IMG/VR virus record: IMGVR_UViG_3300024054_000032
Location: 1-38,641 of that record
DNA: 38,641 nucleotides
Reading direction: 5' to 3' (one strand)
From: a virus
A program made the translations under genes and the position numbers. How positions within the stretch are numbered: the first letter of the stretch is position 1; each line of letters opens with the position of its first letter. The notes beneath the pieces are model-generated. The model ran no database searches, was not told the DNA's origin, and worked only from the letters and a program-made list of their open reading frames with translations. This document shows, piece by piece, positions 1-38,641 of this stretch.

Positions 1-161
1 GTACGGGGTGGCTTTTCGCTTCACTTTCGCTTCACCCCCTGCCGCCAATGCCACGCCCTTGCGTCACAACCGACGAAAAAAATAAATGAATAGCAAGGTA
101 AGCAAAAACAAAAAAACGGCTTAAAACGCGCCAAAATGCGTTATAGGGGCATTGGTAGATT
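1..161. other. Left-end non-coding region, candidate part of the packaging (cos) site
   Basis: No gene is seen here. The first 40 bases hold a perfect 11-bp tandem duplication (TTTCGCTTCAC at 14-24 and 25-35) enclosed by GGGGTG (5-10) and its inverted copy CACCCC (33-38). In the circular reading this stretch lies between the HNH gene and terS, where cos sites and terminase-binding repeats usually sit in HNH-encoding phages. The role is inferred from position only. Confidence 0.4.
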
Positions 162-168
162 TTACCAA
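140..168 (-). promoter_or_regulatory. Putative leftward promoter between HNH gene and terS
   Basis: On the minus strand, TTGGTA (163-168), a 17-nt spacer and TATAAC (140-145) form a sigma-70-like promoter. The block TGCCCCTATAA is shared exactly with the site upstream of the HNH gene (467-477). A 7-bp inverted repeat (151-157 with 163-169) covers the -35 box and the HNH stop codon. If the genome circularises, this promoter would read into terS and the late operon. Confidence 0.4.
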
Positions 169-458
169 TTTTTATGCGGTGATAAAGGGAACCCGTGAAT
201 GTCGCAGCCGAGTGTACGACCAGTTTTTTCTAGCCTTTGCTTATGGCTGTCGTGGCACCGTTTGCACAATGACTGCAGATTCTTGGGATCACTGAATAAG
301 TTAATATTGCCATGATGCGGGCGGATATGATCAACAATTGATGCGGCCACCGTGAGACCTTGCGCTTCACAATAAGCGCAAAGCGGAGCAGCCGCAAGCT
401 GGTGATTGCGCAAGCGATACCAGGTTTTGCTTCCATAAAGTTTTGGGTATTGGCTCAT
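162..458 (-). CDS. HNH endonuclease, packaging-associated type
   Basis: A 98-residue HNH nuclease. A CAYC zinc knuckle is followed by VDHIRPH, the NLQSLC segment and CKRCHDSHKQ; the D-H of VDH and the later N and H form the beta-beta-alpha-metal active site. Small HNH proteins next to terminase genes are known partners of TerL in cutting cos DNA (HK97 gp74 type), and this gene abuts the terminase genes across the window ends. The ATG at 458 is preferred: a longer in-frame reading would begin at a TTG inside a terminator. No Shine-Dalgarno is visible, and a -10 box lies only 7 nt upstream, so the mRNA may be leaderless. Confidence 0.85.
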   Translation of the reverse strand: MSQYPKLYGSKTWYRLRNHQLAAAPLCAYCEAQGLTVAASIVDHIRPHHGNINLFSDPKNLQSLCKRCHDSHKQRLEKTGRTLGCDIHGFPLSPHKNW

Positions 459-465
459 GCAGCGC

Positions 466-494
466 ATTATAGGGGCAAAAAAAAACCCGCACAA
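466..494 (-). promoter_or_regulatory. Putative promoter for the HNH gene, nested in a terminator
   Basis: On the minus strand, TTGTGC (489-494), a 17-nt spacer and a perfect TATAAT (466-471) precede the HNH ATG (458) by 7 nt. The weak -35 lies in the loop and stem of the terminator hairpin at 486-500. The TGCCCCTATAA core is repeated at 141-151. This is sequence-based only. Confidence 0.4.
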
Positions 495-500
495 GGCGGG
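477..500 (-). terminator. Rho-independent terminator upstream of the HNH gene
   Basis: On the minus strand, CCCGC (496-500), a 5-nt loop and GCGGG (486-490) are followed by nine T residues (477-485). This is a textbook intrinsic terminator. It would end transcription of the leftward gene group 529-1898 before the HNH/terminase genes. Confidence 0.75.
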
Positions 501-528
501 GGAGGGGGGGTGATGGGATGAGTGGTTG

Positions 529-627
529 TTATTTTTTGAAGCTAATAAGCCACGCCAAAAATATAATTAAAAAAATAAATATATCTTGCGCCACCAAATA
601 AAAAAATACAAGAACAGTTTTAAGCAT
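529..627 (-). CDS. Small single-pass membrane protein (hypothetical)
   Basis: A 32-residue ORF, MLKTVLVFFYLVAQD followed by a hydrophobic segment ending in ISFKK. Most of the protein is one membrane span with lysines at the end. Its ATG overlaps the last 8 nt of the upstream gene, suggesting translational coupling; the preceding GGCGG is a weak ribosome site. The terminator at 477-500 follows. Function is unknown; a chance ORF is possible because the region is T-rich. Confidence 0.4.
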   Translation of the reverse strand: MLKTVLVFFYLVAQDIFIFLIIFLAWLISFKK

Positions 628-817
628 GGTGAAAGCCGCCAACAGGGTCACAATAATCCCAGGGTGTGTGGGCGGCCTTTTTTAATTCTTGTTTAAACAA
701 TCTTAAAGCCTCTTTTTTAGTGTAAAAAAAGTATTGTCTAGTCAATAAATTATTGTTTTTGTCACGAGCATAAAATTTATGCGCGCCTTGAAATGTTTTT
801 TCGTATTGAATAACCAT
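620..817 (-). CDS. Hypothetical small phage protein
   Basis: A 65-residue, lysine- and aromatic-rich protein with no recognised domain. AAGGG lies upstream of the ATG at 817, which begins 14 nt after the stop of the 221-residue gene (832-1497), so both are probably co-transcribed. The middle (RQYFFYTKKEALRLFKQEL) looks like a beta strand followed by an amphipathic helix. It belongs to the leftward accessory group 529-1898. Confidence 0.6.
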   Translation of the reverse strand: MVIQYEKTFQGAHKFYARDKNNNLLTRQYFFYTKKEALRLFKQELKKAAHTPWDYCDPVGGFHHA

Positions 818-831
818 TTTTTAGCCCTTTC

Positions 832-1497
832 TTATTGATAATCTAGATATTCAGGCAAGGCCTCAATGATCCAATTTTTAGCGTAATCACTGATTGGCAA
901 GCCTTTCACTTTTTCCGCCGTGACCTCACGATCCCAAAGGTATTGATCATCCAAAAAGGTATCTTCGAAAAACTCTTGATCGTTTACAGTGCAAAAAATG
1001 CTTATAGGTGAATCCCATAGGGTATGATTGATATACTCCCGCAAGCCATGATCAAGCGGCCGATCAAGTGACACAATATAAACTGCATCGCCTTGTGAGT
1101 ATCCGCGGCTTATATAAAAATCGTGCTGGATTTTTTCGCGCAAATCATGCCAATAGTGATTTTTAAAAAGCCATTGATAAAAATCAAGGCATGAAACTCG
1201 TAAAAGATTGTGTATTAATTCAGCCCTGTTATATTCTTGGCCGCTATCATAAAAACTTAAATAACCAAAATCTTGGCATAATTCTACAATCTCGGCCTTT
1301 TTGAGTTTCAACAATTCCGACTTTTTATAATAGGGTGCTTCACCATTGCCGAGAAGAAATGCTGAATTATCGCGCCCAAAATCAATGCGCGTATTTTCGC
1401 GCTGAAAATCGTCAAAATAAATTCTTGCTAAGTCATAAGAATATAGTGCGCTGAATTGGATATTTTCACTACTTGATGATTGGTCATAATTATTCAT
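832..1497 (-). CDS. Hypothetical acidic protein with a possible SAP-like helix pair
   Basis: A 221-residue protein not recognised as any family. Residues about 57-100 (KKSELLKLKKAEIVELC, then NRAELIHNLL) have the spacing of a SAP/HeH-type DNA-binding helix-loop-helix. The rest is rich in aromatic and acidic residues. AAAGG precedes the ATG at 1497. It sits between two other ORFans near the putative origin, a position typical of early host-takeover or anti-defence genes, but nothing in the sequence proves that. Confidence 0.6.
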   Translation of the reverse strand: MNNYDQSSSSENIQFSALYSYDLARIYFDDFQRENTRIDFGRDNSAFLLGNGEAPYYKKSELLKLKKAEIVELCQDFGYLSFYDSGQEYNRAELIHNLLRVSCLDFYQWLFKNHYWHDLREKIQHDFYISRGYSQGDAVYIVSLDRPLDHGLREYINHTLWDSPISIFCTVNDQEFFEDTFLDDQYLWDREVTAEKVKGLPISDYAKNWIIEALPEYLDYQ

Positions 1498-1511
1498 TTT
1501 CTAACACCTTT

Positions 1512-1898
1512 CTATTTAATAAAAAATTTAGCCTCTTCCCCTAAACCAAAGGCAGAGGCGCAAGTCACAAAGTCATCGTCTTGTTTTTCACACTCGAATA
1601 CTTCAAACAAATATCCGTCATCCCGAAGCTCAATCAGCGCAGCCGCAAATTCTTCGCCATCTTGCCACTCTCGAGACCGAACATAATCTTCGAAGTCACC
1701 ATCTGCGTCCTCATTGACACCAACCCAAACAATGTCAGTGTGATCAATCAAGTCTCCACCATGTCGATCAGCTTGTTCGTTTGCTATGTTGATAATCTCA
1801 TCTTCACTAAGGAAACGAAGTACTATTTGACCGTAGCCACCTCCGTTAACAGAACCACTTGAAGCAATTACATAAAAAAATCTATCAATTTTTTTCAT
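1512..1898 (-). CDS. Hypothetical strongly acidic protein
   Basis: A 128-residue protein with a very high Asp/Glu content, for example VNEDADGDFEDY and EKQDDDF. No domain was recognised. The ATG at 1898 is preferred because GGAGG (1904-1908) lies six bases upstream; an in-frame TTG four codons earlier would sit within that ribosome site. It is the first gene of a leftward group ending at the 477-500 terminator. The charge resembles DNA-mimic or anti-restriction proteins only in composition. Confidence 0.65.
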   Translation of the reverse strand: MKKIDRFFYVIASSGSVNGGGYGQIVLRFLSEDEIINIANEQADRHGGDLIDHTDIVWVGVNEDADGDFEDYVRSREWQDGEEFAAALIELRDDGYLFEVFECEKQDDDFVTCASAFGLGEEAKFFIK

Positions 1899-1910
1899 AA
1901 CAACCTCCAA

Positions 1911-2371
1911 AAATTATTTAATAAAAGTCTAAATAAATATTAACAATAATATGTACCCATAAAAAACCAGGCCAAAGACTAGACCTTCCAGTATTTTTTT
2001 AATGATTGATCTATTCATTTTTTTATCCCATTATAAGTTGCGGTGCGTAATTATAAACATATCTATTTTTAAAAAACAATACATAAATGCAAAAAAATAT
2101 ATTTATTTGCATATATATATATAAAGAATAAACAATTGCTTAAAAAATAGGCAGATGTTATTTTTTGACAAAAAAACCTCATTTTTGGCAAAACTCAAAA
2201 AACCAAAACACAAAGTTTCCCTAAACACAAAGTTTCCTTCAGCAAAATTTTTTGAAAAGGCAAAATTCCCTGGTTTGTGGTTCGTCATTTATAAGGACCT
2301 TTCTTAAAAGTGCAGTTTCCTGCTACATATTTTCATAAAGTTTCCTATAACAAAAATTCGCACATCAGTTT
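1911..2371. other. Intergenic regulatory region with GGAAACT repeats
   Basis: This AT-rich stretch lies between the primase and the leftmost gene group. It holds a 15-bp direct repeat, AAACACAAAGTTTCC, at 2206-2220 and 2223-2237. Two further AGTTTCC copies occur at 2314-2320 and 2339-2345, all in the same orientation, so on the transcribed minus strand they read GGAAACT. A run of alternating TA occurs near 2111-2122. A 61-codon ORF across 2103-2288 is made mainly of these repeats and was not accepted. Confidence 0.5.
2050..2079 (-). promoter_or_regulatory. Putative leftward promoter
   Basis: On the minus strand, TTGTTT (2074-2079), an 18-nt spacer and a perfect TATAAT (2050-2055) lie upstream of the gene group starting at 1898. 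A second TATAAT occurs at 2030-2035 without a good -35. The GGAAACT repeats lie 130-300 bp upstream. Confidence 0.5.
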
Positions 2372-2480
2372 CGTCACATTGTCACACTTGTAAACAAGTG
2401 TGTGACGAAGTGACGAGAAAAACAGCTGTTTTGTCACAAAATCACTTTGTCATCAAGTGACAACAATGTGACAATGTGAC
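2372..2480. repeat. Palindromic GTCAC/GTGAC repeat cluster, candidate replication origin
   Basis: Eight GTCAC or GTGAC pentamers occur within 108 bp: 2373, 2381, 2402, 2410, 2433, 2457, 2468 and 2476 (start positions). The first four form a nested palindrome: CGTCAC (2372-2377) and GTCACACTTG (2381-2390) mirror CAAGTGTGTGAC (2395-2406) and GTGACG (2410-2415) around a TAAA loop. AACAGCTGTT (2421-2430) is a further palindrome. The cluster touches the stop codon of the primase-helicase gene. Iterons beside a primase-helicase gene suggest an origin; a terminator or partition-like site is the alternative. Confidence 0.55.
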
Positions 2481-4387
2481 TAAATATTACTTTCATTATT
2501 TCTAGACATTCTCATCGGATTTGCGAACTCTTGATTAATCACTTCAAAGCTAGATACTTTTTTACCTGTCATATTTGCTTTAATAATTCCAGCAAGGAAT
2601 AAAGTATTAGCAAATCCTTTTTCGTATTTAATTGATAATTGATTATTCACGCTAGATTCAGAAGTAAAAACTCCCTCACGCTCTAAATAATAAGCTAATG
2701 CAGAACGGCTAATAATAGGATTACCTTGAGGTGAAAGTTCAGCATCAGAAGCAAACCACGCCTTAGTAAATATTTTCATATCTGCATTAGCTTTCGGTTC
2801 TTTCTTAACGCTTTCGACATAATTATTCTCTAATTGAAATGCCGCCCCCTTAATCTCATCACCATCTTCGTCAGTCCAGCCGAGTTTCACATAATCCAAA
2901 GTTCCGAATAAAGGCATAGGCTCTTGTGAATCTTTCATCTTTTCACAGCTAATCTTAATTATGTCATTACCTGCGCAACTGATAAGGATTGATGCGTCTA
3001 ATGAACCTTTCCAAGCAGATGAGCCACGAGCGCGACCCTTAGAAGCATCATTCAATCCTGTGTGATGAACAAAAACGACAGTACATCCGAGTGCTGCGCC
3101 AATAATTTTGCAGTTATTAATCATCGTGCGTGTATCTCGTGCGCTATTTTCATCTCCACTCATGTGATTATTAAGTGTATCTACATAAAGAATAGATATG
3201 TTCCCGTCACATAATTCTTTGATAGCCTCAATCACTTTAATAGCCGACCCTGGCGCATCTAAGTCCAAAGGCTTATTACTAATAAGCAAATCATCCAAGC
3301 TACTAACATTATGTTTAATACACCATGAGGCAATCCGCTGGCGAATACCATAGTTGCCCTCACCAGCTAAATACACAACTGTGCCTTGAGATGTTTTGAC
3401 ATTTTGCCAAAGTTTCCCTGAAGCGATAGAACATGCCATATCAAGTGCGATAAAGCTCTTACCAACGCCACTTTCGCCATACATCATAGCGATTGATTGC
3501 TTTGGAAGCCAATCTTTAACTACCCACTGTATTGGAGCTGGCTGTGATAGGAATAAAGTTGCCCTTGTGAAATAATAATCTGTATCTGCTATTTCTGCTG
3601 CGAGCAATGCTTCTGCTGCTTCAGACCCTAATGCTACATCACTAGCTAAATCTAAATCAGGTGCATAACGACTGACAGAACGTGCGATTTGACGTACCTC
3701 TGAATCAGGGAGAGCAGGGACACAGCGAGTGTCATTTACTACCATTATTGCTTGCAGTATTTCATTTTCTTGCATACCTAAGTGACGCATCGCACCAGCT
3801 AATGAAGATAGACCATTATTTCTGTTGCCTTTAATTAATTCACCTTGAACAGATTGAGTGTGTTCAACGCGCCTATCGACCATTGCATCAGACCATCTTT
3901 TCGGTATATCAAACGGAGCTGCGCCTTCAAATGGGTCAGATGATGCTTCCCATTGATACGAGCGACCTTCGATTGTAGATGGATAAGCAACAAAGTAACG
4001 ACCATCGGAAAGCAAATCAATGCCTTGTTTTAGCTTGCAAGAACGTACTCCCTGCTGATACTTAGCAATGTAATGCTGTCCACCACCTGCGGTTAAACCC
4101 ATGATGCCGTCAGGAACATCACCATTTTCAGCTAACCATTTAGTCCAGCTTTCTTCACCGCCATTACGCGGATCAATGTCATACACAATGATGCCTGAAG
4201 TTTCACCAGCCGCTACACCAATGTTCATGTCGGGATTGCGCTCCCACCATGATTTAATTCTTTCTGGGTCATCTGTTGCGTCTTTTACGCCATGCGAAGT
4301 TGCTGGAATTTTCCCATTAGGCACAACAGGAATAACTTTCCAACCCCAAGATGCGTAGGTAAGTGCAACTTCTAAATTAGTTGGCAT
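2480..4387 (-). CDS. Bifunctional primase/polymerase-helicase (Prim-Pol plus AAA)
   Basis: A 635-residue replication protein. Residues 1-170 are a Prim-Pol (archaeo-eukaryotic primase) domain with the metal-binding DID (D70, D72) and the GGGQHY histidine (H105). About 180-245 is a primase C-terminal helical domain beginning LIKGNRNNGL. From about 275 a RecA-like hexameric helicase domain (RepA/AAA_25 type) has Walker A GESGVGKS (304-311) and Walker B ILYVD (D403). It should prime and unwind phage DNA, relying on a host polymerase because none is encoded here. The start overlaps the upstream GIY-YIG gene by 11 bp, and the gene ends in the palindromic repeat cluster. Confidence 0.9.
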   Translation of the reverse strand: MPTNLEVALTYASWGWKVIPVVPNGKIPATSHGVKDATDDPERIKSWWERNPDMNIGVAAGETSGIIVYDIDPRNGGEESWTKWLAENGDVPDGIMGLTAGGGQHYIAKYQQGVRSCKLKQGIDLLSDGRYFVAYPSTIEGRSYQWEASSDPFEGAAPFDIPKRWSDAMVDRRVEHTQSVQGELIKGNRNNGLSSLAGAMRHLGMQENEILQAIMVVNDTRCVPALPDSEVRQIARSVSRYAPDLDLASDVALGSEAAEALLAAEIADTDYYFTRATLFLSQPAPIQWVVKDWLPKQSIAMMYGESGVGKSFIALDMACSIASGKLWQNVKTSQGTVVYLAGEGNYGIRQRIASWCIKHNVSSLDDLLISNKPLDLDAPGSAIKVIEAIKELCDGNISILYVDTLNNHMSGDENSARDTRTMINNCKIIGAALGCTVVFVHHTGLNDASKGRARGSSAWKGSLDASILISCAGNDIIKISCEKMKDSQEPMPLFGTLDYVKLGWTDEDGDEIKGAAFQLENNYVESVKKEPKANADMKIFTKAWFASDAELSPQGNPIISRSALAYYLEREGVFTSESSVNNQLSIKYEKGFANTLFLAGIIKANMTGKKVSSFEVINQEFANPMRMSRNNESNI

Positions 4388-4883
4388 CCTTAACTCCTAA
4401 ATATTCAGCAAGTAATTTAATGATTGAATAAGCTGGAATTGATTGTCCAGACTTTATATTATTAATAACATGATGGCTGATTCCAGTTGCTTCTGAAACT
4501 TTAGTGCTAATTCTGTCTTGTAATAATGTAATTACTTCATCTAATTTTAATTTGTAATTATCATCAATCTCATCAATGTCTGATTTTAAAAAATTACTTG
4601 AACGATATAAGTTATATTCATCACCTGCTATTTGCAGTACAGTATTCATGCCACCTCTTATAAACCATTCATATCTATGATGTAGGTTCATAATTTTCAA
4701 TCTATTGTGTATGTTCTTTTCAATCAGTGCTGAATCATATTTTGAATTTGTATGAAATGATTGTAATAATTTAACTTCGTGTGGACAATTACATGAATAA
4801 TTTTGCAACCTAGTGGTTAAATTTGCCGCAATACCTACCTTGCAAAAACCATCTACTTCAACCACATAAACAAAATGACTCAT
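4377..4883 (-). CDS. GIY-YIG (T5orf172-like) domain fused to a Cro/CI-type HTH
   Basis: A 168-residue two-domain protein. Residues 1-80 match the T5orf172/MUG113 branch of GIY-YIG nucleases: YVV, then CKVGIAANLTTRLQNY, with a later E in LIEKNIHNRL. Residues about 113-165 form an XRE-like helix-turn-helix (RISTKVSEATGISHHVINNI, then IPAYSIIKLLAEYLGV). Its ATG overlaps the Cro stop codon (ATGA), and its end overlaps the primase start, so the three genes form one operon. In lambda-like phages this slot holds CII-like regulators and replication-initiation genes, so the protein may bind DNA for regulation or replication. It is richer in A and T than the primase. Confidence 0.75.
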   Translation of the reverse strand: MSHFVYVVEVDGFCKVGIAANLTTRLQNYSCNCPHEVKLLQSFHTNSKYDSALIEKNIHNRLKIMNLHHRYEWFIRGGMNTVLQIAGDEYNLYRSSNFLKSDIDEIDDNYKLKLDEVITLLQDRISTKVSEATGISHHVINNIKSGQSIPAYSIIKLLAEYLGVKDAN

Positions 4884-5050
4884 TTTTTAACCTCAGCTTT
4901 CAAATCCCCATTAGTCTTAACTTCTAATTCATATTGCCTAGACATTGGTGGATATTCACCCCATCCATAAATTACCTGAGGCCATACGCCAAGCGCATCA
5001 GCGAGCTTTTTTAAGCTGCCAAAATAATCAATTGCTTCCTTTGTTTTCAT
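4880..5050 (-). CDS. cro: Cro-like repressor (P22 Cro family)
   Basis: A 56-residue protein starting MKTKEAIDYFGSLKKLADAL. It has the layout of P22 Cro: a short N-terminal helix, an FG turn, the helix-turn-helix KLADALGVWPQVIYGW, and a Y-LE core ending in a basic tail. It is the first gene of the leftward operon, with AGGAAA upstream of the ATG at 5050, and lies beside overlapping divergent promoters that it probably represses. No CI-type partner or integrase is visible in the window. Confidence 0.8.
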   Translation of the reverse strand: MKTKEAIDYFGSLKKLADALGVWPQVIYGWGEYPPMSRQYELEVKTNGDLKAEVKK

Positions 5051-5077
5051 ATGTTTTCCTATTTAGTTGAAAAAGTG

Positions 5078-5093
5078 TGTTGACATATTAACA
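5078..5093. promoter_or_regulatory. Candidate operator between divergent early promoters
   Basis: TGTT (5078-5081) and AACA (5090-5093) form an inverted repeat with an 8-nt centre. It overlaps the rightward -35 box and the leftward -10 box, where a Cro-like dimer would block both promoters. The half-sites are short, so this is tentative. Confidence 0.3.
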
Positions 5094-5109
5094 AGAATTA
5101 AATTACTAT
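5080..5109 (+). promoter_or_regulatory. Rightward early promoter
   Basis: A consensus TTGACA (5080-5085), an 18-nt spacer and TACTAT (5104-5109) form a strong sigma-70 promoter about 55 bp upstream of the ATPase gene. It is the best candidate for driving the whole rightward early operon. Confidence 0.75.
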
Positions 5110-5113
5110 ACAA
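5085..5113 (-). promoter_or_regulatory. Leftward early promoter for cro/primase
   Basis: On the minus strand, TTGTAT (5108-5113), a 17-nt spacer and TAATAT (5085-5090) lie 35 bp upstream of the cro ATG. The site overlaps the rightward promoter, so the two polymerases would compete and one repressor could control both. Confidence 0.5.
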
Positions 5114-5118
5114 CCATT

Positions 5119-5150
5119 GCCTCAAATTGAATGTTCAGACCGAGGCTTTT
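5119..5150 (+). promoter_or_regulatory. Leader hairpin with T-run before the early operon
   Basis: GCCTC (5119-5123) pairs with GAGGC (5142-5146), followed by TTTT. The loop contains a second small inverted repeat, TGAA-TG-TTCA. It lies in the 5' leader between the promoter and AGGAG (5154-5158). It could be an attenuator, an antitermination site or an operator. Confidence 0.35.
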
Positions 5151-5164
5151 AATAGGAGAAAATC

Positions 5165-5836
5165 ATGGCAATTAGCCTGAGAAGTACTAAAGACGTACAC
5201 ACCAACGGTGTGAAGTTGCTTGTTTATGGCCAATCTGGCGCGGGTAAGACTTCGCTTATTCCTACGCTACCTAACCCGATTGTATTATCAGCAGAGGGTG
5301 GCCTGTTATCTATTCGTGATGCAAACATTCCTTATATTGAAGTTTCCTCAATGGCTGATATTCAGGAAGCATACGAGTGGCTAACAAAATCTGAAGAAGC
5401 TAAGAAATTTGATTCAGTTGCATTAGATAGTATCTCTGAGATTGGTGAGGTTGTGCTTAATTATGAGCGTAAGCAAACGAAAGACCCCCGCCAAGCATAC
5501 GGCGCAATGGCAGAGCAAGTATCTGACCTAATTCGTGCCTTCCGTGATATAAGCGGCAAGAATGTTTACTTCTCAGCCAAGCTAGACAAATCGCAAGATG
5601 AGATGGGTCGTATGTTATATGCACCCTCTATGCCAGGCAATAAGACTGGTCAATCTCTGCCATTTTTCTTTGATGAGGTACTTGCACTACGCATTGAGAA
5701 AGATGCTGATGGCAATATCCAACGCGCACTGATGTGTGAATCAGATGGTTTATGGGTTGCTAAAGACCGTAGCGGTAAGTTAGACGCTTGGGAAGCCCCT
5801 GACTTGGGTGCGCTTATTACGAAGATTGGGGGTTAG
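5165..5836 (+). CDS. RecA-fold ATPase, AAA_24 / Sak4-like recombination protein
   Basis: A 223-residue phage nucleotide-binding protein. Walker A is GQSGAGKTS (22-30) and Walker B is FDSVALD (D88). The short RecA core without extra domains matches the AAA_24/Sak4 family, whose members help single-strand annealing recombination together with a phage SSB. The DUF669 gene two places downstream fits that pairing. AGGAG lies 6 bases before the ATG. First gene of the rightward early operon. Confidence 0.85.
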   Translation: MAISLRSTKDVHTNGVKLLVYGQSGAGKTSLIPTLPNPIVLSAEGGLLSIRDANIPYIEVSSMADIQEAYEWLTKSEEAKKFDSVALDSISEIGEVVLNYERKQTKDPRQAYGAMAEQVSDLIRAFRDISGKNVYFSAKLDKSQDEMGRMLYAPSMPGNKTGQSLPFFFDEVLALRIEKDADGNIQRALMCESDGLWVAKDRSGKLDAWEAPDLGALITKIGG

Positions 5837-5838
5837 TG

Positions 5839-6228
5839 ATGAACACCCTATCCGAACTATCAAAAGCATGGCTTAACCTCAAAGAAGCCGAACGTCTAGC
5901 AACGGATCGCAGACGCGAGGTTGAAGATGCGATGATGAGCTTGATTGGTATTCCTGAAACGCTTGAAGGCACAGAAACAGTGCTAATGGATGAAGGTATA
6001 ACCATTAAGATTGTAGGTCGTATGAACCGCAAGGTGGACACAGACAAGTTGCAAGAGATTGCAGCAGAGCATGGTTTGTCTGAGCATCTACATGACTTAT
6101 TCCGTTGGAAGGCTGAGATTAATACAGCCATTTGGAAAGCCACCAACGATAACATTACTAAACCATTGATGGAAGCAATCACAACTGTTCCTGGTCGCCC
6201 ATCATTTTCAATTACAGTTAAGGAGTAA
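5839..6228 (+). CDS. Conserved hypothetical phage protein of the replication module
   Basis: A 129-residue protein. The N-terminal third is a helical segment rich in charged residues (LKEAERLATDRRREVEDAMM). The rest is mixed alpha/beta, with VGRMNRKVDTDKLQEIA and a C-terminal PSFSITVKE. Proteins of this layout occur between the AAA_24 ATPase and DUF669 genes in many siphoviruses; their function is not known. The ATG at 5839 is chosen because GGGGG (5828-5832) is well spaced; a GTG at 5836 is an alternative. Confidence 0.7.
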   Translation: MNTLSELSKAWLNLKEAERLATDRRREVEDAMMSLIGIPETLEGTETVLMDEGITIKIVGRMNRKVDTDKLQEIAAEHGLSEHLHDLFRWKAEINTAIWKATNDNITKPLMEAITTVPGRPSFSITVKE

Positions 6229-6233
6229 CAATC

Positions 6234-6716
6234 ATGGCATTATTATCACAATCATTTAACATAAACGATTTGCCAACACCCAGCGACGATTTTGCCCCGC
6301 TACCAGATGGTTGGTACACAGCATCAATTAACAGCGCAGAAATCCGCGACACTAAAGACAAGACAGGTCAATACATTGCAATTCGTTATGACATTCTTGG
6401 CCCTACGCATCAAGGTCGCGTTGTGTTTGGTAACGTCAACATCAAAAATAAATCAACACAGGCTGAGGAGATTGGTCGTCAGGCACTAGGTAGCATTATG
6501 CGAGCAATCGGTTTGGCGCGTGTTGACGACACCGATCAATTAATTGGCGGCAGCTTACAAATCAAATTGGCTATTCGTACACAAGAAGGTTATGAGCCAA
6601 CTAATGATGTGCGTGGCTATAAAGCGATTGAAGGTGGAAGTTTGCCACAAGCGAAAGAGTTTGCACCTACTTCACAAGCATCTGATAAAGCTGCACCACC
6701 CTGGCAAAAACGATAG
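6234..6716 (+). CDS. DUF669 protein, putative ssDNA-binding protein
   Basis: A 160-residue protein with the DUF669 pattern: an N-terminal FNINDLPTP, then LPDGWYTASINSAEIRDTK and YIAIRYDIL, and a flexible Gln/Ala-rich tail ending APPWQKR. DUF669 proteins in phage recombination modules are believed to act as single-strand DNA-binding proteins, replacing SSB. The position next to the Sak4-like ATPase supports this. It starts 5 bases after the preceding stop with a good AAGGAG site. Confidence 0.8.
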   Translation: MALLSQSFNINDLPTPSDDFAPLPDGWYTASINSAEIRDTKDKTGQYIAIRYDILGPTHQGRVVFGNVNIKNKSTQAEEIGRQALGSIMRAIGLARVDDTDQLIGGSLQIKLAIRTQEGYEPTNDVRGYKAIEGGSLPQAKEFAPTSQASDKAAPPWQKR

Positions 6717-6723
6717 TATAATT

Positions 6724-6750
6724 ATAAGGCGGCCTAATTGACCGCCTTAT
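6724..6750 (+). terminator. Hairpin between DUF669 and homing endonuclease genes
   Basis: A perfect 9-bp stem, ATAAGGCGG (6724-6732) with CCGCCTTAT (6742-6750), and a 9-nt loop. Only a short T/A stretch follows, so termination may be partial. It marks the left border of the inserted-looking HNH-AP2 gene. Confidence 0.45.
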
Positions 6751-6761
6751 TAAGGAAAATT

Positions 6762-7268
6762 ATGCTTACTCAAGATATTTTAAAATCATTATTTAGATAT
6801 GATGAAAAAACTGGTTTATTTGAAAGAATTTCAGATAAACATCAAGGAATAACAAATATTAAAAAAGTTGGATATGTTAATGATAGTGGATATTTACTTA
6901 TATCAGTTTTAAATAAAAGATATAGAGCGCATAGATTGGCTTGGTTATATATGACTGGAAATATGCCAACAGATCAAATTGATCACATTAATCTTGATAG
7001 ACTTGATAATAGATTTGTAAATTTAAGAGAATGTAATAATGAAGAAAATAATAGAAATTCAAGAAAAAAAAGCACAAATACAAGCGGATATAGAGGTGTT
7101 CACTTTAATAAACAATGCAATAAATGGCAAGCTAGAGCTAGAGTAAATGGAAAGCGTCATCATATTGGATTATTTAATAGTGCAAAAGAAGCTGGAATTG
7201 CTTATGAAAAGTATATATCCAATAAGCATGGTGAATTTGCTAATTTAGTTATATCAAATAATTTATAG
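6762..7268 (+). CDS. HNH homing endonuclease with AP2 DNA-binding domain
   Basis: A 168-residue free-standing homing endonuclease. The HNH core runs from RAHRLAWLYMTG through QIDHINLDRLDNRFVNLR to NNEENNRN; the AP2 domain follows (SGYRGVHFNKQCNKWQARA, then HHIGLFNSAKEAGIAYE). The ATG at 6762 follows AAGGA and begins the usual family N-terminus. The gene is clearly richer in A/T than its neighbours and interrupts the replication operon after a hairpin, as expected for a selfish intronless homing gene. A Gly-rich VGYVNDSGY segment near residue 40 is typical of the family. Confidence 0.92.
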   Translation: MLTQDILKSLFRYDEKTGLFERISDKHQGITNIKKVGYVNDSGYLLISVLNKRYRAHRLAWLYMTGNMPTDQIDHINLDRLDNRFVNLRECNNEENNRNSRKKSTNTSGYRGVHFNKQCNKWQARARVNGKRHHIGLFNSAKEAGIAYEKYISNKHGEFANLVISNNL

Positions 7269-7274
7269 GAAAAA

Positions 7275-7400
7275 ATGATGCTAGATAAAATTAATAATTT
7301 TGTAGTCAAATCGCTATTCACATTAGTTAGCCTATTCATTCTAGGTTTTGTATTTCGGATAATGTGGATTGCATTTTACTTTGGTTGGGATTTAATTTAG
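7275..7400 (+). CDS. Small hydrophobic membrane protein (hypothetical)
   Basis: A 41-residue ORF starting with two Met codons, then LDKINNFVVKS and a long hydrophobic span (LFTLVSLFILGFVF) ending WIAFYFGWDLI. AGGA lies 5 bases before the ATG, and it starts 6 bases after the homing endonuclease stop. One transmembrane helix is likely. Function is unknown; small early membrane proteins in phages sometimes act in superinfection exclusion, which here is only a possibility. Confidence 0.55.
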   Translation: MMLDKINNFVVKSLFTLVSLFILGFVFRIMWIAFYFGWDLI

Positions 7401-7538
7401 AAGGGACTGGGCTGCACAGAGATGTGTGGCTCAATTTAACGGATGCATTAGATGAATAAACAAACCTGGAATTGGTAAATTTGGCGGTAGCAAGCAGAAC
7501 GGTCTATTTTAATGATTAACTTGAGCGAGAGGGATGGT
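7401..7538 (+). other. Short non-coding gap before the methyltransferase gene
   Basis: There is no complete gene here. One frame reads NKPGIGKFGGSKQNGLF before a stop at about 7511 but has no start codon, so it may be a gene remnant left by insertion of the flanking homing endonuclease or methyltransferase genes. Confidence 0.3.
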
Positions 7539-8741
7539 ATGAATTTGGATTCTGATTTTGAGAGTTCTACATTCTCAGTGGAGTCAAGCGGCTTGGCATC
7601 TACCGACACTACTGGTGCGCTTGATAAATCCATGCGTCGAGTAGCTAAATGGTCTTTTGGGGAAAGTCGCACTGGCAATGCACTAATTCACAGTGATAAC
7701 CTACATGCTCTAAAATTATTAGCAAAAACACACACTGGTTCGGTCAAGTGCATTTATCTTGACCCACCATATAACAATGGCGAAACCTATCAACATTATT
7801 TTGACAGTATGGGTCATGACGAGTGGCTAAAAACAGTTACAGACCGCCTAAAGCAACTTAGTGTACTGCTACGTAATGATGGATGTATCTGGATTTCTAT
7901 AGATGATTCAGAACTGCACTATCTTAAGGTGGCAGCGGACTCGGTATTTGGACGGAACAATTTCGTAGGCACGGTGGTATGGGAGAGGCGAACAACGCGA
8001 GAGAATCGTAAAGTCTTTTCGAGAAATAACGAATACCTGCTAGTTTATGCAAAAGATATTGTAACTTGGACGAAAACACGGAATTCACTGCCGCTAAATG
8101 ATGTGGTTAGAGAACGTTACAAAAACCCTGATTCAGATAAGCGCGGCCCATGGCAGTCTGTGTCAGCTAATGTACAGGAAGGACACGGCACCCCGCAGCA
8201 ATATTACACCATCAAAGCATCTAATGGACGAGTACATACTCCTCCAAAGGGAAGGTGTTGGGTTTATCCAGAGTCGAAAATGCTTGATGAAATAGCAAAA
8301 AATAATATTTGGTTTGGTAAAGACGGGAATGCAGTTCCAAGGTTAAAGCAGTTTCTGAAGGACAGGAAGGCAGGATTAACACCTGAAACTTTATGGCGAG
8401 CAGAAGATGTGGGTACAACAAGTAATGCAAAAAAGCACCTGTTAGAGTTATTTAAGGAAATCTCAGTTTTTGACACCCCTAAACCTGAGCAGTTGATTTA
8501 CAGAGTGCTACAAATCAGCACTAATCCTGGCGATATTGTTCTTGACCCGTATTTAGGGTCGGGGACAACCGTTGCTGTCGCGCATAAAATGAGCAGGGCT
8601 TATTTAGGTATTGAAATAGGTGATCACATTAAAACTCATTGTGTTAAACGTCTTAAGCAGGTTATTTCTGGTGAAACGGGCGGAATATCTAAAATGCTAG
8701 GATGGGAAGGTGGTGGAGGTTTTGATTTCTACCAAATCTAA
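7539..8741 (+). CDS. Orphan DNA methyltransferase, type III Mod-like (beta class)
   Basis: A 400-residue N6-adenine (or N4-cytosine) methyltransferase. Catalytic motif IV DPPY (75-78) comes before the SAM-binding motif DPYLGSGTT near the C-terminus, the beta-class order of type III Mod proteins. The middle is a target-recognition region of about 180 residues. No res gene is adjacent, so it probably protects phage DNA or regulates it as a solitary enzyme. The ATG at 7539 follows GAGAGGG; an in-frame ATG at 7512 is the alternative. The gene overlaps the next ORF. Confidence 0.9.
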   Translation: MNLDSDFESSTFSVESSGLASTDTTGALDKSMRRVAKWSFGESRTGNALIHSDNLHALKLLAKTHTGSVKCIYLDPPYNNGETYQHYFDSMGHDEWLKTVTDRLKQLSVLLRNDGCIWISIDDSELHYLKVAADSVFGRNNFVGTVVWERRTTRENRKVFSRNNEYLLVYAKDIVTWTKTRNSLPLNDVVRERYKNPDSDKRGPWQSVSANVQEGHGTPQQYYTIKASNGRVHTPPKGRCWVYPESKMLDEIAKNNIWFGKDGNAVPRLKQFLKDRKAGLTPETLWRAEDVGTTSNAKKHLLELFKEISVFDTPKPEQLIYRVLQISTNPGDIVLDPYLGSGTTVAVAHKMSRAYLGIEIGDHIKTHCVKRLKQVISGETGGISKMLGWEGGGGFDFYQI

Positions 8742-9153
8742 ATCTCTCAACAATAGACAAGGTAGCGAAGAAGCATTAAAGATGGCGATTGAATGGTTTG
8801 AACACAAAGGCTACTCAAACGAAAGGCAACCTATTTTAGAAGCATTGCGAGAAGCACTAGAACAACCATCCAATATGGTAACTGTTCCACGAGACAAACT
8901 ACAAGATATGCAGCGTAGGTTAAGTGACTGCGAGGAATATCTAAAAGAGGATGAAACACCAGCACAATGTATTGAACGAAATAGAAAAGCAAATCTCTAC
9001 CTACACCCACCACGCACAACCACATTATGTGACGATGAGATTGAAGCAATTTATAGTGTAGAAACTGGATTTTCTATGCACGAAGGTCATGGAAGTGATA
9101 TTGCATTATTGGATTTCGCAAGGGCAGTGCTTAGAAAGGCAGGCGTGGAATAA
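8710..9153 (+). CDS. Hypothetical protein downstream of the methyltransferase
   Basis: A protein of up to 147 residues. The start is uncertain: GTG at 8710 overlaps the methyltransferase end, and an ATG at 8782 (MAIEWFEHKG) would give about 123 residues. It has a helical N-terminal half with an ALREALEQ repeat-like segment, then a Cys-containing central helix (LSDCEEYLKED). The C-terminal IALLDFARAVLRKAGVE is an ending common among small phage early proteins. No function was recognised. The next gene starts within its stop codon (TAATG). Confidence 0.6.
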   Translation: MVEVLISTKSKSLNNRQGSEEALKMAIEWFEHKGYSNERQPILEALREALEQPSNMVTVPRDKLQDMQRRLSDCEEYLKEDETPAQCIERNRKANLYLHPPRTTTLCDDEIEAIYSVETGFSMHEGHGSDIALLDFARAVLRKAGVE

Positions 9154-9371
9154 TGGCTAAAGAAGATTACATCCCACCAAAAAAGAAAGTTAATCTTTGC
9201 GAATACGAGTTCCATTCACCAATTAAAGGCGTATGTAAGTCTTATGGTATTTGGAAACGTAGAAAGACAAATTCAATTTCACCTATGGTTTATTTTCAAA
9301 AGCCAAAGCATGTGAGTGAAGAAGATTTTGTTGCGTTCGTGAAGTCACTACAGTTTTTAATTAAGGAGTAA
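9153..9371 (+). CDS. Hypothetical basic protein
   Basis: A 72-residue Lys-rich protein (KEDYIPPKKKVNL, then WKRRKTNS). The ATG overlaps the upstream stop (TAATG), indicating translational coupling. No domain was recognised. It lies within the tightly packed early operon and is followed by a further small ORF with a strong ribosome site. Confidence 0.6.
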   Translation: MAKEDYIPPKKKVNLCEYEFHSPIKGVCKSYGIWKRRKTNSISPMVYFQKPKHVSEEDFVAFVKSLQFLIKE

Positions 9372-9373
9372 TA

Positions 9374-9496
9374 ATGAAATCAGTTTACTACCAACGCTTA
9401 GGCACAAAGGTAATAGCCTATGTGAACAGCAATAACTTCACGCCTTACGAGTTAGGCAAGGTTTTTGAACAGATGTATTTGACGTTGCTTCAATAG
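9374..9496 (+). CDS. Small hypothetical protein
   Basis: A 40-residue ORF, MKSVYYQRLGTKVIAYVNSN followed by a short helix (YELGKVFEQMYLTLLQ). The strong AAGGAG site 8 bases before its ATG and its position two bases after the previous stop make it a likely real gene. No function was recognised. Confidence 0.6.
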   Translation: MKSVYYQRLGTKVIAYVNSNNFTPYELGKVFEQMYLTLLQ

Positions 9497-9531
9497 GAAT
9501 AACATGATGCAAGACAAGAGGTAAATTTGAA

Positions 9532-10527
9532 ATGAGCTTACTACCGACAACAATTAATTTAATCAACAAGCATCACGAGGATGTGCGTGAAATGCCTAGA
9601 CCGCACATGGGTTGCTCTATGCTAGGGCATAAATGTGAGCGATGGTTATGGTTATCTTTCAGATGGGCTGTCATTCCTAAGTTTGATGGAAGGATGCTGC
9701 GCTTATTTAGACGCGGACACGAAGAAGAAAAGTTTGTTATACGCGATTTGCGTAGTATTGGCGTAGATGTGCATGGCACACAGACGCGAGTAGATTTTGG
9801 TAAGCATGTATCAGGCTCACTTGACGGCATCATTATGTCTGGGTTGCCTGAATCGCCAAATAAGAAGCATATGCTTGAGATTAAAACGCACTCAGACAAG
9901 TCGTTCAATGAACTAGAGAAGAATGGCGTTGAGAAGGCAAAGCCTTTGCATTGGGTGCAGATGCAAGTTTATATGCTTGGAACTAAGCTAGAACGTGCTT
10001 TCTATTACGCCATTAATAAGAATGATGACAGAATTTACACAGAGCGTGTGAAGTTGGATAAGAAAGTGGCGGAGCATTATATTGAACGTGGTCAACGTAT
10101 TGCGATGCAGGAAGGATTACCACATCCATTATCAACTGATCCGAGCTGGTACGATTGTAAATGGTGTGATGCACATTCTTTTTGCCACAAGACAAAGATG
10201 ATTAAAGAGAGCAATTGCCGTACCTGCGCTCACTCGACACCAATGGAAGATAGCACATGGAAATGTACGCGCTATGATGCAACTATCCCACTTGATGCAC
10301 AGCATCAAGGGTGCGATGCTCATGTGTTACACCCGGGGCTTGTGCCGTATGAGTTTAAGCCAGGGCGGGATGAGTGGCACGCCATTTATATTATTAATGG
10401 CAAAGATGTAGAAAACGGAGAACACGGATTTAAGTCTAGCGAGATTATTGCTAATCCTGCTGAGTGTGCAGAACCATGTGAAATGACTAAGACTTTGAGA
10501 GATGAGATGGGGGGGAGGTTGGTGTGA
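9532..10527 (+). CDS. Cas4-like PD-(D/E)XK exonuclease with Fe-S cysteines
   Basis: A 331-residue nuclease. The active site is GSLDG (D98) and LEIKTH (E116, K118), with the downstream Q in WVQMQVYM. Cysteines C209, C212 and C218 (CKWCDAHSFC), with C28 or C35 near the N-terminus, match the four-Cys Fe-S layout of Cas4, AddB and Dna2 nucleases. A second Cys group (CRTC, WKC, GCD; about 230-270) probably binds zinc. It likely resects DNA ends for phage recombination, working with the helicase encoded next. Confidence 0.87.
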   Translation: MSLLPTTINLINKHHEDVREMPRPHMGCSMLGHKCERWLWLSFRWAVIPKFDGRMLRLFRRGHEEEKFVIRDLRSIGVDVHGTQTRVDFGKHVSGSLDGIIMSGLPESPNKKHMLEIKTHSDKSFNELEKNGVEKAKPLHWVQMQVYMLGTKLERAFYYAINKNDDRIYTERVKLDKKVAEHYIERGQRIAMQEGLPHPLSTDPSWYDCKWCDAHSFCHKTKMIKESNCRTCAHSTPMEDSTWKCTRYDATIPLDAQHQGCDAHVLHPGLVPYEFKPGRDEWHAIYIINGKDVENGEHGFKSSEIIANPAECAEPCEMTKTLRDEMGGRLV

Positions 10528-10625
10528 ATGTAAAACCAATGTTTTCTAGTGAAACAAATGCGAAGAATTCTGCACCATTTCCTTCTGCCGTTGTTATATT
10601 TTATGGAGTAAACAATGCTCCGTGA
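10524..10625 (+). CDS. Possible 33-residue overlapping peptide
   Basis: A short ORF from GTG at 10524 that overlaps the exonuclease stop and the first bases of the helicase gene. A GGGAGG site lies 5 bases upstream, better than expected by chance. The peptide (VNVKPMFSSETNAKNSAP, then VVIFYGVNNAP) has no known relative to me. It may serve only to couple translation to the helicase. Confidence 0.3.
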   Translation: MNVKPMFSSETNAKNSAPFPSAVVIFYGVNNAP

Positions 10626-12195
10626 CTACCAACAACGTGCCATCGACCAACTCTACGAGTGGTTTAGAAGTAACACAGGACACCCTTGCTTAGTGTCGCC
10701 GACAGGGTCTGGTAAATCTCACATTGTCGCTGCGCTTTGCAAAGATGCTGTAAAGAACTGGCCTGATACTCGTGTTCTGATGCTGACGCACGTTAAGGAA
10801 TTGATTGAGCAGAACGCTGAGAAGATGCGCTTGCATTGGTCTAATGCACCGATGGGCATTTACTCAGCAAGTATTGGAAAGCGTCAGTTGGGTGAGGCAA
10901 TCACCTTTGCAGGTATTCAGTCTGTGCGTAATAAGTCTAAGGCAATTGGTCATATTGACCTGTGCATTATTGATGAGTGTCACTTAGTGTCACACAAAGA
11001 CGAAGGTGGCTATCGGACTTTAATCAATGAATTATTGGAAATCAATCCGAACATGCGAGTGGTAGGGTTATCTGCTACCCCCTATCGTCTTGGACACGGA
11101 TTGATTACGGATAAACCAGCCTTGTTTGATGCGTTGATTGAGCCTGTCAGTATTGAGGAACTCATCTATAAAGGATTCCTTGCACCGCTTCGCTCTAGGG
11201 TTACAGAGTTAAAATTATCAACAGAAGGTGTACATACGCGCGGCGGTGAGTTTATTGAATCAGAGCTTCAAGCAATGGTTGATACCAGCGATAATAATGA
11301 TGCAGTAGTAGATGAAGTGATTAGCCTTGCTGAAGATAGGAAGGCGTGGTTATTCTTTTGCGCTGGTGTGGATCATGCACAGCACATTAAGAATGTGTTG
11401 CTCAAAAGAGGAATTACGGCAGAATGTATCACAGGAGCAACACCTAAAGCTGAACGTGCAAATATACTGTCAGAGTATAAAGCTGGCAGAATACGCGCAT
11501 TGACTAACTGTGATGTACTCACCACAGGTTTTGACTATCCTGACATCGACTTGATTGCAATGCTTAGACCTACCATGTCACCTAGTCTTTATGTACAGAT
11601 GGCTGGGCGCGGACTTAGACCTAAGAGCCATACAGACCATTGCCTAGTCCTCGACTTTGCAGGGGTTGTTGAAACTCATGGCCCGATAACCAATGTAAAG
11701 CCACCGAAGAAAGGTGGCTCAGGCGATGGCCAAGCCCCGATTAAGGTGTGTGATGCTTGCCATGAGATTGTGCATATCAGCACAGAAGCATGCCCTAATT
11801 GTGGCGCACCGTTTCCAATAAGAGAGAAACCAGCGTTAGAGCTTCGAGATGTGGACATTATGGGCGTTCACGGCACTCCGATGGTAGTCAAGAAATGGGA
11901 TTGGATGAAGTGCTATAGCAAGACCAGTGGCACAGAGATGATTAAGATTACTTATTATGGTGGCTTATCTGATAAACCAATAAAAGAATGCCTATGTATT
12001 AAACACGGCGGCTGGGCAGCGCAGAAGGCAGTTCAGTTATTGACTATACTCTTAAACCGTACAGGACAATTCATGCCTGTTGACGGTGATATTAATACAT
12101 TATGTATTCAGATGAATAAGGTTGCTAGCCCGAAAGAGATTGAATATCGAATGGAAGGCAAGTATGCGAGAGTTTTATACAGGAAATTTGAATGA
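10615..12195 (+). CDS. SF2 DEAD/DEAH-box helicase (SSL2-like)
   Basis: A 526-residue superfamily-2 helicase. Motif I is PTGSGKS (29-35), motif II DECH (120-123), motif III SATPYR and motif VI QMAGRGLRP. A C-terminal zinc finger follows (CDAC...CPNC). The N-terminal LRDYQQRAIDQLYEWF is the Q-like region of the SSL2/RecG-like phage helicases. It probably supports replication or recombination beside the Cas4-like and VRR nucleases. GGAG precedes the ATG, and its last 4 bases overlap the VRR-NUC start. Confidence 0.92.
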   Translation: MLRDYQQRAIDQLYEWFRSNTGHPCLVSPTGSGKSHIVAALCKDAVKNWPDTRVLMLTHVKELIEQNAEKMRLHWSNAPMGIYSASIGKRQLGEAITFAGIQSVRNKSKAIGHIDLCIIDECHLVSHKDEGGYRTLINELLEINPNMRVVGLSATPYRLGHGLITDKPALFDALIEPVSIEELIYKGFLAPLRSRVTELKLSTEGVHTRGGEFIESELQAMVDTSDNNDAVVDEVISLAEDRKAWLFFCAGVDHAQHIKNVLLKRGITAECITGATPKAERANILSEYKAGRIRALTNCDVLTTGFDYPDIDLIAMLRPTMSPSLYVQMAGRGLRPKSHTDHCLVLDFAGVVETHGPITNVKPPKKGGSGDGQAPIKVCDACHEIVHISTEACPNCGAPFPIREKPALELRDVDIMGVHGTPMVVKKWDWMKCYSKTSGTEMIKITYYGGLSDKPIKECLCIKHGGWAAQKAVQLLTILLNRTGQFMPVDGDINTLCIQMNKVASPKEIEYRMEGKYARVLYRKFE

Positions 12196-12572
12196 ACATA
12201 CCCACAATAGGAAAGAACGCACCCAAACCGAGTGTGAAGTCGGAGGACATGGAGCAAGCTGAGTTTATTCAGTGGATGAAGCGCAACTTACCAGCCCACA
12301 GGGTATTTGCTATCCCCAATGGGGGGCTTCGAGCAAAAAGTGTAGCCACTAAATTAAAGGCAACTGGAGTAGTTTCTGGAGTGCCAGATTTGTTTGTTCC
12401 TAGCCTCAGAACATTCATTGAGATGAAGCGCACCAAAGGCAGTCAGGTATCTGAGGAGCAGCGAGACTGGATGCATTACCTGCAAGATGTTGGGTACAAC
12501 GCTAAGGTTTGCTATGGCAAAGATGAAGCAGTAGCATTTATTAAAGAAATATTTGTTGCATTAAATAAATGA
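12192..12572 (+). CDS. VRR-NUC domain nuclease
   Basis: A 126-residue nuclease of the VRR-NUC branch of PD-(D/E)XK enzymes. The key motif is GVPDLFVP followed by FIEMKRTKG and VSEEQRDW, with the family's IPNGG upstream. Stand-alone phage VRR-NUC proteins are thought to act as structure-specific or Holliday-junction nucleases. The ATGA overlap with the helicase gene supports co-expression and a shared DNA-processing role. Confidence 0.88.
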   Translation: MNIPTIGKNAPKPSVKSEDMEQAEFIQWMKRNLPAHRVFAIPNGGLRAKSVATKLKATGVVSGVPDLFVPSLRTFIEMKRTKGSQVSEEQRDWMHYLQDVGYNAKVCYGKDEAVAFIKEIFVALNK

Positions 12573-12584
12573 GTGTTATATACT
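12556..12584 (+). promoter_or_regulatory. Putative internal promoter of the early operon
   Basis: TTGCAT (12556-12561), a 17-nt spacer and TATACT (12579-12584) lie in the only gap between the VRR-NUC gene and the small ORFan cluster that follows. It could give that cluster separate expression. Confidence 0.4.
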
Positions 12585-12612
12585 GGTAGCTCGTTAATAC
12601 GGAGGAAGTAAA

Positions 12613-12693
12613 ATGAAACTTGAAAACGCAATGATTGTATTTTTCTATTTTGCAACAGCAATGACAATGGCTGGACTTGGCGCATTAGTTTAG
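12613..12693 (+). CDS. Very small membrane peptide (hypothetical)
   Basis: A 26-residue ORF, MKLENAMIVFFYFATA followed by MTMAGLGALV: one hydrophobic helix. GGAGG lies 7 bases before the ATG, a strong site, and the next gene follows closely with its own GGAGG. Function is unknown. Confidence 0.5.
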   Translation: MKLENAMIVFFYFATAMTMAGLGALV

Positions 12694-12707
12694 TTGGAGG
12701 TATTGAA

Positions 12708-12983
12708 ATGAACCAACATAAATGGGCAAAAGAAATTAAAGCATGGGCTGCTGGTGATGATATTGAGAGTCGATTCTATTGGTCAACTGACCCTGAATGG
12801 TATTCAGATGCCTGTCCTGAGTGGGATAATGAAGATGTTATTTTCCGAATTAAACCTACACCTAAAGAGCCACAGTATTTGTATGTGTATAACGGAAATC
12901 ACGGAATAATGCTTGGCATTAGAAAAGAATTAGACATTGATGGAATTGCATACATAGGAAAAATTAAACTGGAGGAAGTATGA
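12708..12983 (+). CDS. Hypothetical phage protein
   Basis: A 91-residue Trp-rich acidic protein with the pattern HKWAKEIKAWAAGDDIESRF, then PEWDNEDVIFRIKP. This K-W-A...F-R-I-K-P layout recurs in small early proteins of many phages, but no function is established that I know of. GGAGG precedes the ATG, and the last 4 bases overlap the next gene (ATGA). Confidence 0.65.
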   Translation: MNQHKWAKEIKAWAAGDDIESRFYWSTDPEWYSDACPEWDNEDVIFRIKPTPKEPQYLYVYNGNHGIMLGIRKELDIDGIAYIGKIKLEEV

Positions 12984-13171
12984 AACACAACCAACAAGAA
13001 CTCATGGATATTATGTACCACAACAAGCTCAAAGCTAAAGATGTTGCAGAACTTCTTTATTGCTTGCCTAACAATGTGCGCGTTTGGAGATGTGCTGGCG
13101 GCAATGCAATGCCTGATGCAAAGATGGAGTTGCTTAAATTAAAATTAAAGGCCAAGCAAGATGAACCGTGA
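12980..13171 (+). CDS. Small putative HTH DNA-binding protein
   Basis: A 63-residue protein whose centre (LKAKDVAELLYCLPNNVRVW) has helix-turn-helix spacing resembling small Cro-like phage regulators. A basic C-terminal helix (LLKLKLKAKQ) follows. It could regulate the early operon or simply be a DNA-binding accessory factor. It overlaps the upstream gene by 4 bp with a GGAGG site, so it is coupled. Confidence 0.6.
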   Translation: MKHNQQELMDIMYHNKLKAKDVAELLYCLPNNVRVWRCAGGNAMPDAKMELLKLKLKAKQDEP

Positions 13172-13209
13172 TTTGATTGTGAATGATTGATTAATGAAAG
13201 GAGAAGAAT

Positions 13210-13377
13210 ATGCATGAATCAAAGATAAGCCTAAGGTATCAAATGAAAAAGTTAAAAATTAAATTATTATGCTGTCTCCGATCACCAAGTCGCGCTAGAA
13301 TAAGCCGTGACATAAGAAATTATAATAAAAAAGGAATATCAACAAATTGGATCTACGAAGGCAGAAGATTAGATTGA
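13210..13377 (+). CDS. Small basic hypothetical protein
   Basis: A 55-residue, strongly basic ORF: MHESKISLRYQMKKLKIKLL, then a CC pair and RSPSRARISRDIRN. AAAGGAG lies at ideal spacing before the ATG. The charge would fit nucleic-acid binding. No family was recognised. It is shorter than common length cut-offs but is well placed in the operon. Confidence 0.5.
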   Translation: MHESKISLRYQMKKLKIKLLCCLRSPSRARISRDIRNYNKKGISTNWIYEGRRLD

Positions 13378-13484
13378 AAATAATTAATAGGTAGAGGGTA
13401 TGGTATTACTTCACTCTTTTTATTCGCTCTAAGAGCCTTATACGAAGCCAAATTACTTCAATAAATTTATAAAAATAAAGAAAA

Positions 13485-13712
13485 ATGATTAAAATGAAAG
13501 AACAAGAAAAATTTGCAGATGAATCAGACCGCGCCTCAGCACTTGAGGCGGCAGCAATTGATAATGGTATTGAACAAGCAAGAGCAAAGGCAGGAACCCT
13601 AGAATTTGAACCAACTGGGTTTTGTTTGAATTGTAATGAACCACTAGCGCAACCAAAAAGATTTTGTGATAAAGATTGTGCCGATGATCACGAATTAAGA
13701 AATAGGAAATAA
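13485..13712 (+). CDS. Small zinc-finger protein (C4 type)
   Basis: A 75-residue protein with an acidic helical N-terminus and a C-terminal four-cysteine knuckle, CLNCNEPLAQPKRFCDKDC, that should bind one zinc ion. It resembles DksA/TraR-like fingers in layout but is shorter. Possible starts are ATG at 13485 or 13494; neither has a strong ribosome site. The finger might bind host RNA polymerase or nucleic acid; this is inference. Confidence 0.65.
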   Translation: MIKMKEQEKFADESDRASALEAAAIDNGIEQARAKAGTLEFEPTGFCLNCNEPLAQPKRFCDKDCADDHELRNRK

Positions 13713-13714
13713 TA

Positions 13715-13873
13715 ATGCCAATACCAACCCCGACCCCAAGTGAATCAGAATATAGCTTTATGCAACGATGTATGTCTGATGAAACAATGCGAGAAGAATA
13801 TCCAACAGGCACACAAAGATATGCAGCCTGCATAAATCAATGGGCAAGGAAAGCAAAAGAATACGATGAGTGA
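13715..13873 (+). CDS. Conserved small phage protein with R-C-M...Q-R...C...W pattern
   Basis: A 52-residue ORF, MPIPTPTPSESEYSFMQRCM, followed by EEYPTGTQRYAACINQWARK. The pattern proline-rich start, F-x-x-R-C-M, E-(F/Y)-P, Q-R-x-A-x-C and W recurs as a stand-alone protein and as a segment near prohead proteases in many phages; the function is unknown. It starts 2 bases after the previous stop and overlaps the DUF3310 gene by 8 bp. Confidence 0.65.
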   Translation: MPIPTPTPSESEYSFMQRCMSDETMREEYPTGTQRYAACINQWARKAKEYDE

Positions 13874-14120
13874 TCTAATCAATAGTCCAAGTCATTACAC
13901 AAGCGGTGGCATTGAAACCATTGATTACATGGAAGCTAAGTCAACCGATGAGGAATACACAGGCCATCTTAGATTAACTGTGCTTAAATATCTATCTAGG
14001 GCTGGTTTGAAAACTGATGCCGCACTGGATTTAAAACTTAAAGAAATTCAAGACTTAGAAAAAGCCGAATGGTATTTGCGTAGGCTTATCTTGAAGAAGA
14101 AACAATTGGTTAATGCTTGA
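13866..14120 (+). CDS. DUF3310 protein
   Basis: An 84-residue member of the DUF3310 (SaV-like) family: SPSHYTSGGIETIDYMEA, then RLTVLKYLSRAG and a KEIQDLEKAEWYLRRLI helix. The family occurs in many phages, alone or attached to nucleotide kinases, and its biochemical role is not settled. Its start overlaps the preceding small gene. Confidence 0.85.
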   Translation: MSDLINSPSHYTSGGIETIDYMEAKSTDEEYTGHLRLTVLKYLSRAGLKTDAALDLKLKEIQDLEKAEWYLRRLILKKKQLVNA

Positions 14121-14214
14121 GTGGCATGACATTATATTCCCGCCAATTAACTTATGGAGTTTTTGGCTAAACTCCATGAGTTTGCTACACTTCGCACATT
14201 ATGGCAGGTTCTAA
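14113..14214 (+). CDS. Small hypothetical protein with FPPINLW motif
   Basis: A 33-residue ORF, MLEWHDIIFPPINLWSFWLN, ending inside the next gene. The IIFPPINLW core recurs in tiny phage proteins, which is the main support. It overlaps the DUF3310 end by 8 bp and the restriction-modification gene start by 14 bp, and it spans that gene's putative promoter and palindrome. Confidence 0.45.
   Translation: MLEWHDIIFPPINLWSFWLNSMSLLHFAHYGRF
14154..14177. promoter_or_regulatory. Palindromic candidate operator over the R-M promoter
   Basis: A perfect 9-bp inverted repeat, ATGGAGTTT (14154-14162) with AAACTCCAT (14169-14177). The six central bases TTGGCT are the -35 box of the downstream promoter. 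A dimeric repressor bound here would block the promoter; alternatively it may be a weak hairpin. Confidence 0.5.
14163..14191 (+). promoter_or_regulatory. Putative promoter of the restriction-modification gene
   Basis: TTGGCT (14163-14168), a 17-nt spacer and TACACT (14186-14191). The transcript would begin around 14198-14201, at or next to the ATG at 14201, giving a leaderless mRNA; no Shine-Dalgarno is present before that ATG, which fits. Confidence 0.45.
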
Positions 14215-16243
14215 AAAAGATTTCACGCAAGCGGCATTTGATGTGTTTCAGCAAGCAATTGGTGAGGCAGAAAAACCTATGCCTTTAACCGGCAGAAAAG
14301 CCAACAGTAGTAAAGGCGGTAAAATTGGCGGGGCTAAACGTGCAGAATCCATGACGGAAGAACAAAGAGCAGAGCAAGCTAAGAAGGCTGCCGATGCGCG
14401 ATGGGCTTCTACCCCCCCCCGCAAAAGACGTGCCAAAGTAAGTCTGAATGAAGCGATTACCACAGATTTAGTACGTGATTATCTAAGAAAACTTGGCTAC
14501 GACAATGACAAATCCATTGTGATTGAACGTGAGAAAACCGCAGATTCACAGATAGACAAACTTCTACAAACGGCTTCTAAAAAAGGTAGCGGCATAGGTC
14601 GACCTGATTTTATTATCACCAGCCCACAAACAGTAAAAAACTTGGTATGTGTTGTTGAGTGCAAGGCTGATGTTGCCAAACATAAAAGCGATACGCTGAC
14701 CAAATATGCGGATTACGCAGTAGATGGCGCAAAGCTGTACGCAACCTACCTATCCAAAGAAAAAGATGTTTTGTATATTGGTGTTAGCGGACAAAACGAG
14801 CAAGAGCTACGGGTGAATCATTACCTGCAACTCAAAAACGAAAAGCCAGCAGAGGTATTTAACCCCAATAAGCTATATCCGTTTAAAGACTACATTGAGC
14901 AGTACAAAAAAGCACGGTTTCGGGTTGATTATGAGGCTTTAATTAAATACACCCGAGACTTAAACGGTGAATTACATAAGAAAAAAATTCCTGAACATAA
15001 CCGTGCCATTTTGTTTAGTGGCATATTGATTGCGCTGGAAGATGATACCTTTCATGACACCTTTGCCAGCTACACCAACGCAAAACGCCTAAGTGATTTT
15101 CTGGTTGAAAGTGTTACTCAAAAACTGGAATACGCAAACATCCCCAAAACCCGTGTCCATGAGATGCAGCAGGCGTATAACTTCATCAAATCGCACACTG
15201 CCTTGATTGATGAGGGCTACTTAATCACGCTGGTGAGCGAAATTCACAAAGAAGTACGCCCGTTCATCAAGTCCAACCAGCACTTTGACATTATCAGCCA
15301 TTGTTATGTGGAATTTCTGAAATATGCGAATAACGATAGCGGGTTAGGGATTGTACTCACCCCAGCGCACATTACTGAGCTATTTTGCGAACTGGCAAAC
15401 GTCACCAAAGACAGCGTGGTGTTGGATAACTGTTGTGGCACATCCAGCTTTTTGATTGCTGCAATGCAAAAGATGATTACGCAAGCTAATGGTGATCAAA
15501 CCGAGATTGAGAAAATCAAAAAAGAACGCTTGGTAGGTATTGAGTATCAAGACCATATTTTTACGCTTGCCGTATCGAATATGATTATTCACGGCGATGG
15601 TAAAACAAACATCATCAAAGGCGATTGCTTTAAAAAAATCCAAGATACGCACAAATACAAGCCAACAGTAGGTCTGCTCAATCCGCCTTACAATGACGTA
15701 ACTGGTATTGATGAACTCGTGTTTATCGAGAATAACCTATCAGCCATCGAGAAAAACGGCATAGTTGTGGCGATTGTACCGATGCGATGTGCGCTATATC
15801 AAGATGGTCAAGGTGATATACTCAAGCAAAGGTTGCTTGATAGTCACACACTGGAAGCTGTTATGTCTATGCCAGATGATTTGTTTTACCCCGTTGGCAC
15901 AGTCACATGTGTGATGGTGTTTAGAGCGCAAATTCCGCACGCCGTGAGCAACAAAAAAACGTGGTTTGGTTATTGGAAGAGTGACGGCTTTGCAAAAGTT
16001 AAACATCGTGGACGTGTTGATGCAAATAACTTATGGCAGAGTATTAAATCACATTGGCTTGAAATGTACCGTAACCGTGAGTCGAAGGCAGGTGAAAGTA
16101 TCCTGCAATATGTTGGCGCAAAGGATGAATGGTGTGCAGAAGCCTATATGGAAACTGACTACTCTCAACTTTCTCAGTCCTCTTTTGAAGAGTCTGTTAA
16201 GAAATTTATTGCCTTTAATCTCATAAGCAGCCAAGAGACTTAG
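14201..16243 (+). CDS. Fused restriction endonuclease / N6-adenine methyltransferase (BcgI-like RM subunit)
   Basis: A 680-residue single-chain R-M protein. Residues 36-70 hold a basic GGKIGGAKRAES...RKAADARW-like segment. About 85-200 is a PD-(D/E)XK nuclease domain like the HsdR N-terminus, with RPDFII (P135, D136) and VECKAD (E153, K155). From about 265 follows an HsdM-type gamma-class methylase: LTPAHI (386-391), SAM motif LDNCCGTSSFL (408-418) and NPPY (494-497). R, M and a separate S subunit are the layout of BcgI-type type IIB enzymes. Motif I reads NCCGT instead of the usual PxCGS/T. A C9 tract interrupts the linker (14412-14420). The S gene follows 2 bases later. Confidence 0.85.
   Translation: MAGSKKDFTQAAFDVFQQAIGEAEKPMPLTGRKANSSKGGKIGGAKRAESMTEEQRAEQAKKAADARWASTPPRKRRAKVSLNEAITTDLVRDYLRKLGYDNDKSIVIEREKTADSQIDKLLQTASKKGSGIGRPDFIITSPQTVKNLVCVVECKADVAKHKSDTLTKYADYAVDGAKLYATYLSKEKDVLYIGVSGQNEQELRVNHYLQLKNEKPAEVFNPNKLYPFKDYIEQYKKARFRVDYEALIKYTRDLNGELHKKKIPEHNRAILFSGILIALEDDTFHDTFASYTNAKRLSDFLVESVTQKLEYANIPKTRVHEMQQAYNFIKSHTALIDEGYLITLVSEIHKEVRPFIKSNQHFDIISHCYVEFLKYANNDSGLGIVLTPAHITELFCELANVTKDSVVLDNCCGTSSFLIAAMQKMITQANGDQTEIEKIKKERLVGIEYQDHIFTLAVSNMIIHGDGKTNIIKGDCFKKIQDTHKYKPTVGLLNPPYNDVTGIDELVFIENNLSAIEKNGIVVAIVPMRCALYQDGQGDILKQRLLDSHTLEAVMSMPDDLFYPVGTVTCVMVFRAQIPHAVSNKKTWFGYWKSDGFAKVKHRGRVDANNLWQSIKSHWLEMYRNRESKAGESILQYVGAKDEWCAEAYMETDYSQLSQSSFEESVKKFIAFNLISSQET
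14412..14420 (+). repeat. C9 homopolymer tract inside the R-M gene
   Basis: Nine consecutive C residues encode T-P-P-R at residues 71-74, between the basic N-terminal segment and the nuclease domain. As read, the frame is intact. Gain or loss of one base would truncate the protein near residue 75. Confidence 0.9.
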
Positions 16244-16245
16244 AT

Positions 16246-16710
16246 ATGAATCTTGTAAGATTAGATGAGTTATTTGATGTTAAATACGGTTCAAATCTTG
16301 AGCTAAATGCGCTACATAAAGATGAGCATGGCATAAATTTTGTTTCTCGTACTGCTAAAAATAATGGCGTTTCTGCGAAAGTAAAACCAATTAGCGGATT
16401 AGACCCGATACCAGCAGGTGTTTTAACAGTAGCGGGCGGTGGCTCTGTATTAGAAACTTTCTTGCAAAACAAGCCGTTTTATTCAGGCCGAGATTTATAT
16501 TACTTAATTCCAAAAACAGGAATGTCAGATACGCAAAAATTGTTTTACGCGTTCTGTATTCGAACAAACAAATATAAATACAATTATGGCAGACAAGCTA
16601 ATAAAACTTTACGAAGCATAATGATTCCCGATCTATCCGAAGTTCCCGATTGGATTGAATTGTCAGTCAAAAAAATAAAGAAAAATGTAATTAAAAACAT
16701 AGGTTTATAA
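16246..16710 (+). CDS. Half-sized HsdS-like DNA specificity subunit
   Basis: A 154-residue protein with one target-recognition domain of the type I S family: VRLDELFDVKYGSNLELNAL, then INFVSRTAKNNGV, PIPAGVLTVAGGGSVLETFL and the closing RQANKTLRSIMIP. Full HsdS proteins carry two such domains, so this one would need to dimerise and should then recognise a symmetrical bipartite site. It begins 2 bases after the fused R-M gene, so they form one unit. The end (VKKIKKNVIKNIGL) is basic and lacks a long coiled-coil spacer helix. Confidence 0.8.
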   Translation: MNLVRLDELFDVKYGSNLELNALHKDEHGINFVSRTAKNNGVSAKVKPISGLDPIPAGVLTVAGGGSVLETFLQNKPFYSGRDLYYLIPKTGMSDTQKLFYAFCIRTNKYKYNYGRQANKTLRSIMIPDLSEVPDWIELSVKKIKKNVIKNIGL

Positions 16711-16732
16711 CAATATCACAATCATAAATTGA

Positions 16733-16761
16733 TTGACTTTTCACTTACTTAAGCATATAAT
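16733..16761 (+). promoter_or_regulatory. Strong promoter for the HTH gene
   Basis: TTGACT (16733-16738), an optimal 17-nt spacer and a perfect TATAAT (16756-16761) lie 31 bp before the ATG at 16793. It is among the best sigma-70 matches in the window. Confidence 0.8.
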
Positions 16762-16792
16762 TCATTTTGAAATATCGAAAAGGGTATTCAAA

Positions 16793-17062
16793 ATGAACAG
16801 ACTAGATAACAAAGAACGCGCCAATATCCTCAGAATTATTTGCGAAGGCATGGGGATTAACGCGACATGCCGTGTGACTGGCGCATCTAAAAACACTGTT
16901 CTAAAACTGCTGGCTGATGTAGGTAAAGAAGGCGAAGCTAACTTTGATTTAATCTTTGGTAAGAAGAAAACAAACGGCGGTTGGGTGCCACCCCCATTAT
17001 CGTTAAATGAATACCCAGATAACGGTGAGATTTCAGATGAACCGCCTAGAAATGAATGGTGA
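16793..17062 (+). CDS. InsA-like helix-turn-helix protein
   Basis: An 89-residue protein. Residues 1-45 (MNRLDNKERANILRIICEGM, then NATCRVTGASKNTVLKLLADVG) closely match the N-terminal DNA-binding domain of IS1-type InsA/transposase proteins. The rest is unlike a transposase: a GKKKTNGG turn and an acidic, proline-rich tail (PPPLSLNEYPDNGE). No catalytic domain, IS ends or target duplication are seen, so it looks domesticated as a small regulator. It has its own strong promoter and AAGGG ribosome site; an in-frame upstream ATG at 16735 would lie inside the promoter. Confidence 0.75.
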   Translation: MNRLDNKERANILRIICEGMGINATCRVTGASKNTVLKLLADVGKEGEANFDLIFGKKKTNGGWVPPPLSLNEYPDNGEISDEPPRNEW

Positions 17063-17093
17063 GTGCCAACATAAGATTCTGAGCCGCATTTCC

Positions 17094-17124
17094 ATAGTTT
17101 GCTTTAAACCATTAAAGAAACTAT
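17094..17124. terminator. Hairpin between converging operons
   Basis: ATAGTTT (17094-17100) and CTTTAA (17102-17107) pair with TTAAAG (17112-17117) and AAACTAT (17118-17124) around an ACCA loop: a 13-bp stem with one bulged G. It lies between the ends of the early (17062) and late (17124) operons. The stem is AT-rich with no T-run, so it may be a bidirectional terminator or a processing structure. Confidence 0.45.
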
Positions 17125-17654
17125 CACTGACACCCTTTCAGCTCACATTCTGCCAACCAGGCATTATAGAGAGCATTATAATCTAGCGTTGTAATTACAC
17201 AGGCTTCTTCTAGCGTTTTTGCGTATTCTCCAGTAGTGGCTGCGTCACTGTTTCGCCAGCTTTCGGTAGATGTGTTGGCGGTTTCGAGAATTTTGGACAA
17301 TCGCTCGCGGTAACTAACGCTTTGTTGGCGCAACTTATCATTAAGAGCGACAATAATGGTGCTATTCTTAGTGCTAATTTTTTCATAATAATCACGAACC
17401 CCGTTAAGTTGATTAAGATAATCTGCTGCTTGTTGTGATTTAATTTGTTCTGATTCTTTTGCGATACGCGCATTTTCTAACTGCTGAGCAACACGTTGTT
17501 GCTCAACCTGCAATTTATAGCTTTGTAACTCTAATGTAGCTACATCTCGCTGGTGTTTCAATATTGCGATATACGCAAATAGGCTAATTATAATAAAACC
17601 AACCGCTAATTGTTTCCACCAAACTTTTAAGAAAGTCATCAAGATAGACATCAT
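17124..17654 (-). CDS. Rz: Rz-like inner-membrane spanin
   Basis: A 176-residue i-spanin. A short cytoplasmic start is followed by one membrane anchor (LAVGFIIISLFAYIAIL, about residues 16-32) and a long periplasmic coiled coil rich in Gln, Glu and Lys (LEQQ/QQ repeats, about 40-110). It would join the Rz1 lipoprotein, encoded inside this gene, to bridge the envelope and fuse the membranes in the last lysis step. It is the last gene of the late operon and overlaps the upstream two-TM gene by 4 bp. Confidence 0.87.
   Translation of the reverse strand: MMSILMTFLKVWWKQLAVGFIIISLFAYIAILKHQRDVATLELQSYKLQVEQQRVAQQLENARIAKESEQIKSQQAADYLNQLNGVRDYYEKISTKNSTIIVALNDKLRQQSVSYRERLSKILETANTSTESWRNSDAATTGEYAKTLEEACVITTLDYNALYNAWLAECELKGCQ
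17210..17386 (-). CDS. Rz1: Rz1-like outer-membrane spanin lipoprotein
   Basis: A 58-residue ORF embedded in another frame of the Rz gene. MKKLALRIAPLLSLLMISC is a lipoprotein signal with the lipid-attachment cysteine at residue 19, leaving a mature chain of 40 residues with Pro-rich segments (SKPPTHLPKAG). Nested Rz1 genes of this kind are standard in lambda-like lysis cassettes. The ATG at 17386 is preferred over an upstream start because it places the signal at the N-terminus. Confidence 0.85.
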   Translation of the reverse strand: MKKLALRIAPLLSLLMISCANKALVTASDCPKFSKPPTHLPKAGETVTQPLLENTQKR

Positions 17655-17866
17655 ACTGCCTCAGTTTTTCGTGTTCGTTTGTCATTTGATATTCTATTTG
17701 CAAATTTATCAGCAGTGTGACCTGCAACTAATGCTACAACATTGAAATTAACTATATCTACAAAATTATTACCTGATAATTTATCAGCGAAAAGCAAAAA
17801 AGCAGACAAGCCTGTTAGCCCAATTGCGAACAGGAATCGTCTGCCACCATAATAGTCGAATCTCAT
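17651..17866 (-). CDS. Small two-TM membrane protein, possible second holin or antiholin
   Basis: A 71-residue protein with two hydrophobic segments (FLFAIGLTGLSAFLLFA, about 11-27; VDIVNFNVVALVAGHTA, about 36-52) and a basic tail (NRISNDKRTRKTEA). It sits between endolysin and spanin genes, with 4-bp overlaps on both sides. Size, topology and position fit a class II holin or antiholin. No named family was recognised. Confidence 0.6.
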   Translation of the reverse strand: MRFDYYGGRRFLFAIGLTGLSAFLLFADKLSGNNFVDIVNFNVVALVAGHTADKFANRISNDKRTRKTEAV

Positions 17867-18288
17867 AATGTTTTACCAGCCTGGAAATCAGCAATCCTTA
17901 ATCCATCTGTAAATTGAAAATGCGCCATTTCTTTATTTCGATTCCAACGCCATGCCCATTCCAACCCAATACCTTCCCCAATCGCACCTATTTGTTCCCA
18001 TAGCTTCAAGTCATCGCCTTTAGTCCCCCAAACAGGTTTCCCGTTACGAAGTGGGACAACATCAAAGGCCACCTTCCAATTATGGAAGGACTGCCCAGCT
18101 TTGGCATTAGTGACAATCTTACCCGGCGCAGTCCTGCCTTGTGCATATAGTGCATTTTGGCTGTCTGCATCTCTATAAGTAGAACAAATCAGGACATCAA
18201 TGCCTGATTTATCACATTCATTTATGAATTTTTCTGCTAATGCTTTAACCTTTGGATGCAAATCATCTAACGAGCGACTGTTAATCAT
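17863..18288 (-). CDS. Endolysin, M15 family peptidase (VanY-like)
   Basis: A 141-residue zinc peptidase of the L-alanyl-D-glutamate/VanY type that cuts the peptide stems of peptidoglycan. Zinc ligands are H69 and D76 in SFHNWKVAFD, and H123 in AHFQF; STYRDADSQNALYAQGR is the family's conserved substrate-side segment. No signal peptide is present, so it needs a holin to reach the wall. It lies between two holin-like genes; the ATG at 18288 is 1 base after the upstream stop codon. Confidence 0.92.
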   Translation of the reverse strand: MINSRSLDDLHPKVKALAEKFINECDKSGIDVLICSTYRDADSQNALYAQGRTAPGKIVTNAKAGQSFHNWKVAFDVVPLRNGKPVWGTKGDDLKLWEQIGAIGEGIGLEWAWRWNRNKEMAHFQFTDGLRIADFQAGKTL

Positions 18289-18495
18289 CTAATGCCCCAA
18301 TATAGCACGCGAAATCCAAGAGATAATCGCTCCTATAAGAGAAGCAATCATCATTCCAACCCAGAAGCCACCACGACTTTTATTAGCTAAAGCAAGCAGC
18401 TCCTCAAGAGCAATTTCCATCTTGTCAATCTTTTTCTCAAGGAGTTCTACCTTTGAAATAAGTTTTCCATATTCTACTGGATTAATATCTTCCAT
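18289..18495 (-). CDS. Holin-like protein (XhlA-type layout)
   Basis: A 68-residue protein. An N-terminal coiled-coil-like amphipathic region (KLISKVELLEKKIDKMEIAL) is followed by one C-terminal membrane span (VGMMIASLIGAIISWISRAI). This matches the XhlA/hemolysin-type holin partner. It lies directly upstream of the endolysin. GAGG precedes the ATG at 18495. Confidence 0.7.
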   Translation of the reverse strand: MEDINPVEYGKLISKVELLEKKIDKMEIALEELLALANKSRGGFWVGMMIASLIGAIISWISRAILGH

Positions 18496-18552
18496 TTATT
18501 CCTCGGCTGGGTATCTTTATTTTTGTCATTTCGTTATAGTTTATTATTTAAT

Positions 18553-18759
18553 TTAAAGAACTGCTTGTTGAAGGGGGGTTAAGTCTAAATCCCCGTAAAA
18601 ATCAGCCCCCCTTGCTATCTGAATTTCTAGGTGTTCTTTATTGCGAGCTACGGTATCAGCCCAGTCAGCGTCAGACATACCTTCTGGCTTGCCTTGATTG
18701 AGTAAGTTTACGCTGTCCATCGCGGCATTGTAGTGATCTTGTGGTGTTAATTCTAACAT
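18553..18759 (-). CDS. Small conserved protein downstream of the tail fibre gene
   Basis: A 68-residue acidic protein: LTPQDHYNAAMDSVNLLNQG, PEGMSDADWADTVARNKEHL, and a final LTPLQQAVL. Similar small proteins commonly follow tail fibre genes in siphoviruses and may assist fibre assembly, but no function is established that I know of. Its ATG directly follows the fibre gene stop codon. Confidence 0.65.
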   Translation of the reverse strand: MLELTPQDHYNAAMDSVNLLNQGKPEGMSDADWADTVARNKEHLEIQIARGADFYGDLDLTPLQQAVL

Positions 18760-20061
18760 TTAAATATCTCCTTCTAGTGTGGCAAGTCTTGCTGACAAGT
18801 CTTGAATGATTGCTTGTTGCTCCTGGATTGCTTTAACCAATACAGGAATCAAATGAGAATCAGTGATTTTAAGTTTATCAGCATCTTCATTATCTACGAT
18901 AACTGGGCCAGCACCTTCCAATGCCAGTACGTCCTGAGCGCCGAAGCCGTATTTAACTTGTCCGTGAACAATATCACTATCACGTGATTCTTTAAACTGG
19001 TATTTGATTGGTTTCAGTTTGGTAACAAAGTCCAAACCATGCGGCACATCGCCCAAAACCTTCTTATCGCGCAAATCAGAAACAACAGTCCACGCTACCT
19101 TAACATAGGCATTGGTGACATAAGTTGAACCCATGCTGATGCGATGGTTCTCTGTTGTTATATTATAAGCTGGAGTAAACCCAATCCCATAAACGTAACC
19201 ACCGATCATTACGTTATTAGAACCAGTAGTGTTGTTGTATCCTGCGTATAAACCAAAAGCAGTGTTGTTGTTCCCGGTGGTGTTGTATCTAAGGGCTTCC
19301 AAGCCACTGGCAGTGTTGTTGCTTCCAGTAGTATTGAAATGGAGTGCACCCAAGCCACTAGCTGTGTTGGAGCTACCAGTTGTGTTGGAGTAGAGTGCGC
19401 TCACGCCACTAGCGGTATTGTAGTTACCAGTTGTGTTGGAGTAGAGTGCGCTCACGCCACTAGCGATGTTTTGTGTACCAGTAGTATTGAAACGGAGTGC
19501 ATCCACACCACTAGCTGTATTGTAACTACCCGTAGTGTTGGAGTAGAGTGCATTCAAACCATTAGCGGTGTTTTGTGTACCAGTAGTATTGAAGCGGAGC
19601 GCATCCATACCATTAGCTGTGTTGCTTGGCCCCGCGCCTCCACCACGACCTATTGTGATGCCGTAAATCGTTGCATCACCAAATGCCACAACCAGCTTAG
19701 TACCATCAAACGTCAACCCTGCACTGTCAGTTAGCAGCCCACCCGTAGTGGCGTAGGTGATACGACCTGAGGTTAAGCCGGAATCTGTGAGGGATGTGAA
19801 TTTCCCTGATGATGGAGTAATTTCACCCACAGTACCATTGATATTAATATCATATCTTGCTGACAAATCCCCCCAAGTGCCACCACTCCATTTTTGATGC
19901 TTAAATTCAGCACTGTTCCAACGAATCGCATTAATTGGCAAATTTGTTGGGGTTGTTAATGCGGGGTCTAATCCAATTGTTAAGTCATCAAAACGAGCAT
20001 CTATCTCACTAGTGTAAGCAGTATATAAACTGGTATTGGTTGGTTTGCTATGATCTGCCAT
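18760..20061 (-). CDS. Tail fibre with 17-residue repeats and S74 intramolecular chaperone
   Basis: A 433-residue fibre. Residues 1-60 include the SEFKHQKWSG-like trimer-start region. Residues 147-282 are eight tandem 17-residue repeats of the form NTA-G-ALxxNTTG, a pattern expected to form a stacked beta-roll like YadA heads. The C-terminus from about 320 is a peptidase S74 auto-chaperone (SDLRDKKVLGDV, then KPIKYQFKE and YGFGAQDVLAL) that trimerises the fibre and then cleaves itself off. It should bind a host surface receptor. It starts 1 base after the tip protein stop codon. Confidence 0.9.
   Translation of the reverse strand: MADHSKPTNTSLYTAYTSEIDARFDDLTIGLDPALTTPTNLPINAIRWNSAEFKHQKWSGGTWGDLSARYDININGTVGEITPSSGKFTSLTDSGLTSGRITYATTGGLLTDSAGLTFDGTKLVVAFGDATIYGITIGRGGGAGPSNTANGMDALRFNTTGTQNTANGLNALYSNTTGSYNTASGVDALRFNTTGTQNIASGVSALYSNTTGNYNTASGVSALYSNTTGSSNTASGLGALHFNTTGSNNTASGLEALRYNTTGNNNTAFGLYAGYNNTTGSNNVMIGGYVYGIGFTPAYNITTENHRISMGSTYVTNAYVKVAWTVVSDLRDKKVLGDVPHGLDFVTKLKPIKYQFKESRDSDIVHGQVKYGFGAQDVLALEGAGPVIVDNEDADKLKITDSHLIPVLVKAIQEQQAIIQDLSARLATLEGDI
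19216..19623 (-). repeat. Eight 51-bp tandem repeats in the tail fibre gene
   Basis: Eight consecutive 51-bp units encode the 17-residue NTA-G-ALxxNTTG repeat. Neighbouring units are similar enough for slipped replication or recombination to change the copy number and so the fibre length. Confidence 0.9.
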
Positions 20062-20062
20062 C

Positions 20063-23000
20063 TTAATATCCTTTTACTGACCATGAGATAGTACCATTAA
20101 CTCTTGTGCCTGTGCTATTAAATAAATAAACTCTAAAGCCTTCTGGATAAGTGCTTATATTCCCACTTGTATTGGCTGTTGTTATATTCACTGTATATTG
20201 GTTCGCATTAACCACACTGGCAACAGCATATACCCCATTAGGTGCATTACCACTTGTAAAATTTAATCTTACTTTTTGTCCAGCTATTAAATTATGCCCC
20301 GTGACATTAATTGTTGCCACATTGCTAGTAATTGAATAGGTGCCTGTAATTACAGCATCTTGAAAATTATAAACAGGAGTTAATAAAGTAGTGCCATTCG
20401 GAGAAACAGTAATGCTTGAAATGTCTAAAAATTCTTTATTAAAGTTAATAACTGTGCCACTAGCATCAGTTGAAACGGCACTTCCAGTTCCAGCATCATT
20501 AATCAATTTTGCATTTAATAATAAATCTAATGAATTTAATAAATAAATACCAGTTGCGCTTGCTGAAACATTAAATGTTACTTTTACATATCTAAAAGCA
20601 CTGGCAAATAATGAAGTCACATTATTATAGGTTGTATAAGTAATATTGTCATCTGATACGGAAATATCAACGGATATAGTAGCTGTAGTGGCGATAGTAT
20701 CACCTGTATAAGTAACAGTAATTTGACTGCTCCCTAACACAGTTCCATAATCAAACACTTCTTCGTAGTACCCAGTTGTTGCGCTTGGTTGAATGAATAT
20801 TGGATAACCAGCAGCTATTTGAGCAGCAGGGTCACTCCATGATCTTGATGTGAAGTGAGTAGCCCATGTTTCTGTAGTATTAACTGGAATCAATACGCCG
20901 CCCTGGTCGTTTATTGCAGATGATTTGATTCCATTAAATGTGCTTGAATATGAGGCATGAAATACAAAATCGGGCGGCGCACTTACTTTTACAGAAATGC
21001 TAAGTGGTGTTGAATAATTATCATCAGTATCACGAACAGCAACCCAATATGTATAAGTTCCGCCAGCTACTTCAGCAAGGCTGGTAAAGCCCCCTGATTT
21101 ATGCCCGATGACTTCAGCCGTACCCCATGTTGCCCCTTTTTTGAGCAATACATCTTGCACTGGCAAAGTAGTTGCAGATGGCAAATCCCAATAAAATAAA
21201 ATATTATTATCAATAATTTGCGCCCTTAAATTTGTTACTGGATTAGGTGCTAATTTAGTAACATATAAACTTGTTGCAGTCGATTGGATATTATTGGCAT
21301 CAACAGTAGTAACTGTGAATGTTTTATTGCCAATCCAATTTGCGGGTAAAATAATTTTTGATGTTCTAGTCGTTACTATTATTGAATCATAAGCAACAAT
21401 ATAATGACTTAATCCAAATTGAGGCATAACATCAGCCCAGTCCAATGTGATGCTCGCATTAGTTAAGCTAGTGTCTTGGAACTCAAAATTGATTACTGAA
21501 ACTGGAGGAACAGCATCGCTTGTAAATGTGATAGCTGTGGCTGTTGTGCTATATAAATTCACAACATCTATGGCTTTAATATAATAAGTTGCAGTTATTC
21601 CATCAAGCAAACATTCTGACGATGTGCCACGATAAATATAGCCAGAATCGCCCCAATCACTATCGCTAGTGCGAACTTCATAGCCATATATATCTACTTC
21701 AGGATTATCATCCCACTGTAATTTTACTTTTGCTTTATCAATAGAGGTAGATAATCCAGTAGGTGCAGAAGGCGGGTTAATTTTACCAATTACGGTATGA
21801 TCACTTGAATAGACCCACTCCCCAGCACGACCATCATCTGTCACATAGCGTAGGCGCATTTTATAAATGCTACCTTCTTGTACGTCATCAAAATAGATAC
21901 ATCCATCTTTTATTGGCACAGTTTTGGTTGTTTGCCATAATAGAGCAGCATCTTCTGAGTAATCAATTTGACCTTCGACATATTTGGCAATGAATGGCAA
22001 TCGCGCTGGATTTGTAAATGAAACCTTAATACGATACATGAATGTTTTTGGCGCGAGCATAACCATCACTGAATCATCGCTGACAATGCCACTAATCGTT
22101 GGACTTGCAAAAATCTTTTGTTGTAATAATGTAGGTGGCAGAGTGATATTGCTTGCAAATGCAGGAATAGGCTCTAAGTCACTATCATAGATAGCTGGTG
22201 AATAATCAACTAATGTAATGCGAGCCGTTAAATTAGAGGTAGGCTCAATGCTTTGCACAATCAAATCAGTTGTGGCATTATCAATCGCACCAAACATAAA
22301 TAGATTGCCATTTTCTGCTTCAGTAGCAGTAACGGATGTCGTTAAATCTATTGTTGTATAATGACCATCTGTTGCCTTAGCAGCCACGGTTCTAGTAATG
22401 CTAGTTCCATCTGTTAATCTGATACGGATTGTGTATTGCACTCCAGCATCCATAGGCATGGATTCATCTAATGCAAGTTGAGTAGATGTAATGCGTGACT
22501 TAATCCTGCCTGAGCCAATTCCCCACATAGGAACATCATGGCTCACTTTAACTAAATCGCCTCTAGTACAAACTAGATGCTCAATATCAGCATTAAGTGT
22601 GTAAGTTTCTGGGCGTAATTTAATTTGTGCAAAATGGAAACGAGCATGTTTATAAATGGTATTTCCAACTGTTACACCATTCAGAGTTAATTGCTCATAT
22701 AAGGTAGCGTTGGTTGCATCATACCCATCGTTATAAACAATATATTCGTCTGGCTGAAACCCTTGTTCACTATTAATAAATGGCACTCTAAACGCATGAG
22801 GAATGATAGGTAAGGTTTTGACTGATTCAAATCCCCATGAGTTATGTGGCGTAAAAAATTGAGTTGTAGTGGCACGAGGCTTATCAGTAACGACAGTCCA
22901 TATACCATCCATCAATGTAGGCGATGACCGCCCTGCCGCACAAATATCTTTTAAAACTTCAAGCAAACTTCTGCGGCTTGTAATTACTGCATCGTATGTA

Positions 23001-25570
23001 AATCCATTGGTTTCGCAATATTCATGCCATTCAATTAACGCATTTAAATCAATTTTTGTATCATCCAATGCTTTTGCATTGGCGGGATGTTGTAACACAT
23101 ATCTAAATAAGCTAGCAGGATTCCTAGTTGGTCTTTCAATCCAAGTTGATGTTGTATCATCCCAATCCAAACATATCGAGCATAGAGTGGCAGAAATTCC
23201 TTCTAAGTTGCCATTAAATTGGTCAGTTGCTTTAACACGCAAAGCAGACATGGCTAATGGTTTCGGCTCAACCACTGGTCTTGTATTGCCAAATGCGGTT
23301 ATGGCTGAAAGCGTAGATGAGTAATAATTGTGATATTTAACCCCGCCGATTGTTTCCTCGTTTAAATTATAATTATTGCGTCTGATTCTGACTTGATATT
23401 TACCGTATGGCACATGAAATAAAACATTGTAACTAAACGCATCTTTACGCTTAACAAAACTTTCACCAGCTAAGCCTAATGATATTGTTTGGCTTCTTTC
23501 CGATCTTGAAATCGTGCCAGAAGCCAATGTCGCTTCATATCCGACAATGGTTGGAACTATTCCGCCAGAGTTTCCGGTATATTCGTTAATCGTTAAATTC
23601 AGTCCTGTGTATGTTCCATCAATCGCAGACCTTAAATCTGTTGTTGTATGAATATTGTTGCCGTATAAACAAACTCTCCATAATTCCGTTTCTCCAGCTC
23701 GAATTGCTGGTAAGCGCAAATAGGTTGTATTTAAATTGCTTGTATCTTCTTTTAATTTATTAAGTAATGTTGCACTTGGTTCTGCATTAGGATTGTCTGT
23801 ATAAGATCCTTTACGCAACACAACATTGTTGTAATTATCTAAAATAATAGAACACCATTGGTAAACTGGCACTTGATTGCGCGAAAAGCCGCCTGTTTCA
23901 TAATAAGCAGAACCTAAATTCATTGTTGTGCTATTACTTATTTGTTCTATAAAATTCCAATCTGTTAATGGAGCTAATGTGTCTGGGTCAACCTCTCTAA
24001 CTTGAATATCAGCATTAAATGGGGCTTCATAAACTCCACCTGCTCTTTTAGTATCTAATGCAATTTTTCGCAATCCCTCTGGGAAATGCAAAATAACATT
24101 TATAGAAGTGCATAATTCGTTAATGGTACGTTCAACCCAGGGGTTTACTATTTGGCTGGTATTACTTGCCCCAGTTACAGTGCCAGTTGCATTAGCGGCA
24201 GTTTGTGAATATTTGAATGTGGTCGAGTTTATAATCTCAGTAACCAAAAATGTACCATTAAAGCCAGTTACTCCAGCAACAGTTACATTTCTATCAACAA
24301 TATAAGTATGTGCAGTTGTTGTAACGACCGTTACAACATTTGATGTGCGAGAAATGCTGCTGATAGTCTTATTAGTTAATTCAGCAGGTAATTGTGTATT
24401 GATTATTTGTTGTTCAACATCATTTGGATAGATTTCATTAAATCTATCTTTTGAGATAGATGGATCATTAAATCCTGATAATGTTTCAATTTCCAGTTCC
24501 TCTAATGTATTAATATCAGTAGCACCAATCCGCAGGTCTGATACTTGCAAGCCGCCATAGCCCCATACCAACAACATTCTTAAATAAGACGTATCAGCAT
24601 TGGCTTCAGCATATATCTGTGCGCCTAAAGGGGCTGTGTATCGAATTTTACCTAATACTACTGGGATAGCTTCGTATGGAGTGGGGCTATTACTCCCACC
24701 TTGCAATAAATTTTGTTTTTGTGCAGTTCCAACATTTCCAGGGGGTGATGGTGGGCGAATTGGGAATATGGCATTAAGTAGCAATGTTCCTACAATTGAA
24801 ATCCCAGCTTGCGCCACAGCTAATGCAGTTGCCGTAGCCTCAATTCCCATTGCACCTAAAGCAATAGGGGCGAAATGAGTTGCGGCAACCACAACTGCAA
24901 TTGCCATTACTACTTTTAATGCGCCCTTACCAGCAACCGCACGATATTGAATCATATCGCCATTTGCAGGAATCATTGTCCAATTTTCTTGTGGAATTGG
25001 CACACCATTAACCATGATAACTACATTGTTATCAACGTGGACATCAGATGCATATTCTTTTTTTATGTATTCTACTATTTCATTAATAGTTGAATCTGCT
25101 GGAACATGTCCGTCTATGCGAGTATTTTGCAACGGGTTTGGGCAAGCAATAATAGATAAATCGCCATTATCGGCTTTAGCAATATATCTGTAAGCCCCAC
25201 CTATTCTATACTTCCATTTGCCAGTATCATAACGCTCTATGGCTGTATTTATGTTCTCAATAGTATGTATGAAATGAGTTGGTGAAATAACAACGCCAAC
25301 ATGAGATAAACTGCCTTCTGCTCGCAATAGAAGAACATCACCAACAACGGGATTATCTGTCTTAATCCAGTTCTCTTTATTGATGGCAATTAATTCTGCT
25401 ATTTTTTTATGATCATCATTGGATTCATATTTGTCATCAAAAGATGGCAAATCAATACCAAACCGTTCGCTATATATTAATTTAACAAGCCCCCAGCAAT
25501 CTAGTCCATCGGTGTCTCTCCCCATCTTTTTGTATGGGATGCCAATATATTCGTTCCACCAATTTTTCAT
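20063..25570 (-). CDS. Fused NlpC/P60 peptidase and tail tip (lambda K-I-J-like) protein
   Basis: A 1835-residue tail tip protein. Residues 1-145 are an NlpC/P60 peptidase with C25 (GLDCWGL), H90 (LSHVGVV) and H102, for local wall cleavage during DNA entry. Residues about 146-275 resemble lambda gpI/tail assembly: a ubiquitin-like strand region, then the hydrophobic KVVMAIAVVVAATHFAPIAL segment. From about 276 (IRPPSPPGNVG) it is a gpJ-type host-specificity protein with beta-rich hub domains and fibronectin III-like modules (SAPTGLSTSIDKAKVKLQWD). Lambda uses three genes for these parts. The ATG overlaps the upstream stop (TAATG). Confidence 0.9.
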   Translation of the reverse strand: MKNWWNEYIGIPYKKMGRDTDGLDCWGLVKLIYSERFGIDLPSFDDKYESNDDHKKIAELIAINKENWIKTDNPVVGDVLLLRAEGSLSHVGVVISPTHFIHTIENINTAIERYDTGKWKYRIGGAYRYIAKADNGDLSIIACPNPLQNTRIDGHVPADSTINEIVEYIKKEYASDVHVDNNVVIMVNGVPIPQENWTMIPANGDMIQYRAVAGKGALKVVMAIAVVVAATHFAPIALGAMGIEATATALAVAQAGISIVGTLLLNAIFPIRPPSPPGNVGTAQKQNLLQGGSNSPTPYEAIPVVLGKIRYTAPLGAQIYAEANADTSYLRMLLVWGYGGLQVSDLRIGATDINTLEELEIETLSGFNDPSISKDRFNEIYPNDVEQQIINTQLPAELTNKTISSISRTSNVVTVVTTTAHTYIVDRNVTVAGVTGFNGTFLVTEIINSTTFKYSQTAANATGTVTGASNTSQIVNPWVERTINELCTSINVILHFPEGLRKIALDTKRAGGVYEAPFNADIQVREVDPDTLAPLTDWNFIEQISNSTTMNLGSAYYETGGFSRNQVPVYQWCSIILDNYNNVVLRKGSYTDNPNAEPSATLLNKLKEDTSNLNTTYLRLPAIRAGETELWRVCLYGNNIHTTTDLRSAIDGTYTGLNLTINEYTGNSGGIVPTIVGYEATLASGTISRSERSQTISLGLAGESFVKRKDAFSYNVLFHVPYGKYQVRIRRNNYNLNEETIGGVKYHNYYSSTLSAITAFGNTRPVVEPKPLAMSALRVKATDQFNGNLEGISATLCSICLDWDDTTSTWIERPTRNPASLFRYVLQHPANAKALDDTKIDLNALIEWHEYCETNGFTYDAVITSRRSLLEVLKDICAAGRSSPTLMDGIWTVVTDKPRATTTQFFTPHNSWGFESVKTLPIIPHAFRVPFINSEQGFQPDEYIVYNDGYDATNATLYEQLTLNGVTVGNTIYKHARFHFAQIKLRPETYTLNADIEHLVCTRGDLVKVSHDVPMWGIGSGRIKSRITSTQLALDESMPMDAGVQYTIRIRLTDGTSITRTVAAKATDGHYTTIDLTTSVTATEAENGNLFMFGAIDNATTDLIVQSIEPTSNLTARITLVDYSPAIYDSDLEPIPAFASNITLPPTLLQQKIFASPTISGIVSDDSVMVMLAPKTFMYRIKVSFTNPARLPFIAKYVEGQIDYSEDAALLWQTTKTVPIKDGCIYFDDVQEGSIYKMRLRYVTDDGRAGEWVYSSDHTVIGKINPPSAPTGLSTSIDKAKVKLQWDDNPEVDIYGYEVRTSDSDWGDSGYIYRGTSSECLLDGITATYYIKAIDVVNLYSTTATAITFTSDAVPPVSVINFEFQDTSLTNASITLDWADVMPQFGLSHYIVAYDSIIVTTRTSKIILPANWIGNKTFTVTTVDANNIQSTATSLYVTKLAPNPVTNLRAQIIDNNILFYWDLPSATTLPVQDVLLKKGATWGTAEVIGHKSGGFTSLAEVAGGTYTYWVAVRDTDDNYSTPLSISVKVSAPPDFVFHASYSSTFNGIKSSAINDQGGVLIPVNTTETWATHFTSRSWSDPAAQIAAGYPIFIQPSATTGYYEEVFDYGTVLGSSQITVTYTGDTIATTATISVDISVSDDNITYTTYNNVTSLFASAFRYVKVTFNVSASATGIYLLNSLDLLLNAKLINDAGTGSAVSTDASGTVINFNKEFLDISSITVSPNGTTLLTPVYNFQDAVITGTYSITSNVATINVTGHNLIAGQKVRLNFTSGNAPNGVYAVASVVNANQYTVNITTANTSGNISTYPEGFRVYLFNSTGTRVNGTISWSVKGY

Positions 25571-26085
25571 TAATATAACCCTGGGAAATATGACGGGGTA
25601 AAAGCATGTGCTGGGAATGGCTCTACTGACAAACTATCAACCACTAATTCAGCAGTAACGCTATTAGCATTATAATTTATTCCTGACATTAAGAACCCCT
25701 CAAAAGCCACTTCTACAACATCGGGAGTGTTCGTTAAAACTAATTCGATTAAAACATTAAGCGTAACACTAGCTTCTCTGATTGCTGGAATTATATAGCG
25801 AGTAACATCATTAATTGTAATCTGGCATCGAGGTGCCGATTCTGTTTCCTCTGTTGGCAAATTGATGTTAAATGGGATAAATATAAAGCTATTCCCACGG
25901 CTGATTAAGCCATAAATTACCTCATCATCAGTTTCAGATAATCGTTGCGTATAATTATCAGCTATACGAATTGGAGTGGGCAATCCTGTTCCGCTAATTG
26001 TAACTAATACTGCCAATGTATCATCAGCATCTTGACTAAACATAGCCCGTAATGCCGCTGGCGACAACGACCCTAATCTACTCAT
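25570..26085 (-). CDS. Minor tail protein, DUF1833 family
   Basis: A 171-residue beta-rich protein with the DUF1833 layout: SLSPAALRAMFSQDADDTLA, IRIADNYT, an FIFIPFNINLP strand and a C-terminal PYFPGLY-like ending (PSYFPGLY). In lambda-like tails it sits where gpL lies, between the gpM-like and gpK-like proteins. It overlaps the upstream gene by 4 bp and couples to the tip gene. Confidence 0.8.
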   Translation of the reverse strand: MSRLGSLSPAALRAMFSQDADDTLAVLVTISGTGLPTPIRIADNYTQRLSETDDEVIYGLISRGNSFIFIPFNINLPTEETESAPRCQITINDVTRYIIPAIREASVTLNVLIELVLTNTPDVVEVAFEGFLMSGINYNANSVTAELVVDSLSVEPFPAHAFTPSYFPGLY

Positions 26086-26447
26086 GGCATTTGCTCTAAT
26101 GAAAGTGATATTTTATAAAGATCTGACGCAAAATGAGATATATCAAAATATTTTCCATCGCTTGCCGGAACAATTCGCACTTCAATACTAACTTGTGTTC
26201 TGGGATGTATAAAATTAAATCTAGCCGTTCCTCTTATTGTAGTAATTATAAATGTTTCCAATGTGGCAATTTGTGTATTGTCCATTATAAAGTCAACATT
26301 CATAGTTCTTGGCCTAGTGCCTCTATATCGCATTTTTGCTGGCCCCATGTCCATAGGAGTAACTAATGTAAGCACACCTGATGCCTCAGAATAACTATGA
26401 GCATCGGCACTTGTTGGTAGTGTTTCAGGCCATGTGTGTGCTGCCAT
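26082..26447 (-). CDS. Minor tail protein (gpM-like position)
   Basis: A 121-residue protein starting AAHTWPETLPTSADAHSY, with MRYRGTRPRTMNVDFIMD and a closing YKISLSLEQMP. The layout and its place directly after the tape measure match the gpM/distal-tail family that links the tape measure end to the tip. It begins 2 bases after the tape measure stop. Confidence 0.75.
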   Translation of the reverse strand: MAAHTWPETLPTSADAHSYSEASGVLTLVTPMDMGPAKMRYRGTRPRTMNVDFIMDNTQIATLETFIITTIRGTARFNFIHPRTQVSIEVRIVPASDGKYFDISHFASDLYKISLSLEQMP

Positions 26448-26449
26448 GA

Positions 26450-29284
26450 TTATCTTCCTATTAATGTTGGACTTGCATTAAATGTATTGCGAATAGCTTG
26501 GTTAGCACCAGAGCCATTACGTCTAATTTCACCAGCCACCATTTCGCCAATTGTGACTTCTATCCTTCGATTGCCACGGCTATCAATTGTTTCATTGGCG
26601 GTGGCTTGTGATGAACTATTGTTATTAATAACAACAGATACGTTGCCACCAACTCCCCCACCATTGTTTTGATGGGCAGGAATGATTGCCTCACCTTTAT
26701 GAATCTGAGCAACCATATCATAAGGAACAAAGTTCGTGCCAGTTGCGAAAGAGCGTTTAGGCGTAAAGTTCAAATATGGATTGGCATCAATATTATAATC
26801 GCCTGCTGATGCTGATACTCCGCCTAATGTTGGTTGAAACAATCCACTGAATATATCAGCAAGCCCATCTGATTTGCCCAATGCCCCTGTAATTGCCTTT
26901 GTAAGTGGGTTTGTTATTTTATCTTGAATTGTCAAACGTAAAATATCTTTAAGTATTGAATTTATCATGTCACTAAACCCAACCTTAGTGCCAGTCATCC
27001 AATCAGTCATTGATTGAGCTGCGTTTTTAGCAAAACCATCAATGGTTCGCTCTAATGATTTATATAAAGATTCTTGCTCTTTAATATCTTGATTCCCCTG
27101 ATATACACGTTTATTTTTATCTTCTTCTAATGTTTTCTGGATGGCTTCTTTTTCTCTCAATGTTTTTTTGAGCTCAACTTGTTCTTTTAGCATATTGATG
27201 TAGTCTTGAGCATATTTAATGCTTTCTTCTGTTGCGCCATTTAATTGAGCCTGAGCAACAATTTGCTCATTTGTTGCAATAGCATCTTCTAATTTTGCAA
27301 TTTGCGACAGTGCGTAGGCCTCTTCACCCATGAGTAGTATAGAAATAGCTTCATTGCGCTTATCAACCTCTTTTTTCAACTCATCATTATTGCCAATGGC
27401 TTCAACACGAGCCTGTTCTTGAGCCTTATTAAATTCAGCAATAGCCTGACGATGTGCTTCAATTGCTTCTTCATTACGCTTCCTTACATCTTCAGATTCT
27501 TTTAATTGTCGGACACGCTCTTTATCGGCTTCTTTATCTGCTTTCTTAGCCCCAGTAAGCTCACGGATTTTATTCGTAGCTTCCTCAATAATCTTATTGC
27601 GTGATGCAGAATCAATATCTTTGGCCGCCTTAGCCATCTCGATAATTTTCCTTTGCATCGCAACTTCTTCAGACATAATCTTAATATTCTGATCGCGTAA
27701 GAATTTCTCTGCCGCTGCAGACTTGTCTGTTGTATCTTTGATTGTTTTTTCTGCTTCAATTCTTTGCAATTGTAAATCGTGATAAACAGTTAATGAATCG
27801 CTTAATTCTATCTGTGTTTTAAGCAGTTGTGCCTCAAAAATACCAACATAGCCAGGCATTATTTTATCAACACCCCTAGCTTTTAAATTATCTAGTTGTG
27901 TTTGTAAAGCAATCTCGCGTTTAGTCAATATTTCACGACGTTTGGCATTTTGTTCCAATAGCCCTGGCGTTGCTTTAATTAATGCTTCAGGTGCCTTTTC
28001 AAGCTCTTCTCTAGCGCGTTTAGCTTTTTCATATAGCGCATCTAATGCAGATGAGCTTGATTTCCCGAATATTTGGAACGCAACAGCCCCCACACCTAAA
28101 GCTGTAATTAACACCCCGATTGGGCCGCCTAACGCAGCAATAATCCCTCTCCCAGCAACCATCAGTGGATTTGATGCCGCCAGAGCTTTATTTAGATTTG
28201 TTTGTGCAATCGCAGCATTACCTGCGGTAATTGAATATAATGTTGTTGCTTTAGCGTTGTTCCCTATGGATACCGCACCAGCGTTGCTTGCAATGGCGGC
28301 TGCAACCTGCGCCTCTGTATATGCGACTTGCGCCCTAGCTGCAACAACATCACCAGCGGCCTTAGCTGCCGTAACTCTTTGTTCTTCTACGATAGCTGCC
28401 GCCAGGGTGGCTTTTACACCAATCCATCGGCCTATCGCACCAATAAGCCCAATAATAGCTACCGTGGCTAACATATTAATATTATCCGCAAGAGCAATGA
28501 TGCTAGCCGTAATAATTTTAGATGCCCCAGTAGCTTTATCTTGTTCGCCAACAAATTGTTTAAGATTGTTAGTCAATACCGTGATAGCACTTGAGATTGT
28601 CCCCACTTCTGTAGCTTGTTTTCGCAATGAAGCTAGATATTCAGGGTCAGTCCATGCTTTCAATAATTCTTCACGGGTAATCTTACCTTGAGCTGACAAA
28701 TCTTTTAATGCGCCAAAAGGAACACCAATTGCTTTTGCCAATTGGCGTAACAATGCTGGCGCACCTTCGGCTACAGCCAAGAACTCTTGACCATTCAATT
28801 TACCTGAGCCGAATGATTGAGAGAGTTGCAACATAACAGAATTTGTTTCTTGGACAGTCGCATTGTTCGTACGAAGGGCTAATGAAATTGTTTCTGTTAC
28901 AGATGAAACTTGATTTTGAGTTACATTGAAATCTCTAAGATTGTTGTTCAATCGAGCATATAGAACACCGATCGCACCAATATCAGATTGAGCTGTTCTA
29001 CCAATGCGAATTACATTTTCGTAGGCTATAGAATAATCATTTGCTGTTTTTGTAGATAATTTTAATTGTGATTCAAACCTTTTGTATGAATCTGCCAATT
29101 CGACTAATTTAAATACACCAAATGATGACGCAAGTCCGCCAAAGGCTTTTTTTGCCAGCGCAACCGATTTGTCAATGTTACGCATTGACGCATCGACAAC
29201 CTTATTTGCCTTGTTCATGTCTGATTGCAGACGTGCTAAATCAGCAAATAATTTAATCTCAATTGAGCCAGCATTAAGAGCCAT
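26450..29284 (-). CDS. Tape measure protein
   Basis: A 944-residue tape measure protein that sets tail length. The N-terminus (about 50-290) contains the TMP domain with VYARLN...GNFNVTQNQ-like and FGSGKLNGQEFLAVAEGAP segments. Two hydrophobic segments follow (about 275-300 and 390-425, GGPIGVLITALGVGAVAFQI), then a long coiled coil (about 430-760). The C-terminal part (IDGFAKNAAQSMTDWMTGTK) matches the lambda-type tape measure C-terminus. It is the longest helical protein of the late operon, directly downstream of the tail chaperones. Confidence 0.92.
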   Translation of the reverse strand: MALNAGSIEIKLFADLARLQSDMNKANKVVDASMRNIDKSVALAKKAFGGLASSFGVFKLVELADSYKRFESQLKLSTKTANDYSIAYENVIRIGRTAQSDIGAIGVLYARLNNNLRDFNVTQNQVSSVTETISLALRTNNATVQETNSVMLQLSQSFGSGKLNGQEFLAVAEGAPALLRQLAKAIGVPFGALKDLSAQGKITREELLKAWTDPEYLASLRKQATEVGTISSAITVLTNNLKQFVGEQDKATGASKIITASIIALADNINMLATVAIIGLIGAIGRWIGVKATLAAAIVEEQRVTAAKAAGDVVAARAQVAYTEAQVAAAIASNAGAVSIGNNAKATTLYSITAGNAAIAQTNLNKALAASNPLMVAGRGIIAALGGPIGVLITALGVGAVAFQIFGKSSSSALDALYEKAKRAREELEKAPEALIKATPGLLEQNAKRREILTKREIALQTQLDNLKARGVDKIMPGYVGIFEAQLLKTQIELSDSLTVYHDLQLQRIEAEKTIKDTTDKSAAAEKFLRDQNIKIMSEEVAMQRKIIEMAKAAKDIDSASRNKIIEEATNKIRELTGAKKADKEADKERVRQLKESEDVRKRNEEAIEAHRQAIAEFNKAQEQARVEAIGNNDELKKEVDKRNEAISILLMGEEAYALSQIAKLEDAIATNEQIVAQAQLNGATEESIKYAQDYINMLKEQVELKKTLREKEAIQKTLEEDKNKRVYQGNQDIKEQESLYKSLERTIDGFAKNAAQSMTDWMTGTKVGFSDMINSILKDILRLTIQDKITNPLTKAITGALGKSDGLADIFSGLFQPTLGGVSASAGDYNIDANPYLNFTPKRSFATGTNFVPYDMVAQIHKGEAIIPAHQNNGGGVGGNVSVVINNNSSSQATANETIDSRGNRRIEVTIGEMVAGEIRRNGSGANQAIRNTFNASPTLIGR

Positions 29285-29293
29285 AATTAACCT

Positions 29294-29680
29294 CTAGCGT
29301 AAAATACCCTTGATGTGTTGAGCTAGTTTCTTTTGGTCTTGCTCAACTACCTTGCCTGGCGGGGGGCAATCAACTTTAGCTGAGATGTGAGATTGCTCCA
29401 CATAAACTGCCGAGGCTTGTCGAATTATACTCAATTCCCACGGGCTTAGGGTAATTCCTTGCTGCTTCTGCCAAGATTCAAGCTCTTGCCAACTTAATGG
29501 CACAAGACCCATTCCGGTATTAATACAGGCTCCTGCACTCATTAAGTAATGAAACAGATAATCACATCGTAATTCAGGCCATAATATTTCTTTATCTTCC
29601 CGTATGTACTTTGTATATCTGCTTTCTTCTTGCATGCCTGGCTTGCTATGAAGCCAGACATAATACTTAACAAAAAGCAT
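29294..29680 (-). CDS. Tail assembly chaperone, T-part (expressed by -1 frameshift)
   Basis: As a separate ORF this is 128 residues, starting at an ATG overlapping the upstream stop (TAATG). In the upstream gene, a -1 shift at AAATTTT (29704-29710) reads straight into this frame as YAELANEVM and continues, giving a 264-residue G-T-like fusion. That is the classical expression mode for tail chaperones ahead of the tape measure. The protein is rich in Trp and ends in a Lys-rich helix. Independent initiation is also possible. Confidence 0.8.
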   Translation of the reverse strand: MLFVKYYVWLHSKPGMQEESRYTKYIREDKEILWPELRCDYLFHYLMSAGACINTGMGLVPLSWQELESWQKQQGITLSPWELSIIRQASAVYVEQSHISAKVDCPPPGKVVEQDQKKLAQHIKGILR

Positions 29681-30087
29681 TACTTCGTTGGCAAGCTCGG
29701 CATAAAATTTTCAGTGTCACTCAAGAATTTCTCAACTTGATCTGTAATGTAGGCAAGTTTAGGATTTGAGTACAACGCCAGCGCGCCACCATCAATAGGG
29801 AAGTTGTTTAATGATGCAGTTACCGCAGCATAGAACTCAGCATTTGTCTGACGGATTTCTTCAGCATCATTCTTCAATGTCTTACCGCGCAACAAAGCGA
29901 TAGAACGTGCTTGTGTCGCAGTATCTAGTTTGTATTTAGCATTAATGAATTGTTTTGAACCTGTGCCGTACAATGTAATTGTCACAGGCTCACCACCTAC
30001 CAACAACTCATCACCCTTTGGGGTTAATACAGTCAATGTCGCTGTATCAATCGTTTCAAATTGAGATAAATCAAAATCTTTACTCAT
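29680..30087 (-). CDS. Tail assembly chaperone, G-part
   Basis: A 135-residue protein with a beta-rich N-terminus (ATLTVLTPKGDELLVGGEPV) and helical C-terminus, lying between the tail tube and tape measure genes as lambda gpG does. It probably coats the tape measure during tail assembly and leaves before completion. Ten codons before its stop lies the frameshift heptamer A-AAT-TTT. Two ACGGAG-like ribosome sites precede the ATG, one well spaced. Confidence 0.82.
   Translation of the reverse strand: MSKDFDLSQFETIDTATLTVLTPKGDELLVGGEPVTITLYGTGSKQFINAKYKLDTATQARSIALLRGKTLKNDAEEIRQTNAEFYAAVTASLNNFPIDGGALALYSNPKLAYITDQVEKFLSDTENFMPSLPTK
29704..29710 (-). promoter_or_regulatory. Programmed -1 frameshift slippery site (A AAT TTT)
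   Basis: On the minus strand the zero-frame codons GAA AAT TTT present the heptamer A-AAT-TTT, of the X-XXY-YYZ type. After slippage the next codons read Y-A-E-L-A-N-E-V-M and join the downstream ORF without a stop. The location near the end of the G-like gene is where tail chaperone frameshifts occur. Confidence 0.75.
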
Positions 30088-30103
30088 ATTACCTCCGTAA
30101 TAG

Positions 30104-30137
30104 AAAAACTCCGTAAAAGATTGGGCGCGCGACGGAG
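30104..30137 (-). terminator. Terminator-like hairpin after the tail tube gene
   Basis: On the minus strand CTCCGT (30132-30137) pairs with ACGGAG (30109-30114), followed by five T residues (30104-30108). The loop of 17 nt contains GCGCGC. It is weaker than the capsid terminator and could reduce read-through from the abundant tube protein to the chaperones. Confidence 0.45.
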
Positions 30138-30175
30138 AACACGCTTTGTCAGCCTAAGCTCTAGCCAAAATTTAA

Positions 30176-30634
30176 TTATGCTAAATCTTCAACGATGCCT
30201 ACACCGCCAGCACTAGTAGTGATAGACAATGTCACTGAAGCCATACGCATTGAATCAACGCCACCTGTTGCTTTCGTCAATGCCATTACTTTTGCTTGGA
30301 AGTAATCAATATCCCCATTTGGATATGTTACTGCAAAGCTATAATCGCTATCTGAAGCTAATGCGTTTTTCAACAATGCCATACCTGCGTCCGTGCTGTC
30401 ATAACCAATTGAAAGCGTTTTATTGCCTTCATTGAATGAACCTTTATATTTGCGTGTGCCACGCGTGTCAATCGGGTTGAAAGTCACTTCTGCGTATTCA
30501 CGACCATGTTCGCCACCATCTTCGATGTTGCCGATAGTTGTGAATGTCAACGCGGCGTAACCAGCTACATTGAATGTTGCTGGGGTTGACGCACTAACGC
30601 CAATCTGAGTTCCTGCTACTGTACCTAAAGTCAT
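30176..30634 (-). CDS. Major tail tube protein
   Basis: A 152-residue tail tube protein: TLGTVAGTQIGVSASTPATF at the start, then FNPIDTRGTRKYKGSFNEG, and a C-terminal strand MASVTLSITTSAGG. Size, position between the tail terminator and chaperones, and the KGS-like loop fit the siphovirus tube family. A hairpin with T-run follows the gene, consistent with separate control of a high-copy protein. Confidence 0.85.
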   Translation of the reverse strand: MTLGTVAGTQIGVSASTPATFNVAGYAALTFTTIGNIEDGGEHGREYAEVTFNPIDTRGTRKYKGSFNEGNKTLSIGYDSTDAGMALLKNALASDSDYSFAVTYPNGDIDYFQAKVMALTKATGGVDSMRMASVTLSITTSAGGVGIVEDLA

Positions 30635-30652
30635 AATAATGCTCCTTAAAAA

Positions 30653-31048
30653 TTAATTGCCATGTGCTATGCGGAAATCAATAGCTGAGTAAAAAATATC
30701 CTCATCATCATCTCTTAAATCCGCGCCTACTCCGTCCTTAATAACGCTATCTACTTGAATGCCATTAAACATTCCTTGCTTGTGATTACAAGCAGTATTA
30801 ACCAATGCAATCACTTGCTTAGCCTGTGGATAAGTTTGTGCCGCAACAGTAATTTGTATTCTACTTCTTAAACGATTCGATGTTAAGCTGATTGATGTAT
30901 CTTCTGTGCTAGATACTAACATATATGTTAAAGCTGGCAAAGTTGTACCCAAAGGGATGACGCTAGGGAACATCCTAGACTTTGGAACAACAGCTAATAA
31001 TGCTGCGTCTTTAGATAGTAAATCATAGATTGCTTTTTCTGCTGACAT
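30653..31048 (-). CDS. Tail completion/terminator protein, DUF3168 family
   Basis: A 131-residue protein of the DUF3168/gp17-like family: AIYDLLSKDAALLAVVP, LPALTYMLVSSTEDTS, RSRIQITVAAQTYPQAKQV and the final SAIDFRIAHGN. Such proteins cap the top of the tail tube and join it to the head. It overlaps the preceding HK97 gp10-like gene by 1 base. Confidence 0.85.
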   Translation of the reverse strand: MSAEKAIYDLLSKDAALLAVVPKSRMFPSVIPLGTTLPALTYMLVSSTEDTSISLTSNRLRSRIQITVAAQTYPQAKQVIALVNTACNHKQGMFNGIQVDSVIKDGVGADLRDDDEDIFYSAIDFRIAHGN

Positions 31049-31587
31049 TATTCACTTACCTCTCTTGCCATCTGCTTAATATCTCGGTCATTCAGTCTTT
31101 CTCTAATCTTGCTTGCAATTGCCGCTACTGCTTCACTACTACGCGCATCCATCGCGGGGCGTAGGAATGGTTTTGCCGTTGTGCCTGGGTGATTAACTGA
31201 ATATGTCATTACTTTTTTACCAACGAGCCCCATACCTTTTGGTATAAATACCAATAGGTTCTTATTCTTGCCAGCTTTGATGGTATGTGCGGCAGCCCCA
31301 AACTCAATAAACTTAGCATAGAAAGCACTTTTTTCCTTCTTGCCACCGCCTTTACGACCCCCTGCTTTTACATAGCCTTCAACACCTGTTGGGGTTTTAT
31401 TTGTGCCTGTTCTGATACTGCGCTTTAAATTACCATAGCGCACAGAAACATTTTGCCTAGCTTCTCTAGCAACAACATTAGCACCTTGACGCAATGCTGC
31501 TCGCATAATATTGCGTTCAATCTTGAGGGGTAGCGTATTAAGTGCTTCCACTAATTCCTTCAATCCGCTAATGCTAGTGTACTGCAT
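31048..31587 (-). CDS. HK97 gp10-like head-tail component
   Basis: A 179-residue protein: YTSISGLKELVEALNTLPLK, NIMRAALRQGANVVAREARQ, and a basic central loop (GGRKGGGKKEKS) ahead of AFYAKFIEFG, then PFLRPAMD. This is the HK97 gp10/neck family. The ATG at 31587 begins the conserved part and overlaps the upstream gene by 14 bp; longer in-frame starts up to 31674 would lie deep in that gene. Confidence 0.85.
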   Translation of the reverse strand: MQYTSISGLKELVEALNTLPLKIERNIMRAALRQGANVVAREARQNVSVRYGNLKRSIRTGTNKTPTGVEGYVKAGGRKGGGKKEKSAFYAKFIEFGAAAHTIKAGKNKNLLVFIPKGMGLVGKKVMTYSVNHPGTTAKPFLRPAMDARSSEAVAAIASKIRERLNDRDIKQMAREVSE

Positions 31588-31915
31588 AGTCCTCTGCCAT
31601 AAACTCCATTGCATCTTTGCGACCAATCTCGGCAGGCTTGCTAACAATCTGAAGCACTCTGTCACTGCGATCAAGCATCACAATACGCATTGTTGAATCA
31701 ATGCCCTCATCATAGCGCACCATCACCTTACAAGGGCGTTTAAGCAATCGTAAATCACTATTCGTTGATTCCTGTGACCGTGTGGTCACATCTTGGATGC
31801 TTGCCCAGCACTCTTTATACGTTGTCCATGCGACAACCTCTGAGCCATAGTCAGCATCGTTCGTGACTGACTTTTGTTCAATGCGAATAAATCTGTCTAG
31901 TTTACCGATTTTCAT
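31574..31915 (-). CDS. Head closure protein (SPP1 gp16 / phage head-tail joining type)
   Basis: A 113-residue beta-barrel protein starting KIGKLDRFIRIEQKS, with TYKECWASIQDVTTRSQEST and the closing IVSKPAEIGRKDAMEFMAE. It matches the head-tail joining/head closure family that plugs the portal after packaging. It shares one base with the connector gene upstream. Confidence 0.85.
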   Translation of the reverse strand: MKIGKLDRFIRIEQKSVTNDADYGSEVVAWTTYKECWASIQDVTTRSQESTNSDLRLLKRPCKVMVRYDEGIDSTMRIVMLDRSDRVLQIVSKPAEIGRKDAMEFMAEDYAVH

Positions 31916-32514
31916 TACACGCCCAATTCTAATCGATATGGTTGCAATAAGTTGTAAACACCTAAAGGCAATGAGTTAAATGTCACTCTTGATGTCGCTG
32001 CAATATCTTCTTGGCGATTTTCATACAGATTACCAACTAGAAGTAGCATTGCCGATTTAATTGCCTTTGGAATGTTAGATGTTGTATTCCCTACAGTTAA
32101 TCTAATCTTTACATTATTCGCCACACCGTTTGTGGTAGGCCATATTTGATTGGCTTGCAACACAATCCAATTTGGCTGTGAATAATCATCTAGCGCATAA
32201 ACTGTGTTTGCCAATGTATTCTCAATGCCTTGTGGGTCAATATATTTAATTGACGTAATAGAAATCACTGGCGTGAGTGGCAACTCGATTCCATTTTCAG
32301 GAAAGTTATCATAAGCCACTTCAATCGTTTGCTGTGCCAATGCGCGACCAGTGTATTGCTCACACCATTCTCGTGCAGATGAAATTAACAATTCAATTTT
32401 GGCATCGTCAGGATGCGCTTCAGGTGAGCCAAATGCTTCAATACGCAAATGGTCACGCGCCTCTGCAAGTAAAATAGGCTCTGTAGTTGCCGCAATAATA
32501 ATTTTATATGCCAT
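31915..32514 (-). CDS. Head-tail connector, phiE125 gp8 / HK97 gp6-like
   Basis: A 199-residue protein: EPILLAEARDHLRIEAF, KIELLISSAREWCEQYTGRAL, and a beta-rich centre (ELPLTPVISITSIKYID), with a closing MLLLVGNLYENRQ helix. This is the phiE125 gp8 family, related to HK97 gp6, which forms a ring under the portal. AAAAGG lies 6 bases before the ATG. Confidence 0.88.
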   Translation of the reverse strand: MAYKIIIAATTEPILLAEARDHLRIEAFGSPEAHPDDAKIELLISSAREWCEQYTGRALAQQTIEVAYDNFPENGIELPLTPVISITSIKYIDPQGIENTLANTVYALDDYSQPNWIVLQANQIWPTTNGVANNVKIRLTVGNTTSNIPKAIKSAMLLLVGNLYENRQEDIAATSRVTFNSLPLGVYNLLQPYRLELGV

Positions 32515-32632
32515 GATTTACCTTTTCATTCTACTAACACTGGCTCTCTTAATAATGCCAACTCCGTCATTATAAACGATATTAGGACATTGATAGAATC
32601 CGATACCAAGTTCTGGCAACCATCTAATAACA

Positions 32633-33253
32633 TTATGGGCGTTCTTCCCAACGCGCTTTGAATATTCCTGTTACTGTCACAAAGTTTATATTCGTTAGCT
32701 TGATATGATACGTTCCAATTGGGAATCCAAAAGGAGCTGCCACAGAATGGGGTGAGGCAGACCCTTTTGATGGGTTAGTTACAGCATACAACTGCATTAC
32801 ATCAATTAATTGACCTTCTGTGAACGACCCGCCTGTGTCCATCGTCACATGGGTTGTATATGATGGGTCAATTCCATCGGTCATGTTTGTACGCATGATG
32901 GGCAATGATGTCGGGTATGTCCCAGTAGAAGTGCCGCCAAAGTACCACTCTACACGCAATTCTCCTGTCCAAAGCTCAACAACAAACTGTTGAAGGAATA
33001 CATCAACATTGGCAATCGCTCTGATGACAACCGATTGCCCAGAAGGCACACTAAATTCTCTAAATGTCCTAAACTCTCGCCCGGCAAAAAAGCCTGTTTG
33101 ACCTACATCAACACGCATACGCGCATAAGACCCATCACCATCTGTCATCAATACTTTAGGCGGATAAGCCTCTACGCGCTCTGCGTATGTGCCATCGCCT
33201 CTATCAACAAGTAATTTCCTGATCTCTTGCCAAAACGGGAATTTAACATTCAT
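32633..33253 (-). CDS. Putative virion protein of the head module (hypothetical)
   Basis: A 206-residue beta-rich protein: VKFPFWQEIRKLLVDRGDGT, YARMRVDVGQTGFFAGREFR, IDPSYTTHVTMDTGG, and AAPFGFPIGTYHIKLTNINF. It lies between the capsid protein and the connector, where decoration or head-fibre proteins occur. I recognise the type from similar phages but no function. Immediately after its stop a second frame stays open for 39 more codons. Confidence 0.65.
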   Translation of the reverse strand: MNVKFPFWQEIRKLLVDRGDGTYAERVEAYPPKVLMTDGDGSYARMRVDVGQTGFFAGREFRTFREFSVPSGQSVVIRAIANVDVFLQQFVVELWTGELRVEWYFGGTSTGTYPTSLPIMRTNMTDGIDPSYTTHVTMDTGGSFTEGQLIDVMQLYAVTNPSKGSASPHSVAAPFGFPIGTYHIKLTNINFVTVTGIFKARWEERP

Positions 33254-33262
33254 ATCAATTTT

Positions 33263-33487
33263 CTAATTTTTAGCTTTAGATTTTGCTTTTACTACTTTTG
33301 CTTCAATGACTTCTTCAACTACTTCTGCGACAGTAGGTGCTTCATGCACTACTTTTGTTTCATACAATTTAACTGCACCACGTTGCAAATACATCTTTGC
33401 CTGAGCATCTGTCAATTCAACCTCTGTGTCCTTTGGGACGCGGCCTAAAGTATCAACATATATAGTAGTAAGTGTAATAACTTTCAT
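33263..33487 (-). CDS. Small hypothetical protein of the head module
   Basis: A 74-residue protein with a beta-strand N-terminus (MKVITLTTIYVDTLGRVPKD), a short helix (TDAQAKMYLQRGAVKLYE) and a Val/Glu then Lys-rich tail (VVEEVIEAKVVKAKSKAK). Small proteins in this slot often assist head completion. GGAGG precedes the ATG. It follows the capsid terminator, so its expression depends on read-through. Confidence 0.65.
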   Translation of the reverse strand: MKVITLTTIYVDTLGRVPKDTEVELTDAQAKMYLQRGAVKLYETKVVHEAPTVAEVVEEVIEAKVVKAKSKAKN

Positions 33488-33504
33488 AATAATTCCTCCA
33501 AATT

Positions 33505-33526
33505 AAAAAAGGGAGCCGAAGCTCCC
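33505..33526 (-). terminator. Intrinsic terminator after the major capsid gene
   Basis: On the minus strand GGGAGC-TTCG-GCTCCC (33526 to 33511) is followed by six T residues (33505-33510). The perfect 6-bp stem closes on a very stable UUCG tetraloop. It lies 12 bases after the capsid stop, so most transcripts should end here while some read on. Confidence 0.85.
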
Positions 33527-33537
33527 CTCTTCATTCA

Positions 33538-34719
33538 CTAAGCAGCGAAAGCACCGTAAAGGATGCCTGTTGGGCGTTCTACACCCAAGCCTAGACGTTC
33601 TTCAGCGCGGATTGTCACTAAGTTCTTAGTGAAGTCATCGTTGATGTAGCCCATCTCGATAGTAGCACCTTGACGGTCATAAACCATTGCTGAACCGTTC
33701 AATTGACCAATCAAGAAGTTACCTGCTGGCATGTTGTTTGAAAGAACAACACGAACGCCAAATGGGTTCATACCAGCTGCTACGCCTGGCATACCGTACA
33801 GGTATGCACCAAGACCGCCTGTGTATGATTCACGAGTACGCTCCATAGCACCCCAACCTTCTGGGTTCACAATCACTGTGTCTGGTGCGCGACCAATTGC
33901 CCACAATTGATATTTAGCGCGGTTGATAGCATCTACCAACAAGTCGCCTGCAACTGGTGTGTAAGCAGTGAAGTTACCTGTGTCTGTCAAACCTGACAAT
34001 TGAGGTGCTGTACCGTTACCCAACAATAATTGTGAATCAACTTTTTGAGCCAAACCATCACGCAAACGTGTGTTGATATAAGCTGCGATAGCTGGAGCAT
34101 CTGCCAACAATTGGTTAGATACTTTAATCCAATGAGCAACTGTTTCAATAGGCACATTGTATTGTTCGAATGTGATGTCTGATTCAGGTTTTGCCCCGCC
34201 TTGTGATACGCCTGCTGCATCGTTAGTCCATGATGCTTCACGAAGTGAATTAACCATGTTTGTTGATACCCCAATTGATTGCAACACTTGGCGGATTGTC
34301 AACGGAGCGAAGTCGCCACCGATTACGCCTGGTTTTTGTGTTGGGAATACAGTTGTGTCGCCTGAGGTTATAGTGTTCTTAACTTCCATGCGTACACGTT
34401 GTGTTTGACCAGCTACCAATTGCTTGAACTGCTCAGATTTAACAAACTCAGCACCAGCAGTAACGATAGTTTTTTCTTCGTTACCTTTGAAGCCTTCAGT
34501 CATTTTTTGACCCAAAGCTGTGATTTCAGCATTAACTTTAGCAAAGTCATCAGCCAATGCTTTAAGTTCAGCACGAGTTTCACCGTCAACTTTAGACTTT
34601 TCAGCCAATTGACCGTCATATTTTTCCATCGCTTTTTCAAGTGTCTTTTCAACACTTGCTTGTTTTTCAGAAAGAGCCTTTAGGCCGTTTTCCAACATAC
34701 TTTTGATTTCTTCAGACAT
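33538..34719 (-). CDS. Major capsid protein, HK97 fold
   Basis: A 393-residue HK97-type capsid protein. Residues 1-~85 form a coiled-coil scaffold domain (KSMLENGLKALSEKQASVEK and further heptads), which the prohead protease should remove, probably near 100-115. The fold core follows: REASWTNDAAGVSQGGAKPE, HWIKVSNQLLADAPAIAAYI and VNPEGWGAMERTRES. AAGGA precedes the ATG, and an intrinsic terminator follows the gene. Confidence 0.93.
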   Translation of the reverse strand: MSEEIKSMLENGLKALSEKQASVEKTLEKAMEKYDGQLAEKSKVDGETRAELKALADDFAKVNAEITALGQKMTEGFKGNEEKTIVTAGAEFVKSEQFKQLVAGQTQRVRMEVKNTITSGDTTVFPTQKPGVIGGDFAPLTIRQVLQSIGVSTNMVNSLREASWTNDAAGVSQGGAKPESDITFEQYNVPIETVAHWIKVSNQLLADAPAIAAYINTRLRDGLAQKVDSQLLLGNGTAPQLSGLTDTGNFTAYTPVAGDLLVDAINRAKYQLWAIGRAPDTVIVNPEGWGAMERTRESYTGGLGAYLYGMPGVAAGMNPFGVRVVLSNNMPAGNFLIGQLNGSAMVYDRQGATIEMGYINDDFTKNLVTIRAEERLGLGVERPTGILYGAFAA

Positions 34720-34730
34720 GATGTTTTCCT

Positions 34731-35363
34731 TTATAAATAAGATTTTAATAAATTAGCAATCTCTTGTTTTTGTTTTTCTGCCTCAGCCTCACGCTGATAC
34801 AGAGAGTTGATCTTACTGACAAGATACTTCGCATCAACCCTTGAGAATCTACCAACATCACGCAGGAGAGCCTCGATTTCTTTCAATGAGTTTGCTTGTT
34901 CAAGCGCACCCTTAATATCAGAAATGGTAGCGTTCAAATCAGCAGGTTCTTCAACCACACTAATTTCTACCAACTCAATGTCTTGTAACAATCGTCTTTC
35001 ATCGTCTAGTTGTGTAAATGCTTTGACGCGGTAGCCAATTGATAGACCATCAATTGCGCCATGTTTGAGTAAGGCAAATACGTCTTGTGCCTTAGAATGA
35101 CCTGGTGTTAGTTCGCCTTCTACATAAAGACCTTTTTCGTCTTGTCTAATATCTGTCCACTTGCCAATTACGTCCCCATAGTGATTCCAACGCAATCTGA
35201 TTGGTCGTTTACGATTCTTCAATGTGTTCGTGTAAGCACCTTTTTCAATCGTATCGCCATAAGAATCCACCCCGCCGAATACAGAGGCATAGCCAGCAAA
35301 TGCCATCTGTGGGCCAATGAATTTAATCTCAGTTTGAGATAGTGCTAGTTGTTTGATTTCCAT
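34731..35363 (-). CDS. HK97-family prohead protease (peptidase S78)
   Basis: A 210-residue serine protease that matures the capsid. The catalytic His is H61 (RLRWNHYGDVIGKW) and the catalytic Ser is S108 (DGLSIGY), followed by VEISVVEEPA with the third conserved acidic residue. The C-terminal third is helical. The ATG at 35363 is well spaced from AAGGGG; an ATG two codons earlier would abut that site. The start lies inside the end of the portal gene (35-bp overlap). Confidence 0.93.
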   Translation of the reverse strand: MEIKQLALSQTEIKFIGPQMAFAGYASVFGGVDSYGDTIEKGAYTNTLKNRKRPIRLRWNHYGDVIGKWTDIRQDEKGLYVEGELTPGHSKAQDVFALLKHGAIDGLSIGYRVKAFTQLDDERRLLQDIELVEISVVEEPADLNATISDIKGALEQANSLKEIEALLRDVGRFSRVDAKYLVSKINSLYQREAEAEKQKQEIANLLKSYL

Positions 35364-36570
35364 TTGCATCCCCTTGAAGATTGTTATCTTCTAAGTCCGT
35401 TAATTTTACGTTTGCCCCCTGCATGAAAAGCGAATCGCCACCATCAGCCTTCTCCATTCCTTCCATAGCGCGTGCTTCATTAGGCTTCAAAAAACCTCCG
35501 TAAATACCAATACGATATGCATCGTATCGTGTTTTCGGGTCTAAACGCAACAAGGCCTCAAATAAGAACTCAACTTCATGTCGTGAAGCATCGCCTATAG
35601 ACATTAAGTTTGCCAAAATTGATGCCTCAATCTTCTCCATCAGGGGGCGAAGCGTTAATTTATAGAAGCCTGACACAATCTGTTCGATACCTGATCCCCA
35701 GACCGTAGAGCTTGATGTGTCGTTCACCATCACAGATGGTACTCCGTACCAACGACAAATCTCGCTAATTTGAAACTGTCTTGATTGCAAAAGCTCAATA
35801 TCTTGTGGGGATAGTGAAATGGCATCAAATTTCATGCCCCCCTCAAGCACCATCAATCTATCTTCTTGCCCTGCTGATAAACTATAGAACTTCTGACGCA
35901 TAATATCGCGTTGCTCATTCGTTAAGAATTTGTCTATCGACAAAACGCCCGATGGTTTCGCCCCGTTGCGATAAATCTTAGTTACTGCGCTCTCAGCAGC
36001 TTGGGCAATCCCCAAAGTATTACGCTGATATGCTAATGGGCTTAAACCAATTACCCCATTGCCCATTAATTTAAGGTGCCAAATACTGCTTTCGGCATAA
36101 ACATCAACACCTACATCTTTTGTGTAGGTATAAACAAGTGAACCATTGGGCAATAAGGTGACTTCCATATCTGCTGACATTAAGGGCAATAAACCTACAA
36201 TTCGATCACCTACGCGCTGAATATAACAATAAGCATTGCCTGAAGTAAGCAAATTTAGCAAAACAGTCTCAAAAAACTCTACTTTGGTCTGATAACGATT
36301 CACTTTTCCGTTAAAAAGTAGTGTTAATGGGTGATTCTTGGCTATTTTCCTGCCATTTTCATCCACTTTATAGACTGTTAATGGCAGACTTGCGATGGTT
36401 TCTGCGATTAATTTGACGCAAGCCCAAACTGCGCTCAGTTGAAGCGCACTATCAAATGTCACTGGAGATGCCGATTGTTCGCTATATGCGCTCGGCACGC
36501 CATATTGAACACCCAAGATGCGTCTTAAGCCATCTTGGAACCAACTACCGATTCTTGTAAATGGGTTCAT
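35329..36570 (-). CDS. Portal protein, HK97 family
   Basis: A 413-residue portal. Family segments: SALQLSAVWACVKLIAETIA, NPLTLLFNGKVN-like (HPLTLLFNGKVNRYQTKVEF), ICRWYGVPSVMVND and the central stem helices. Twelve copies form the ring through which DNA is packaged and the tail attaches. It overlaps TerL by 4 bp (ATGA) and the protease gene by 35 bp, the standard HK97 terminase-portal-protease-capsid order. Confidence 0.93.
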   Translation of the reverse strand: MNPFTRIGSWFQDGLRRILGVQYGVPSAYSEQSASPVTFDSALQLSAVWACVKLIAETIASLPLTVYKVDENGRKIAKNHPLTLLFNGKVNRYQTKVEFFETVLLNLLTSGNAYCYIQRVGDRIVGLLPLMSADMEVTLLPNGSLVYTYTKDVGVDVYAESSIWHLKLMGNGVIGLSPLAYQRNTLGIAQAAESAVTKIYRNGAKPSGVLSIDKFLTNEQRDIMRQKFYSLSAGQEDRLMVLEGGMKFDAISLSPQDIELLQSRQFQISEICRWYGVPSVMVNDTSSSTVWGSGIEQIVSGFYKLTLRPLMEKIEASILANLMSIGDASRHEVEFLFEALLRLDPKTRYDAYRIGIYGGFLKPNEARAMEGMEKADGGDSLFMQGANVKLTDLEDNNLQGDANGNQTTSTISN

Positions 36571-38081
36571 ATTGAAATGGCGTTCCTTAAATATTCGTCA
36601 AAATCTGCTTCTGATTCCTGAGGCATCACCCCAATAGCCTGCGCTAATGCTTGCATACCATCAATTCTACCGCTTGCTTTTTGTTTAGTAAACTTACGAT
36701 TGCCAGCAGGGTCATTCACTGTAATGGCATTCGCCGCACACATTGTCAACACGGGATGATTCCCATGTTTAAGCTGTTTTTGCAATAACTTATATTCTAA
36801 CTCACGAATTGCTGGTGACATAGATACAAAACCCTGTCCAAACTCAACAAAACGCTCTAATTCTTCTTCTGTAAAGCCAGCTTTCTCAAGCCACGGTCTC
36901 AAAAACTTCATGTTATACCTGTCAAATGCCAATACTTTCACATCGCATTTGTCAAATATATCACGCAATTCGTGTGCAATGAACTCATATTCGATAGAAC
37001 GACCAGGCGTGGTGAATAAATAACCATCTTTTGCCCATAAATCATACGGAACACGGTCATTGCGAGATTTTTCGATTAACCCTTCCTCTGGAAGCCAAAA
37101 TCTGCTATGCACATCGCCATTATTGCTCACAAGCACCAATGCCGTCAAATCGTTTACAGAAGATAAGTCAAGCCCTGCGTAAACGCTTAAGCCCTCTAAT
37201 TCTGCTGGCATTTCGCCGTTTTCCTGCCAAACTGAACGAGTAATGAATGGATTTGATGCTTCTACGCGCTGATTTAATATCAAATTGCGGTAGCTAGCTT
37301 CGCTTGTTGGCATACGTTTTGCATTCATCGCCTGTTTCATCACTTCGTCTTGATTCATTAAATAGAAATGCGGATTAGCCTTTTTAATTGTTTCTATGTC
37401 GAAAGGGTCATCATCAATTGGTGCTGTGTATAAAACAAGTTTTGTTGTTGGATCTGCACCAGTAAGCGCGTCATCAATGAGAATAGAGAGCAAATCACCA
37501 TCTGTGGGAGCCTGTGTGCTAATAACAATGCTGAGTGGATTAGCCTGTGCGCCAGCAGCCGTTTCTAATGCCTCAAATAATTCAGATCTAGGCCCGCGAA
37601 CTTGTCCTAATTCATCGTGAATTACAAGAGAAGGGCTAAGACCGTAAGCAGTTGACGCATCAGCAGATAGAGCGCGATATAAAGTGCCAAGCTCAGAGCA
37701 ATAAAGCTGTTTCGCAGTATCACGAATACCAACAAACTGAGAAAGCGTAGGAGAAAGACGCACCATCTTTGCACATAGACTAAACAAAATAGCAGCTTGG
37801 TCACGCGACTGGGCTGCTGAGAATATCTGTCCGTTGGGAACATACTCTGGGCCAACCAAGTGAAGCAAGGTAATCGCACCTGAGAAAGTGGTCTTACCCT
37901 GTTTTCTTGCCATACTATCAATAAACATCCGAGTTGGAGAGCCATAAATCAATTCCATCCACTCTTTTTGTTCTTGAGTAAGTTTAAATGGTTGGCCGAC
38001 AAGCCTGCCCTCTGGAATGAATAGATTTTGTTCCATCCACGCAATGTTCCGTAGCGTTCTCTCCGAATATTTTTTACTCAT
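36567..38081 (-). CDS. terL: Terminase large subunit (Terminase_1 family)
   Basis: A 504-residue packaging motor and DNA-cutting enzyme. ATPase: Walker A RKQGKTT (59-65) and Walker B LVIHDE (D156, E157). The C-terminal RNase H-fold nuclease has metal-binding acidic residues in GLDLSSVNDL, LAFDRYN and, near the end, RIDGMQAL. It overlaps terS by 8 bp and the portal by 4 bp. It should work with the HNH protein at the other end of the genome for cos cutting. Confidence 0.93.
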   Translation of the reverse strand: MSKKYSERTLRNIAWMEQNLFIPEGRLVGQPFKLTQEQKEWMELIYGSPTRMFIDSMARKQGKTTFSGAITLLHLVGPEYVPNGQIFSAAQSRDQAAILFSLCAKMVRLSPTLSQFVGIRDTAKQLYCSELGTLYRALSADASTAYGLSPSLVIHDELGQVRGPRSELFEALETAAGAQANPLSIVISTQAPTDGDLLSILIDDALTGADPTTKLVLYTAPIDDDPFDIETIKKANPHFYLMNQDEVMKQAMNAKRMPTSEASYRNLILNQRVEASNPFITRSVWQENGEMPAELEGLSVYAGLDLSSVNDLTALVLVSNNGDVHSRFWLPEEGLIEKSRNDRVPYDLWAKDGYLFTTPGRSIEYEFIAHELRDIFDKCDVKVLAFDRYNMKFLRPWLEKAGFTEEELERFVEFGQGFVSMSPAIRELEYKLLQKQLKHGNHPVLTMCAANAITVNDPAGNRKFTKQKASGRIDGMQALAQAIGVMPQESEADFDEYLRNAISI

Positions 38082-38526
38082 GGTCTATGGTGTCAGGTAT
38101 TTCCCACGGCTTACGAGTTTTGATATTGCGCTTCACTTCATTAGACGCTGTTTCAGGATGCAATGCTTGACGGGTAATACGCATGCGAGTAGCGAGTGAT
38201 GAAGCAGCACGAGTTTCGCGCTCTTGCATCCCTAGCAATCTATCATAGCGTTTCAGCCCGTCATCGTCTGCTAACCAACTACGGTCAAAGTTCAATATCT
38301 CATCAGCTAAGATACGACCTTGAACCACATGGCGGCAGTACATTTCTAGCAAAGGGATATGGGTGGCTGAGAACGCTGTCGCTGGCTGGTCAGCCACCAC
38401 TTCATTCCATACCGCCACTTCTGCGTCAGTCAGTTGCGCTGGCGCAACAATGCGACTATTGGATGTCAATACATTGGCTTTTAGGCTGACGATTGACGCT
38501 TCAGATTTTTTTCCACGTTGTTTCAT
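38074..38526 (-). CDS. terS: Terminase small subunit, P27-like
   Basis: A 150-residue protein with a basic N-terminus (KQRGKKSEASIVSLKANV) and a helical core: LTDAEVAVWNEVVADQPA, then SATHIPLLEMYCRHV and a long oligomerisation helix. This is the P27-like small terminase that recognises the packaging site. It is the first gene of the leftward late operon, about 115 bp from the window edge, and overlaps terL. Confidence 0.87.
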   Translation of the reverse strand: MKQRGKKSEASIVSLKANVLTSNSRIVAPAQLTDAEVAVWNEVVADQPATAFSATHIPLLEMYCRHVVQGRILADEILNFDRSWLADDDGLKRYDRLLGMQERETRAASSLATRMRITRQALHPETASNEVKRNIKTRKPWEIPDTIDHE

Positions 38527-38641
38527 GTCTTTTATATTACATCAAAAATGTAGCTATGCTCAATCCATAAGTAAAACTTATCAATCATCTTTTTTTGATA
38601 GGCGTTTTTATAAAAAAACTACGAATTTATGATTTCAGAGG
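38527..38641. other. Right-end non-coding region upstream of terS
   Basis: No gene is seen. On the plus strand it holds inverted repeats TACAT-CAAAA-ATGTA (38538-38552) and ATAAGT-AAA-ACTTAT (38567-38581), and a run of seven T in ATCTTTTTTTGAT. Together with 1-161 it forms the roughly 276-bp HNH-to-terS gap expected to carry the packaging site. Confidence 0.4.

What the first reader, a model, noticed from the sequence alone, without database searches (positions are those of the whole stretch)
14201..16710. Compact phage-borne R-M system: R and M in one chain with a half-sized specificity subunit
An intact PD...ECK nuclease domain precedes a complete gamma-class methylase, and the adjacent 154-residue S protein has only one target domain. 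This follows the BcgI-type logic but with a minimal S subunit that must dimerise, predicting a symmetrical, interrupted recognition site. An active restriction enzyme in a phage could destroy competing phages or plasmids (superinfection exclusion) while methylating its own DNA. This is the strongest candidate in the window for a little-described system.
Basis: partly seen in the sequence, partly recalled or inferred. Interest (0 to 1): 0.8.

Follow-up and report, generated by a model that had tools for sequence, protein, structure and literature searches.

The report
Phage restriction system with half-sized S
This phage carries a complete two-gene DNA cut-and-mark (restriction-modification) system whose DNA-reading subunit is half the usual size, a natural version of something so far shown mainly by engineering, and the gene also has a slippery run of nine Cs that may switch it between states.

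Summary
14201-16243 encodes a 680-aa chain with a PD-ExK nuclease (D136, E153, K155) and a gamma-class N6-adenine methylase (NPPY). 16246-16710 encodes a 154-aa S protein with one target domain; no other is detected in the record. It belongs to a large BcgI-like (Type IIB) family in which most relatives have a two-domain S, or one target domain fused to RM. The separate half-S is uncommon but real: a phage relative (66%) has a 155-aa S, and four relatives from different phyla form one clade with 161-172-aa S proteins. Best reading: an RM2:S2 enzyme for a symmetric, interrupted site, as in engineered half-S BsaXI and in M.AhdI. Dimerisation, cleavage and specificity are inferred. Phage-borne BcgI-like systems were already known (Sau42I).

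A leader is joined to the nuclease through a C9 tract; the closest relative (Oxalobacter, 78%, full-length S) has C11 there, which shifts the frame, so length-dependent switching is plausible. A truncated transposase N-terminus lies downstream where Oxalobacter has a whole transposase, suggesting a mobile cassette. New variant of a known kind.

The parts
14201..16243 (+). RM gene, 680 aa: leader + PD-(D/E)xK nuclease + helical connector + gamma N6-adenine methyltransferase
14201..14411 (+). Leader (about 70 aa, 'KGGKIGGAKRA...ARW' motif, predicted mostly disordered); similar proteins occur elsewhere as separate small genes
   Evidence: shared with Oxalobacter L068
14412..14420 (+). Poly-C tract C9 (C11 in Oxalobacter L068); sets the reading frame between leader and nuclease
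14401..14403 (+). Internal ATG that would read the RM frame if the tract were C8 or C11 (the equivalent in L068 is GTG 5192)
   Evidence: use as a start is inferred
14450..14860 (+). Nuclease domain (about residues 84-220); P135-D136 at 14603-14608, E153-C154-K155 at 14657-14665
15287..16150 (+). Methyltransferase domain (about residues 363-650); motif I D409-N-C-C-G-T at 15425-15442, NPPY at 15680-15691
16246..16710 (+). Half-sized S gene, 154 aa, one TRD
16648..16698 (+). C-terminal amphipathic helix of S (residues 135-151), candidate dimerisation helix; resembles the tail of the L002 half-S
   Evidence: confidence falls towards the end
16793..17062 (+). Truncated transposase N-terminus (HTH); the intact transposase follows S in Oxalobacter L068

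Best explanation
It is a motor-less restriction-modification system of the BcgI (Type IIB) kind carried as cargo by a siphophage. Shown by sequence: nuclease and adenine methylase share one chain, and the adjacent S gene has a single target domain. Inferred: two S chains pair, probably through their C-terminal helices, and recruit two RM chains (RM2:S2). The complex reads a symmetric, interrupted site, methylates one adenine in each half, and cuts unmodified DNA at a fixed distance on both sides. Also inferred, and less certain: the C9 tract lets slippage change the frame. C9 gives a leader-RM fusion, C8/C11 allows RM only from an internal start, and C7/C10 gives no RM. Because nuclease and methylase are one chain they switch together. 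The cassette probably arrived with a transposase, now truncated.
For: Family and domains. Fold matches of RM to HsdM, BsaXI RM, DrdV and BpuSI, and of S to HsdS and BsaXI S. Half-S recurs: L002 at 155 aa, and a supported clade (SH-like 99) of L018, L046, L049 and L056 at 161-172 aa; no second TRD is found in any of these five loci. The half-S is under constraint: window against L002, 55% aa identity, dN/dS about 0.2. Nuclease and methylase domains are about equally conserved against L068 (74% and 77%). Precedents: BsaXI half-S cleaves at ACN5GT (PMC9159934); M.AhdI is M2S2. C9 against C11 at the same site; 0.02 such runs expected by chance in the window.
Against: No biochemistry or methylome exists. 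The closest relative (L068, 78%) has a full two-domain S, so the window's half-S could be a secondary loss. The C-tail is only weakly similar to the tails of the four-member half-S clade (shuffle p about 0.1 for the window, 0.01 for L002), and AlphaFold confidence in the tail drops below 50 at its end. Within-population variation of the tract was not seen; only two homologues differ, and homopolymer miscalls are possible.
Confidence: 0.6

Rival explanations
1. The S gene is a truncation remnant in a decaying cassette: TRD2 was lost (about 460 bp fewer than in Oxalobacter), the transposase beside it is broken too, and the system is inactive or nearly so.
For: L068 has a full 317-aa S and an intact transposase; the window lacks about 460 bp between the end of TRD1 and the shared downstream sequence, and has only the transposase N-terminus.
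Against: A phage relative (L002) has a half-S of almost identical length with a related tail and no transposase, and dN/dS between the two half-S genes is about 0.2. Engineered half-S versions of BsaXI and of a Type I enzyme are active.
Confidence: 0.17
2. It serves mainly as a self-protection methylase: it marks phage DNA against a host restriction enzyme of related specificity, and cleavage matters little.
For: Phages often carry orphan methylases (general knowledge), and this one has another at 7512-8741.
Against: The nuclease residues E153 and K155 are intact and invariant in the family, and the nuclease domain is about as conserved as the methylase domain.
Confidence: 0.12
3. The half-S pairs with a host S or TRD protein, giving an asymmetric site.
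For: Half-S proteins can in principle form mixed pairs; the host is unknown.
Against: No second TRD in the record or in any of the other five half-S loci as fetched.
Confidence: 0.05
4. About the C9 tract only: it is read by transcriptional or ribosomal slippage, not by DNA-level phase variation, or it has no regulatory role.
For: Only two homologues carry it, and within-population length variation cannot be tested here.
Against: C9 and C11 are found at the same site in about 70%-identical DNA, as expected of an unstable tract.
Confidence: 0.4

Closest known systems
BcgI-like Type IIB systems (BcgI, CspCI, BsaXI)
   Same: RM fusion plus separate S, no motor, gamma N6-methylase, N-terminal nuclease domain
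   Different: Described S subunits carry two TRDs in one chain and form RM2:S1; here S has one TRD
Sau42I of Staphylococcus phage phi42
   Same: BcgI-like RM and S encoded by a phage; RM about 29% identical
   Different: Its S gene is full size, CDS 1949-2962, 337 codons
Engineered BsaXI TRD1-CR1 (PMC9159934)
   Same: Half-S plus RM cleaves at the symmetric site ACN5GT
   Different: Made in the laboratory; that paper found only two standalone TRD1 homologues and suspected sequencing errors or a missing helix
M.AhdI and other 'Type 1 1/2' methylases (PMC3874165)
   Same: Natural single-TRD S with separate M; M.AhdI is M2S2
   Different: No nuclease in the M chain; restriction is a separate protein
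Oxalobacter formigenes HC-1 locus (L068)
   Same: Leader, poly-C tract, RM (78%), S and HTH/transposase in the same order
   Different: C11 tract, two-domain 317-aa S, intact transposase, chromosomal location

Membership tests
Type IIB (BcgI-like) | Nuclease and gamma N6-methylase in one chain | tested here: met
Type IIB (BcgI-like) | Separate S subunit from an adjacent gene | tested here: met
   S starts 2 nt after the RM stop codon
Type IIB (BcgI-like) | S with two TRDs in one chain (2RM:1S) | tested here: not met
   154 aa, one TRD, none elsewhere
Type IIB (BcgI-like) | No ATP-dependent motor in the enzyme | tested here: met
   no helicase domain in RM; the phage helicase at 10615-12195 is a separate gene
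Type IIB (BcgI-like) | Cleaves on both sides of a bipartite site | not testable with these tools
   needs biochemistry
Type 1 1/2 methylase (M.AhdI) | Single-TRD S with separate M | tested here: met
Type 1 1/2 methylase (M.AhdI) | M chain without nuclease | tested here: not met
   nuclease domain fused
Type I R-M | HsdR with motor, as a separate subunit | tested here: not met
   no HsdR gene beside the system; nuclease is fused to M
Homopolymer phase-variable gene | Tract of variable length in the 5' coding region that changes frame | tested here: met
   C9 against C11 between two homologues
Homopolymer phase-variable gene | Length variation within one population, with expression change | not testable with these tools
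   no reads available

The most novel reading that the evidence does not exclude
A natural RM2:S2 Type IIB enzyme, a standing lineage and not a truncation, carried on a mobile cassette that moves between phages and chromosomes. A poly-C tract would switch it among three states: leader-fused RM, leaderless RM, and off.
Probability: 0.28. Interest if true: 0.65.

Novelty: new variant of a known kind. Interest (0 to 1): 0.5.

Why it matters
It is a candidate natural counterpart of half-S Type IIB enzymes so far made by engineering, and it fits the proposed evolutionary step between separate TRDs and fused two-TRD subunits. About 600 aa of RM plus 154 aa of S may be a very compact restriction enzyme for a gapped palindrome. 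If the C tract varies in length, one phage population would hold genomes with and without restriction and protection.

Tried and rejected
(1) A second TRD elsewhere in the window: none. (2) S truncated by a frameshift: no TRD2 remnant found in any frame downstream. (3) One common tail motif for all half-S proteins: window and L002 tails resemble each other, but the match of the window to the four-member clade is not significant. (4) L029 and L087 as half-S: set aside, TRD2 sequence lies downstream in another ORF, so probably broken genes or sequencing errors. (5) Half-S protein search in viral contigs: no relatives found; relatives came through the RM query. (6) Leader as a known Pfam domain: no hit. 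(7) Oxalobacter locus as a prophage: the neighbours read as an outer-membrane efflux gene and a phosphofructokinase gene, not phage genes (functions judged from the sequences by eye). (8) Other Oxalobacter genomes for tract-length variation: of 13 genomes in the genus, none but HC-1 has a close copy. (9) Leader in phage records: no match.

Full report
The observation. The window is a 38,641-base virus record. The first matches the PADLOC Type IIG REase-methyltransferase model PDLC03608 over residues 78-674 (E=1e-140) and Pfam N6_Mtase. The nuclease motif is P135-D136 ... E153 and K155 are invariant in 44 aligned homologues, and position 136 is mostly E in relatives. The second matches Pfam Methylase_S and only positions 1-138 of the 322-position PADLOC Specificity_II model. 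No other target domain was found in the window.

Structure. AlphaFold2 models are confident (RM mean pLDDT 86.8, S 89.4). Most of the first 80 residues of RM have low confidence. Foldseek places RM with HsdM proteins and with the full-length Type IIB/IIG enzymes BsaXI, DrdV and BpuSI, and S with HsdS and BsaXI S. The S model ends in a helix, residues 135-151, whose confidence falls along its length.

Relatives. A scan of one genome per species found 318 relatives, of which the best 80 were kept; the larger viral-contig scan gave 28 loci. After removal of duplicates, 98 RM proteins were placed in a tree: 67 with a full S, 22 with a single TRD fused to RM, 7 with a half-S, and 2 others. One half-S (L029) is probably a broken gene. 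Credible half-S systems are the window, the viral contig L002 (RM 66% identical, S 155 aa), and a supported clade (SH-like 99) of L056, L018, L046 and L049, from Saccharibacteria, Phycisphaerae, Chloracidobacterium and Chloroflexi records, with S of 161-172 aa. No second TRD lies in any of these five fetched loci. The half-S is thus a recurrent form of the family, not a single accident. The 80 kept genome loci are the best-scoring ones, so the proportions are not a census of the family.

Where the window's half-S comes from. The closest RM (78%) is in Oxalobacter formigenes HC-1 (L068), whose S is full length (317 aa) and 74% identical over the first half. Between the end of TRD1 and the shared downstream sequence the window has 131 nt and Oxalobacter 594 nt. 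On the tree, window and L068 are sisters with L002 outside. Either the half-S is ancestral to the three and L068 gained TRD2, or it was lost twice. The tails of the window and L002 end at nearly the same position and are weakly similar (shuffle p about 0.012), which slightly favours the first; the window tail is not significantly like those of the other half-S clade. Half-S divergence between window and L002 shows constraint (dN/dS about 0.2 with dS near saturation). The nuclease domain is about as conserved as the methylase domain against L068 (74% and 77%), which argues against a methylase-only role.

Mechanism. In BcgI and BsaXI one S chain with two TRDs holds two RM chains (PMC3874165; PMC11997821). 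Deleting TRD2-CR2 from BsaXI S gave an active enzyme that cleaves at the symmetric ACN5GT (PMC9159934), and engineered half-HsdS Type I enzymes read gapped palindromes (PMC6158711). Natural single-TRD S subunits are known in M.AhdI, an M2S2 methylase (PMC3874165). By analogy the phage enzyme should be RM2:S2 with a symmetric interrupted site. The stoichiometry, site, methylation and cleavage are inferred. The BsaXI paper found only two standalone TRD1 homologues and doubted them, so a supported lineage of natural half-S Type IIB-like systems is a modest but real addition. I found no paper describing one in the library searched, but my searches were few and the library lacks most subscription journals and REBASE.

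The first ~82 residues are absent from nearly all relatives but shared with Oxalobacter, and similar small proteins occur alone in other genomes. Leader and nuclease are joined through C9 at 14412-14420, a run expected 0.02 times by chance in the window. Oxalobacter has C11 at the same place, so the leader frame there ends at 87 aa and RM is in another frame. Of the RM loci examined only these two have such a tract in or just before the RM gene. By translation of altered tract lengths, C9 (or C6, C12) gives the fusion, C8 or C11 gives RM only from an internal start (ATG 14401; GTG 5192 in L068), and C7 or C10 gives no RM (the script labels the internal start 14395, but the ATG it reads is at 14401). 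This is what a phase-variable gene looks like, but with two sequences only, and with homopolymer miscalls possible, it is a hypothesis.

Cassette. Right after S, Oxalobacter has an intact transposase-like gene (8047-8934) and the window has only its N-terminal HTH part (16793-17062) with related upstream sequence. In Oxalobacter the genes flanking the cassette do not look like phage genes. A related phage contig (L133) has the neighbouring DUF3310 gene but no RM after it. The system therefore looks like cargo. A phage-borne BcgI-like system is already described, Sau42I of phi42, whose S is full size.

Verdict. Real, intact by sequence, and correctly read as BcgI-like with a half-S. It is a new variant of a known kind. 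The role in superinfection exclusion is plausible and untested.

Noticed in passing
window 14412-14420; L068 5203-5213: C9 tract in the window and C11 in Oxalobacter at the same position between a leader and the nuclease domain; the length difference changes the reading frame.
   Followed up: yes
window 16793-17062; L068 8047-8934: A short HTH ORF in the window matches the N-terminal part of a transposase-like gene that is intact beside the Oxalobacter system.
   Followed up: partly
L139 1142, L179 8686, L184 3336, L187 1709, L189 2673, L204 1992: Related phage contigs carry G10-G12 tracts between the Cas4-like exonuclease and helicase genes; the window has G7 at 10509-10515, at the end of its exonuclease gene. 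Possible further slippery tracts in this phage group.
   Followed up: partly
22 of 98 relatives, e.g. L015, L033, L117: RM proteins of about 770-800 aa with a single TRD fused at the C-terminus, scattered over the tree; another natural one-TRD form.
   Followed up: partly
window 7512-8741: A second DNA methyltransferase (N6_N4_Mtase), with no partner nuclease looked for.
   Followed up: no
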